Shown here one piece after another: positions 1-64,000 of a stretch of 64,000 nt of DNA. How positions within the stretch are numbered: position 1 is the stretch's first letter; every line of letters begins with the position of its first letter. Source of the stretch: Siphonodentalium dalli (lineage: Eukaryota; Mollusca; Scaphopoda; Gadilida; Siphonodentaliidae); assembly GCA_032622095.1 (NCBI GenBank), contig CP136067.1, forward strand, positions 77,092,705 to 77,156,704, given 5' to 3'. A model generated the notes under the pieces. That model saw only the letters and a list, made by a program, of their open reading frames with translations. It was not told the origin of the DNA and did not search any database. A program made the position numbers and the translations under genes.

Positions 1-1816
1 TATAAGTAAAATATTTAACAAAATAATCAATACACGAATTTCCAAATTTTTGGATGATAATGATATTATAAGTGATAATCAATATGGATTTAGAAAAAAT
101 AGAAGCACGATTGATAGTGCGTTCATTTTAAAATCGCTAACTACTAAGTACCTGAAAGAGGCAAAACCTCTATATGCAGTATTTGTAGACTTCCGTAAGG
201 CATTTGATACTGTCCACCGAGAGACAATGTTTACTAAATTGAAACATGTTGGTATCAATGGCAATATTATGAAAACTATTGAATCTATGTATGCGTCAAG
301 TGCTTATTCGGTACGAACTAGCCAAGGTTATGGGCCTCATATGATTTCAAATATTGGCGTTAGACAAGGATATATTATTTCTCCCACAATTTTCAAAATA
401 TTTATTGATGACATTAGCGCCGAATTTGATGATTCGTGCAAACCGGTTAAAGTTGGCGAAAAATCTCTAAGTCATATGCTATTTGCAGATGATCTGGTTA
501 TGCTATCTGAAACTGCTGAAGGTATGCAAAGATGTTTGAATAAATTGGAGAATTACAGCATAAGGAACAAAGTAGAAGTGAATCTTCAGAAAACTAAATG
601 CCTGATATTCAGGAAACGAGCAACAAAAAAACTAACTGCCTTTAAATTAAGCAACACTCCGTTGGAAACAGTTAAGGAATATACCTATCTTGGTATTAAA
701 TTTTGTGCGAATGGAAAATTTTGCAAAGCCCAGATAGATGTTAACAACAAAGGGTTAAAAGCAATGTATAGTTTAATGTCATCCTTGCGCAAACATGAAA
801 TTTTCTCAGTAAGCATTTGGTGTAAACTATTTGACAAGCTGATAAAACCTATCGTTTTATATGGTTGCGAAATATGGGCATCGCATATTAATATTAACAA
901 GCTCGCATCTATTCCATGTGAAATTACACATGTTAAATTTTGTAAATCAGTGTTGGGTTTAAATAGAATGGCGTCTAATCACGCGACAAGAGCAGAATTG
1001 GGCAGATTTCCGATAGCACATGATGCGATAATGAATGCTGTAAGATATATGCTTAAACTGTCTGAAAGAAAACCCAATATGTTACTTCAGAATTCTGCCC
1101 AAATATGCGAGGAATATATAATTCCACCGTTTTTGGCAGAAGCACTTCACATGCCAAAAATAAGCGATTTAGAGAATAACCTATCGCTGGAATATCTCAA
1201 TAAAGTCCGGGAAGAATTAAAATGCGTTCATATTCTAACGTTCAAAAACGAAATATTCGATGACAACAAGAAAAATGGTATGAATAAATTAAGAACGTAT
1301 CGTTGTTTCAAAGAACAATATGAAATTGAACCATACTTACTCCAAATTACTAATTTTTATACGAGATCGTGTTTCAGTAAGCTTAGAGTAAGCAATTATA
1401 AGTTGGGCGACACGCTCAGCCAAAAATACCTTACGAGAAACGCATATGTAAAAAATGTGAAGCAAATGAAATTGAAACGGAAGAACACTTTATAATGAGA
1501 TGTGAAAAACATAACCATTTGCGGAAGAGATTTTTCACTGAAATAGGAGTTCACCAACCAATTTTCGTAAACTTTGATGAAATAGAAAAGTTCATATTCC
1601 TCATGAAGGCTGAACACCCGAGTATATGCAATCTGATATGTAACATGGTTCGGCAGTTTTCCGCAAATAAATGAGAATATAGTGTTGAGTTACAAATACA
1701 TGTTATATATATATTTTATATGAAATTGTGTTGACTTGTGTTTAAATTATCTGTATTATGACAACTGCCCCGCGTGGGTGTATTATGTCAATAAAAATGT
1801 TATGTTATGTTATGTC
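1..1816 (+). mobile_element. LINE (non-LTR retrotransposon), 3' part, cut by left window edge
   Basis: The element enters from the left edge, carries a reverse-transcriptase reading frame (2-1674), then a short 3' UTR. It ends with AATAAA at 1790-1795 followed directly by about four copies of a TTATG-type pentamer (1797-1816). A polyadenylation-like signal next to a short tandem tail is a common LINE 3' end, and the element at 28725-32150 ends the same way. I place the 3' boundary at 1816 because repeats of another family start soon after (about 1850). The 5' half lies outside the window. Confidence 0.85.
2..1674 (+). pseudogene. LINE reverse transcriptase, 5' partial, one frameshift near codon 480
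   Basis: The frame is open from base 2, so the Met at 50 is internal and the true start is outside the window. RT blocks in order are YGFRKNRST, FVDFRKAFDTV (about 183-215), GVRQGYIISPTIF (about 356-394) and the catalytic box FADDLVML (481-504). Behind the RT come YLGIKF, LYGCEIW and AELGRFP, a C-terminal region also present in the LINE at 49.6 kb. The frame stops at 1492-1494, but from about 1441 another frame continues to a TGA at 1672-1674. It encodes a Cys/His cluster CX2CX9HX4C and a helical tail. A one-base change near 1440 therefore split a longer ORF2. The protein would have copied element RNA into DNA at a nicked target. The copy is dead unless the shift is a sequencing error. Confidence 0.85.
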
Positions 1817-1839
1817 CGTTTAAAAATGTTAACGCCACA

Positions 1840-2524
1840 GGTGAACATTTCAATGGCCAGATTCGAAATATCCAGTTTAAATCTCCGAGTTGAAACCGGG
1901 TTCAAACCTACATTGACGGTCCAACCAAACTGTTATGTGTATAAGTCGGTGTTTGTGGTCGTTCGGTGGCTGCCTGATTTAGTGAGATGGGCATTCAATC
2001 AAACTAACCAGCTATCAAGCGGATCACAAACAGACCGGCAGATTAATTATTGGAACGCCCTCAATTAACACGAACGGCCACGCGCTTATAACAATCCTAG
2101 CAAGCATCCATTCTCACACCGTAGACGCGCTGCCAGTGGGGATTATGTACAGCTACAACCGCGGTCCAGAAAAGACGGATTCGTCATCTCGGGGTCTAGC
2201 CTCCACCGACCGGGTTTAGTTGGACCGTCGAATTAGATGATTTAGTTGCTAGATAAAGGTTATAAAACGCAAAATTGTCGCAATTGAGACACAACTCATC
2301 ACCACTCACATCCCAGGCACGTGTGAGTACTTCTCCGTTATAAATTTCCAATAAAAATATGCTCGTTGTCGTAATTATCAATTTTCGCTGTCGATAGAAC
2401 GCGGCGGTCTGCATTAGACAAATACGTTTATTTAGCTCAATGATGTAGAGACACTATCATGCTAAGCCGTGGGCTGGACCAGGTTTAAACCAGATATGAC
2501 GAATGCATCACCTATGGTCTCGGG
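1840..2524 (+). repeat. Interspersed repeat with TTTAAACC motifs and GGATTCGTCATCTC ends
   Basis: The stretch 1850-2060 matches 3540-3700 and 42670-42800, sharing GTTTAAA..CTCCGAG, ACGGTCCA.CCAAAC and a G-rich GGTCGTTC.GTGGC segment. The stretch 2060-2176 resembles 4676-4787. It holds one full inner element at 2176-2504. I see no coding frame; the 110-residue open frame here follows the repeat and has no known motif. Confidence 0.6.
2176..2504. mobile_element. 329-bp MITE, copy 1, inverted ends GGATTCGTCATCTC
   Basis: The left end CGGATTCGTCATCTC (2176-2190) is inverted at the right end as GATATGACGAAT (2493-2504). The body matches 4787-5116 along its length, sharing TATAAAACGCAAAA, ATAAATTTCCAA, AATATGCTCG.TGTCGT and GGACCAGGTTTAAACCAGA. 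Two copies of near-equal length (329 and 330 bp) with the same ends support a mobile unit. The homology continues a little past both ends, so it may sit inside a larger repeated unit. Confidence 0.6.
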
Positions 2525-2529
2525 TTTAA

Positions 2530-3517
2530 AGCCACATGGCGGTTTGCGCTCCAAAATACACATAATATTATTCGCTTTTGAAATTTTCTCAGTATCGAAA
2601 TAGGTTGATAAATATCAGAACTACCTTTCTAGAGCATTATGTAACCCAAAAAAGACACATTGAAGTAATGAAAAATATAACTGTGAATTCGGTGTTTGGG
2701 TCCCAAACACAAAACAGTCATTTGCGCGACATGGAACAGAACAGAGCGTTCCGTGGTAGTCTATTTCTGATATGGTAACTATAAAGAGTGTTTTTCTGAC
2801 TTCTGGCGAAAAGTTGAAAACGGCTGAAAAAAGTGACTTTGGCAAGTCTTTTTTTTTTCATAGCATTTGAAGCCGGTATATCAATAGTTTGTTTATTTAT
2901 CGACTCATCGTATCCGCCGCTCCAACATACGTAGAAAAAAATTTGGAGGTTCCAATGAGCCACGGATTAACTGTCAAACGGCGGTTTATGCGGACATGGC
3001 TCTTTCGCGCCCCCACAAACAGAGGTATCTTTCGCGCCCCCACAAACAGAGGTATCTTAAAACGTCGATATAGAGCAGAAAATACGTGTTTTGTTTCTTA
3101 CATTTTTCGATAAATTTGGGATCGTTTCGTTGGTGCCAGTTATTTTTTTTAATCAGCGGCCTCGTAAACATGCACATGTAGACGATCTAGCAAATCTAGA
3201 GTTGTTTTCGCACTGAAACGTACTACTCAATGCTGATGATTAGAACGAAGAAAAAGTAGTGCGTGAATTTTTTTTTAATCGTTTCATGTTAAGATAACGC
3301 AATATACCTATTCCGGACATTTCGATTTCAGAATTATGAAGAATGCAAATAGCATCGTTTGTATTCGGGACTCGTACATTGTGTTAGAAGTTTAACTTTT
3401 TTTACTTCAATGCTCGTAGAAAGGTAGGTCAGGTATTTATCGACCTATTTCGATACCGGGAACATTTCAAAAGCGAATATTATTTTGTGTATTTTGGAGC
3501 GCAAACGCCATGTGGCT
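2530..3517. mobile_element. 988-bp TIR element flanked by TTAA
   Basis: TTAA at 2526-2529 and 3518-3521 bracket inverted arms of about 110 bp. Both arms start AGCCACATGGCG and continue through TTTGCGCTCCAAAATACAC, ATTCGCTTTTGAAAT and ATCGAAATAGGT.GATAAATA. The paralogous site near 5146-5158 (CTCGGGTTTAAACC) looks like the unoccupied target, which supports TTAA duplication. TTAA is typical of piggyBac-type transposition, but there is no transposase and the ends do not look like canonical piggyBac ends. A related left half lies at about 59020-59320. Confidence 0.65.
3000..3060 (+). repeat. Short direct duplication inside the TIR element
   Basis: The segment TCTTTCGCGCCCCCACAAAC plus AGAGGTATC is present twice in tandem (about 3001-3029 and 3030-3057). 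It lies in the loop region of the TTAA-flanked element and has no coding sense. Confidence 0.7.
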
Positions 3518-3922
3518 TTAACCCTAGGGCCGGATTCGTCATCTCCCGTTTAAACCTGGTTAAACCTACATTGGCGGTCCAGCCAAACCGGGTTTAAGGG
3601 GGCGTTTTTGTCGTTCAGTTGCCATCTAATTCGATTCGGTGATATGAGCATACATTCAAACTACTGCCGATATAATGGTTATTGACATGTCATAAATTAT
3701 CGCGAACGCGTGCACGCTCAACGGATTTATTCATTGAGAAACAAGTATCGCCCATGGACCATTAATTAATCCGATCTCATTCTGGGTTTAAATCAATCTG
3801 ACAAAGGGCATGTCTCTCAACGCGAGTTTCCCGCGCTGTTCATCACTTTGTTTGTGATAGGCTTTCTGCAAGATGCTTTACCCGCAAAGACAAATTTTTT
3901 GGTATTTACATGTACATATTAA

Positions 3923-4162
3923 AGGGTATAGGAGCTGTCTATCTGTTCGCCCATACCACTGGACCGATTTCAACCAAATTAGGTGTGGTGACACGGATGG
4001 TATAACGGCGTTATGGTTTACAAAATTTTGATTTAAAAATAGGAAAAAATTAAAAAATATTTTTTTTTAATTAATATTTGTTTGTTTTAAATTATTATTA
4101 TATTTTTTTTAATAAAATGTTCAAAATGTGCGCAAAGGTGTCGCAGGCTCCTATAAAAGCTC
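3923..4162. repeat. Possible short element, ends TATAGGAGC / GCTCCTATA
   Basis: GGTATAGGAGC near 3925 is inverted as GCTCCTATAAAAG near 4149. The interior has a segment reading CACTGGACCGATTTCAACC, the style of internal repeats in many invertebrate DNA elements, then a long AT-rich run. I have no target-site duplication to support it. Confidence 0.3.
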
Positions 4163-4786
4163 CATAACCGAGTCAATCCTTGACCAAGAGGTCAGTCAAG
4201 TAAAGGCAATTTGCTTATGAGTCCACAACAGAAGCGGCATCTGAACTGTCGGAAGTGGGCAAAAATACAGAGGGACAGAAATGTATTACATGCGTTGCTT
4301 TTTTTTCAATGTCATAAATTTCCCGTCATGCAGAAAATCAAAAAGTTCCCAGGTTTTGAACTAGTGGAATGTTATGGGAATTTATGGGCGTAGCCAGAGC
4401 AGAGCTTTGTGACATGATCTACATCAAAATAAGTTATCAAATTTTACTCATATAGCAATATAAGTTTGGGATTGCAAACTATGTGTTTAGCATATCTGGT
4501 CATGCAGTAGCATCGTTTTGGTTTCAAAATTTAAACTCTGAACCCTTCAAATGAATTCGTAGAAAACACCAGTATTTGTGATTGCCACAAGCCAAAAAAA
4601 CAAAAAACACAAGATAGCTGTAAAAATCATATTGAACATGTCCATATCTGAGCGTACGAATGAATCAACTGTGACACGATAACACCAGTCGGCAGTCGCC
4701 ACTTAGACACGCCATCACTCGAGATTATTTACAGCTCCACCCTTTGACTGAATATTTGACATTTCTAAAACGCGACGAAGAAAAGA

Positions 4787-5116
4787 CGGATTCGTCATCT
4801 CAAGTTTAGCCTCGGTAAAGCTTGTTTAGCTGGACCGCCGATTATAGGGTTTAATTGCCGGTTTAAGCTTATAAAACGCAAAAAAATATCGAAATTGACA
4901 AAATCTAATCTCCACATTCTTTATATGTGTTAGTGGTTCTCGCTTATAAATTTCCAACTTTGTAAATATGCTCGCTGTCGTATTTATTGATTTTCGCAAT
5001 AAATAAAACGAGGCGGTCCTCATCAGGAAAGTACGATAAATTATCTCGACGATATAGAGAAACTACTGCTAAACCATTGGTCTTGCTGGACCAGGTTTAA
5101 ACCAGAGATGACGAAT
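4787..5116. mobile_element. 330-bp MITE, copy 2, inverted ends GGATTCGTCATCTC
   Basis: The left end CGGATTCGTCATCTC (4787-4801) is inverted at the right as GAGATGACGAAT (5105-5116). It aligns along its length with 2176-2504 and keeps the upstream AGAAAAGA. The 65-residue frame on the minus strand is a by-product of the repeat; a similar one occurs in copy 1. Confidence 0.65.
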
Positions 5117-5230
5117 GTGTCACTTAAACCTGCGGTCTCGGGTTTAAACCACGGATTAAGCTGATTCACGGCGGTTTAAACCTAGATGTTTACATAGACC
5201 AGGTTTAAGCCTGAGATGACGAATCCGGCC

Positions 5231-6052
5231 TGGAGGTTTACGTAAACCAGGTTTAAATCGGAGATAGTAATGAATCCGGCCAATGAATTTATTGTTGATA
5301 TAGGGAAAATCATTTCTAACGAAATGCCTCAAGATAACAAAATGAATAGCGAGTATCTATCTCACTGGCGAATTTGGCAATAACTTCTGGATCGTTGAAA
5401 CTATGGAACTAGAATTGATTGAGGTGGCAAATTTCCCGACTCGATGAAATAGCCAAGATGATAGTCATTTTCAAATGGGGCGAAGAAGAAGATCACTTTC
5501 AAAAACGGTAACACACAGTACAATGCTATATATACACTAGCATTCTACCTTCATTTTGAAAACTACTCGAAAAAATCATGACGATAAGACTGTCAGCACT
5601 CTTAGCCCGATTTTATGCATTGCAAGAATTTATTGTGAATTATCAAAGATGTGTCCAATGCTGTAATACTAATTAATTTATTGCTGTTTATTATTAAACT
5701 CTCCTTTAAAATGTTCTTCATTGAAATAATATTTGTTTTATGATTGGGCCAGGGATCATTAAATGTAATACTACATACATATTCCACTCATTGTAAATGT
5801 ATATCCCCTAATAATTAATCAATTATTTCGGATTTCGAGATTTGATCAGTAGAAAGTTTAATCCGGATGAGAGTACTCCGAAGTACATACTCCAATCTAA
5901 AACTCGTGACGGGAAGTAGTAGTAACATATATATTGTGTCCTGAATATACCATTAATTGATAGAATACATCATGTAATTATAAATGTGATATGGGATTGG
6001 AGTACAAGTTATGCAGCTTATTGGTGAGCCTCTCCCCGTGTTGATTTGCTCT
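5231..6052. other. No gene seen; unassigned AT-rich DNA
   Basis: Only short chance frames are present. Apart from the degraded TTTAAACC repeat end near 5240-5283, I see no repeat copy or coding motif here. Confidence 0.5.
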
Positions 6053-6065
6053 CATGAAAAGGGTG

Positions 6066-6345
6066 TCAGACCGATTTTCCGAAGACCTATTACTACGAAG
6101 GCCCACAACTCCGAAGACCCGATTCTCCGACGTCCCACAACTCCGAAGACCCGATTCTCCGACGGCCCATAACTCCGAAGATCCGATTCTCCGAAAGCCC
6201 ATAACTCCGAAGGGCCGATTCTCCGAAAACCTATAACTCCGAAGGGCCATTTCTCCGAAGACCTATAACTCCGAAGGCCCGATTCTCCGACGGCCCATAA
6301 CTCCGAAGGTCCGATTCTCCGAAGGTCCGATTCTCCGAAGATTTT
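6066..6345 (+). repeat. Left-arm tandem array of TCCGAAG modules
   Basis: About 18 modules of 14-16 bp alternate between a GATTCTCCGAAG type and a CATAACTCCGAAG type, with GCCC, ACCC or GTCC linkers. The open frames on both strands here are repeat translations (arginine-, proline- and serine-rich), not genes. Confidence 0.9.
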
Positions 6346-6391
6346 GTTTTATCGGGGTATTATCGTTTACTAAATAGTGTACAGTCCAGTG

Positions 6392-6594
6392 GCGAAGCCA
6401 AGCGGTCCCAAAATTCCTACTGCCCCCATTAAACCTCTACTTGCTATTTCAGACAATATGGGCCCCTACCAAAACATGTCCAATGTCATGTAAACGCCCG
6501 GAAATCGTTCAAGGGGCATCAAAATATTCAAACTTTTCCTACTGCCCCCACCTAAATGGGAATCCTGGCCCGCCACTGACTATACACCAGATAC
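6392..6594. repeat. Inner module of the foldback, short copy, CAGTGGCG ends
   Basis: It starts CCAGTGGCGAAGCC and ends GGCCCGCCACTG, so it has short inverted ends of its own. It shares ATGTCATGTAAACG.CCGGAAAT with the inverted copy at 6728-7008 but lacks about 80 bp from the middle. It may be a separate MITE captured before the foldback formed. Confidence 0.65.
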
Positions 6595-6727
6595 TATATA
6601 ACGTTACGTTGGCCCATGCGATGCCAGAGTAAAATGTACAGGGGTGAACGGGGAAGAACTTGTCGCCCCTGTGCGTGTTAGGCTACTCTGACATTCTTGC
6701 AGCGTTTCGTTATAATATACCCGATGC

Positions 6728-7008
6728 ACACCAGTGGCGGAGCCAGGGTTCCCATTTAGGGGTGCACATTAATTAGCATATGTGGGGGATATATCATGCA
6801 TATGATATGCCGAAAGCATATCACGAAGGCCTGATTTGGGGAGCGCATGCATTGGAGGGGTCGCCCCCAATCGTTGTTCCGGGGGCTCCCCTGGGCAGGA
6901 ACACTGTGAATATTTGAATGCCTAGGAGGGATTTCCGGACGTTTACATGACATTTGACATGTTTTTTGGGGGGGCGGTCTTCCATAGGGCCCCATTGACT
7001 CCGCCACC
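6728..7008. repeat. Inner module of the foldback, long inverted copy
   Basis: It begins CCAGTGGCGGAGCC and ends ACTCCGCCACCGG. Compared with the left copy it has an extra G/C-rich stretch holding the inverted pair GGGGGCTCCCC and GGTCGCCCCC. It reads opposite to the left copy, as expected for one long foldback. Confidence 0.65.
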
Positions 7009-7049
7009 GGACTGTACACTATTTAATAAGCGATAAAACATTATCTTCG

Positions 7050-7300
7050 GAGAATCGGACCTTCGGAGAATCGGACCTTCGGAGAATCGGCCCTTCGGAG
7101 TTATATACCTTCGGAGTTATGGGCGTTCGGGGTTATAGGCCTTCGGAGTTATGGGCTTTCGGAGTTATGGGTATTCGGAGTTATGGGATTTCGGAGAATC
7201 GGGACTTCGGAGTTATGGGCTTTCGGAGAATCGGGGCGTCGGAGAATCGGACCTTCGGAGAATAGGACCTTCGGAGTTATGGGTCTTCGGAGAATCGCTA
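7050..7300 (-). repeat. Right-arm tandem array, inverted CTTCGGAG modules
   Basis: Modules CTTCGGAGAATCGG and CTTCGGAGTTATGGG alternate and mirror the left arm. The order of module types is not identical between the arms, which suggests repeat turnover since the element formed. Confidence 0.9.
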
Positions 7301-7316
7301 CGTAACCCATGAAAAG

Positions 7317-10300
7317 ATAGTAAAGAGACGGTAGCGCTGATCAGAAAAGGTTATTATGTTTGAGTGTTTAAAGTGGTCAAAGATCTATTAATGGGTTCGG
7401 TCCTCCAGTTTCAGAAAATGTAATATCCAGGTAAATGCGACGTTGCCTTGTTCTCTGGGGAAATTTTGATTAGTCAAAATGCGATTTTAAAACTATTTTA
7501 CGTTACTATGGACACCAATTGTAATTTCCTCACAATTTGTCCGGAGCCATGGATACATCTTTAAGTATACATAAGGGTGGTGTGTTGAATAAGATGTCGA
7601 GACATATGATTGCACTATTTCAAATAAATAGATAAATAAATAAACTCAATTCATTGCTCATACTCTGTGTACAGAATAACAGGTAGATTACAGAAGTAAC
7701 CTGGATATTCGATCTGGTATATTTTTTCTCAATATATAAAATTAATATTAATTTCCTGGATTTATTGTATAAAGTACACTGAACAAAAAATTATGTGCGT
7801 CTTCACAGTGATGACGGCATTGGCAAAATGAGTGGAACCAAAGGATGATTTGTCACGGCCGCTCAATCACATCAGTGTACTTGCTCGGAAAAACAATTTT
7901 GTCCTCCCGCCTTACGTAAAAATTAACACAAAAGTAAATGTGCAATTTTATTAAATGTTAAAATTTAACCTAATAAATATGTGTACGAAAAATCGGTAAT
8001 TGCGGCAATATAGATCAACGAACCCACAAACTAATGATATACAAAATGAATAAGTCTACGGAGTGCATATAAAGCTAGTTCATGTATTTAACGACCTATT
8101 TTGATCACTGGAGCCGGACAGGGATATAACATACGGATATGTACAATGTGTGTTTTCAAACCGTCAAGTGATTCAGCTTGTTCGCTGGGATATAACTTTC
8201 AGTGTAATGAATAAAATATCAATCGAAGAATCTTTGTTGTCGAGTTTAAGTAAAGAGAGGCAGGCCTATGTATGGATGCATTACTACTGCGTTGCACATT
8301 AGTGCGATACAGACCCCAACAGAGGGCGCTTCGAACCGGAACATGATTGCAGGCGATAGCAATCAGTTAGTCCTCGATCCAGAAGGGAGGCGATTCTCAT
8401 TATTACCGCATTAATTTTACATATCAAGCCTTGAACGAGTTCATCTCGTTCACTCGTTAGTTTGGCGATAAGGAGGCATTCTTTCCACCGACGTGGTTCT
8501 CATGTTTACAAGCTGTTTCTCGTAATTGCGGTCGTAAAATTGTGAATTTTCTTTCGATCCGAAAGTCTTGCCTCCTTGATTGCTCTTTAGGTCACATCGA
8601 ACGAAGGCATAAAACGACCAGAGATTTCCTTTGATTATGTAAGCTACCATTGATGTAAGGTTTAAGTATCTGCCACATCGAGGTGGGTCTTCTGATTCCA
8701 TCTCAGAAGTATTCTTTCCTTTCAAGATTAAGATACACATTCGGGAATCCGATTTCAATGAAATGCCTTCTTTGTGTGTTTTAGATTTGATACCCTTTCC
8801 CGTTTGTTATACTAATGTAGCTGTCGGAAATTTAATCATTTTCCATACCACCCGTGACTCTCGCAAGAAAGTATTGCAACCCGTCTTTGGAAATCGTTCT
8901 CTCGTGGAGTCTTGTCATAGAAGTGCCCCCTTGTATTCTATTTATGACCCTTACGTCGAGCCCAGGACATATATATCTACAAAAAAAATGGGACCTTGCG
9001 TAGGAAACACAAGGCAATGATGTAAAGAAAAGCAGCATTCTACATCATTTAAAAATTATCAATCTTGGTCTTGGCAAATCACAACCAGTTCAGATGAACA
9101 AGTATATGTATATATAGTGAGTATTCATGGACATATCTGAACAGATGCAAGTTGCTCAGAATAATCATCGTGATAAACTTTTCTAATTTAAACATTAACG
9201 TCTGTTTATAACAGTCAATGTGTTTAAGATTGAGTCGATGATCAACATCAATAGAATGTTTTGTAGCACCTGGCTCAACTTGAGTAGATTGATTTTGGAA
9301 CAACGCTCTAAACTTCAGTAGATGTGCACACGGCCTGCGATGTGTGTTCTGAAACAAACGCAATGTTAATTTTTTAACTTTGTGTTGATACGCTGTCTAC
9401 TTTGGTTTGACTCTCTGTCCGAGAGCTGACATCAACACATTTCCTTGCGGATACAACCGCACACAATAATATCAGCTTTGATTATCTATACTTCAGTCAT
9501 AGTCACAAATGGGACACGAACGACACATTTCTGAGGCATCTTGCATAGTTGAGAGCATTTCATCTGTTCGTGTCTTGTTGCAGAACACCGTGCACATATG
9601 TTTTGTTCTTGCAGTTTATCTAGGCCATGCCCATACTGTTGACATTAAAAACCCCGCAAAAGGTATGTTAGAAGTGTATACTCACTGTATGTTTCAGGTA
9701 TGCAACCAGCAACGCCGGTGGACGTTGAGACCGGCTGATGGTAAGAACGTAGGTATTTAATAGTACATTCATTCTATTAATTGTTTTTTACATTCTATGA
9801 ACATTTGTTACTCCCCGTGGAGTAAGCTCAGCTAATATCTCAGATACAGAGGAATAAGATATGTCACAGGTTTCTTGCTGCTATGCAGGATAATATGAAT
9901 CATACGTGACACGTAGTGGAGCAACCACACATGATGTACCTCAAATTTGCCTTTTTTCGGCGACATATAACGTTAAGAATAATTTATGTAACATCATGCA
10001 GTGGTCACGACGGAGACGACATGCCAAATTGACAAGACGTGTCGTGGATTGTAAAATCTTGTCTGGATTATCGTCATGACTTCTCAATTTTTCGTTTTCA
10101 TTAAGCTGACCAATGAAATTGATCTAAATGAAATTAATAGACTTAAATCACATGTGAATTCTTCGTAAGTTGTGAAGTAGTTACTTTCATTTTTATCGCG
10201 ATGCTTCATTTCCAATTCCGCGTTTTATTTTTGCAATCTCCACTCGGTTGCTAACCGGATGTCACGTGACAATTTCTCCAAAATCTATACCCGCGATCTT

Positions 10301-10401
10301 GAAAAATCACTGATGGATATAGCAAAAATTATATGACATCATTCGCCTGCCTTAGGTATAAGCACCCTTGGTGGTTGCTATTATTAGGAGTAACTAACCA
10401 G
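7317..10401. other. No supported gene; AT-rich unassigned DNA
   Basis: There is an A/T-simple stretch AAATAAATAGATAAATAAA near 7622-7645. The region 8450-9040 has slightly better composition and open frames on both strands (102 and 85 residues) with no known domain. Near 9615-9739 there are acceptor/donor-like sites inside an open frame, too weak to call exons. The stretch 9990-10230 resembles 27740-28560 in patches (GGAGACGACATG.CAAA, TCGTAAGTTGTGA), probably an old repeat. Confidence 0.45.
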
Positions 10402-10660
10402 CCTGTTATTCTGAAAATAAACTCATTTTGAACTTATTTCAAAATATCACAAATAAGCCCATATCGCCATTATTTGAATCTGAATTACGCTTTATATGAA
10501 CTGAATCGACTTAAACGACTTACGCTTTTTATAATGTGTTTTCACTCTGGCCCCTGCAATAAAACGGAATAACGGGTATAAGTCCATTATGGCTTATCAG
10601 ATTCCCATACGTACCTATGTAAATATTTAGGTCCAATATGAACCTATTTTCACGAGGATA
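10402..10660. mobile_element. MITE family with GTTCTCCC/TCCTCGC ends, copy 1 (eroded)
   Basis: It shares ATAAAACGGAATAACGGGTAT with copies at 17958, 23556 and 47362 (each has AAAACG.AATAACGG or its complement), a GTGTTTTCACTCTGGCCC segment and inverted ends (CTGTTATTCTGAAAAT left, ATTTTCACGAGGATATG right). It is shorter and more diverged than the other three. Confidence 0.55.
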
Positions 10661-12850
10661 TGTTGACCATCGCCCAGGCAATGCCTTTTAAAAATCTACA
10701 GGTGTTTGCTGAAGAGTTGTTAATTTAAGTAGAGCGTCAGACTGAACCTTCTTTGAACATTCAACCAGGAGATATTCATTTACTGACCCATTCCTGAATG
10801 ACTTGACAGATTAAAATTTTCCAGCTATAGTTTGCAGCGTTTTATCAAGGACAAATCCCGAATATTTTTGAGACTACGAACCAATTACTATAGGGATATA
10901 CATCAGCATCCTTAGGACTTAACATGTCATCATTTCTACGTTCAAAACGTTGTTTTTTAGTTTTAGTTGCCATACGAAAAGTAAATAATCGAAAACTAGC
11001 CCGGAAGCTACCTTGAACTATTTTTCGAAATATTGTCCGGTCAAAGTCTGCTACATAGCTGAAGCGGTGAGCCGTTTTGCCCGGGATGCAAACCAGGGTG
11101 GTACATTAGAATATTCTTATACCTCGCAGTGAGCGAAATGCCTTATTACCCCAGGCCCACACGGGTGAAAGTGATTATGATGCAAATGAACTACTCTATG
11201 ACTGGCAACCGAAATATTTCGCTATGTACAAACATGATATTATCGTTTTCTCTTTTATACAGTACGGCTTCTAGTAGGAAGTTGAACTTACTTTAGACGA
11301 ACTGCCTGGAATGACCGCGGGCAGGAATGAGGGCATAGCTTCCGAAATATAGCTGCAGCTCATTGGCTGAGTAAGGTTTTACTCCATTTTCTTAAACCCA
11401 CTGCCTGGGTGACTTTCCAACTGGTATCTTAAGTTTTTTAACTTTGGAAAATATAAATCAAACATCTCATATGATCACACATTTTACAAGTGGTGTTAAT
11501 TTCAGTTATAAATTGACTGAGAGTAGACACATATTCTACTATTAGTATAACATCTACATATAGTGCATACTCAGCATTGGTTGAACAAATGAACTATCAG
11601 AAAACATTTCAGCCGATGCTTAACATGAACGTTCCAGTTGCTATTTTATTTAAAATAGTTTCTGTTGTAGATTTTGATCCGGATTGCGTGGGCTCAACGC
11701 CACATCCAAGTCCACTCTCGCCAAGTTACTGAGTGTCATGTAAGATGCGACAAGAATATTACTGACAACGAATTGTCCCCGGCATACTGATTACCAATGT
11801 CGGGATAATTGACGATCCAATTTAATTTCGATGAACGTCTCCAAACTGCGTGGAATTTTAAAGTCAGACTGAAATAATCTTATCATTTTATGACTTAATA
11901 GACATGCGAACATGGGTAACCACTAGCCAATGGACTGTTGTTTATTAACTAATAACATTAGTAATAGCGAGAACTAAGTTAATTGGATTTTCCTGAAAGC
12001 ACAACAAAAACAATGTTCAACTGTTCTCAAAACGAAAAATTATAAAATTAATATTTTAATATTTTTGTTTTGTACGTCTACGCTTGACGAAGGCACTAAA
12101 TAAATAAACAAGTGCAGTATGGCACTTGGTTCAACCCACAATCAACGCGTCTAGTATAGAATGATGGATGATTACTGTGAACTAGTGAACTAACATTTAG
12201 GTTGATGTTATGCATTATGCCATAAAAAACCCGTTAATTTCGGACTATTTTAGTATTCTTTGCTCCGTTGTTATTGTCCACCCATAATTTCCGCTATGAT
12301 TGCTGTTTACAGTATATATATGTTTAAACGTTGATAATTATTGAGAGAGTGGTTGTTTCTCATAGGTAATCAACTCAGATTTGTCATTTTAAATGCCGGA
12401 CACGAAAGTCGTTGCGTCAGAACTAGACAGTTCTATCTCCATTTTGGCGGGAAAATGAGATATTTGTATCTTTCGATTTGATGCCGGATTTCCTGTCCGA
12501 AAATTACCAGATATCGTGTCTAACGTATACCAAATTTGAATGAGAGGCTGTGTAAATCTGTTCAATCTCAAAAACTCACTTATTTGGCAGTGCTATATTG
12601 TTCTATCTCCACTGTGGACCAATGAATCTAATTATTTTGTACTACATGATTAAATAAATTTCAGTGCTAAAATGTAGCTCCGACCTTCAATATAAAGCAA
12701 TGGAACCCGAACTTGGCAAAGTGCCAGCGTTGTGACTAGCTGGAAATAATGCTTTCTCACTCCTAGGTATGAACATCTTATTTCTAGGATAATAATTTTT
12801 ATGTGCCGTCCTACGGATATCCCTAATATTTCTCTTGGCAATTACTGGTG
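10661..12850. other. No gene seen
   Basis: This is about 2.2 kb of unassigned AT-rich sequence with only short chance frames. I see no clear repeat partner within this window. Confidence 0.5.
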
Positions 12851-13712
12851 ATAAAGGGCATGCCCACATCAGGTCTGAACCATATCAATACCAGTCCTGG
12901 GGAGGCCCCATGTGGGGTCGGGTTAGATTAGGTCCGCCCCACTGAGATGTATAAACCCCCTAATGTGGCACTCTATTTGACGTGGGGTGCAACCAGTGAG
13001 GTGTGGATTATGTTTTCTGATGCTACTAGGGCGGCCAATTTACGCGAGGCTATACGACCTAACCATGGGACTGATCTCATGGTCCACTTCTGCCCTACAT
13101 CTCTTTAAGACGGGTGATTGAGTTGACCCGGTTTAGTCAATCGGCTACTCGTGCCCTCAACAGTATTTCAGATTAAATTTCTATAGTCAGTTGTACATGT
13201 ATTCTTCTTCTGATGTTTGCAGTTATTTTTTTCGTGTATGTTGTTTCTGTCATGTAATGTTTCTTTGAATTTCGTATTGATGGTTGTTAAATATATGAAT
13301 CTATTGATGTTCGCGCCTCACTATAGGGAGGTACCAATAGGCTGCCATATGCAGTGTCAAAACGGGCCAGCGCTTCAGCTATGTACCAGTCTTTGCCCCG
13401 ACCAGTTATTTGAGGTGGATGCTGGGTTATTGTCGATTATCTGCTTTTTACACGGCAACTAAAACAACAACGTACTGATCTTAGGAGTGATGACTCGCTA
13501 AATTCCAATTGTGCTCTGATGTATATATCCAGTTCTTGGTTGGTGGCTTTTGTCCGAATGTCAAGAGACCTTCTGTGTTTGTCATTGATCAAACACTACA
13601 AAGTGTGGCTGGACAATTTCCATCTGTCAAACCCATCATGACTGGGCCAGTCTGATTAAATGTTCAAGGAAAGCGATTGATGCTATTCTATTATGCAATA
13701 CACAGTGACCAT
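12851..13712. other. Unassigned, locally more GC-rich
   Basis: The part 12890-13150 is richer in G and C than its surroundings (for example CCAGTCCTGGGGAGGCCCC). An 81-residue open frame at 13217-13462 shows no domain. It might be an old repeat unit, but I find no second copy here. Confidence 0.4.
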
Positions 13713-13779
13713 GCTGTAGATCATTTGGTGGACTATATAATTTTGCTGAAAGTATATGTTCCACCAAATCATCTATAGC
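13713..13779. repeat. Small hairpin, 20-bp inverted arms
   Basis: GCTGTAGATCATTTGGTGGA at 13713-13732 is inverted at 13760-13779 with two mismatches, around a 27-bp AT-rich loop. It could be a tiny foldback or the relic of one. No TSD is obvious. Confidence 0.7.
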
Positions 13780-13892
13780 AACGCACATAATTTAGTGGCA
13801 TACATCATTAGAAAGTAATGAGTAAGTAATGACTTTAAATATAACCATTCGGGGACTAGAATATATAATATGCGCATTAATAAGTTCGTTGG

Positions 13893-13950
13893 AGTGTGTG
13901 TGTGTGTGTGTGTGTGTTTGTGTGTGTCGGGGTCGGGGGGGGGGGGGTGT
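13893..13950. repeat. GT microsatellite with adjoining G run
   Basis: About 17 GT units with one TT interruption run into TCGGGGTC and then about 13 consecutive G. The peptide frames spanning it on both strands are translations of the repeat. Confidence 0.95.
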
Positions 13951-15118
13951 GCGCCAGATAAATCCTAAAATTATATCGTGTGCAAGACAGACTACCGAAT
14001 CATGCGATACGAAACGCGAGTCATCGCCCATGCAGGTGCGTTACGTGATGGATCTAGCGTGATGTGTAGATTGGAAAGTAGCCTGATCTCGTGCACTCTG
14101 CCCATAAACAACGTAATGAACGAGACCTGATGGGATTCTCCGCCACTCATCAGTAGAAAGGCATTTTATGATTTTTCAATACAAACATAATAACCCGATG
14201 TCAGCGGAGCGGATAAAATATCAAATAAAAACGAATCCGACGTTACCACTACCATCAACTAATTACGTGAGCAAATTGAAATTGGAGATTGGCTTATTCC
14301 GATGGAAGGTTGAGCGTGGCGTGACAGGAGATTTATTCGATAAAGATGTGAGCATCCACGAATATGCTTACCATAACCGAGTGCTTATAAGGTCACCACA
14401 GGAGATGGAGGAAGCATGGATTTGTATTATCTTTTTTAAATGTCATAACAATACAATACATGTAGATCGTGACATGCTGTCTGCACTTTAGGATCCTTTG
14501 GAAATATTGTTCTACTGCAGGTTTTTGATGGCAATTGGCTTCAAGATGTCTCACATGAGAGTTAGATTCTCATGTGATCGAGATAATATGTTTGCCAGTT
14601 GCCGATAATTCAAGCATATACTCCAAACCGACATGGGACAAACCAGTGATATTCACTGGGACAGACACACATATCGGGACACGTGACTTTTGTAAACACG
14701 TCAGAGTAAATATGTTGTTCCAAGATCGAACACACCATTTATCATCGCCTTGGTCCTTTTGTTTTTAGAGTGGATAGTTCGCCGATTTACCACGAATACA
14801 GAACGCAAAGGACAGCGATGTTCTATCGAGCAAACGATGACGAGACAGCCCATTTTATGCCACCCAATGTTATGTACCCGAGCCATGTTTAGTGTACATT
14901 TAATGCCCGCTGAGTTCGGGATTATTAAAATTTTTCAACCACTGGATATCTTATGTAAGATTAAAAACGCAAAGCTGTATAAATTCTTGTCCACGTTTTG
15001 GGTTTATATTGTTCCATAAAATAGACGTGGTTTGGCTCATCTTATTTGTCAGCCATGAAAGAACTTGGTGACTAAATACGAGATGGCACGACAGGCTGGA
15101 TAAATTGGCAGGGCGGGT
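13951..15118. other. No supported gene; one 107-residue open frame
   Basis: An open frame at 14168-14491 (+) has ordinary composition but no domain I recognise and no convincing splice context. An 89-residue frame at 14750-15019 (+) is equally plain. I would not call either a gene without transcript support. Confidence 0.4.
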
Positions 15119-15301
15119 CATTCTTACGGTGGCTGATTTGCGACATACTCAATACATATATTATCTCGAGATCTCGAGATATTATCTCGAGATCTCGACA
15201 TAATTATCTCGAGATAATATGTCGAGATCTCGAGATAATATATCGAGATCTCGAGATAATATATGTATTGAGTATGTCGCAAATCAGCCACCGTACATTC
15301 T
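15119..15301. mobile_element. 171-bp near-perfect palindromic element with 6-bp TSD
   Basis: CATTCT at 15119-15124 is repeated at 15296-15301. Between them (15125-15295) is a foldback with ends TACGGTGGCTG / CAGCCACCGTA. The arms run GATTTGCGACATACTC, AATACATATATTATC and then repeated TCTCGAGATCTCGA. The centre is itself made of nested CTCGAGATAAT palindromes. The arms differ at only a few positions. With almost no loop it should extrude as a cruciform and is hard to clone or sequence. Both strands give the same translated peptide, as a palindrome must. Confidence 0.85.
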
Positions 15302-16997
15302 AAAGCAAAGTAAAACAAACTTTAAAAGAAATTTACACACGCACAGAGCATATAAAGCTCAACACCATTACATGATATTTTATAATATAATCTGTCGTAC
15401 ATTAATATATACGTGGTTGACATGATTTGGGCCTTAGAAAGTAAAGAACAACTATTTGCGAATAGCGCTCTTTAATGTAACCTATTAGAGATTCTGGAAT
15501 CTGTTTTAGCCGACCTATCACTAACTTCGGTAATACTTTCCAGAATCATGTAATCCATTATGTGAGTATACTGCACGTAGTATTATGTGATGTTTAGTAT
15601 ATGATTATATATGATCACATTTAGACACATGACAGGAGGCTAAAGTAAAAACAAACAGTGGGTTTAAAGTTGACACTGTTTGTAAAACGCGTCAAGTTTC
15701 GGTGGTAACAAATCTGAATACTTTAATCTCATGGAGTCGGAATATATCCGTAACCAAACGTCATCGCGTATACACAATCTGTAATTGGGGGGTGGGGGGC
15801 AAAATGCCAGGTCTCATTATTTGAATAAAATTACTAATCCGGCTACCGTCTACTCCCACACTGGTGGCAAGCATTGTATTTCCACAAGCAAGATAAACTT
15901 CGTGAGATGTTTTCACATGAAACTCTCGCTCACGAAATATCATCTATGGACCCAACGTCAAACAGGAAACTGGCACGAGAGCGGCGAATAATTCGAGTTG
16001 TATTACAGGTTTTATGGTCGCGCTGTATAAATTTTTATTGTTGTAGTTGCGTTATTGCGGGAATCGTGCTGTCAAAAACAAAATTATGAGGTATGGGATT
16101 TCATTTTCATCCAAGACCGCGAGACAATAACTGCTATCTAAATTTGCGCATACGTAACAGCAAACTATAATGATAAATGATGTTTGGCCATGAAAGTAAC
16201 GAAATGTTTTGTGGAGTGACTGAATTTGTTGAAAAAGCTATGTAGATACCATATCTTGTTAATCGAAACAAAATCACAGTTGCTCAAGCAGCCCATCAGT
16301 TTGACGTGGCTTTTTCTTGTACAATTTACACACAGTACATGTATATTCCATTACACTGGGTAATTAAGTTTGATCATTATGATACCATCGACTCATACTT
16401 GGAGCAATAGTATAGATACGCCCAACATGCATGCGGTTGCCATATACTGGCAAGATATTTTGATTACTGTCCAAAGAGAGTACCCTCCATCTGGATTTCG
16501 GATACGGATCCTGATTTTTGGCCGATTCCGCGATGCTGATTTGATCCTTCTTTAATAATATTTAATAACCGACGCTGATCGGTTATTGATATCGTCTGAC
16601 GCAGTTGAAGACATGTACAACAAAACAATCCGTATAGTAAATAAAAAAGAGTATTACCGCAAATAAAGTGGATTATTTGCAATATAATAGAGCCATTATA
16701 TGGTCCATCACCTGGGTTTATATAACATCCATAACTGTAACTATAGCCGTCAATGTGTGATAAACGTCATCAAAGTCGTGGAGATAAAGAAAGAACATCA
16801 ACCACAAATTGTTCATATTCTGACAGTCAAGACTATTCTTGAATACGTTTGAATACAGTTAATGTGATAATTTTGTCTGAAATACAATTATGCTATCGGT
16901 TGAATTGTTGTACCAGATATACTTGCAAACCGACAGCGATGTGTCCATGTTCTACTTTCTGCATGATTGGAGGAGTTTGATTGCCCGCCTTATTCCC
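15302..16997. other. No gene seen
   Basis: Unassigned AT-rich DNA with only short chance frames. GGGGGGTGGGGGGC near 15786 is a short G-rich run. I found no repeat partner. Confidence 0.45.
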
Positions 16998-17448
16998 ATG
17001 CACGATGGTAAGCCCAGTACACCCATTACACGATGGTGAGCCCAGTACACCCAGTCCATGATGGTAAGCCCAGTACATCCAGCACATGATGGTAAGCCCA
17101 GTACACTCAGCACACGATGGTAAGCCCAGTACACACAGCACATGATGGTAAGTCCAGTACACCCAGCACATGATGGTAAGCCCAATACACCCAGCACATG
17201 ATGGTAAGCCCAGTACACCCAGTACATGGTGGTAAGCCCAGTACACCTAGTACATGATGGTAACCCCAGTACACCCAGCACATGATGGTAAGCCCAGTAC
17301 ACCCAGCACATGATGGTAAGCCCAGTACACCCAGCACATGATGATAAGCCCAGTACACCCAGCACATGATGGTAAGCCCAGTACACCCAGTACATGATGG
17401 TAAGCCCAGTACACCCAGCACATGATGGTAAGCCCAGTACACCCAGTG
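16998..17448. repeat. 28-bp minisatellite, about 16 copies
   Basis: The unit runs CATGATGGTAAGCCCAGTAC plus ACCCAGCA, with an exact 28-bp spacing in the better copies (for example 17281, 17309, 17337). Variants are CACGATGG, TACATGATGG and GCCCAATAC. Because 28 is not a multiple of 3, all three frames of the minus strand stay open and give the same 28-residue repeating peptide (MYWAYHHVLGVLGLPSCAGC-like). These are not genes. Confidence 0.95.
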
Positions 17449-17957
17449 ATCTTAAGCTACTGTTCCGTGCTCGTATATTTTCTGAACAGAATGATTCAAC
17501 GGATAGGAATGGCTTTCAGGTAGTCCAGTTCTAATCAATCGGCGGTCTTGCGAGAATGGTATACTCTTGTTTTCTCGGAATATGGTGGTATATATATAGT
17601 TGTTAAGATTTTGTCGCAGAAACCCCAAGCGATTTGTCAATTATTGTTCTTATCCGGCTTACGTCTTTATAACATGCATGTTGTATTGATGGAGGTTGCC
17701 AACTCTAAATGTGTTTTCAAAAAGACAAAATACAATGTGCATGTTAATTCTATACTGGATTGTTATGGGTTCCAAGAATTTTTAATACATAACCGTTTTG
17801 GTTAGACATGTCATATGTAAAATATGTACTCAAAACAAATATCGTTAGATCATACTTTCAATTAATGTTTCGCAGACGAATTGAGATGATATTGTATCAG
17901 CTAAAAGAAGTTATGAACTCAATCGTCTGGCCATGCTCTTTATGAATAGAACAATAT
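17449..17957. other. No gene seen
   Basis: Flank of the minisatellite. An 85-residue open frame at 17548-17805 (+) has no recognisable domain. Confidence 0.45.
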
Positions 17958-18320
17958 ATCCTCCCGGAAATAGGTTCATAGTCGACCTATAATATTCACA
18001 TAGGTTCATATTGGATTATTTGACTCTGAAGTATAAACCGACAATGGACACATATCCGTTATTCCGTTTTATGGCGCGGACCACGGCGAAAACACATTTA
18101 AAAAAGCGTACATCTGGTCAGGCGTGAGTTGGTTGGTTTATTCGTGCTATTGTCCGCACATAATGAACTTATAATAAGTTATTATGAGTCGATAATGTGA
18201 ATAAAACACTATCATCTTCAGATCGTTATGGACTCAAAATGAGGCGATTCTACGCCGATTATGAACCTAATACACATCATATTATAAGCCGGTAACGTGC
18301 TGATTTTCGGGAGAACAGCC
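17958..18320. mobile_element. MITE family with GTTCTCCC/TCCTCGC ends, copy 2
   Basis: The left end ATCCTCCCGGAAATAGGTTC pairs with the right end GCTGATTTTCGGGAGAACA. It shares CCGTTATTCCGTTTTATGGC, GGCGAAAACACAT, TATTGTCCGCACATAAT and TATTATGAGTCGATAA with copies 3 and 4. An inner inverted segment (TTATAATAAG) lies near 18170. Confidence 0.7.
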
Positions 18321-19109
18321 CGAACAGAAGGATCATAGTAGTATCAGGGGCTGCTTTTAGCTGTAAGGGTATACTGACCATTCGTCATCTACCAAAAGTT
18401 CAAAACCTTCTGTTCTTGATCCAACGATAAGGTGACGATCAAACTGATGACACTCTCGTTGTCTCTGATCGTACAGTTATATTCAATTGACATACGCAGT
18501 TGTCTGTTATTAGGCTCGTTACAAAGGCCTTACATAAATATAATTTGTTAATTCGGTCTGATTTTATGGATACTTATTCCATTATAATTGTCACCTGTGA
18601 TCAGCACGATCCAACCATTTCAAGTGGCCATGTGGTCCCGCTACAATGGTATGGTGGGTCATGTTGATTTAGATATGATGTTGGTGCGGGCAAAATGTTG
18701 ATGTTAAGAACATGTACCATTGTTTTACTACGGATAATCCGCGGCGAACAATTCGAAGCCATGTACTAGCTGCATAAAAGTAATAAACATTCAGGAACGC
18801 ATATATTTTAATGGGTGCGTTGATTGTCACAAAGGGACCATAATTAAGGTGGCGTTCCGATCGATTTACAACAAACTGCAGCCATTAATAATATATATAT
18901 ATGTTCTTGAATGTTTGACACGGGCTCTGGCTTTTTCTCGAATCCCTCGGATTAGCCAAAGACCGCTAAAATAATAACGGTACTTTTTATCAACAGCATC
19001 ATAATGCCCCGCCAATATCTTAGCTAAATAATCAGAACCCACCGGCAGAGTTACGCGTTCAACGACAAGCGGTTTAGACATTAGGACAATAGCGAAACCC
19101 AACGTGAAT
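18321..19109. other. No gene seen
   Basis: Unassigned DNA; a short TA run lies at about 18888-18901. The 78-residue minus-strand frame at 18866-19102 shows no domain. Confidence 0.45.
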
Positions 19110-19425
19110 TACGGTAAAAAATGTTTTCAGGAATTGGCTACGCAGGTATGGAACGGTCTGCCACAAACTGTTCGACGATGTTCTACATTGAAGGATTTCA
19201 AAACCGATCTCAAAACTTTACTTTTTAGACAATGTTTCCCGCAAGTTAATCGTTAAGTTTAAATCTAGTTCTTAGTCATCATCTTAACTTCCTTTACCTT
19301 ATTACTATGCTTTTTAAATTTTACATTTCAATGTTATTTTTGTCGCGCTTTGTTGTAAAGCGCATTGAAACTTTATTGTATAATGCGTTTTTAAATGTAT
19401 ATAATAATAATAATAATAATAATAC
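19110..19425 (+). mobile_element. 5'-truncated LINE, 3' end with (AAT)n tail
   Basis: It carries the last residues of a LINE ORF2 (19119-19256), a 3' UTR with the stem GCGCTTTGTTGTAAAGCGC (19345-19363) and an (AAT)n tail at 19401-19423. A terminal stem-loop followed by a trinucleotide tail is a familiar 3' end in CR1/L2-type elements. Insertion of only the last 300 bp is the usual product of incomplete reverse transcription. Confidence 0.8.
19119..19256 (+). pseudogene. LINE ORF2 C-terminal remnant
   Basis: The frame reads CFQELATQVWNGLPQTVRR, then STLKDFKTDLKTLLFRQCF, and ends at TAA 19254-19256. This matches the usual C-terminus of CR1/L2/Jockey-group ORF2 (WN.LP..IR.S.SL..FK..LK..LF). The catalytic domains are absent, so the fragment has no function. 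Confidence 0.8.
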
Positions 19426-20709
19426 TATAGCGAATTAGCAGTATCACTTGACAAGGGGTGCAAATTGCTTTAGTATATATGAACTACCCAGTTTAGTAAT
19501 CTACTGTCTCCCCACTTATGGACCCACTCCCCACTCAACCACCAGTTCTCTTTTATTGATCTACATTAGGTACTGCATTCCAGTCCCAGAGTAGCTGACT
19601 ATCACTTCCCTAACATATATGATGAAAATACACCTTTGCACAAAACCTTGCTCCAACATTAGTTGAAACGAACAAATAATCACACAAACTCCACCAACTG
19701 TTATATATACCAAATCAACCATAACCCACATACATGTAATACAAATCTCTGGAAGGCACTACACCAAGCACCATAAACCTCACAAAACCATGCATGTAAA
19801 CATGTTCAGCTGCCATCTTGTCAACAATTTATATGCTTAATTGTATGTATTGGGAGAGGGGCTTCATGAGTTGACAAAACTTGTGCCCCGATCCCTTTTT
19901 ATTATTATATGCAAACAAAATATGTTTCAAGTCAAAAGACAAGGGGTGGGACCATTTCGGTAGTGCATCAATGCACCTTGCTGCTCTATGTGGTGCATCA
20001 CAAGTTGCGCTTTGTGTGCTGAAGCAGTTTGCAGGATATCGTGAGCGATAATATAGGTCTGTCGTTTGGAACATGACATCCATCTTCTTTATTATAGAGG
20101 GAATACGTTATCAGCATAGATGCATTTTAGCAGGGGAAATTGACCAGTATTTTGTGTGTGTTATACAGAAAATAAATACATAATAGTAACGAAAAAACAC
20201 TCACACGGACGAACAGAAACCATTGACAACTACAGACATGTGCAAGTTCAAAGTCGAACATGACTGAACCCGTATTTCTCCTGCTTGGCTTTGATAACTG
20301 TTATACTAAGCATTTTAACAATATTCGGTATATCAGATTATCTGTGGTTGGAACAGGCTGACATAGATTATATCGTGGCTAGTATTGTCACAGAATAACG
20401 AGAATTGTTAGCTATTGTTTATGCATCGCCTCGGGCAAGTACTGGAAACATATTCCTCTAGTGGCCGAGATCGTGTTTTGTCTGCCATTTTATGGCCCTG
20501 TTCTGTTTGAAATAGAATTTGATTTCCCGATCAAAAGAAGAAGCAAGTATTAGATTCACGCTTTACGCCATAAAAGTAGCGACAACGGGGCGCAATTAAC
20601 AACAGCAGCCGATAGGCACAGTTCCGAGGGGATTTGTGTCCCTTAGATGAGTGGTTAATCTAAAATCTCCACCCGCCTTTCCCATAAATGTAAATTATTG
20701 CTCATGTAA
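19426..20709. other. No gene seen
   Basis: Unassigned DNA between the LINE end and the 848-bp duplication. An 84-residue minus-strand frame at 19829-20083 has no recognisable domain. Confidence 0.45.
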
Positions 20710-21557
20710 GTGCTTTCCAACGTTGCGTTGCATTGTGATCTGCCTCGGAAACAATGAATTATAAATTAGCGTCATTCATTTTCAGGTGAATATGGACCTT
20801 TTATTTTACAATTTGATCTCAAATATATTTGCGAAAAAGAGAAGTAGCCCCGTTTCCTGGATGGCAACAAATGTTAAACCAAATGTAATATAACGTAGAC
20901 TTCTAAATACAAAACAGTATTATTTATATTATTGATACCTGTAGGCAAACATAATTATTTGTGTCCCTCTAAATCATCAAAATAATGCGAAATAAATGGA
21001 TAGAAATTTCTATATAGAACAATTGCGTCGTTCAGCTGGTATTTCTCATTGCGCGCATGCATATGCATGACATTTCCATGCCTAAGGTATTATTAAAATA
21101 AAAATACTTTACGATTTAATGATAACAGAAACAGTACAAATACTTTCCAGTTGACATTTTAAATTACAGATATGCAATGCTTTTCTAAAATTAATAAAAA
21201 TACTTTTTTTTAATCAGGTTACAATTTAATATATATATATTAAATAGAGCATGAAATATGAGTTGATTACACGGGTATAGCGCCCAGTGAAGTGGTATAG
21301 TTCACGATGCGAAGCTGAGTGACCTATAGCAACCCACTGGACACACTATGCCCGCGTATAGTTAACGACAATACATGCTATGTTTATTATATTTTACCGA
21401 TTAGTTTGAACTCGTAGCATGCATGCTATATAACTGTACCCCACCAAGTTAGCACCAACACAAACCACTTATACCGATAAACAGTTTATTAAGGGAAACA
21501 TAATTGTCACAAGAATTTCTTGAACTGTATAAACCGAAACGTGTACGTACTATTGAA
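20710..21557 (+). repeat. 848-bp tandem duplication, first copy
   Basis: It starts GTGCTTTCCAACGTTGCG and is followed head-to-tail by a second copy at 21558. The copies differ by a handful of substitutions and small indels. Inside, 21270-21360 holds an imperfect inverted repeat: CACGGGTATAGCGCCCAGTG and, 60 bp on, CACTGGACACACTATGCCCG. No coding frame runs through it. Confidence 0.95.
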
Positions 21558-22403
21558 GTGCTTTCCAACGTTGCGTTGCATTGTGATCTGCCTCGGAAAC
21601 AATGAATTATAAATTAGCGTCATTCATTTTCAGGTGAATATGGACCTTTTATTTTACAATTTGATCTCAAATATATTTGCGAAAAAGAGAAGTAGCCCCG
21701 TTTCCTGGATGGCAACAAATGTTAAACCAAATGTAATATAACGTAGACTTCTAAATACAAAACAATATTATTTATATTATTGATACCTGTAGGCAAAAAT
21801 AATTATTTGTGTCCCTCTAAATCATCAAAATAATGCGAAATAAATGGATAGAAATTTCTATATAGAACAATTGCGTCGTTCAGCTGGTATTTCTCGTTGC
21901 GCTCATGCATATGCATGACATTTCCATGCCTAAGGTATTATTAAAATAAAAATACTTTACGATTTAATGATAACAGATACAGTACAAATACTTTCCAGTT
22001 GACATTTTAAATTACAGATATGCAATGCTTTTCTAAAATTAATAAAATACTTTTTTTTTAATCAGGTTACAATTTAATATATATATTAAATAGAGCATGA
22101 AATATTAGTTGATTACACGGGTATAGCGCCCAGTGAAGTGGTATAGTTCACGATGCGAAGCTGGGTGACCTATAGCAACCCACTGGACACACTATGCCCG
22201 CGTATAGTTAACGACAATACATGCTATGTTTAGTATATTTTACCGATTAGTTTGAACTCGTAACATGCATGCTATATAACTGTACCCCACCAAGTTAGCA
22301 CCAACACAAACCACTTATACCGATAAACAGTTTATTAAGGGAAACATAATTGTCACAAGAATTTCTTGAACTGTATAAACCGAAACGTGTACGTACTATT
22401 GAA
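21558..22403 (+). repeat. 848-bp tandem duplication, second copy (846 bp)
   Basis: Head-to-tail copy of 20710-21557 ending at CGTACTATTGAA. Differences include AACAGTATT to AACAATATT, CGCGCATGC to CGCTCATGC, AAGCTGAGTG to AAGCTGGGTG and a shorter TA run. The shared AA at the junction fits a replication-slippage or unequal-exchange origin. Confidence 0.95.
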
Positions 22404-22659
22404 TTTTTATTTCGAATGCACGAAAACCCCAAACTCTACCACAAGGCGAATGCAACCGAATATTGCCACTTCGCAACATGACGCTGTTCTTGTGAAAAAA
22501 AGTATTCACAGTAACGTTTTAATTTCAATTGGACACGCATCTGTGACGCAAAAGCATTGAATCACGGTGGACCGACGCGATGGAAAGAAAGTTTGCTATA
22601 CTTCATTACTTACGATATGTGATAAAGGGACGCTGTTGGTGCCAGAGATAGAAAAGGGG

Positions 22660-23115
22660 GATTTCCACCCAACTTACACATGATATGGTATGGTTTAAAG
22701 ATACAAAAAATGGTGCCGTTCAAGTCAGCATTGGGACTCGGAGAGGGGAGGGTCACCAAAATTTATAGATATTTTTTGCGCTGATTTCCACGAAATTGAT
22801 TTATAATCTTCTCCATGAGACGCAGAATATAATCGTGTGGTATAAAAAAAAACGCAATCTTGGTGCCGTTTTGTCAGGGATGGGGGGGAGGGGATCTAAC
22901 GTTGATAATACGCTGACTTCCACCAAAGTTATATTTCGACTGCACGAATTTATACATGACATCGAATAGTGTGCTTAAAGGCGACATCATAGGGACCAGA
23001 GATTGGGGACAGAAGGGAACTCGAATGCCGATTATTACCGAAATTAGATATATGTAGGCATCCCCACGAGTCTAATGGTGTGGTTCAAAGTTGGTAGAAC
23101 GGTGCCTACGACATA
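22660..23115 (+). repeat. Degenerate tandem repeat, four units of about 115-132 bp
   Basis: Units begin near 22660, 22783, 22915 and 23030 at GATTTCCAC or a variant. Each continues through an AAATT segment, a CATGA or CACGAG segment, a GTGTGGT.TAAA-like segment, GGTGCC and a GGGGAGGGG purine run. The units are strongly diverged. This is the style of internal repeats of some invertebrate DNA elements, but I see no ends. No coding frame. Confidence 0.6.
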
Positions 23116-23555
23116 GTTTGCTCTAAATTTTAACATTCGTTTTATATTTTCCAAAGATATTATCAATCTATATATTGGACTAATGAGCTCTCCCAATAAC
23201 TCATTGCGGATACTTAAAAACCGGATATCGAACAGATTCGTTTTAAGGAGTTGAGATTTTGGGGTTCAAAAGAATGGTGACCGAATTAAGTCAAATGAAC
23301 TTATATCTTCTCAAATATCATATTTATATGGGGATGGGAATCGCGGCATTCATAGTGGGCTAGCAAAAACTGATACATAGCTCATTTCCTATCATTTTGG
23401 TTGAGTTATTAACATATAGGTGAAGAAAACGACGAGTAGGCCTACTCACTTCAACGCGACATACCTTGCTGCCATTCTCGAGCAATTTATGACTTAACTT
23501 CCCGGCCCTGAGTGACGTTGGGATGGGGAGAACCAGACACCAGAATTGCAACACA
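23116..23555. other. No gene seen
   Basis: Unassigned DNA with one 68-residue minus-strand frame of no recognisable kind. Confidence 0.4.
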
Positions 23556-23971
23556 TCCTCTCGCAAATACGCACATAATCGACCTATACAGTGAAATAGG
23601 TATACTGTTATTATTTGATTCTAAAATAGGAAGATAATGGAGCAGTGTCCGTTATTTCGTTTTATGGCGCGGGCCACAGTGAAAATATTGTTATTATTTG
23701 ATTCTGAAATAAGAAGATAATGGAGCAGTCTCCGTTATTTCGTTTTATGGCGCGGCCATAGTGAAAACACATGTTAAAGAGCTTACACCTGAAAAGGCCT
23801 GAGTTGGCTTATTTGTGTCATTGTGCGCACATTATTATGAGTCGATAAAGTGACTAAACGCTCTCATTTTCAGCATATTATCGACTCAAACTGAGGCTAT
23901 TATCAGCAGAATATCAACCGAAATCAAGGTAAATTATAAGCAGATAATGTGCGGATTTTTGGGAGAACAGG
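23556..23971. mobile_element. MITE family with GTTCTCCC/TCCTCGC ends, copy 3, with internal duplication
   Basis: The left end CCTCTCGCAAATACGCACAT mirrors the right end ATGTGCGGATTTTTGGGAG. It matches copies 2 and 4. About 80 bp (from TTATTATTTGATTCTAAAAT to GTGAAAATATTG) is duplicated in tandem at about 23608-23689 and 23690-23768, with a few mismatches between the copies. Confidence 0.75.
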
Positions 23972-24620
23972 CTGAGAATTGATAAAACCGTGTTTGTTAT
24001 GTCATTTACTCTTAAATTTATATTAGACATTTATATGATACGATGTGGTTTGGAAGATGCCAAAGTGGCACCCTCTGAGTTAGGTCGGGGTCGCGGCCCC
24101 AACAATTGATAAAAACCAAATTGCCAATACAAAATGTAAAATCATGGAAAATGTGTAAAATGTAAGTCAATTTAGTGAATCAGCACAACTTGAGCAGTCA
24201 GTAGTCAGTCATGATCTAATCTGGAAGAATGTGACAATCATCTACTATTGCCGAGAGTTCCAACCACATCAATTGTAAATTTAAAATTGAAGTGTGAATG
24301 ACATTGTTGCTCACTTTGAAAAAGAGGATAATGTCATACATTACAGTCAATGGGTCGAAAAGAAATCGGGATTATTTTTTTAATGATTAAGCAATACCAG
24401 AGGTCAACCCGAAGTATCAAATGAAGGTTATGATCAATTGGATGAAAAATGTTGACTAAAAGAGTCTTTATTTATCTGGGACTATTTCTTTACGCGAGCA
24501 ATCAATGCATAATTACGTGAAACATCATCGCAGTCCTTACAGGAGCCGATGTTTGTTTTCACGTCCCATTTGTTGATTTCAGTATGTTTTATCGAGGGTT
24601 TGAATGATGTTATAAATATA
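23972..24620. other. No gene seen
   Basis: Unassigned AT-rich DNA with no repeat partner found. Confidence 0.45.
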
Positions 24621-24780
24621 ATCTACAACTCGTCCCCAATTTATAGCGGAAGTTACAAAACTCCTTCAGTAAATTAGGTCTGTACCTCGCATAAGGCTCG
24701 GTCCAGACATAATTTACTGGACTCGTTTTATAAATTCCGCTATAAACTGGGGATGAGTTGTAGATCCTCTCTATATATAA
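24621..24780. mobile_element. Hairpin element, stem type 1 (CTACAACTCGTCCCC), constant flank ATCCTCTCTATAT
   Basis: The left arm TCTACAACTCGTCCCCAATT is inverted at 24744-24763. The arms extend about 60 bp through TTATAGCGGAA, AAAACTC.TTCAGTAAATT and GGTCTG to a loop at TCGCATAAGGCTC. Right of the stem come ATCCTCTCTATATATAATAA and TATGACAAC. A separated right arm of the same type lies at 63231-63310. Confidence 0.75.
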
Positions 24781-25332
24781 TAATTTATGACAACTTCTGA
24801 TATCATGACATGATTTAAGAATAGTTTAGGGTGAAGATGATCTAACAACAAGCGAGACGTCGCTTATGTTGAGTCATCTCCTCAGAAAAGAAGACAAACG
24901 TGTTAAGTATATATAAGAAGAGTGAAGAGCGTTCTCAATATATCGTGAGACACTAACATCACAATGGAATGATGCTTCTGCAATATAGAGACGACTTTCA
25001 AAACAAAACTATAATATGACTAGTATTAACGTTCACTGACTTTCTGTCCTTATTTATTTATTTACATTCAATCTATATAGTCAACATTCGATGCCTACAT
25101 GTACAATTGAATCTGGTCTGCGGATATTATTCTATATTATATCATATTATATTTTATCACATAATTTGGCCATAAAATCAGTTTCATAATTATCGGTAAT
25201 AGACACGTTTAATATCAGCGCGTGCGATGACGTCACGGCGTTCTTCAAATAACTTGCGATCGCTGTAGTTTATGATTGTTGTTTTCGATGAATATTTCGC
25301 GTTGCTTCGAGTTTATTTGATCATGTGATAAA
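24781..25332. other. No gene seen
   Basis: AT-rich DNA, including a TATTATATCATATTATATTT-type stretch near 25130-25160. Confidence 0.45.
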
Positions 25333-25500
25333 AGGTATCTCACACTCGTCCTATTTTATACGTAATTTATCAACCTCGTCCTCTAAATTCAATTTGAGCC
25401 TCGGTAAACCTCGGCTCAAATCGAATTTAGTGAACTCGGTTGATAAATTCCGTATAAAATAGAAACTCATGTGAGATCCTCTATATATATATTATATATA
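25333..25500. mobile_element. Hairpin element, stem type 2 (ATCTCACACTCGTCC), constant flank ATCCTCTATATAT
   Basis: The left arm ATCTCACACTCGTCCTATTT (25337 on) pairs with a right arm ending AAACTCATGTGAGAT at 25477. The inner arm carries ATTTATCAACC.CGT, CTAAATTC.ATTTGAGCC and a CTCGGTAAACCTCGG loop. The right arm runs directly into CCTCTATATATATATTA, as in stem type 1. Stem sequences of the two types are unrelated. Confidence 0.75.
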
Positions 25501-25544
25501 TATACTTATTATTTGACAATTACCGCCAGGTAGTGGATAATTTG

Positions 25545-25687
25545 TTATTTATTTAAGGGACTGCAGGAAGACGGTCAGTATTGGCCATGCAGTCCCTGTA
25601 CAATATCATCAATTTTGTATCTTTAGTTTAACTGTAATATGCTATGTTTATTGTACAAATAAAATCTATCTATCTATCTATCTATCA
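25545..25687 (+). mobile_element. LINE 3' UTR fragment with (TCTA)n tail
   Basis: The stem GGGACTGCA (25557-25565) / TGCAGTCCC (25588-25596) is followed by AATAAA and a (TCTA)n tail at about 25667-25686. The AATAAA-plus-tetramer ending parallels the ATCCT tail at 28725. No coding part is left, so the assignment rests on the 3' end alone. Confidence 0.6.
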
Positions 25688-27209
25688 AATAACCGGTTTA
25701 AGTATAGCATATACCCTGTCCTGTGTCGTCTCTCTGGCAGCTGATAAACTAGATGTTACACGTTAGTTCTATCTAATTCAACATGCCTTGTTTTCATGCC
25801 ATAATTAGATATACAAGTTATTTTATAATCTAAACTAAAATCCGAAGGTAAGCAATATGTGTTTTGTATTTCAATTGGAACTCTGAATTCAATATAAAGT
25901 AGTGAATAGTCATCAATGTTATTTAAGTATTTTCTTCAGTTGAGATGCAAACATTAATGCGTATGCCTATAATGTGTTTTCGTGTGTGGCGTGCGTCGCG
26001 GAGAATATTGATTGTATCAGTAATTCAGAAATGTTTCAAGGAGACATTCCTGTTTGTGAATAGCCACGGCTGTTAAAACCTTTCATGGGATCGAACTAGC
26101 ATGCCATAATGTTCAGAGAAAACAAGGTATGATCTGTATGAGATCCAGACAGCATGCCTTTGTGGTTGGCTCTAATGACGATAAATCGGCCATCAACCGG
26201 CAATGAGCAGATAATAAATTGGGTAACTCAAGTCCGATCTCGACTGGCCAATTACGAGAAGCGTATGTGTCGAAAGAAGCATGGCTGTATAGGTTGGTGG
26301 TCTCATACCAGTGAGGAGTTCTTGATTTTATGATTTCTAAATATACCTATGCAAGTGTTGTCTTTCAGAAAACATGGCCCATAGGACGACCATAAAAAAT
26401 CGTTTCTTTACATCCGCCTAGACTCGTCCCCTATTAGAGGAAAATAAAACCAGTTGCACTTTGATGAAAGAAGATAAGAGTTTTCATTCGCATAAAGTTC
26501 GTTTATTTAACAATTTTAATGGTTTCATAAAATTTAGTGGCCCGGGACCGGATTAATTGAAATCGTCCGTCCTTTTAACATATCGCGCGAAACCTCGCGA
26601 CTTTGGAGTTAGTGTTTTCGGAACCATTGTGACATCATATGCCTATGCATGCAATATTGCGTGGGGACCAGAGGCCGACAGGCATAAAGAAGTTTAATAC
26701 CTGTGAGGTTACATGGGGTTGCATGAGATATGTGTCAAACAGTATAGGTTATCGTATTTCATAAACGAAGGACTTTTCACTTGTTTTCAATTATTCTTCT
26801 GGACATGAAAGGCACTGGTATAGTTTGAAACCTCAAATGATAATGCTCACTTCTACCACGTTATGGTTCCAGCAACGCCGGGACATATATAATAGGGATG
26901 AAACAATAAAGAGTGTTCGTTGTTAAAACGTATAGTATTTTCTTGATGGTGATTTAAATAGTATACATAATGTTGAACATTCATTGTGCACGCACCATGT
27001 CAATACTTTCGATTGTTTTGTAATCTTATATATATATTGTGTTATAAGTACAATGAAAAGTAAATCGTGTTTCTTGGATAGGAATGTTTTAGTTACAATA
27101 TATACATGGATATCACAAACATCATAATTGCATATTGCTCGGTTATGACATAGTTATACCAGCCTGGCTTGTCTTCCTATCACTCCCTGGTGGCAAGTAT
27201 CGTCAATAC
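25688..27209. other. No gene seen
   Basis: Unassigned AT-rich DNA without recognisable frames or repeat copies. Confidence 0.45.
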
Positions 27210-27500
27210 TACGGATTTTTAAACAACTTCAAATGTAACTTTGTAACCTTTTTTTTTTATTTGTAACAAAAAACACGTCGTAATTTTTAAACGACTCAAA
27301 ATTGTAACTTTGTAACCTTTTTTTTAACAAGGGGGGAAGTGAAATATTTTCATTTTCTATTTGGAGTTCTTCCCCGGTTAGCAAATGTCGGATTTTTTTA
27401 AACGACTTCAAATGTAACTTTGTAACCCTTTAACAAGGACAGGTGAAATATTTTCATTTTTCTGGTTGGAGTCATTCTCTCACGGGAAGCAATATTGTGA
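27210..27500. repeat. Three diverged tandem repeats built on TGTAACTTTGTAACC
   Basis: TTTTTAAAC.ACTTCAAATG followed by TAACTTTGTAACC occurs near 27219, 27287 and 27395. The last two units also share AACAAGG, GTGAAATATTTTCATTTT and a GGAGT.TTC segment. The first unit is shorter. The minus-strand frames across it are repeat translations. Confidence 0.8.
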
Positions 27501-28724
27501 CAAAACACTTGTAAACCCGTAACCCTGTTGTAAATGCGTAATGTATATAATTTTCTTGCACCAAATCTGGACATATATATAACGTGCCCAATCCATACGG
27601 GCAAACTGTATTGTATCTATGAGTAGACACACCACTAGAACAGATGGTTTACACGGACACGGATTCGGTAGACCTTGAATTTCCCTTGCTATAATAATTG
27701 AAGCGTGTCTAGTCTAGTGAAGCGAAATCAGTAACGTAGTGCGGAGACGACATGACAAACTTGCAAATGCAATGTTGCCGACACGCAAAGACAAATGACG
27801 TTTAGACGTCGTAACTTGTTTTCATTAATAGCGCAGCGGCCAAACCGAAAAAAGAGCTATAGTTTTCGAGATACCCACGGTAGAACAATTTGAAACCAAA
27901 TTCTACTAAAGAAGAAACGTGTTTGGGGGATGGGTAGCTAACTTCCAGTTTCCCGCAAACCGTTCAAAATTTATGTTAACTTCTTTCTAAATATGCATGT
28001 CAGATAACTACTACAACGTATGGATTAAATATTTCGTCATTATTGCAATATCCGTTTGAATGATAATTTTTGAATAAAAATATTTCGGTTCCAAATAGCA
28101 TGAAAATCCAAATTAACCAACACTTTTTTCCCTACCTAGTAGAGATATGGTATGATGTAGTACTTTTAACACTAACACTGTTGGTAAATAAGTTAGGACT
28201 TGACCACAGCGCTCGCCGTACCAAAATCGTTAATTTCTGGGAAAAGTCACTGGTGGGTACCGTTCATCGTCAATTTGACCACCGAATCAGTTTTTTTCAC
28301 TATAATTTTCGTGAACAATATATATTTCTCCTTTTAAAAAATAGGTTTAAACTTGTTATATGGTGGGTAGGGGTACCCGACCACTTTTGGAGTTCGCCCG
28401 CTGCACTTAGCTAAAACAGGAAATTGATCTAATATGAAACAATTTATTTATAATATATGTTTATAAATAAATAAATACTTCAATTCATTGTCACATATCG
28501 TAAGTTGTGAGGTAGGAAACTTTCTTCTCATCGCGTTGGTCTGTCGTGATTCCGCGCTTTAAAACCACTGCCGGAAATCACTTGAATTTTTTATCGAAAA
28601 AGTGTAGTCGCCAAAAGTTTCATCTTCACAGTATATTGACTGGTCTCCGGACTATAAACCTCATCATCGCTCTGTTTTGGCTGTCGTTATTACAGAGGAG
28701 GGCACGTTACAGAGCGATAGCGTC
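27501..28724. other. No supported gene; patches shared with 9990-10230
   Basis: GGAGACGACATGACAAACTT near 27741 and TCGTAAGTTGTGAGGTAG near 28498 resemble 10010-10200. A 114-residue open frame at 28070-28414 (+) has no known domain. Probably a decayed repeat. Confidence 0.35.
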
Positions 28725-28760
28725 GTAGGATAGGATAGGATAGGATAATTTTATTTACAA
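28725..28760 (-). repeat. LINE terminal pentamer tail (ATCCT)n
   Basis: On the plus strand this is AGGATAGGATAGGATAGGAT followed by AATTTTATTTACA. On the element strand it reads AATAAAATT, then four ATCCT units. It marks the exact 3' end of the LINE. Confidence 0.9.
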
Positions 28761-29183
28761 TACACACACATGGAAAGTACAATTACAAATAAATATAATA
28801 TTAATAGACTATACATGAATATTGCTAGGGGTGATATAGTCATGGCTGACTGTCTTCCTATCACCCCTGGATGTGGTGACATATTATATGATGAAGATGG
28901 CCGATTTGATTTGATTGTTTTTAGGTTACGTTTATCGTGTGCAGACTGGGTTTTTAATATATAGGCGTTGTTGGGGCGATGGTACGAAAAGTGGTTCATA
29001 TGTATGGGCATGCACCTACTTGGTCGATATAATGAATGAATACTATGAATATACATGTGTGAGTGGAACCGAGTAGGAATAATGTGAGTGAGGTTTTGGG
29101 AATTTTTTTTAAATTACCATGCATACTAGAGTGAATTTTGTTTTGTATTGTTTGTTTGTTTTGTTTAGTTTGTTATCAGAAAA

Positions 29184-31502
29184 TTATGTATCGTTTGTGC
29201 AATCAGGGCATCTTCGGTTTTTGCATCGCACGCTCGCTGAATAGGTATTAATGATATCCGTTTTCAAACGTTTTCGGAACACATGTCTTGATTGTTTAGA
29301 GGTATATTTACTTTCTAGGGAATTCCACATAAAGGGGAATGAATGGTATGGGAGAACTTTAGAAAAAGAGATGGTCCTGATTTTTTTTTGTAATATAGGA
29401 TTAGGTTGTCGTCTATTTGGTTCTGCTCTCTTGTCATACATACCAGAAAAAGACACCGGTAAGCGATCGTAGTACCAATCATGCATGAAAATGGATGCAT
29501 GTAATTTATGTAAATCATCTATTTTTAAAATGTTTTCTTGTTTGAAAGAGGATCGGTGTGACTTCTATATTTTTTGTCACATATAATTCTGATGGCTCGT
29601 TTTTGTAATAAATATAGTTTCTTCACTGCCGATACATGTCCCCATATTTGGATGCCATAAACTAAGTGGCTTTGAATTAGGGCGAAGTATAATGTTTTGA
29701 GAGCCTTGCTCGGGAGAATATGTTTAACTTTATTAATGCAATAAATTGCATGTGACATTTTTGAGCATACAATAGAAATGTGTTTATTAAAGGTCAGGTT
29801 TTCATCTATATGGATACCTAAAATTTTGGCAGACGATTCGTTCCGCTTGTTCCCTATCCGTCGAAGTTCGGCTCCATTGAGATATATTTTAATTGTATTC
29901 CATTTTTTGTCATTGTTTTGTGTTTGCAAGAGCATATAATTGCTTTTGTTAGCATTGATGGCTAGTTTGTTGCAGCAACACCAGTCAGATAGATTTCTTA
30001 ATTCGTTATTGACATAACTTTGGATTAACGCTTCATTTTGTCCACTGGCCATAAGGGTTGTATCGTCGGCATATGATAAGAGATCCATAGTAGTTGCATT
30101 TGACATATCGTTCACGTAGAGGAGAAAAAGTATGGGCCCGAGTAAGGATCCCTGAGGAACACCACATGATGTTTTTAGGAGATTTGACTTGCTTCCATTG
30201 AATTCTACGTATTGTCGTCTCTCATTGAGATAGCTTCGAAACCAGTTGTTTGCCATGCCTCTAATTCCATAATGTTCAATTTTTGTAAGTAAGATTTCGT
30301 GGTTTATTGTGTCAAAAGCTTTGGACAGATCAAGAAAAAGGGCTACGATGGAATCTTTCGTGGGCTTGTCGTTATTTTTCACAACATGATCCAGTAGATG
30401 AATGATGGGATGAAAAGTTGAATGGTTTGGGCGAAATCCGTACTGATGTTTAAATAAGATGTCCGATTCATTAAGAAAATCAACTAAACGTTTTTTGCAT
30501 GAGTTTTTCGAGTAGTTTAGAAAATGCGGGAAGAATGCTTATTGGACGATAGTTGTTTATATCCCCCTTGTCACTATTTTTCGGTATTGGTACAACTTTA
30601 GCTATTTTCATTTTGTTGGGAACATGACCTTGTTTGAACGACAAGTTGAATATATGCTTTAATGCTGGTGCTACAGAAAATATGGTTTCCTTCATCAGTT
30701 TTGTAGATATTCCATTGAAGTCACTGCTGTTTTTTCCATTCATTGAGTAGCAAGTTAAAATAACCTCTTGGATTGTGGTGGGCGTAATATTTAGCTCGTT
30801 GCTTTGTCTATTCGTTAAATAATGGAGGAAGTTTACATATGTGTGATTTTCAATAAGTTCTGTCGTTTTTTGACCTATATTGGAAAAATAGTCATTAAAT
30901 TTTTCAGCGATAGTGTCAGGATATATAAACTGTATGTTGTTATCATGTAGAACATTCGGGTAGCCACCCGTATTTTTGTCTCGTTTTATTGCACCTTTGA
31001 GGGTCTTCCATGTTTCTTTTAAACTATACTTATTCTTTTCTAATATCTCACAGTAATACATGCTTCTACTTTTCTGGATAAGTTTGTTATATAGTTGTCG
31101 ATATTTGAGGTAGGAATTCGTATGGATGGAGGAAGGCGAGCTTAGTTTACGGGTATATAGTTCTTGTTTCTTAAGTGAAGATCTTATTAATCCGGTGGTC
31201 ATCCATGGTTCGCGTTTGATGAATGTTTTGGGTATGTTTCGGGTAATGGGCGGAAAAGCTACGTTGTATGCTGTCAAATAGATATCCAAAAAGTTTTCGT
31301 ATGCTTGATCTGCATTATTACAATCACAAACCGAATGGAAACTACACGATTTAAGAGTATCGTTGAATTTATTAATATTTTCTTGGGAAAAGTTTCGTCG
31401 GGGAGTGCGTCTGGTTTCATGTGGGGTTTTTAATCGGCTATGTCCGTTATGACCTTCGGTGTCAGTGAGAAATATATACCCCAAAGTGATCTGACAAATC
31501 AC
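29184..31502 (-). pseudogene. LINE reverse transcriptase, two frameshifts
   Basis: In order on the minus strand: linker; fingers block KIAKVVPIPKNSDKGDINNY; RPISILPAFSKLLEKL; a frameshift in an A-run at about 30485; YGFRPNHSTF; LDLSKAFDTINHEILL; GVPQGSLLGPILFLLYVND; the catalytic box LLSYADDTTL; AKILGIHIDENLTF; HLVYGIQIWGH; and a second frameshift near 29545. It then reads on to TGA at 29184 through FMWNSLESKYTS and FRKRLKTDIINTYS. YADD and the PQGS box assign it to the CR1/L2/Jockey group; I cannot name the family. All catalytic residues are present, but the shifts break the protein. Confidence 0.9.
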
Positions 31503-32113
31503 ATGTAACTATACCAGAGCAGTGCTCGTTTCGAAGATTATTTGTGTATATATGATCGATAAGGGTCGCTGAGTGATCGGTCATTCTTGCCGGTTTTGTT
31601 ATCATGGGCACGAATCCTCGTGTGAATACATTGTTTAAAAAGTCGTTTGTTTTATTGTGCGCATCGAAATTTAGTAGATCGATATTGAAATCACCGATTA
31701 TATAAGTCTTATGATTTTTGAATTTAAATTCTATGGGATGATAACCGGAGAGTTTAAAGTCCGATGCTTGGTGTATTTTAAATGTTTCGGTTAGCGCTAT
31801 TATATCAAGATTGTTGTCATTGATTTTCATGTCACATAAAAGATTTTGTAAATTTTCAAAATTTGCATTGATGCTTCTGCAGTTAAGACCAAACATTGAC
31901 AGTTTATTCTTCTTATTGAGAATATCTTTTGCTTGTAAAGTTGAGAAGTAACGGCAATTGTTTTTTTTTATCAAAAATGGACAAAGTTGGTTCTTCGTCT
32001 TCCTCTAGGCTAGCCCATTTGGCGGCAAGATCGAAATTAGGCGCTTCCCTAATCTCACTCAGTGTTACGTTATTTGTGGCCATCATGTGGTTTAATGATA
32101 TTTGTAATAACAT
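31462..32113 (-). pseudogene. LINE endonuclease domain, internally deleted and frameshifted
   Basis: An acidic N-terminal stretch (MATNNVTLSEIREAP..) shifts frame in a run of eight A (minus strand, about 31965) into the APE-type endonuclease. Its motifs are GLNCRSIN (Asn), IIALTET (Glu), YIIGDFNIDLL, HSATLIDHIYTN and LSDHFGVYIS (catalytic Asp/His). Between LSGYHPIEFK and the GDFNID block, the usual 70-80 residues with the YRPP motif are missing, so this deletion removes part of the fold. The frame shifts again near 31470 into the linker before the RT. The enzyme would have nicked the target DNA to prime reverse transcription. Confidence 0.85.
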
Positions 32114-32150
32114 TTGTGCCCTTGTTCAGATCGGTTACCATATACCAGTG

Positions 32151-33191
32151 GTTTGAGTTCGGTCTGCACACGACTTTGCACCTGCACATGTAAACAGTTT
32201 TATACATTGTAAGATGCATATATGTTTTCATAGTAATTGTTTTTCACATATTCGAGAGCCAGGGACTGGTCTACACGGTATACTGTAAATTATGTATGAC
32301 GTCACAAGTAAGCAGGCACGCCGGTTACAGATAATCGACCCGATCTTGACGCCGACCTGGTCGTTATTAGACTAATCTTACATATTATGCCTATAGTCTG
32401 GATCTATGAAATTCTTATAAAGGCTATTATTGCTGAAAAATGTATATCTCCTAACTGGTGTAGTTTTAGTCAGGTCTTTTAATCAACCGTATCATCGTAC
32501 GTCATTACGTATGGACAACCCGCGAAACTATAAACCCGTAATTATCGGCTCGTCCATTGTGCATCAGTTAAGTTAAACTGCATGTTGCCCCGAAATGAGC
32601 AGGGTTTTCGGCTAGAACCTATGTACTCTAAACTCCTTGACACTTTTTATGTGATTCCGTCACGACCAGAGCTGGAATAATATTCAGGAACTACAGCATC
32701 GAAAAGTCAATACCACCATCGTATTTTGTTTGTATCCTGTTTCTAAATACGTTAAATATTTATCTGTGGCTGAACACGTCGAATAAATGACATAGAAAAT
32801 GAAACATCCCCCAAAAATGGTGATTCCGTCACGGTGGAATTCATGATAGATGTATGATTCATGGGAGTGCCGACATATAAGAATGGAGTAAATCTGTGAA
32901 TTCCTCTCCACCCTGCACCCTCGATCTCTGACTACAACGGAAATCACTTTGACAACATTAATTTACTTTATTACACTCATATGCGCGATTTCCATTGAAA
33001 ACGCTGTTATTAATTAAAAATGGTAGTGTAACTAGTGAATTATGTCATTTCCCGTGACGGCATTGACGTTACATCGCTTACTGATCTAGACTGACTTTTC
33101 GATGGTTGATCTTTCTCCACATCGGGATTTTCATGCATTAATTCTGTGTGTTTTATCATATTTGGCGAACCAAATTGATGCAGAAGTGTAA
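32151..33191. other. No gene seen
   Basis: AT-rich DNA. GATTCCGTCACG occurs twice (about 32653 and 32821) and CCGTGACGGCATTGACG once near 33052. I could not join them into an element. Confidence 0.4.
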
Positions 33192-33362
33192 TAAATAGAG
33201 TAATCAATTAGTGAGAATTACTTTAAATAATTCACTCGAGGCGAGAGACGTTTGTGTGAGAAACGCGTGCGCTAACGCGCACTCGCTTCTTACCGACGTC
33301 TCTCACCCCTCGTGAATTATTTAACGTAATTCTCGGAACCAATTGATTACTCTCTATTTAAA
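33192..33362. mobile_element. Foldback element, about 80-bp arms, ends AAATAGAGTAATCAATT
   Basis: The left arm AAATAGAGTAATCAATT, GAGAATTAC, TAAATAATTCAC, GGCGAGAGACGT is inverted on the right as ACGTCTCTCACCCC, GTGAATTATTTAACGTAATT, AATTGATTACTCTCTATTT. The short loop is G/C-rich (ACGCGTGCGCTAACGCGC). The arms differ by small indels. No constant ATCCTCTATAT flank, so I keep it apart from the other hairpins. Confidence 0.8.
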
Positions 33363-33888
33363 TAACACCATTAGAATCAGCATACTACGTATACGAGGAA
33401 ACCTTTAATTATATACAGTATAAATTCGGAGGAAATTGACGTTTTATCTATTTTGGTGACTCTCCCCGACATCACACTGGCCCAGATAGCGCAATTTTGG
33501 CACCATTTAATAACATTGCATCCCGGTATCATTGAGATGATATGCACACACACTTATAAGTATATTAAACCTCGAAAACAAATTATGGTCTCTAATTCGT
33601 CAATACATGAGATGAGATCCAGTTGAGCAGTCCCGAACACATGTATTTCGAATCGGTGCTCTATAGTCAATCTGAAGCACAACACATATACGCAAAGGCC
33701 ATCTGTCGATCATTGCAACAAACGGTAGAAAAAGCTTCACACTTCTTAGTAAAACAATTTATAACCTGGGATCTGAGCGTTTATGAGATTCTATCCGAAT
33801 AAAGTAAGACCACGTAATATATCACCGCAGTCAAGATCGAAGGAAGGTACACGCGTGGGCACAGCGGAGTTTTATCAACTATAAAAGA
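33363..33888. other. No gene seen
   Basis: Unassigned DNA between the foldback and the long inverted repeat arm. Confidence 0.45.
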
Positions 33889-34440
33889 GTCATGGCAACA
33901 ATATCGCTGGGTGGGTGTGGAGTTCACACCCTTGAGCATTTCCTAGAATCCAAGATGGCGTCCAACATGGCCGACGTGTTACAAAATATGAACTATGTCA
34001 GCAAATGTACACATTATTTGGATGTTATTACAGTGTACTACATTTTACAGGAAATAGCAAGATGGCTGCCAAAATGGTGACCTGAATTGGAAAATATATA
34101 CATTTTCACTCATATCTTCTACACCCGTTTCTACTGTTCGGAACTTGTGGTAAATTCTGGTTTGTTTTCCTATAATTCATGTCTTACGATTACTTGGGCA
34201 GTGAAATCTGTTCATTTGTTTTCAGCTACTTCCAGTCCCCCAAATTTTTTTTTAAAGAACGTAGTATGATATTTCATCGAAAATTCACTTTCGGTTTCTA
34301 GCCACATTTTAATGTGAAATCAACAGAGCTGAAGGAGTTAAGCCAGGGGAAGTATTACCGACTCATTATGGTCTGACATGGTTACTATGGTTTATGATGG
34401 CAGTCAAAATGGCGGCAACTTTTGTAGAAAATTTTATAAT
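33889..34440 (+). repeat. Arm 1 of a long inverted repeat (ATGGC-rich element)
   Basis: It has GGGTGTGGAGTTCACACCCTT, CAAGATGGCGTCCAACATGG, AAGATGGCTGCCAAAATGG, a CATATCTTCTACACCCG segment, ATTCACTTTCGG and, at the end, GGTTACTATGGTTTATGATGG plus CAGTCAAAATGGC. Inverted equivalents of each lie in order at 36957-37555. It could be one end of a 3.7-kb transposon or one of two inverted insertions. Confidence 0.65.
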
Positions 34441-36956
34441 TCCGTCCTTATGTCGTTGTTGGGGCGTGGAGTTGGCTGCTCTGCATTGGAAACATTACAC
34501 TTGTTATTTCATTGGTCTCAGTTCATTTCAATCCCTAACAAATTTATCTAGGTATAACTTCATATTGCTATGCGTATTAAACGAACCCTAACTGAGGTAG
34601 TTAAATACAAGCTGCTATTACCTATACAATTCAACCTCACAGGAGCCTGAAATGGCCAATATAATCAATCGTGACACTATAATTGGTGACAAGTGTATAT
34701 ATAGAGTTAGATTGGTGACACCCACTTGAACAATTTTGTAATACCAACGTATCGTTAAAAATGGCTGCCAAAATCAGTATGTAGCCTTTCATGACTGAGA
34801 CATTGATTATGCTTATAAGCAATGAGGCAAATATTGACACTTCTCCATTAAAGCAATTCAGTTCGTGCCACCGCTCAGGAATTAGATGACCAACTAGTTC
34901 AAATATTACGGAAATAAACACAATTATTACGGTCAAAGTTCAACATAATCTGGCTGTGGGAATGCTGCTGTATTAGTCGCTATATAGTATATCCACTGAA
35001 ATAACCAATCAAATAATCAACAGTCAATTAACTATTTCTGGTAACATTTTTGTTTATGCTAAATATTTCGTAGAAAGCCCTACTGACTACTGAGTAATGC
35101 TAGGTGGCTGATGGCTGCTCACAGTTGAGCATTTTCAGAATATTGGGATAGCGCCCAACATGATACTCATAAGTAACTATCACCAACCCTCGAAGTAGAA
35201 CCGATCGGACCCATGCTTCACTTGAAGGACATACAATATGAGTTGTCATGAATCTGCGTTTTTGAATGGTTTTCTTGTGTGTGATACGCCCCACCAAATG
35301 CATATATCCATGGGGAGAGTTGTTTGTATATCTAATCAGTACGCATATGTCTACACCAAGTGTGGAGTACTGGCTCAGAAAATATAATTTAGCATAACCA
35401 AGTTATCTATAGTGCAGACTGGGTCCAACTATGATGATGCTTATATCGACAGGTCTCATATCATTATATACAATGGCTCTCAAAACCCTGGTCAATGTTT
35501 CATTTATCTCTACCGCGATCTTTGATAACCGGTCGGGCCATAACATTAAATACCATCATTTAGTCAGGAACATGTATATTTCACAAAGATCATGGACAGA
35601 GATCCTGATATGAAAACAATAAAAGCTGTTTTAGGCATATGCAATTAGAATTAAAAAAAATAAGTAATAGAAATGCATTCGCTCCTAAACCCAAATTCTC
35701 ATTCCGGTAAATTTTTTTCGGTCAACCACTTATCGTTAAATATTGCAATATACTACCAGAGTGGAGCTGGTCATTATGCCCTGTGTTGTAACCAGAATTG
35801 ATTTGGTCACCCAAATTTGGGATGAGCCATGGGCGAACAACTCATTCAGAGAAACTGATATCCTAGTCTATTCCTGCGTATCTTCAAGTTTGTTCCACCG
35901 TGTCTCGATTTTCTCTACAAATATTGCTTACAAGTAACAATAATTATTGTCTTGGGCATACTTTGAAATTTCTCAACCGCTAGCAGTAATCGCCTAAGTG
36001 TGATTTTAACTGAATAGTCTAAATTTGCACATTTCGTGACTGAGAGCTAGCCTATATTCAACCAACTGTGTGCGACGCTTCCTCCAGCAGGTTGATAATT
36101 AACCAGTTGCCAATTGTTTGACCATACCCTAATTGGGATCGGATCATTATATGTGGTATATTCATTGAGAAATTTACGTCTTCCAACTGTCACTGAAATA
36201 TTGCATTCAGGCTCTTGTTCTGCGTGATTTCACAAGGTATTTAGATTGGTTTATGTGAAACTAGGATTCGTTGCATCCCCCAGCAATAGCATTGCTCACG
36301 GAAATCATATTGTTCTTCGTGCATGGAGAGGGTGATGAATAAATGTTAGTTCAGGATCCTATGGTCAACGATACTCGGTATACACTATCTAAACTCATGC
36401 ATGGGCCCATGCTGTCATCTGAACATGTGTGGGCAAATATGATAGCACCGTTACAGTGTATCGGCAGCCCAAAGTATCTTCGGTTGCTGGCGCTGTTATA
36501 AAATGATATCCCTGATCTACTAGAGCATGACGACATGTTACGTTGCACAGATTTTGAAATTCTGGAAATATAAATTTTAATTATTCTGAGACTTACTTAT
36601 ATCATTGCCCACGAGACAACTATGACAACATTTCCGCGCACAAAGGAGCAATCTTAACCACGTCAGTATGCACCAATCATATTACCGTCATTGAGTGGAC
36701 ACTCTCCACATAACTGAAGTCACGACATTAAACTATATAAGGCTGTGTCTTGAATAAGTTAAATATAACGCGGGAACCTCTGGTCTTCTACACTGTATAT
36801 ATCATACCACATGTGCATGTAATGTCCACGTTCATGTGTCTTCGATTATGTTCTATTTAAAGTGTTTCTGTTAACGTATCTAATGCAGATTAGACAACCC
36901 ATGCACATATCAGCCACGACATATAAGCACATAAGGACGAAATATATAACTTTCTA
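34441..36956. other. Loop between the long inverted arms; no gene seen
   Basis: About 2.5 kb of AT-rich DNA. The longest frame is 99 residues (34637-34936, minus) with no domain. If the arms are TIRs a transposase would be expected here; I see no transposase-like frame, so it would be a decayed or non-autonomous copy. Confidence 0.45.
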
Positions 36957-37555
36957 TACATTTGCTGCCATATTGACTGCCATCAAAAACCATAGTAACC
37001 GTTTCAGGCCCTATTGAAATTGCATTTTATTGGCAATACTCACATTAGCTTAATTCTGGAAACTGTGTGCATCTCACACTAAAATATGGCTAGGAGCCAA
37101 TATTGAGTTTTCGGAGAAATTTTATACCACTCTGTAAGATAAATTTTCTTTGGAATTAGAAGTGGCTATACAAAAGAAACAACACATAGTACTGAGTGAG
37201 AAAATGGTCATACGATATGAATAATAAGAAAACAAGGTCCAATTGGCAACCTTTTCGAAACAATAGGAACGGATATAGGAGACATGAGTGAAAAAAAAAA
37301 AAATCACATTCCGGTCGCCATTTTGGCAGCCATCTTTCTAATAGAGTGCCATTTTTTCCACACAAAAAAAACAGTAGTATAATGTAATGGCACCCAAATG
37401 GTATATAAATTTGGATACATTTGACGAAATAGTTTTCCAACAAAACAGATTAAACTGACTTAGTTCATATTCTATACTACGGTGGCCATGTTGGACGTCA
37501 TCTTGGTTGACAGAAACTGTTCAAGGGTGAGAACTCAACACCCACCTAGAAATTG
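36957..37555 (-). repeat. Arm 2 of a long inverted repeat (ATGGC-rich element)
   Basis: On the plus strand: CTGCCATATTGACTGCCATC, AACCATAGTAACC, CCGGTCGCCATTTTGGCAG, CATGTTGGACGTCATCTTGG, and CAAGGGTGAGAACTCAACAC at the end. It reads in reverse order to arm 1, with many substitutions, so the pair is old. A run of 13 A lies near 37290. Confidence 0.65.
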
Positions 37556-38104
37556 CTGCACACTACACAAAATCACAATTCATAGAGAAAAAACTTTAAC
37601 AGAATTTTACTTAACCCCTATTGCTCCCGGAAGTTGAGGTCACTGGGCCCCATTATTCGCGGAACGTCAGCATCTTTTTCTGTCATAGTGAGCCAATGTT
37701 TGTAATCGCTATAATGGTAATCGTGGTTTTACAAAACCGTTCTAGTACTAAAGAAAATCAATAATATTACGACGTCAGTAAGCATAAAATGGACCATATT
37801 CGCGCTCTTTAATATTGCCGTTAATCTGATAAAGCGGACTCTTTTGAAAGTCGATCTGACCATCAAACGAATGTATCGCATTATCTTCTGATATAAAAAA
37901 CATACACAAAACATAGTATTATGGTATAAAAACCGATGAGTCATCTTCAAACGGACATGGCTCATTTGAACCTCCGACTTTTATCTAATTAATTTGGAAA
38001 GACGGATAAGAATTGTTGATAAATACACGAAGTAGCGACATGCAGGAGTTATGTACTCCGGAAAAAAACTCGAAATCATTATATTCCAACTGTTAGTCAT
38101 TTTC
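37556..38104. other. No gene seen
   Basis: Unassigned DNA leading into the 41-bp satellite. Confidence 0.4.
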
Positions 38105-38650
38105 GCTCTTCATTTCACCATACCGGGAATACACTAACGTGAAACGCTCTTTATTTCACCATACCGGGAATAGACTAACATGGGACGCTCTTTATTTTAC
38201 AATATCGGAATACACTAACAGTGAACGCTCTTTATTTAGCCATACCGGGAATACACTAACAGCGAATGCTCTTTATTTCACAATACCGGGAATATGCTAA
38301 CATGGAAAACTCTTTAATACCGGGAATAAGCACTAACATTGAACGCTCTTTATTTCACCACACAGGGAATACACTAACAGGAAACGCTCTTTATTTAACC
38401 GAATAGGGAACACACTAAGACGAAACGCTCTTTATTTAACAATACCGGGAATACACCAACAGGGAACACTTTTTTATTTCACCATACCGGGAATACACTA
38501 ACATGGAACGCTCTTCATTTCACTATACCGGGCATACACTAACATGGAACGCTCTTCATTTCACTATACCAGGCATACACTAACATGGAACGCTCTTCGT
38601 TTCACTATACCGGGCATACACTAACATGGAACGCTCTTTATTACTCCACA
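38105..38650. repeat. 41-bp satellite array, about 13 units
   Basis: The unit is GCTCTTTATTTCACCATACC then GGGAATACACTAACATGGAAC. Early units vary (ACGTG, AGTG, AGCG before the next GCTC); the last four are almost uniform (CTATACCGGGCATACACTAA). The complement of one unit matches the interior of the TTAA-flanked element at 2745-2790 and similar segments at 42070, 43130, 55120 and 59216, so the satellite probably arose from a transposon. Confidence 0.9.
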
Positions 38651-38892
38651 CTAAAGTTTAATGTCCGTAAAACTATATAATTATGTTGCTATTTATCGCA
38701 TCATTCAGATACCAAGAACCGGATCGGGATGAAACTAAAACGAACATAATTTGACGCTTAAAATCGCCTCATGCATTAAATTCGATTTTCAACGCCAGTT
38801 TATTATTATTTGTTCGATATATAATCATCAACATAATTATTATGCTCATAGATGGTCTTTTTATCATGAGGATTATGAAAGGGATAAAGGGA
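38467..38892 (+). repeat. 426-bp tandem duplication, first copy
   Basis: It contains the last four satellite units plus a 250-bp unique flank from CTCCACACTAAAGTTTAATG to GGATTATGAAAGGGATAAAG. The copy at 38893-39318 follows directly; I saw no difference between them by eye. Confidence 0.95.
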
Positions 38893-39318
38893 CACTTTTT
38901 TATTTCACCATACCGGGAATACACTAACATGGAACGCTCTTCATTTCACTATACCGGGCATACACTAACATGGAACGCTCTTCATTTCACTATACCAGGC
39001 ATACACTAACATGGAACGCTCTTCGTTTCACTATACCGGGCATACACTAACATGGAACGCTCTTTATTACTCCACACTAAAGTTTAATGTCCGTAAAACT
39101 ATATAATTATGTTGCTATTTATCGCATCATTCAGATACCAAGAACCGGATCGGGATGAAACTAAAACGAACATAATTTGACGCTTAAAATCGCCTCATGC
39201 ATTAAATTCGATTTTCAACGCCAGTTTATTATTATTTGTTCGATATATAATCATCAACATAATTATTATGCTCATAGATGGTCTTTTTATCATGAGGATT
39301 ATGAAAGGGATAAAGGGA
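38893..39318 (+). repeat. 426-bp tandem duplication, second copy
   Basis: Direct head-to-tail copy of 38467-38892, including its own four satellite units (38893-39068). Very recent, or possibly an assembly artefact. Confidence 0.95.
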
Positions 39319-40430
39319 CCGAAAGCCCGTGAGACTTGAAACACATTGACTCGGGGACACGGGAACATACGGCTGAATTCGACTCTCAATCACGGTAATG
39401 ACTTATCAATTAGTGAACGGAATTTATCGCTTCAAATGGATTTTATGGGTCTCGCTCATTGTGCACAGTGACGTTAAAGAGTGTTATTACGCCCCGCTAT
39501 ATTATGGGTGTTTACTGTTACGCTGGTCTGGCCGTGCCAATGTGCGATGGTGATATCTGGGAGGACAACACATTTCGGGTTTCACGCGATGCGAGTTATT
39601 TTAGGAAATTGTAGTAAAGTTGATCTGGCCATGTCAATGGAGCTATCGCGATTGGGGAAAAGCTCACAGGACAACGAATTTCGGGTTTTCGAGGATGTAT
39701 CTTCGCGGATGTCTCATTGTTGCAGTATGTAACTTTTATGACCGCGTTAATTGCTTTCGATGTTTTGGTATGAACACTGGCTGGGCCAATCTTGAAGATT
39801 TTATTGCGAGGAACACAATGCATAATATAAAATTTTGCTGATGACGTATGTCTCAGTTAGAATGTAAAATAAAGGTCGTATTGCGAAGTACCGGGCATGT
39901 ATTTAATCCGATTAGTATATTTTTGTCCGCATAAATTTAGAGGCTTTCTGGTGTGGTGAATGAGAACCCTGCGGTAATAAGCCGTGGTTTTTGTAATAAT
40001 TTGAAAGGATTAGCTGTTTTAACGGAATTCTGAGGTGGTTTGTTGTTGAAACTAATATATGCTATATTATAAATTATATATACCTAATAATATGATCTTG
40101 AGGGCGTTACCATTTCTGACTATGGTTTTCTTGTTTATCTGTTTCCATGATATGTTAAAACAAAGATTGTCATTCTCGCCGTTGTTCTAACAGTTGGAAG
40201 AAGTAACAACTTTCTACCAAATGAATAAGTAGACCAAATTATATGAACCACACAATAGTATACTATATATTAATCATGCAACTTCGGTTTGAGGTATGAA
40301 AGTAGGCTCGTTTTGCTAAATCCAGATATGGTTCCGGTCGGGTGATAAAAAAAAACGACAAATACGTCAAATTGATTTATACGGACTTTATGTAACACAG
40401 ACACATTTATTCAATGAATATAATTTATTA
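39319..40430. other. No supported gene; weak internal direct repeat
   Basis: GGTCTGGCCGTGCCAATG (about 39523) and GATCTGGCCATGTCAATG (about 39622), each followed by ACAAC.(C)ATTTCGGGTTT, form a diverged repeat with a period near 100 bp. Short frames across it have no domain. Confidence 0.4.
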
Positions 40431-40439
40431 ACAAAAATT

Positions 40440-40620
40440 GGGTCGCAACTTTTCTTCAGGATAGACAGGGGGGGGGGGGGGGTCAGGAAAAACATTACGG
40501 ATACAAGGTGGAAATTTTGTGTTTTTCAGTTTTGGGGACCCACCACCCCGGGAGCGTAAGTTTTTTCCACCCAGGTCTGGGACACCCACGCCCAAAATTG
40601 ATGAAAATCTTGTAAATTCT
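40440..40620. repeat. Element with G run, inverted copy of 41990-42080
   Basis: A run of about 15 G (40468-40482) followed by TCAGGAAAAACATTACGGAT and ACAAGG. The complement matches CCTTGTATCCTGTAATTTTT, then the C run, at 42013-42058. It also has GGGACCCACCACCCC and GGGACACCCACGCCC; a GGGGACACCCACACACC lies at 41995. Confidence 0.6.
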
Positions 40621-41531
40621 ACTAAATCATTTTTGTTGGCAGGGTAAGGGTCTCTCATTGTGTCTGTACCGGAACTGAAAGAACGCTGACCAAGCACACA
40701 CACAAAAAATAAACAAACAAACACATGGCTGAAAAATATGTCAACAAAACCAGTGACAAAACCTTTAAAAACCCAAATATTTATGGTTATAAAGGTAAAA
40801 TACCCACTTTAACAGGATAGTTGTGTCCCTTATTAGCAATAGGTTAAAATATGTGCGTGTAAAGTAAAAACACCATCAATTTGATTAATCCAGTCCTCTC
40901 CATGTGGGAAATCACTGGTGAGCAATGAGGAGCTTCCCTTAAAATTATTCTAGGCGAGTGGTGAGTAGCTCTCCTACAAAATGTCGAGGCGAGTAGTATC
41001 CCAGCAGGAGATGCCGAAGGCATCTCCCGAAGGCCTGAGGGGGAGAGTACGGGAGGGGGCTCCCCCGGAAAATTTAGAAAATTAGATGCTCTGAGATTGA
41101 ATCTGGAGCCTTTTACTGCTCCAATAAGTGAACAACACGTTATTATGTGACTTAAGTCACTGTAGTCATGCATCGACATCGACCATGTACTTCGACCACG
41201 TGGTCACTGTATTTATCGTTTATTCAATATCTTGACTGATATCATTAATATAAACAAACGAGGCCAACGGGTTTTCGGCTTTTTGACAGCTGGCCACATT
41301 GCTAATAGTACACTAGCAAGTAAGTTGGTATATTTGAAATAAAGTTATCTGATTTATTACGCACATTTGAAGCATGTGTATTCTGAGTTATCGACAGTAT
41401 GTTATTGAACCACGTGGTCTCTCTGTTTGTTGTGCAGAAATTGTATTGCCGATGTGAATCGGAATCAGTTCGATTTTGAATAAATTCCTCGATCTATTTT
41501 AGTAAATAGCGCATATAATAAAAAGAAAACC
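40621..41531. other. No gene seen
   Basis: Near 41010-41070 there is a G/C-rich inverted stretch (GATGCCGAAGGCATC, then GGAGGGGGCTCCCCC), in the style of the inner module at 6838-6900. The rest is unassigned. Confidence 0.4.
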
Positions 41532-41710
41532 TTCGTGTTTTGAGTGAATACCGGAATTACCTCATTCGTGGTCACAGTGAGATACTGGAATCATCACTCG
41601 TGGCCCTTTAGGCCACTCGTGATGATTCCAGTATCTCACTGTGACCACTCATGAGATACTTCCGGTATTCACTCAAAACACGCAGATATCCTCTATGTAT
41701 AATAAGTTTT
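41518..41710. mobile_element. Hairpin element, stem type 3 (CACTCGTGGCC), constant flank ATATCCTCTATGTAT
   Basis: The left arm (CGTGTTTTGAGTGAATACCG, TGGTCACAGTGAGATACTGG, AATCATCACTCGTGGCC) meets its complement around the loop CCTTTA at about 41605. The arms are about 75 bp and almost exact except around 41560. The left flank is CATATAATAAAAAGAAAA and the right flank GATATCCTCTATGTATAATA. Same layout as the hairpin at 57.98 kb, including a TTTA loop. Confidence 0.8.
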
Positions 41711-41989
41711 AAAAAGCCATGATAAACTATGAGAAAAGATGAGAATGGAATGTTTTTCATTGCAATTTTTTTCCTCGACCAAAACCGGACCCACCCCATG
41801 GTTTCAATTGTTAAAGGGAGAAATTGTCGACAAAAAAAATAAAATATAGAGCCCACATCACTTGTATAAGGCTATATAGCATGCACAATATATGAATATG
41901 ATTGTTTCAATTCATTTTGAAGCTGTAATTTGTCTTAGAAATGATTTTGGAAAAAAATTGCATGACACCAGAAAAAATCTGCATTCCGG

Positions 41990-42140
41990 GCTCGGGGACA
42001 CCCACACACCGGTCCTTGTATCCTGTAATTTTTTTCCGACCCCCCCCCCCCCCCCCCCTGGGATAGAACAAAAAAAAGGTGTTCCCTGTTAGTGTTAGTG
42101 TATTCCTGATATGATAAAAATAAAGAGCGTTGCTCTCACT
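41990..42140. repeat. Element with 19-C run and AAAGAGCG core
   Basis: A C run at 42040-42058 follows TTTTTTTCCGA. Then comes GTTAGTGTATTCCTGATATG and AAAATAAAGAGCG, the core motif shared with the 41-bp satellite and the TTAA elements. The 41990-42080 part is the inverted relative of 40440-40535. Confidence 0.6.
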
Positions 42141-42655
42141 TCTGTGCGGAAAAATAAAAAACATCTGAGAAATTAAGTATGCATTCAACATGCATGTGTT
42201 TTCATACTATGTTGATAAGTATTTCGTGCATTTATCAACCTATATTTCACAACTAACAAAAATTAATTACGTAAACATCATTTGTCAAATGATGTCCGTT
42301 TATTAATGGACTTCAAATGACAATTTTTGGTGTGTGCGTTTATAACCACGTTCGACAGCGGCACATATAGCATCGGACCGACCCATAATTTGTCACCGGG
42401 ATCATTTTAAGGCAGTTAACTCGATAACCTGAACAAACGTCAACCATATATGTGGTGTATATAATATATGGATAATTCACAACAAGATCTCGACCGAGTT
42501 CGAAAACCAGATTTGTCGGGTTTTTTTTTAACTTGACATATCGTATCATCCACAGTGCCCTAGAACTGTTTAAATAACTTGTAGTTGATGTTCGGCGTGG
42601 GAGATTGACGAAATTAGAAACACAATAGCTTTTGTTGTCATTCTGTGTAGACACT
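42141..42655. other. No gene seen
   Basis: AT-rich. GTTGATAAGTATTTCGTGCA and TTTATCAACC near 42210-42242 resemble the arm of the TTAA element at 2530, so this may be a decayed relative. A 112-residue minus-strand frame (42340-42678) has no domain. Confidence 0.35.
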
Positions 42656-42882
42656 GTGGCCGGATTCGTCATCTCCAATTTAAACCTCCGAGTTTAAACC
42701 AGCATTAATGATCCAGCCAAACTGGGTCTGAGGGGGCGTTTGTGGCCGTTCAGTGGTTAGTAGATGACAACTCTAGTCGATGAGATGAGCATACAATCAA
42801 ACTACCCATTTACCAGACGGACAACAGGCATGTCGGTCGGTAGAATGGCTATTGTCGGTCGGTAGAATGGTTATTGGCGAAC
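42656..42882 (+). repeat. GGATTCGTCATCTC family, copy 3, host of a TTAA insertion
   Basis: It starts GGCCGGATTCGTCATCTCC and follows 3528-3700 (CCAGCCAAAC.GGGT, GAGGGGGCGTTT, GATGAGATGAGCATACA). CGGTCGGTAGAATGG is duplicated at about 42835 and 42857. The copy is interrupted at TTAA 42883 by the next element. Confidence 0.7.
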
Positions 42883-43602
42883 AATTAAAGATACGGGCGG
42901 CCATGGCGGTGGGTATGCTGTTAAAATATTCAACTCCGTCAAAAACCGCCATAAACAGAAAGAATAGTAAAATATAGACAGACTTATGTTCTTACACCAA
43001 TCAGAAATATGGCATAAACAGTATGTTATTGTCAATTATGTTTGTTTTGTTATGTAAACAAAAGCAAAAAACTTTACGTTTCCTGGCTTTTGTTTAGATC
43101 CGGATATGGTAAACATAACTTTTTTAGAGCGTTATTTGTTACTGTTTTCCTGATATGGAAATAATAAAGAGCGTTTATATCATTTGTGTGTGATTAACCT
43201 ATAGAATTGCGCTGTGTTATGTAAACAGAAGCACAACTTCTGTAACACGAGCAGGCTCTTGTTTACATACACCATCGTACGTCTTGACGACAATATACTT
43301 TTACGCGCTGATTATATTTAGCATAGAATAGACTAGAATATTTATTGCAATATACGAGATATATAGGCAGTTGCAAGTTACAAAATGAATTAAAACTTAA
43401 AACATGTAAATACAAACGAAAATAAATTGTGTTCAATATAACTGTTTGATTCAATGCATCGTCATTCAGCTACCACCTATAACTTATAATGTTTATCTCT
43501 ATAATATATGAACAAAACTATACATATTTTAATATTCCTTCTGTTGATGGCGATTTTAACAAATATGAATATTTCTGCAACGAACGCCGCCCGTGCCTTT
43601 AA
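42883..43602 (+). mobile_element. 712-bp TIR element flanked by TTAA, copy A
   Basis: TTAA (42883-42886) is followed by AGATACGGGCGGC; the right end is GCCGCCCGTGCCT followed by TTAA (43599-43602). Internal landmarks are CTGTTAAAATATTCAACTCC, ATAAACAGAAAGAATA, ATCCGGATATGGTAAACATA, AATAAAGAGCG, CACGAGCAGG.TCTTGTTTAC and ACCATCGTACGTCTTGACGA. The empty relative near 3690 (ATAAATTATCGCGAACG) supports the site. Copy B lies inverted at 54.8-55.4 kb. No transposase. Confidence 0.75.
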
Positions 43603-43888
43603 CGCGAACATGTACAGGCGTATAACAACTCTCACGTGAGAATGAATCCACAGATGTCAATCAAATAATTATTAGCAGATATTTTCGACCAATCAGCGAA
43701 TGAGTCGTCGGTCTTTGGCTTTATTGCAAATTATTATTCCATCTTTGTTCACCTTAATTTGGATATCCATGCATACATTCAGTGTTAAATTAGTTATATT
43801 CACACAACTTTTTTGTTATCAAATCATAATGTAATGAAAGTTATGTTTCCGCCATGGTGTTAGAAATTTATCGATGGTTATAAAACTT
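43603..43888. other. No gene seen
   Basis: Continuation of the interrupted repeat (CGCGAAC) and unassigned AT-rich DNA. Confidence 0.4.
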
Positions 43889-44376
43889 GTTGTCCCCCGA
43901 AAACTATTTTTGGGGGACTATTTAAACAGCCGGTGTCCGTCCAAATTTGGTATGTGAGTTTATCAGCTCAAAACACAGGTCAAGTTCGATTATGGGTTCG
44001 GTTTGCCCATTTTTGCGGAGTTATGGCCCTTGTTAACTTAGAATTTGACGATTATTTTGGTTTCCGGGTGATGACTTTTGTTATTGTAATATGATTGTTT
44101 TTAAACTTGGTATGTGGATTAACCCCACGAAGATACGGGTCAAGTTGGAATTTGAGTTTGTTCCGCCAATTTATGGTCCTTTGTTGACTTAAAAGTTGCC
44201 GATTATTTTGGTTCCCTGATGATAACTTTATTTTTAATTATCTGATTGTTTTTAAATTCAACTGAATCTCTTAATATTTGGTACATGGTTCAAAGACAAA
44301 AGCTGAATTTGGTCACGGTCCGATGAGTTTTAAAAAATGCTATCCTTACTAAAAAGCCACCTTTTCGGGGGACACG
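43889..44376. mobile_element. DNA element with TGTCCCCCGAAAA ends and internal repeats
   Basis: TTGTCCCCCGAAAA (43890 on) is inverted as TTTTCGGGGGACA near 44362-44374. The inside has about three diverged units of roughly 150 bp built on AACTTGGTATGTGG, CAGGTCAAGTTCGA and TTATGGCCCTTGTT. A decayed relative without clear ends lies at 63340-63620. I do not recognise a transposase superfamily. Confidence 0.65.
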
Positions 44377-44873
44377 TGGTCGACGACCTTTTACTTTGCA
44401 TGACACTTGTCATAATTTTCACATAATTATTGGGGTTTTTATCAATTAACTTAAAGTTCAATTTCTTCTACAGTATAATTTTGATTGATAAAATAATTAG
44501 TTAGTGTATTTGCAATTTCTTCGAGATCATGTAGTACTATATCATTTTCAAAAAGTTATGCAAAAATACCACTACTTTTAGTCTGTTGTTTAGAAGAAAA
44601 AAAATCATTATTTTCCATCACTGTTTGGAATGACTATTACAATTGGACACCGTGTCACACATTTTCATGTCAAGAGACTGTTTCAGCTAGTTATAACGTA
44701 CGGGCAAGCGTGGCTTATTGCCAGTGGGTGGTACCAGCGCTGTGAGTGTGGCCTCTGTGGAAAACTCCACATTGAAGCAAGTAGGGTTCTGCGCGCGACG
44801 TCACACGTGACGTAGTGTCGACCAACCATAGTCCTGCATTCATTTTCTATCACTGTAGTCGAAGGGTCGTGCA
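44377..44873. other. No supported gene
   Basis: AT-rich to 44620, then a more balanced stretch with GCGCGCGACGTCACACGTGA near 44790. A 61-residue frame (44630-44815, +) has no domain. Confidence 0.4.
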
Positions 44874-45300
44874 GTTAATAAGGCTGAAGGGGTCACTCTC
44901 ACCAAAAAAGTGCTGTAGAGTACACAGGGTTTGAAAATGTGCTGAAGGTTACACAGGGTTTGTGCTAGGCATGCACTAATACAGTTACATAAACTGTGTT
45001 TCCGAAAGTCTGGCGCCCATTAGCAGTTTGTTTTCAGTTTATTTTAATTGTTAATGTTCATTGGAACGTAAATAGTTATTCTCTTACAGAAATCATGGCA
45101 GATACGAAAACTAGACGTCATTTAGAACGAGATTTCAAAACCTGTGTACCCTTCAGCACTTTTTTTTGTGAGAGTGACCCCTTCAGCGTTAATAAGTCCA
45201 ACAGAGGGCCAAGGCTGCCAGCTGGACACACCAACTGCATATCCCCACTTCCGAACCAATGGGAATCAAGCTACTGCTCATAACATATATAATACTTTAT
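44855..45300 (+). repeat. Repeat GTCGAAGGG..GTTAATAAGTCC, copy 1 (carries the MITE)
   Basis: Flanks of the MITE: GTCGAAGGGTCGTGCAG before it and TCCAACAGAGGGCCAAGGCT, CCAGCTGGACACACCAACTG after it, then CCCCACTTCC and CAATGGGAATCAAGCTACTG. Copy 2 is at 46078-46190 and a shorter copy 3 at 47745-47830. Confidence 0.7.
44874..45196. mobile_element. 305-bp MITE with 9-bp TSD, Mutator-like by TSD length
   Basis: GTTAATAAG at 44874-44882 is repeated at 45188-45196. The element (44883-45187) has TIRs of about 55 bp: GCTGAAGGGGTCACTCTCAC, then AAAAAAGTGCTG, then GTACACAGG. The left TIR is followed by a partial repeat (GTGCTGAAGGTTACACAGGG). The related sequence at 46083-46130 (CAGTTAATAAGTCCAGCAG) has a single GTTAATAAG and no insert, an empty site. 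No transposase. A 9-bp TSD fits Mutator-like elements, but TSD length alone is not proof. Confidence 0.85.
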
Positions 45301-45478
45301 TTCAGACAATGTTGCCCACATGTATATACATAGTATATATAACAACAATCAATCACAAATTTTAGCAATGGCGTATTCTGATTTGCATTATGTGTATAAT
45401 ATAGAATTCCAATTCCAAAATAGTCCTGATCTGAACTTAATATCTGATGAATGTATGCTAGAAATGATTGTATTCTGA
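45301..45478. other. Unassigned AT-rich DNA
   Basis: Short spacer between the repeat and the microsatellite block; nothing recognisable. Confidence 0.4.
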
Positions 45479-45561
45479 CACACACACACCCCCCCCCCCC
45501 CCCACACACACCCCACACACATACACACTCTCTCTCTCCCTCTCTCTCTCTCTGTCCCCTC

Positions 45562-45616
<55 letters not shown>

Positions 45617-45675
45617 CTCTCTCTCTCTCTCTCTCTCTTGCTCCCTCTCTCTCGCTCCCTCTCTCTCTCTCTATC
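45479..45675. repeat. Compound microsatellite: CA, C run, CT, TA, CT
   Basis: Order on the plus strand: CA units, a 16-C run, mixed CA/CCC, (CT)n, about 24 TA units and again (CT)n with TTGCTC and TCGCTC interruptions. It holds three frames open on the plus strand and one 186-residue frame on the minus strand. All are low-complexity translations. Confidence 0.95.
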
Positions 45676-45889
45676 TGAAGTTATACACAAACTTGCGCCG
45701 CAATATCGGAAATGGCAACATACAATCGTTAACATACATAGCGCTAGCACTACACAATTTATAATATCGAATAAATATTCTAAATGATCTATTATAATGT
45801 ACAGACAATTTGTTGAACATTTTCTTTGAGTAATTAGCCCACAAATGGGCACAATATAATGGCGAATAAGCGAGTACTCATTGGTCAAA

Positions 45890-46190
45890 CTTGTAGAATT
45901 AATTACGAAAACTGACCAGTGAGAACAGAAGTGCAATAGTATAGGCAATAGTTCGTTTAGAAATGATGTGCTATAAATACAACCGAAAGTTACTTATAAA
46001 GCAAGTTATTCTATGAATATAATAATAATAATCTATATGATGGATCGATGATTTAATAGAAAAGCCACATCTCTAAAGTCGAAGGGCCATACAGTTAATA
46101 AGTCCAGCAGAAGGCCGAGGCCACCAGCTGGGCCCAACAAATGCATGCCCCCACTTCCCAAAACAAGGGTGTTTCGTGCGATATATAATG
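45890..46190 (+). repeat. Segmental repeat, copy 1 (relative of 47215-47345 and 47745-47830)
   Basis: ATTACGAAAACTGACCAGTG, AGTATAGGCAATAGTTC and TTCTATGAATATAA recur near 47241-47335. 46078-46190 carries GTCGAAGGGCCATACAGTTA and the following empty site for the 9-bp-TSD element. It points to an old duplication across 45.2-47.8 kb. Confidence 0.6.
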
Positions 46191-46249
46191 GACGCCAAGG
46201 TTGTTAAACAATTTAATGTTTCAACCTGAGAAATAAATAAATACATGAA

Positions 46250-46780
46250 TTAGTCAAATAGTAACAACAAATGTATCAACATCAATTCAATATGCATACA
46301 AATTAGTACCTCGCACGCAAAAGAATAATCATTGAATAATCTGGACATCATCATGGGACACCTCACACTGACAAAGTTAGACCGCACGCTTGCGACTACA
46401 CTATACCAATATAGACCAGTCAAGAATCGCCCATATGCATGTGCTATATTTTCTGCTACAAATCGCCCATATGCATGCGGCAACACTACATCACATGCAA
46501 ATGGGTAGGTGAAAACCATGTCTTTTCTGGGTACGACCATACACAAATATTTGCCACGAATACGTGAATCCACATAGATATATTGAAAATAAAAGTGCAT
46601 TCTCAATACAGATGGTAGATAGTTCATTTCATGACAGCCAGATGACAGTGCACCACTGCTAAGCGATAGGCGTTCATACTCCGATAAACCATTGTTATCA
46701 TGGGCACCACGAACAATATTCTCTAATAGCGTCATCGACGAATGTGGTGTAACGTTAACAATATGTAGGCAATTGAACAA
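46250..46780 (-). CDS. Hypothetical 176-residue open frame, unrecognised
   Basis: The frame is unusually long for such AT-rich DNA and is not low-complexity. It begins MFNCLHIVNVTPHSSM and contains a repeated HAYGRF motif, caused by two copies of CGCCCATATGCATG (about 46430 and 46469). Its C-terminus is hydrophobic (MLIHLLLLFD). There is no signal peptide, no clear membrane segment elsewhere and no domain I recognise. It lies between two copies of a segmental repeat and might be part of an unknown element. Whether it is translated cannot be told from the sequence; chance remains possible. Confidence 0.2.
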   Translation of the reverse strand: MFNCLHIVNVTPHSSMTLLENIVRGAHDNNGLSEYERLSLSSGALSSGCHEMNYLPSVLRMHFYFQYIYVDSRIRGKYLCMVVPRKDMVFTYPFACDVVLPHAYGRFVAENIAHAYGRFLTGLYWYSVVASVRSNFVSVRCPMMMSRLFNDYSFACEVLICMHIELMLIHLLLLFD

Positions 46781-47214
46781 TCAACACTTCAATCAGTATG
46801 GAACATCGCAGACACACGCACTGTTTACCTCTATGGAACATTACTGCCGACGAAGCAAATACACAACCGTGCGAGTAGTTACTTACGCATTGGCGGGAAT
46901 TGAGACATATTTCCTTGTAGTATCGCGCAGTTCGTTCTGGAATTGATTATATGAATAATATGTAGAAAGAGGATGAGTGGATGTGAAAGAAGACAAAGGC
47001 GCGAAATCGACCAGTTTTTAGCGCCAATCGAAAATGTTGGTCTTCTGCATTGGAGACAGCCATGACTGCAGAACTGAAACACAGTTTTATTATAGTAGCA
47101 GTCCAAAAACAACATCCTTTGATCCAAACCGTTTTTTCAAATGTTCCTTCCATGCTAACACGATTTCCCATATATCCCGAACAGATCATTATCACTGAGT
47201 GATACAAAGGGGAA
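46781..47214. other. No gene seen
   Basis: Unassigned DNA with two overlapping short minus-strand frames of 82 and 86 residues and no domain. Confidence 0.4.
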
Positions 47215-47345
47215 TTAAGCTACTGCTAAAGTAGAATTCATTACGAAAACTATTCACTCAGAACAGAAAACCAAGAGTATAGGCAATAGTTCATTTAAAT
47301 AACTTCAAGGTGAGAAATTCTATGAATATAAGAATACAAGTATAT
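47215..47345 (+). repeat. Segmental repeat, copy 2
   Basis: GAATTAAGCTACTGCTAAAG, ATTACGAAAACTATTCACTC, AGTATAGGCAATAGTTC and TTCTATGAATATAAG follow 45280 and 45890-46020 in order. A third piece (CGAAGGGGCAAGTCCAGCAG) lies at about 47755. Confidence 0.6.
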
Positions 47346-47361
47346 TTTATATGATATATCA

Positions 47362-47712
47362 GTCTGTTCTCCCAAAAACCAGCAAGTTATCCACTTTAAT
47401 AGGACTTATTTTAGGTAGATAATCTGCTTAGAATACTTCATTTCGAGTCGACAATGTGCTGAAAATAAGAACAGTTTAGTCATATTATCAACTCATAATG
47501 AGGCGAATCTAAGCGGATGATGTGCGGACAATGACACAAATAAGCCAACTCACGACTTTTCATGTGTACGCTACATGTGTTTTCACAGTGGCCCCGCGTC
47601 ATAAAACGAAATAACGGGAAAGAGTCCATTATCTGCTTATTTCAGAATCAAATAATCAGATTCCTATTTCACATTATAGGTCGATTATGTGCGTATTTCT
47701 GCGAGGGTGTGT
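47362..47712. mobile_element. MITE family with GTTCTCCC/TCCTCGC ends, copy 4, opposite orientation to copies 2 and 3
   Basis: The left end CTGTTCTCCCAAAAACCAG and right end ATGTGCGTATTTCTGCGAGG are inverted versions of each other. Shared landmarks are ATAATGAGGCGAAT, GGATGATGTGCGGACAATG, CACAAATAAGCC, GTGTTTTCACAGTGGCCC and ATAAAACGAAATAACGG. At 351 bp it is near full length. It lies inside the segmental repeat region and separates repeat parts at 47345 and 47745. Confidence 0.75.
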
Positions 47713-48120
47713 TGGATATATTATTCATGATTTAAGGAAAGCCCCATCGTTTCAATCGAAGGGGCAAGTCCAGCAGAAGCCAGAGGCCAACTACTGAGCC
47801 AATGGGAAATCAAACTGCTTCTCATTTGCGATCTTTCATTAATTAGATATAATTAAATATAAAACAGGTTATTGCTACTTTTACTTTGTAAACTCTAGTC
47901 ATTTAGACCAAACTGCACTTATGAGTAAAGTTAACTGGACCTAGATTTATCTATATCGTTAGAAAAGTGGCATATATGTGTTAATATATCTTCATATGCA
48001 ATACTGGCTACTATTAACAAGTGCACCGCTAGGCGGAGGTAACGCCCCCGACTGTACAATCAGAGAAACTTTCTGCTTAAGCGCTATAAAAATGCCACAT
48101 GTTGTTCTATATTAGCTTCA
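47713..48120. other. Segmental repeat piece 3, then unassigned DNA
   Basis: 47745-47830 is the third GTCGAAGGG-type repeat (CAGAAGCCAGAGGCC, CAATGGGAAATCAAACTGCT). The rest shows nothing recognisable. Confidence 0.45.
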
Positions 48121-48775
48121 AATTTGGTCTGGTGCCACAAAAATAGAAGGAAAACTGAATTTTCTATAAAAAAAAATGAATTTTGTAAGTCGAAAAAGGG
48201 TCATAACTCTCACAAAAATTATCCGATTGAACCGAAATTTTACCTTGACCTGTATTGCGATATTGGTAATACACAAAAAACGGGTTTTGCAAATAAACAA
48301 TCCAAAATCAAGTTATCATCTGGAAACCAAAAAAAGTAGCAGAAAACTGAATTTTCTAAGTAAAAAAAGGGGCGTAACTCTGGAATAAATGGGCGGACGA
48401 AACCACGGCTATGGGATATCTTGTCCCCCCCCCCCCCGGCTGGTCTATTGGCATACCAAAGATCAACTGAATTGAATTAGCGAAACCAAACTTATGAGTT
48501 GAAACGTTCGTATGCCACAGAAAACTGAATTGAGTCCAAAAAGGGGCGTAACTCTGGAAAAAATGGGCGGACGAAACCGCAGTTATGGGGAAATCTTGTC
48601 CCCCCGGCTGGTCTATTAGCATACCAAAGATCAACTGAATTGAGTTAGCGAAACCAAAGTTATGAGTTGAAACGTTCGTACGGACGGAAGTACGGAAGGA
48701 CGGAAGGACGGAAGGACGGACGGACGGAGGGCTACACTATATACCCCCAAATCTCCATCGGAGATCGGGGGCATA
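48121..48775. mobile_element. Internally repeated DNA element with GGACGG run and terminal hairpin
   Basis: Two direct units (about 48345-48520 and 48522-48685) share AAAACTGAATT, AAAAAGGGGCGTAACTCTGG, AAATGGGCGGACGAAACC, GGCTGGTCTATT, ACCAAAGATCAACTGAATTG and TATGAGTTGAAACGTTCGTA. They differ in a C run (14 versus 6). A third, weaker unit lies at 48150-48340. After the second unit come (GGAC/GGAAGGAC)n at 48672-48730 and a hairpin of CCCCC..ATCTCC / GGAGAT..GGGGG (48743-48771). It resembles other element ends with runs of GGAC and a GGGGGCATAA hairpin, but I cannot assign a superfamily. Confidence 0.6.
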
Positions 48776-49599
48776 ATAAATATTGCATGGCTTGGAGGTG
48801 ACGATGCCAAAATAGTGCTCCGAGGGGAGGTATAGCCGTTCTTCATGCTCAAATATATCAAATATCATAAAACATTTTCTTACGATCATTTATCGTGCTC
48901 TAGTTGTCGATTACAAAGACATTTCGGACAAAAAATGTTGAACTTTTGCAGCGAGGGGGGGATTTCAAATTACCTCCCCGGAATAGTGGGCAATACTGGG
49001 TGTGCTAAAATTGGACGAAACGATCGATAATATATAGTAAATGTGAAGCAACCAATCACAAGCGTGTACCAGGCTTAGATAGTCACGTTAGATAAAATAT
49101 ACCTATATATGACAACAATTGGGCATGCAAGCATGTTAATACAAATAATATTTACATATATCAATTAACATACAACGTTCATTTCACTTGGTATAATCGG
49201 CACAATTCAATAAGATTTCACTAATGAGGCACGCGACCTGTACATGTACGATTGGTGCTCACAGTCCACAAGCTGTAGAACACATTTTGGAACAGTTGAT
49301 TGGTCTGGAACATTGACAATACCATACCATTAAGTAATTGTAGATACCGATATTCTAACTTTTTGAAATTTATGAAGATAACTCGTTTGTCTTATGATAT
49401 AGAGTGGTGCTGTATATCCGAGTCATATTGTTGGCAACTAACTTTCCTTCATATCCAGCATTGTGCGAGGTTTTTTTTGTTATTATCTTTGTTCAGTTTC
49501 CTTGCTTCCTCGAATAGCAAGTACATATTTATTGTCAAATCTTCATTTATAACGCTCTGTTTAAAAACATAATCATTTGATTTTCTCAGTTCCGCACTA
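48776..49599. other. No gene seen
   Basis: Unassigned DNA before the LINE; a 90-residue frame at 49300-49572 (+) has no domain. Confidence 0.4.
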
Positions 49600-49604
49600 T
49601 TTTT

Positions 49605-50828
49605 TCAGGATGTCGCCCTTGTCCCGTTTAAACAATCTCTCAATAATCTGGTATATATATATGGATATGGAATTGTTTTGGGGGTTGCCTATTCTATGAC
49701 AACGGTTAATGTAAGATTCGTCGATGTTGGACCAAAATTAACACTCAAAAAACTAAGGTAATGATTTTCACCAACAAGAAATTGAGTTCTCCCCCAAATT
49801 TCATGCTTTGTGGTGATAAATTAGATATAGTCGAACAGTTTCCTTATTTAGGCATTGAATTATTTTATAACGGACGATTCTGTCGGGCAATCAAGTCGAT
49901 AAAAATGAAATCGACAAAAGCTATGTACGGACTCCTGTCCAAGGTGAGAAATCTTCACCTATCTGCAGACTTAGCATTAAAACTGTTTGATTACCTCATA
50001 CAACCCATTCTGTTATATGGATGTGAATTATGGGGCTTTGAGAATACTCGCGATATCGAGGCTGTCCATCTCAAATTATGTAAGCTCCTAACGAACATGA
50101 AAATGAGTACTCCAAATTATATGGTTTATGGTGAGCTTGGAAGATGGCCATTGCGTGTTGAAATTGACAAAAGAATGACCTCATTTTGGAGCCGCCTAAT
50201 GACGAAAAAAAAAAGTAATCACCCCTTCATATTGTACAAGTTAATTTTAGCTATGAAAGGCGGTGGCAAAAGAATACGATACCTTGATCACATTGAAGAC
50301 ATTTTTGTGCGTGCGGATTGCGAAGACAACTGGAAAACACAGTTACCCGTTTCGAATTCTAAACTTCAATATATGCACAAAAAACTACTTGGCAATTTTT
50401 TTCTCCAGTGGAATAATGAAGTTTCTCAATCGTCACGAGGAGAATTTTATCGTAACCTGAAAAAATGTCCTTCGCTTAGTCGTTTTTATGTTGAATGTCC
50501 CTTTAATTCAATTATCTCGCTACAGAGAATTCGTACATCAAATCATAGATTAGGCGTTGAAACTATGAAGTGGGCAAAATCTAAGAACCAAAAGAAAGGG
50601 ATATCTGGAATTGGCTCATGTCAGTTATGTGGCGCCATCATGTGCGATGAATATCATTTTGTAATAGTTTGTCCAAATTTACGTGAATACCGCATGAAAT
50701 ATATTGACGAATCGATCTGGAAAAATCCATCGCGAGAGTCTTTTTATGGCTTATTAAATTCTTCTGACACAATGAAGCTAAACAAACTTTCAAACTTTAT
50801 AAAAATCGGATTGAAACAATTTAAATAA
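49605..50828 (+). pseudogene. LINE reverse transcriptase C-terminal half
   Basis: Before the first Met (49761) the same frame reads WTKINTQKTKVMIF, a conserved segment after the RT catalytic box, so that Met is not a true start. Further left a DVALV..FKQSLNNL remnant in another frame (about 49612-49650) suggests that the YADD box region is deleted and shifted. From 49761 come FPYLGIELFYNGRF, LYGCELWG, MVYGELGRWPL and the Cys/His cluster CQLCGAIMCDEYHFVIVC (CX2CX8HX4C), then a helical tail to TAA at 50826-50828. The layout matches the LINE at the left edge but the sequences are well diverged. Without fingers and palm it cannot copy RNA. Confidence 0.85.
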
Positions 50829-51037
50829 CTATTCAAATATTTGGCGATCGTGGTGCTTATATGTGTGTGCGTCTGTATGTGTGAACATGCAGACATACAT
50901 AATTGTGAAGATCACGTCGTAGATTCCTTATTCATACTATGCATATTATGTTACTATTTGTATGGCTTCCACGTGTTTTAGATATTCAAAATTCCATAAC
51001 GAATATCGAGTGTGCCATAATACAATGTGTATATGTT

Positions 51038-51079
51038 TATGTATGTGTATATATGTATATATGTGTATGTGTGTGTATG

Positions 51080-51126
<47 letters not shown>

Positions 51127-51265
51127 TGTATATGTAGATGTGTATATATATGTATAAGTGTGTATGTGTATGTATGCATGTATATTTATACATATGTATG
51201 TATGTTTGTGTGTGTAGGTATATGCATGAGTATGTATACGTATATAATATGTGTGTATGTATAAG
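51038..51265. repeat. TA/TG/TATG microsatellite in the LINE 3' region
   Basis: Mixed TATG, TGTG and a pure (TA)n of about 18 units (51085-51121). It opens long low-complexity frames on both strands (IYIYIY), which are not genes. Confidence 0.9.
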
Positions 51266-51650
51266 TGTGTGTAAACATTATAAACAATTTAATTACAGAT
51301 AATAATCATGTACGTAATATTGGTACATCATTATTTACAACAACTTGGTTTCCAAAAAGAAAATGAGAAAACAGTACTATATATACTAACCATGATGTTT
51401 ATTTATGTAATTTCTTCTTCTTTTTCCCCCGGTTCGCTTAGAATCTTTAAATAAGTCTATCGAGATCTGTATTGTTCTATTCCGGACATGTTAATGCAAT
51501 ATTGGACCGTAACTTATTATTATCTGCATTGTATTCTGTCTATGTATACCCCGGAAAGTTCTAATTTGTATATAGTGTATATATGTTTTCTCATGTACCA
51601 TGTATTATAATGGCTGAGAATAAAGCATTACTTAGAAAAAAAACAAAAAA

Positions 51651-52580
51651 CAATCAATTCGATTATGTTATGTTTTCGTGAAAAGCACGTTGTTTTGTTT
51701 ATCATCATAGAGTCACGAAGTTATCCGTAGATTTCCGGAAATCGTCGGTCGGCTATTGTCGCGAAACTTCCACATAAACAACAACCATGTGTTCGCACAA
51801 CATCACAATGCATGGCTTAAACCTTCGCGACTCTGTTTTGAGGCGCAAAATTCGATATATATATATAGGCAATCGCCATGCACGTGGTGACAAAAATGGA
51901 TAATAAACATGAATAAGCAAGAAATAAATGATATAATAATGAACACACCATCTGCTTAGCGTGGATACTATTGCATCATCTTCTTTAGACGCGTGCGTGC
52001 ATATCCTATACGTCCAATGATTGTAAAAATATTCCTTATTTGGTGTGTATATGCTATTAAGAACATGCGCGCGCAACCTACAACTTCCGAGATACAACTA
52101 AATATCATCGTAAATTCCCCATTTGGCTTGGGACGTAATTATAACATCTGGGAGAAAATACTAGCTGGATAAATAAAAATTGATCTCTTTGCAAAAAACA
52201 ATTATATTATATAGGTACACGTGTTCTGTCTGATCAGTACCCAATCACGAATTAAGGCACACTAGCTGTATTTTTGCATGACAACTAAACGGGTAGTATG
52301 GGTCGATTAAAATGAGAAATTGGTCTCCGCCTTCCACAGCGCCCGATAAACAACGCAGTAAAAGTGTAAAATCTCCGCCGGGCTACGGCAAGTTCCGACT
52401 TTTTGTTTATATATAAAGTTTCTGTAACGTTTTTGGCTTTTATTTACATAACACAGCGTACGAATTTGACAGAAAACATACTATTTACGCGTTATTTATG
52501 ATTGGTATACGAACAATGTATGTCTTTATTTTAATATTTTTTCTCTTTATGGCGAAATTAACTGATGTTACTATTTTAAA
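51651..52580. other. No gene seen
   Basis: Unassigned DNA; a 114-residue minus-strand frame (51753-52097) has no domain. GTAACGTTTTTGGCTTTTAT (52426) with TTACATAACACAGCG (52444) resembles the interior of the 55.2-kb TTAA element, so a decayed relative may lie at about 52420-52560. Confidence 0.4.
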
Positions 52581-52581
52581 A

Positions 52582-52820
52582 GCAATACCCATCGCGTAGG
52601 CCATCCATATCTTTAAGGTCCTTTAGCTCCTGCTTTATTTCTTGTGTTGCCTCCCGCATTGCCACCACAACTAGAGCTTATATCTGACCTCATTTCTCTC
52701 AGCAGAAAAACGTTGCCAGTGATTTAACATCAAGGGAATGTGTTTTTCTTTAGAAATGTTACCCTCTATGTCCCCAGGAGTCTGGTCGTTGAAGTCACAA
52801 TGCAACCTAAAACAAATTGA
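52582..52820 (-). CDS. Possible exon or exon-derived fragment, unrecognised
   Basis: On the minus strand a pyrimidine-rich stretch and TTTGTTTTAG (52806-52815) precede an open segment starting HCDFNDQTPGDIEGN and ending RFSAERNEVRYKL at TAG. About 20 bases on, another frame reads MREATQEIKQELKDLKDMDG, a strongly helical, coiled-coil-like peptide. Both segments have more protein-like composition than the surroundings. They may be a broken gene or transposon exon. No domain is recognised and there is no supported partner exon. Confidence 0.2.
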
Positions 52821-52889
52821 TAATAAGGCGATTTTAGTGTCAAAACATGACAAATATCCGCGAAACAACATATCCAAAATCCACTTTGG

Positions 52890-53110
52890 GGAACTTTTAT
52901 AATTCAAGATGGCGTCCAGCAGGGTTCTGGATGCCGCATGTTGTCTTAAATACAAGCATAACACGAACATCTGTGTATGGTATTTAAGTTTGAGTGTATG
53001 TAACACGAGAAGAGGAAATACTAGGCTGGGTGCAATCACACAACAGAAACACAGGCCCAGAAAAATGGCTGCCAAAATGGCTATCAAAATGGCCGAATAT
53101 GATGAAATTT
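52890..53110 (+). repeat. ATGGC-rich element, partial copy
   Basis: CAAGATGGCGTCCAGCAGGG and AAAATGGCTGCCAAAATGGC are spaced as in arm 1 at 33950-34080. The 152-residue frame on the opposite strand (52671-53129) runs through this repeat, so its hydrophobic stretch (AILIAILAAIF) is antisense to it. Confidence 0.55.
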
Positions 53111-54290
53111 TACATGACAGAACAAGCATGGATATTCAACCGAGTTGGTAAATAAGATCGAACTATATAAACTTCAACCCCTTAACGGTAAAAACGTCAT
53201 CCACATATATTCATTTCAAGGATTTGCTTATATCGAAATGAAACAAATGTCCTGGGTGTTTTAAAGTGTGCTTTCGGCTTTAAGTACATCTGCGATTTAG
53301 TCGAGCATGGTAATGTAATGCTTGGAATTAACAAACGCATGCGTCGCTCTACAATCCCCAGCATATATAATTTAATCCAACATGACCCGAACACGTGTAA
53401 CCTAACACAGACCCCAATGCACCCACCAAATCGTTGTGAAAGCCACGTATACTTTCAAGAAACCATCATGTTTGCAGCCATGGTCATCTTAATGAATCAA
53501 GACATTTATTTAAGTTGAAACCACGGTCACCAGGGCCAGACAATGGTAAAATTCGTATTTTACATACAACTAAATTTCAATTCTTCCAGTATTCCAGTTT
53601 CTCATTTGGGCACATTGTTCGAATATCTTCATTTCGTTGAGGTCAGCTGAGTCTTAGATAAAACAATGCACATTTGTATATGGGTCACCTTTCCTCGTGA
53701 TAATGACTCACGTCTATATTATATAAAGTTACTCTCAATAGTTGATGCTCGAATTAGAAACCTTTAATTCACACTTGCGCGGTCTCTCGGTGCTTCCATT
53801 TACGGTTGTTTGTACGGCATATATATGCAACATTTGGAAGCACAAGAAAACACCATAGCACGGTTACAGATAAATTCTCCAAATCGCGTGACTGTGGCCT
53901 ATATAAGTGAATATAACAGAATATTCACTTCGATTTAAAGCAATCTTTTCCTCTTTTATATCGGCTATTTTTGGCAATGTTTACGAATAGATTAAAATAG
54001 GTAATCCTACTAATTCGCGATTTAATAAATTGTCGTTATAATCTAAAACGACACTTTTCTGGGACTGGACAGATTCCTATTTTTCAGTGGGCATTTTCAC
54101 AGTTCTAGACGTACCGGAAATAGACACGTGTCGCGCGAATATAGGATAACTAAGAACAGTTTGTTGACACTGACACGAGCTCCAAATATTCAATCAAGTT
54201 TTACCTTTACATGACTGGATCTTCCTGAAATTTTGCGAAAATATTGTGCCAATGCCAATGCATTATCTTATATATTATATACCTTCATCT
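53111..54290. other. No gene seen
   Basis: Unassigned AT-rich DNA with short chance frames only. Confidence 0.45.
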
Positions 54291-54376
54291 TGTATGCCAG
54301 TGCATTCTCATATATATGCGAGGTTACCTATGCGAGACTCTCATATATAAGGTAATGCACTGACATATGGTCTTTA
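54291..54376. repeat. Imperfect hairpin ATGCCAGTGCATT / AATGCACTGACAT
   Basis: The arms at about 54293-54306 and 54353-54367 enclose a second palindromic core (CATATATATGCGAG, GGTTACC, CTCATATATAAGG). A similar CCAATGCATTATCTTATATA lies just outside at 54252. Probably a small foldback. Confidence 0.5.
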
Positions 54377-54777
54377 ACGCTGCACCAGCGGAGCTCCTTT
54401 AATGAATGGGTTAAAGCTTCTTATTCGTATACATTATATTTGTATTTATTCTTCATTTATAGCCCATAAGCCAAGTCACCTCTATTTACTTTATATTCTT
54501 ACAAACATCTTCAGCCGGAAAATAATATTTTCAGTCATGACAAGGGACGTAACTCACCTTCCTTCAACCATACAAGCCCGTTTATCTTTTCGTTTTCGCA
54601 ATCTTCATGCATGCATCGCCTCAGCACCCATAGCAAATAATGTGATAATTTGAATGAATAATTTCATATATTTTTATATCATTGCCGTGTTTAAGTTTGT
54701 TTTGTTTACGCTCTATTTGAACGTTATCTTCTACCAAATCATGTTGTTGAGAAATATGCTGATGTCATTATTATATT
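54377..54777. other. No supported gene
   Basis: Two open frames (54402-54653, 83 residues; 54654-54869, 71 residues, hydrophobic) show no domain. The second runs into the TTAA element. Confidence 0.35.
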
Positions 54778-54917
54778 CTATCTATTATGACAACTTAAAG
54801 GCACGGGCGGCGTTCGTTGCAGAAATATTCATATTTGTTCAAATCGCCCTATCTATTATGACAACTTAAAGGCACGGGCGGCGTTCGTTGCAGAAATATT
54901 CATATTTGTTCAAATCG
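54778..54917 (+). repeat. 71-bp tandem duplication across the end of TTAA element B
   Basis: CTATCTATTATGACAACTTA through CATATTTGTTCAAATCGCC is present twice, at about 54778-54847 and 54849-54917. Each copy has its own TTAA and element end (AGGCACGGGCGGC). The duplication took in flanking target DNA, so it happened after insertion. Confidence 0.9.
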
Positions 54918-55389
54918 CCATCAACAGAAGGAATATTAAAATATATATAGTTTTGTTCATATGCCAAACATAATCAGCGCGTAAATAGTATATTGTCGTC
55001 AAGACGTACGATGGTGTGCGTAAACAAGAACCTGCTCGTGTTACATAAGTTTTGCCTCTGTTTACATAACACAGCGCAATTCTATTGGTTAATCACACAC
55101 AAATGATATAAGAGCTCTTTATTATTTCCATATCTGGAAAACAGTAACAAATAACGCTCTTTATGTTTACCATATCCGGATATAAACAAAAGCCAGGTTT
55201 TGTAACGTTTTTTGCTTTTGTTTACACAACAAAGGAAAACATTTGACAATACTGTTTATGCCATATTTCTGATTGGTATATAAGAACAAAGTCTGTCTAT
55301 ATTTTACTATTCTTTCTGTTTATGGTGGTTTTTGACGGAGCTGAATATTTTAACAGCATACTCACTGCCAACGCCGCCCGTATCTTTAA
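54795..55389 (-). mobile_element. TIR element flanked by TTAA, copy B (inverted relative of copy A)
   Basis: TTAA at 54795-54798 (and again 54866-54869 after the 71-bp duplication) is followed by AGGCACGGGCGGCG; the right end is GCCGCCCGTATCT, then TTAA at 55386-55389. Internal landmarks of copy A occur in reverse order and complement. About 515 bp lies between the inner TTAA sites, shorter than copy A (712 bp). No coding capacity. Confidence 0.75.
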
Positions 55390-55667
55390 AGAATATGTAG
55401 TGAAATAAAATGGTCTTATCTGCAGGACCTACTAAAAAAGGTGAAGTACTAAGATGGGGTCAGCGACAATACTATATACATGTCATAATTTATCAGGCAC
55501 TGGCTCAGTATGAGGTGGGTCATTATTAATTGTTTCACATGACTGAAATCTTTTTTTGAGATGCAATGTTACGATCGAAACGACACTCAGATCAGGCACG
55601 AAAATCACTCCGGATCCCGTTTCGTGCGTCTCTGGGCTCGAACAGATATCTCTGAAAGATGGCTCCA
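55390..55667. other. No gene seen
   Basis: Short unassigned stretch with overlapping chance frames only. Confidence 0.4.
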
Positions 55668-56544
55668 GGGACGTAGCTATAGGGCATTCGTGTGGGGGGG
55701 GGGGGTTGTCGTGTCCACCATGGGAAATTCCAACTGCACTCCCCTTGCCCCCTTGAATCAGAATCAGACAAAACACAAGTTTTGCATAATTCCATTTGCA
55801 CCCCCTTGCAACTCAGTGCTCAGGCCTAATATCCTATCATTCATAAACCATGGTTCTATATCCCCGGCATGAGAACATTCAGGTATTTTAACCTGAAAAA
55901 TTTCATAAATCCTAACATCTAGTGGTCTAACTCCATGCACACGACTACGGACACGAGACAATGACACACCGGGCCGACCATGGTTCGGCCCGGTGTAGGA
56001 AAATTTGAAATCTGAACAAGAAAATCGCAAAATCCTAGCATCTAGACTGGCATCAAACCTTCCTAGAGTTAGAAATTTCAAACCTGACACACACTTAGGT
56101 TGGAAAATTTCCAACTGATGACAATTCCAATGACATGTTAACCAAATGCATGCAAATATTGTTTTCTTAAATTAACTAGCAGTTTTTAACTGGCCACGGG
56201 GGGGGGGGGGGGGGGGGGGGGGGGACCAGGACACAAGTTTTCCAAGTGTTGGAAATTTCCAACCTGTCACCCCCTGAGGTTGAACAATTTCCAACTGATG
56301 ACCATTTCAGTCCAAAAGTTTGACAAAAAAATTGAAAAATATGCAAATATTGGTCCAAAACAATTAATCCCCCCCCTATAATTGTTTAAAAATCAAACTA
56401 CAAGAACATTTTCAACCTATTGTTGGTGTGAAATTTCTAACTAATGTTTTGGCACGTATGAAATTTCCAACTGTTGAAAATTCTGACCAAATGTGGGGGG
56501 GGGGGTGAGACACCCCAAACCCCTCCTGTCGCTACATCTCTGGA
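55668..56544. mobile_element. Candidate TIR element, ends CCAGGGACGTAGC / GCTACATCTCTGG
   Basis: CCAGGGACGTAGCTATAGGG at the left pairs with CCCCTCCTGTCGCTACATCT, CTGG at the right. The interior has a hairpin (CACCGGGCCGACCATGG and its complement, 55966-55996), G runs at 55696-55707, 56198-56224 and 56490-56501, and repeated GAAATTTCCAACTG-type units (about 56105, 56260, 56280, 56455). No TSD is certain. The frames on both strands have no domain. Confidence 0.5.
56198..56224. repeat. 27-base G run
   Basis: Longest homopolymer in the window. Its length is likely uncertain in any assembly. Confidence 0.9.
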
Positions 56545-56627
56545 TGGATCTGATCAGGCTTGATCGTTGCTGCGATACCACATAGATGTACTAATATACC
56601 AACTTTATTAACTTTCATTCGCTTCAT

Positions 56628-56800
56628 TCTGTAAACAACACAGCCGAATGCAAACCAGGAGCAATAACTCTAGTTATACTTGACTTTTGACAGTGGATAC
56701 CAACTACACACATGGAACTATTTATCACCAACCACTGTGTAGGAACTGTTACATCGGAAATCGTTCTATCGCCGATTTGTGATGGTTCTTGACTTATTTG
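56628..56800 (-). repeat. Repeat shared with 62537-62608, 60180-60245 and 61765-61830
   Basis: 56628-56700 (GTAAACAACACAGCCGAATG, TAACTCTAGTTATACTTGAC) is the inverted match of 62537-62608. 56745-56795 (CTGTTACATCGGAAATCGTT, CTATCGCCG, GATGGTTCTTGAC) is the inverted match of the other two. The two parts are joined only here, so this is probably the fuller copy of one repeat. Confidence 0.7.
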
Positions 56801-57664
56801 TGACGGTTTCTGATGATCCAAATTATACATTTTCGCGAGTTTTTGACAGTTAAAACGCAATTTTTTAGCCATCTAGGTGATAATTCGATTAGTTTTTCCA
56901 TTCCCCTCATAATCTCCCAAACAACGTAAACATAATGAAAATCCTATTGTGCGAGTAATAACAACGACGAAAACTGCGAATTGTGATATCTCGATCGGTT
57001 CTCTCCCGATCGAGTCGGTTCTCTCCCAATTTAATCGGTTCTGTCCGGGAAATACGATGACTATTATCTGGAAGTATACGTGAAAATAACCAAGTGAGCA
57101 CAACGAAATATCAATTATGTTGAATTTACACCGCTTATGATCAATTACGGTGAGTTACACTGCCTTCTTATATATAATTATGTGTCAACAGTAGTAACAG
57201 AATCGTTCACTTTATTGTGACGCAAAGCATGCAATTTGACATAAATGGTCAATGTAAACTGCGAAGACTGATTTTTTCCCCAACAAACCAATCATAATGG
57301 TCGACAGATTAAAAATGGCCGCCACTTTTTTTCAATATGGCCGCCATTGTTTTCTCAAAATGGCCGCCACTGTTTTTTTCTTTAAAGTCGCATTTTTCAG
57401 CTTGTATTAAACTTATACGGACCACGTGACTTCCATTCCTTATTCGAACATGTCCGCCGCCCATGCAGAGGGGTTCATATAGGTGACCCATGCCATTTCT
57501 CGGTTCCTTTATATATTAAGGTCAAACAAAGGGTGCTGTCAGTGACCTTTAGAGACCTTTAGATACCCTTTATCAGAACAAAATAAACACGTTTTTTTAC
57601 TTTAGTAACTAAATCACTGTATTCACAAATATGTTGCTTAGTTATAGTGGGAACTTTTTGGGTT
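56801..57664. other. No gene seen; short ATGGCCGCCA motifs
   Basis: TCGGTTCTCTCCC repeats near 56996-57052. Three AATGGCCGCCAC-type motifs occur at about 57315-57370, echoing the ATGGC-rich elements. Otherwise unassigned. Confidence 0.4.
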
Positions 57665-57780
57665 GCCCCCCCCCCAAGACGCCTTAAAGAGTCACCACAA
57701 ACCCCACCCGATCCAAAATTGACGGCGGTCAACTGAATTTGGATCGGGGGGGGGGGGTGTTTATGGTGTCTTGCGGACAC
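57665..57780. repeat. Foldback with C/G-run arms
   Basis: CCCCAAGACGCC, CCACAAACCCC.CCCGATCCAAA on the left is matched inverted by TTTGGATCGGGGGGGGG, GTGTTTATGGTGTCTTGCGG on the right. The loop is TTGACGGCGGTCAACTGAA. The arms are about 45 bp and imperfect. Confidence 0.65.
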
Positions 57781-57974
57781 ATGTTTTAATTTCTTTTTGT
57801 CCACAGTTGTCATTTCACCTTGAGGCAGTATGAACGATAAAGTGAGTGCGAGTCGATTTAGCCAGTCCGTGTACCGGTATATAGTTTGTAATTAAGTTCG
57901 TTTTAACTCTATTTTGGGCTTACTTGTGCAATTTGGGTTATTTATATAAATGCTTCGTATGCAAATTAGGAGCT
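57781..57974. other. Unassigned
   Basis: Nothing recognisable in this short spacer. Confidence 0.4.
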
Positions 57975-58150
57975 AAGCATATATAGAGGATATCGACACT
58001 TTTTCAGTGGATATGGGTTATATCTCATGAGTGATGACAAAACATTGAATTTCCACGAGTGGCTTTAGCCACGAGTGGAAATTCAAATGTTTTGTCATCA
58101 CGAATGAGATTTAACCCATATCCACTGAAAATGTGTGGATATTCTGTTTA
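57975..58150. mobile_element. Hairpin element, stem type 4 (CACGAGTGGC), constant flank on the left
   Basis: The left flank ATATATAGAGGATATC is the complement of the right flank of stem types 1-3, so this copy is reversed. The arms of about 75 bp (CAGTGGATATGGGTTATATC, TCATGAGTGATGACAAAACA, AATTTCCACGAGTGGC) meet around TTTA at about 58064. The other flank, ATTCTGTTTATTATATACTT, matches the complement of the left flank of the 41.5-kb hairpin. Confidence 0.8.
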
Positions 58151-58330
58151 TTATATACTTTAGTTACTTGCCTATGGCCCCCAATGAATGTCAATATATC
58201 AGAAATTTCAAGCTGACACATTACGCCCAAAAAAATAGTCCCATATTTAAAACACTCAAAAAGTATAGATTTTGTATTTATTATATACTTTCGTTACTTG
58301 CCGATGGCCCCCAATGAATGTCAGTACATG
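58144..58330 (+). repeat. Direct repeat of hairpin-element flank
   Basis: TTTATTATATACTTTAGTTA then CTTGCCTATGGCCCCCAATG occurs at about 58147 and again near 58275 with few changes. A shorter inverted relative (GGGCAAGTATATAATAAAC) lies at 58474-58492. The flank of these hairpin elements therefore extends at least 60 bp. Confidence 0.8.
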
Positions 58331-58399
58331 ATGTGTGCAGGAAATCATTCACTATGAAGTATAACCTGACTACACATATGAGGATCCATACGGCGCAAT

Positions 58400-58494
58400 A
58401 ATACCAGTGAGATATCGATATCTCACTAGTGGGATATCACTTATATCTCACTGCTAAAACCTTATTATTCATGGGCAAGTATATAATAAACGAG
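58400..58494. repeat. Small nested hairpins (CAGTGAGATAT)
   Basis: CAGTGAGATATCGATATCTC, ACTAGT and ATATCTCACTG form nested palindromes at 58405-58452, then the inverted flank GGGCAAGTATATAATAAAC. It looks like a fifth hairpin of the same layout with a short stem. Confidence 0.6.
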
Positions 58495-58784
58495 CGTATT
58501 AACATTTCACTCGATGATATTTTGGATGGTTCGAGCGAAATGAAAACTATATTTAATAAAATTTAATAAATACACATAAACATGGTCTATTCCCAATATG
58601 TTGGTGCACAACTCCATATCAAAACATCACAAATTAATTTAAAAAGATTATGTGCTTATTGCTTGGTTGTTTTGTTTGGTTGTTTTATTTGTTCAGTCGT
58701 ATTATATAGTTTTTTTTAAATTAAATAACATTTTATATTTTAATTTGATTAATTTTATTATTTATTCCTATGGGATCAAAATGG
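58495..58784. other. Unassigned AT-rich DNA
   Basis: Strongly AT-rich with no recognisable signal. Confidence 0.4.
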
Positions 58785-58972
58785 TTGGAAACTAAAAATT
58801 GTAATCAGATGTAATCGAAAAGTAATCAGTTACATTTTACTAAAGTAATTGTAATCGTAATCAATTACATTTGAAAAAAATGTATTCAATAATCGTAATC
58901 ATGTAAATCAAAAGTAATTGTAATCGTAATCGATTACATTGGCATGCAATCGCCCCAACCCTGGCTAGAATT
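58785..58972. mobile_element. Terminal fragment resembling a hAT-type element (TAATCG repeats, CCCAACCCTG end)
   Basis: Many GTAATCGTAATC and AATCGATTACAT units precede CGCCCCAACCCTGG. Ends with CAGGGTTGGG and arrays of TAATTGATTAC-like units are known from hAT transposons. Only one end is seen and there is no transposase, so this is a relic or a fragment. Confidence 0.5.
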
Positions 58973-59014
58973 GAACACATATCCCACATGGAACTTTCAA
59001 CCACAGACCTTCAT

Positions 59015-59420
59015 TTATCAAATAAAGTCACTTGGTGGTTTGCACTCCAAAATACGCGTAATAATAGTCGCTTTTTAAGTTTTCCAGATATAGAAATGGC
59101 TCGATAAACACTTGAAATTCCTTTCTATGAGAAGTATAATAATGTCATAGAAAGACACACCTGAGTCATGAAAAAATACAACTTTGAACCTGATATTTGC
59201 ACGACATGGAACAGAAAACATCGTTCCGTGTTAGTCTATTCTTGATATGGTAGAAATAAAGAGCCTTTGTTTCACTTCTGTACGAAAAAAAACCCAGCTG
59301 GAATAGGGCTCTGACCACAGTATGCATTTCTCAGAGCATATGAGGCCGGTATATATACTTATCAACATTTCTTGTATTTGCAACCAATCTTATACATTAC
59401 ATCCTTAGCTTAGAAATTAC
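59015..59420 (+). repeat. Relative of the 2530-3517 TTAA element, left half
   Basis: TGGTTTGCACTCCAAAATAC, AATAATAGTCGCTTTTTAAG, AACAGAAAACATCGTTCCGT, GTTAGTCTATTCTTGATATG and AATAAAGAGC follow the order at 2540-2790. There is no matching inverted arm to the right, so it is a truncated or diverged copy. Confidence 0.65.
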
Positions 59421-59479
59421 TTAGACAAAATTTGGAAGCTCGAATGAGCCATGTCCATTTAAATTAACAGAATATCATG

Positions 59480-60244
59480 ACAGTAGATGTCATTGGGTCA
59501 ATTATGCGGGCGTGCACGATTATATATGATCCTATAGCCAACATTACTTTCAATATGTTGTATCTGCCACTCGAAGTGAAGGTAATGCCACTTAATCTTC
59601 TGTTTTAATAGATAGCTATACTCTTATTTCTTAATACACTTGTTGGATTATGTAGGTAACATCCGCTGCAACCATTATCGGGTTTAAAACGTTTGTTACA
59701 CACAACTAAATGATCCCAAAGTGCAGATATCGTTCGAATAAATATCACGTAAAGAACCATCACAGTCGTGATTACCTTGGAATAGAACCGTAACACTCAT
59801 AAAAGTTATGATTAGGCGGCTAATGCTCCAAATTACTGACACATATCGGGATATTTCCTCAGCTATTTTACAGAAGAATAACACAGGTGCAATGTATACT
59901 CAGTGTTCGTCTTCAGAATGCGTTTAACAGTCGGTATGCTACCGAAAACAAAGAAATTACGTTTACAAGGCTTGATTTTTGGTGATTACATGTTGATAAG
60001 TACACGTTAACTCGCTATATCCGAGTTAATTGTGATCTAAAGTTCAGGTTTCGGTAAAACTGCACTTATGCAGCCTATGTTCGTTCTAGAAAGTTTAAAA
60101 TGTATTTAAGATATATATATAATTATGCGTGATTTTGTCCCGAAAATGATAATTTTTAATCATAAGGAACCCTAACAAATCAGTCAAGAACCATCACAAT
60201 ACCGGCGATAGAACGACTTCCGATGTAACAGTTCCTACGCAGTG
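59480..60244 (+). repeat. Segmental repeat, copy 1 (empty site)
   Basis: Matches 60545-61829 once the 569-bp insertion there is removed. Shared landmarks: CCACTTAATC, TTATTTCTTAATA.AC, CCAAAGTGCAGA, TTCGAATAAAT, ATAGAACCGTAACAC, GTCTTCAGAATGCGTTT, AACAAAGAAATT and CGACTTCCGATGTAACAGTT. At 59903 it reads CAGTGTTCGTCTTCAGAATG, the uninterrupted target of the insertion in copy 2. Confidence 0.8.
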
Positions 60245-60544
60245 ATTGTAAGATAAGAAATGTGTAACAGTTGGACATTTTGACCAAATTTGGGGATAGA
60301 CACCAATTAAGCACCCCCTCCCCAAATCCCCACATCACCCCAATCACGTCATAACCTATCAATGATTTAGTTGAACGTGATTTCATAAGTTATATTCATG
60401 TCTGGGCGACAAACATGTGTAAATGTCCCTCAGGTGGACTTCAGAGGAGGAAATATGATGTCGCTGGCATTGAAATATTTTCACACTTGGATCTTTCAAT
60501 ATGCCCAGATTAAGTAAATGAATATAACATCTCATATTCTCCTG
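60245..60544. other. Unassigned spacer between repeat copies
   Basis: Contains a CACCCCCTCCCCAAATCCCC stretch; nothing else recognisable. Confidence 0.4.
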
Positions 60545-61212
60545 AGAGTAGATTTATATTACCATTGGTCATTTATATAGGCGGGCATGATTATGATACT
60601 ATACTCATCGGGACTTTCAATATTTTATTTCTGCCAATTAATGGCACTTAATCTCCCGCATTAGGTATTTATTGTGTTATTTCTTAATATACCTGTTCTA
60701 TTATGCAAATTACATAAGCTACAGTCAGTATCTGGTTTAAAATGTCAGATACACAAGACGATTTTCGGACCAAAGTGCAGAAATAGTTCGAATAAATCTC
60801 ATGTACAGAACCGTCACAGCCATGATTGGTTTGAAATAGAACCGTAACACGCACCCGTGTTGATTATGAGGACACAGCTCCCAATTATCAACGGGTATAC
60901 TTTATAGTCAGTGTTTGTCTTCACGTGGTAGTAGGAGGGCGCGAAGCGCCCAGGATGGTCGAAAAGATCGAGAGATCTTCTCCTTCACCCTCAATTTGAT
61001 GTTTTGGTGTTGTCTTGCATGACAAAAGCCCACCAAAAGTCTCACCATGTCCGACCGTGGCAAATTATTATTGATTGGGTTGGGCCCACGAGCTTTAATA
61101 AGGGGTGGAGGGTGCCCAGGGAGTCCCTGACGAGGTTGATATCGTTGATGATGCTGCTGAGCGAGCCTGGAGTGGTGCGCTGAAATGGAGAACGGGCCCC
61201 CGATGTTAGATT

Positions 61213-61243
<31 letters not shown>

Positions 61244-61829
61244 AACTCATGTGTACAAAAGCAAGCAGTTTTTTTGGTGTCAGGAAAACAAGGGGAGGGC
61301 GGGCGCGACACCCGCATATGAAAGAGAGAGCCCGACAGGTAATGGTATGTTGTTACGTAATTATGACCCACCCTACCTCCCCATACCGTAGCACGGGCAT
61401 AGGTGAAAACATATTTTGACAATTTTATTAGCTGAAATAAATCTGAACAGCGATGACTATTGTATTGCACTGAAAGAGATTTTAATTCCAATGTGTTTGT
61501 CTTCAGAATGCGTTTCATATTTTATACGCCACGAAAAACAAAGAAATTGCGTCCGCGTGGCTTGATTTTCAGTGATAACATGTTGATATTTACGTGTTAA
61601 CTCGCTAATACCGAGTTAATTGTGGTCTAGAGTTCAGGTTTCGATAACACGGCACTTCTGCAGCCGCTGTTCATTCAGGAAAGTATAATATATTCAAGAT
61701 ATCTATAATTATGCGTGATTTTGTCACAAAAATGATTATTTTCAATCAGAATGAACCGTAACAAATCAGGCAAGAACCATCACAATATCGGCGATAGAAC
61801 GACTTCCGATGTAACAGTTCCTACACAGT
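60545..61829 (+). repeat. Segmental repeat, copy 2, interrupted by an insertion
   Basis: Two blocks (60545-60923 and 61493-61829) align in order with 59480-60244. Diverged by roughly a sixth by eye, so the duplication is old and the insertion is younger than it. Confidence 0.8.
60911..61505. mobile_element. 569-bp insertion with 13-bp TSD
   Basis: GTGTTTGTCTTCA at 60911-60923 is repeated at 61493-61505; copy 1 of the host repeat has one such site. The insert (60924-61492) starts CGTGGTAGTAGGAGGGCGCG, with a GGGCGCGAAGCGCCC hairpin, holds a (TA)n run (61215-61237) and ends ATTTTAATTCCAATGT. A 13-bp TSD points to target-primed retroposition (a SINE or truncated LINE) rather than a cut-and-paste element, but no poly-A or clear RNA-polymerase III promoter is visible. 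Confidence 0.75.
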
Positions 61830-61916
61830 GTCAGCAACAGCATTGTGTTTTGTGTTGCAATCATAACCAGCGACAGTATCCCCATACAAGGAACTAAATA
61901 CTTAAAGATGTCCGTC
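61830..61916. other. Short unassigned spacer
   Basis: Nothing recognisable. Confidence 0.4.
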
Positions 61917-62243
61917 CGATTTGACACCACAAACCCATCATATGTGCCAGAACATACAATTAATTCGGACTCACGTGAGCCCAGTAACAGGAGTTTTGGT
62001 TGCCAAAAGTCTTGGTCTTATAAAGACCGGCCATGCTTCCGTCGCCAAAAAGCGGTAGATACAAAGCCGTTCATAATAATGAGATTTTGTGATCGTGTTC
62101 GACTTGCTAACTGTTCTTATAGATATATGGCTGCTGTTTTGTGTCATACAAATGATGGTGATTGCAAGTATTGTTTTCTCTTGCTTGGTAAACTGGACAT
62201 TCATTTACAAAGAAAATTTTAACTAACTTGGTGTCAAATCGGA
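61917..62243. mobile_element. Candidate 327-bp element, 15-bp perfect TIR TCCGATTTGACACCA
   Basis: TCCGATTTGACACCA (61917-61931) is perfectly inverted at 62229-62243. The flanks do not show a certain TSD. A 125-residue open frame (61845-62222, +) covers nearly the whole unit; it is Cys/Arg-rich with no recognised domain. Confidence 0.5.
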
Positions 62244-63120
62244 TGGTGGATCTTTGATGTATAGTCTTATACTTCCCTTGGATTGCTAAATTAAACCTGA
62301 CCACTTAATATAACAATTATGACTGGCGATCATTCGTGCATATTATAACTTGTTTGAAGAATGTTTGTGATCCATAACCGTCTTTTTAACAGATCGTCTA
62401 TGATAAATATGGTTTATAATTTTCGTTCCAATTAAAGAGAGCGGGTATATTATGTTAAGTATGTTATAATTGCAAAACAACCCAATGCTGCTGCAATGCC
62501 AGTTATATAGTGATCAATAATTTCACATGTGCAACTGTATCCACTGTCCGAAGTCAAGTATAACTAGAGTTATAGCTCCTGGTTTACATTCGGCTGTGTT
62601 GTTTACTGAGTTGTTCACGCGTGCAGCCAATGGTTACATGACACCAATTATTCTCCATAGGCGACAGTGTTATAGGTCGGGGCTATGCTCGATTCCTTGT
62701 GAATTCAGGAACTTTCTAACGTAGTCAATTTTGAAGAATGGCTCTTCGGACCCAATTTGACCCAAAAAAAATAATAGATACGTGTGGGTTTTCCACCTTT
62801 AAATTTACCGCTTTTGATACTGCTCTAATTTCGCAGAAAAATTCATCACCAAATTTTCAAACATACCCCCATTAAATGCCAGGTTAATTATTTCACCCAC
62901 TCTGTATCAATATTCATCTAGGTATAATATTTCCATGGTGGCTTTGATTTTTTCTTGTTTTTGCATTAATTTTATTCCAATCATAATCAACCATTCAGCT
63001 GCCAGATGTGAGTTTATGCTGACTTGAGTGTGGGTGACAGCACACCAAGGGGGATAATTTTTTATAATTGGTGTACTATAACCCAATGAAAGCTAATGCA
63101 GCAGGTCTAATATAAGTATA
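62244..63120. other. No gene seen; holds one repeat copy
   Basis: 62537-62608 (CACTGTCCGAAGTCAAGTAT, AACTAGAGTTATAGCTCCTG) is the inverted copy of 56628-56700. The rest is unassigned. Confidence 0.45.
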
Positions 63121-63190
63121 GATCGTGCCAAGAATCTCTACTCTGGCTAACGGGAGTTAGCCAGAGTAGAGATTCATGGCATCATCTAAT
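63121..63190. repeat. Perfect hairpin GAATCTCTACTCTGGCTAAC
   Basis: GAATCTCTACTCTGGCTAAC (63132-63151) meets its exact complement after a GGGA loop (63156-63175), with TGCCA and TGGCA one base further out. Such a compact stem fits the other hairpin elements but lacks the constant flank. Confidence 0.85.
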
Positions 63191-63230
63191 ATCAGTACAA
63201 TTATGGGGTGTCCAGGCAATGATCAAGACC

Positions 63231-63315
63231 AAAGGCTCAGTCCAGACCTAACTTACTGGATGAGTTTTGTAAATTTCGCTATAAACTGGAGACGAGTTGT
63301 GGATCCTATATTTGT
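63231..63315. repeat. Orphan right arm of hairpin stem type 1
   Basis: GGCTCAGTCCAGACCTAACT, TACTGGATGAGTTTTGTAAA, TTTCGCTATAAACTGGAGAC, GAGTTGTGGATCCTATAT matches 24697-24770, including the start of the constant flank and TATGACAA further on. The complementary left arm is missing; another hairpin (63127-63180) lies about 50 bp to the left. Confidence 0.75.
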
Positions 63316-63339
63316 TGTTAAGTGAATGTTATGACAATT

Positions 63340-63730
63340 TTTCGACTTTGAGGTTTGGGTTTTCTTGGTTTTCAGATGATTACTTCATACCGAATGGAAT
63401 GAATTTTGGTATCCAAGTTTGAAACCATAAATTGCAGGTCAAGTTCGATCTTCGGTTCTGTCCGCTCATTTTTACCAGAGTGATGGACCTGTTTCGATAT
63501 TCGGGTTTTCTTATAGTTTCGTGTTGATATCTGCAGTTATACTTGGTTGATTACCCACCAAACGTTGTATCATTGCTGAATTGGCTCAAATACAAGCTAT
63601 TCTTGAAACGGGTATTTGTCAAATGATTCTCAGCAGACTTATTAGTAGCCTGTCATTTGTAATATGGGCCTTTCTAAAATATTTTATTGGTTTTCGGCTG
63701 ATAATTCCAAATTACGGAATCAGTCTGAAT
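63340..63730 (+). repeat. Decayed relative of the 43889-44376 element
   Basis: AATTTTGGTATCCAAGTTTG, AATTGCAGGTCAAGTTCGAT and TTTTACCAGAGTGATGGACC follow the unit at 43950-44040 (TTTGGTATGTGAGTTT, CAGGTCAAGTTCGATT, TTTGCGGAGTTATGGCCC). No GTCCCCC end is present. Confidence 0.6.
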
Positions 63731-64000
63731 GCAATTTGAATCAAACCAATGGGCGTTTTATGCCACCGTGGTGGTGCTTTTGTTAGTAAATCAATCTGAC
63801 ATTGATACCCACGGGTACCCACGTACTATGCCAAAACCTGGAAACTTTTTGTGAAGTTTATAACATTGAAAAAAAAAACATGACAAGACAGCAACAGCCA
63901 ACCGATATCACACGACGTATAGGTGACTTTGTTGAGCCGATTTTGATTTGCATCGCTAACAATGATGGAATTTCTCCCTGGAAATAATTCAATGTTTATT
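63731..64000. other. Unassigned to the right edge
   Basis: A 61-residue frame (63802-63987, +) has no domain. Nothing else recognisable. Confidence 0.4.

Follow-up and report, generated by a model that had tools for sequence, protein, structure and literature searches.

The window analysed here, a 64,000-nucleotide stretch of the genome of the scaphopod Siphonodentalium dalli, carries near its left end a foldback element of 1246 bp with GGT...ACC termini. The element lies between two identical copies of a 9-bp sequence and is built almost entirely of inverted arms. Its parts, and the duplicated target sequence on either side, are as follows.

6053..6061, no strand: left target site duplication (TSD), CATGAAAAG, matching 7308-7316 at 9 of 9 positions
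6062..7307, plus strand: the foldback, a non-autonomous copy of a MULE family, with copies in the same genome and with ends and core in common with a 6015-bp transposase-bearing element
6062..6341, plus strand: left arm, consisting of the terminal sequence GGTGTCAGA and then an array of 16-bp units of type A (CCGATTCTCCGAAGNN) and type B (CCATAACTCCGAAGNN)
6342..6386, plus strand: left spacer between array and inner module (inverted-repeat pair I25), with 30 of 45 bases paired with 7010-7044 in the predicted fold
6387..6578, plus strand: left inner module with CAGTGGCG ends, the shorter version; the parent element has this module too
6579..6731, plus strand: middle, the hairpin loop region, in which about 4.5 kb of gene-bearing sequence is absent at about 6664/6665 relative to the parent
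6732..7009, minus strand: right inner module with CAGTGGCG ends, the longer version, opposed to the left module
7010..7044, minus strand: right spacer, placed by inverted-repeat pair I25 and the predicted fold
7045..7307, minus strand: right arm, a 16-bp unit array with the terminal sequence ...CGCTACGTAACC
7308..7316, no strand: right TSD, CATGAAAAG, the exact partner of the left copy

Other repeats are found elsewhere in the window. Two reading frames, at 2-1492 on the plus strand and 29528-30538 on the minus strand, match the reverse transcriptase domain RVT_1 and look like non-LTR retrotransposons. Positions 38104-39319 hold an array of units of about 41 bp (ATTTCACCATACCGGGAATACACTAACATGG...), including a 426-bp segment that is repeated twice at 99%. 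A 28-bp tandem array of about 16 copies, 92% alike, occupies 17004-17446, where minus-strand frames are open over much of the length, and two identical 71-bp tandem copies lie at 54778-54919.

An earlier note on this DNA had reported a 1246-bp inverted repeat at 6062-7307, with an outer array and an inner CAGTGGCG-ended block in each arm, and our analysis confirmed this layout. Alignment of the left half with the reverse-complemented right half scored 329, far above chance: 100 dinucleotide shuffles gave a mean of 20.7 and a maximum of 29. The arms, I1 and I2, are 280 and 221 nt long with complementarity of 74 and 81%, respectively, and the short terminal sequence of the right arm is GGTTACGTA, against GGTGTCAGA in the left. 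We counted 17 CCGATTCTCCGAAG-like sites in the window (0.17 expected) and 16 CCATAACTCCGAAG-like sites (0.40 expected), all of them confined to the foldback apart from one stray at 44013. The note had described alternating modules of 14 to 16 bp. There are indeed two unit types, but both A and B units keep a strict 16-bp register, and their order is not alike in the left and right arrays. In the predicted single-strand fold, the left array has 218 of its 280 bases paired with the right array, and the left module has 121 of its 192 paired with the right module. The 13-base CAGTGGCG module motif was matched three times in the window, where 0.27 matches are expected, and one of 100 shuffles also reached three; the motif by itself is therefore weak evidence for the modules, against which their paired fold must be set. 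The inner left CAGTGGCG end was placed by eye. An Rfam scan returned nothing at the gathering threshold. The exact array patterns had no match in viral or bacterial/archaeal contig collections, a result that is thus little informative.

We then searched the host genome (2.23 Gb in 9 contigs) with the element as query. This search yielded 1425 first-look candidates, and most of the best 40, which were scored, are near full length. The 23-bp ends in their majority form, of which the window copy's own ends are variants, occur exactly 619 times (left) and 764 times (right) across the genome, while reversed-pattern controls gave no match. On contig C1 we paired 83 of the 100 listed left ends (those up to the last listed right end) with the 100 listed right ends. 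Seventy-two left/right pairs fell within 30 kb; 71 of these span 890-1601 bp, and one spans 24.4 kb. In this last pair, at C1:156924482-156948841 (L091), the ends are in matching orientation, and the piece inside the right end has no foldback match.

Copies resemble one another closely. Thirty-seven sampled copies differ on average by 1.2% from their own consensus and by 2.3% from each other, and the window copy lies 2.2% from that consensus. By this measure the scored foldback copies are young, with the reservation that the estimate leans young because the 40 are the best matches among 1425 candidates. Our array parser halted early at mutated units in some copies, the left array of the window included, and ran through 25 copies completely. 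Among these, 24 copies have left arrays of 10-19 units and one (L016) has 34; right arrays have 12-17 units, and the core between the arrays measures 695-710 bp. One foldback copy contains an insertion of another very young repeat family (L040:875-1220). This insertion was considered as a fragment of the parent and rejected; it is a separate repeat with 1043 first-look candidates, and most of the 40 that were scored are 100% identical.

Exact TSDs are present at 37 of the 40 scored copies, with a length of 8 bp at 30 and of 9 bp at seven, the window copy among the latter; no duplication was found at L004, L020 and L037. A script tallied 29 of the 8-bp and all seven 9-bp cases, and L024 was added as an 8-bp case (CCGGTGGC) after its right end had been re-placed. 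As a control for chance, 1332 mismatched flank pairs gave six 8-bp matches and no 9-bp match, and six is the number that the L018/L022/L023 trio alone yields. These three copies have common flanks and the TSD AAGCACTG, and so probably represent one insertion that was carried along as host sequence multiplied. Since the 8- and 9-bp matches begin at identical element ends, neither length is the other plus a chance base. The exact 9-bp TSD of the earlier note thus holds for the window copy, but not as the norm of the family, in which 8 bp is the commoner length. The note had also named a single genomic copy, or copies with unmatched flanks, as grounds for giving up its reading, and neither was found, given hundreds of copies and the flanks just described.

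Sites without the element were sought in six comparisons, two of which are clear. At the L034 site, the sequence runs on unbroken in L058 and in L091, with the 9-bp repeat present once in each. The L012 site is likewise unbroken in the repeat that L040 carries, where the 8-bp repeat is present once and has one mismatch. L034 compared with L042 shows a gap of 6 bases next to the repeat and a single mismatch inside it, and the pairs L030/window and L033/L080 are too diverged to serve. Both the 8- and the 9-bp length are therefore supported by empty sites.

Longer versions of the element were approached through right ends that lack an exact left partner. Contig C1 has 28 of these; we sampled 19, together with the right end of the 24.4-kb pair. 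Seventeen of the 20 pieces match the foldback core at least partly, and L075, L078 and L091 have no core match. Relative to the consensus, L074 has 227 bp and L077 has 211 bp of extra sequence at the hairpin centre (consensus 648/650), and the middles of L079 and L082 are longer still. A small GGATTCCA-type minisatellite is present in these two longer middles and in the parent element described below. With the L079 middle as query, we obtained 576 first-look candidates and scored 40. Four of these places lie less than 3 kb from MULE domains and in the same relative orientation, at a spacing of about 2.8 kb at C7:200.40, C3:79.53 and C3:254.16 Mb and of 1.4 kb at C2:169.77. Conversely, each of the five best transposase places has a match to the middle within about 3 kb.

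The locus on C7 (L094, C7:200395800-200402900) contains a 6015-bp element that begins GGCGTCAGACCGATTTTCCGAAG, ends CTTCGGAAAAAACGCTACGTAACC and is flanked on both sides by ACCATACT, an 8-bp TSD. It carries both arrays and both modules, with a gene between the modules. The first predicted exon matches MULE (PF10551) at 56.3 bits (cut-off 27.6) and FLYWCH at 24.4 bits (cut-off 23.6), the latter a marginal pass. Two predicted exons, joined at GT/AG signals, give a transposase of 470 aa; the splice junction is a prediction from the DNA alone. A second parent, at C3:79.52 Mb, has the same ends about 6.1 kb apart and the 9-bp TSD GTCTCAAAC. Its first exon has a listed identity of 100%, and its MULE frame is open for 423 aa; we read this element at its ends, and its interior is known from search matches. 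A search with the first exon gave 16 places, all of which were scored. At seven loci the match extends for several hundred bases; it is nearly full-length at four of them, split at one, partial at one and gapped at one. The remaining places are pieces of 38-80 bp or stretches at 73% identity. In the split locus, at C3:254.16 Mb, 1275 bp interrupt the transposase exon, with an 8-bp exon overlap, GTACGGGG. Of its two junctions, one was read, and there a foldback right end follows GTACGGGG; the other is placed from coordinates alone. The unsplit first-exon copies serve as the empty site for this insertion.

The earlier note had proposed looking for a longer, transposase-encoding relative with matching termini, and the 6015-bp element is such a relative. 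Outside the arrays, parent and foldback consensus are 96.6% identical in the left core (1 gap column) and 97.8% identical in the right core (24 gap columns). Consensus 649/648 joins parent position z1095 to z5602, where z denotes L094 reversed, so that about z1096-5601 is absent from the foldback. In the one parent that was counted, the parser found arrays of 26 and 21 units, whereas those of the foldback consensus have 19 and 15. At the left terminus the parent reads GGC..CCGATTTT and the consensus GGT..CCGGTTTT. Because of this unlike terminus and the 2-3% that separate the cores, the foldbacks may stem from a source other than the sampled parents. Judged by their sequences, foldback and parent nevertheless have in common their ends, arrays, modules, the flanks of the middle and duplications of 8 or 9 bp. 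We conclude that the window foldback is almost certainly a non-autonomous, internally deleted derivative of this 6-kb Mutator-like transposon, with FLYWCH and MULE domains, in the same genome.

The features of the element can also be compared with those of known groups. Its MULE-domain transposase lies inside ends that are common with the foldback, and duplications of 8 or 9 bp in the scored copies, and of 8 and 9 bp in the two parents, fall within the 8-11 bp given for MULEs (PMC6446971). An N-terminal FLYWCH finger, here at its marginal score, together with a MULE domain is the combination of the Phantom/Muta group. A terminal motif followed by short-period repeats, which marks Muta1-like type 2 foldbacks, is seen as the 16-bp register of the window, the copies and the parent. 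Rehavkus is described with a PHD finger in its transposase and a minisatellite before the 3' TIR (PMC6446971), whereas a Pfam scan of the two L094 exon frames at E 0.1 did not return PHD and the arrays stand in both arms. Nor did the scan of the L094 exons find the P-type transposase with a THAP domain that marks the P superfamily; MULE and FLYWCH were the only matches.

Other origins for the foldback must be weighed against the MULE parent. Its arms are tandem arrays that fold on each other, as a local inverted duplication of a satellite would also produce with no transposon involved. That reading is refuted by the hundreds of copies dispersed through the genome that share their ends, by their target duplications and by the empty sites, and we give it practically no credence. 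Movement by the Merlin (IS1016/IS1595-type) family would fit the 5'-GG ends and the 8- or 9-bp duplications reported for that group (PMC8101967), and the genome holds 62 IS1595-type matches. We examined 30 of the 62 loci and found the arrays and ends absent within about 1.5 kb, apart from a single stray B-like site at two of them, and the same 30 loci showed no TIR with an 8- or 9-bp TSD. The gene that lies between such ends in the longer element codes for a MULE domain, and DDE_Tnp_IS1595 was not found in the L094 exons by the Pfam scan. Merlin is thus a most improbable source of the transposase. A second MULE was a candidate partner on grounds of proximity. At C1:214.71-214.73 Mb (L071), tandem units of about 5.08 kb carry a separate 1.77-kb FLYWCH-MULE element and half a foldback. 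In this array of three tandem units, at C1:214.71 Mb, the exact right end of the truncated foldback half lies about 2.1 kb from the MULE domain. However, this MULE has boundaries of its own (about L071 2380-4149), at which copies elsewhere also end, as seen in the best 40 of 7812 candidates, and we rejected it as the partner on these grounds. Versions of its site without the insert are present at C1:214730162 and C1:215640670, and its transposase is 28% identical to that of the parent over 273 aa. The chance that it is the partner is therefore minute.

A further alternative concerns the inner modules rather than the whole element. Ends of the CAGTGGCG type resemble the ends of many hAT elements, which we counted in favour of a reading in which the modules go back to a hAT-type MITE that entered one arm and reached the other through conversion between the arms. 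The module position also matches in both arms, in the foldback as well as in the parent. Against this, the modules have no flanking direct repeat by eye, and their immediate flanks, also judged by eye, are inverted, as expected if the module is integral to the arm. We regard a hAT origin of the modules as unlikely, although it deserves more weight than the alternatives above.

Derivation of the foldback from the MULE parent links it to several published elements. The closest is Muta1 of Aedes aegypti, which is reported to have 8- or 9-bp TSDs and 145-bp TIRs that combine a 10-bp terminal motif with nine 12-bp repeats, spaced by 3-4 bp, and which is named beside Muta5, another MULE family of that mosquito (PMC5225508). 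It encodes a FLYWCH-type MULE transposase of 504 aa in two exons, transposes in yeast, has more than 300 non-autonomous derivatives with variable repeat number and is called a type 2 foldback (PMC5225508). The family studied here resembles Muta1, as far as it is described there, in its 8- or 9-bp TSDs, its TIRs of terminal motif and array (period 15-16 bp in Muta1), its two-exon FLYWCH-type MULE transposase and its numerous non-autonomous derivatives of varying repeat number. It differs in the size of the parent, which is 6015 bp against 3198 bp, and in its arms, which exceed those of Muta1 by hundreds of bp and take in a pair of non-repetitive modules. Units of two types alternate in its arrays, and its main derivative is arm over nearly the whole length. 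In root-knot nematodes, Tm1 is described with foldback arms of ~14-bp repeats, asymmetric terminal motifs, 8-10-bp TSDs and a FLYWCH and MULE (Phantom-type) transposase, and its derivatives were proposed to be deletions of the autonomous form (PMC3169594). Repeat-built foldback arms, asymmetric termini, duplications within 8-10 bp, the transposase and the proposed origin of derivatives by deletion are points of likeness. In contrast, the TSDs of Tm1 are given as mostly 9 bp, against a modal 8 bp in our sample, and the account of Tm1 reports a single putative autonomous copy per isolate, where we found two transposase-bearing copies with the first exon listed at 100% identity. Tm1 is also termed inactive and senescent (PMC3169594), whereas the foldbacks sampled here are young and numerous.

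Likenesses to other groups are more partial. Phantom MULEs have a MULE domain, FLYWCH in some members and, where given, TSDs of 8-10 bp (PMC6446971). Tetris and DAIBAM of Drosophila virilis are likewise foldbacks with internal tandem repeats and 8-10-bp TSDs, but their repeats are ~220 bp long and their report describes three structurally complete copies and no autonomous partner (PMC4079207). Galileo also has long, internally repetitive TIRs, within whose repeats binding sites for the THAP domain of its transposase have been placed, but that transposase is of the P-element type as opposed to MULE (PMC3688188). The earlier note considered the foldback a separate family. This is true of its sequence; the kind of element, on the other hand, is already known, since its traits are published for Muta1 and partly for Tm1 (PMC5225508, PMC3169594, as far as these sources describe them). 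Our literature search, with Repbase and most subscription journals beyond its scope, returned no description of this foldback family.

These comparisons suggest how the family may operate. The earlier note supposed that a Mutator-like transposase moves the foldback in trans, and this idea is now well supported. A parent with the same ends does encode a MULE domain, and from the common ends we infer that its transposase would act in trans at the GGT...ACC termini of the foldback. The 16-bp units are putative transposase binding sites, by analogy with the TIR repeats of Galileo, and the FLYWCH finger is the part that probably binds them. The transposase would then excise the foldback and reinsert it with a staggered cut of 8 or 9 bp. 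The foldback itself would have arisen through loss of about 4.5 kb of middle sequence, including the gene, so that hardly more than the two arms remained. The existence of longer middles points to gene loss in steps or by several alternative losses, and the several middle sizes fit internal deletion in the course of transposition or of repair. The arrays would afterwards gain or lose whole 16-bp units through slippage or unequal exchange.

Foldbacks have repeatedly been proposed to arise through elongation of TIRs, and one wording of the proposal adds loss of the transposase gene (PMC4079207; PMC3169594). In the present family the gene-bearing parent already has repeat-built arms, which are longer than those of the foldback consensus, so gene loss would suffice to make a foldback. 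The left array of L016, with 34 units, exceeds the 26 of the parent and runs counter to this trend, for which one parent was counted. As an order of events, deletion is not a new idea, since short forms were proposed as deletion derivatives in the Tm1 paper (PMC3169594). We tentatively extend it to a broader scheme, one that we hold to be possible but short of probable. In this scheme, the foldback design would have come first, in an autonomous element, with offspring arising by gene loss alone; the arms would have swapped blocks, as in the CAGTGGCG module pair; and the array would serve as a quickly evolving platform for binding, the length of which may tune mobility.

A single genome holds a parent whose two-exon transposase gene is predicted to be uninterrupted, copies with middles intermediate in length, and offspring in the hundreds. 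What had been an isolated foldback becomes part of an apparently recent transposon system, in which the origin of foldbacks, by arm elongation or by plain gene loss, and the role of array length become directly testable.
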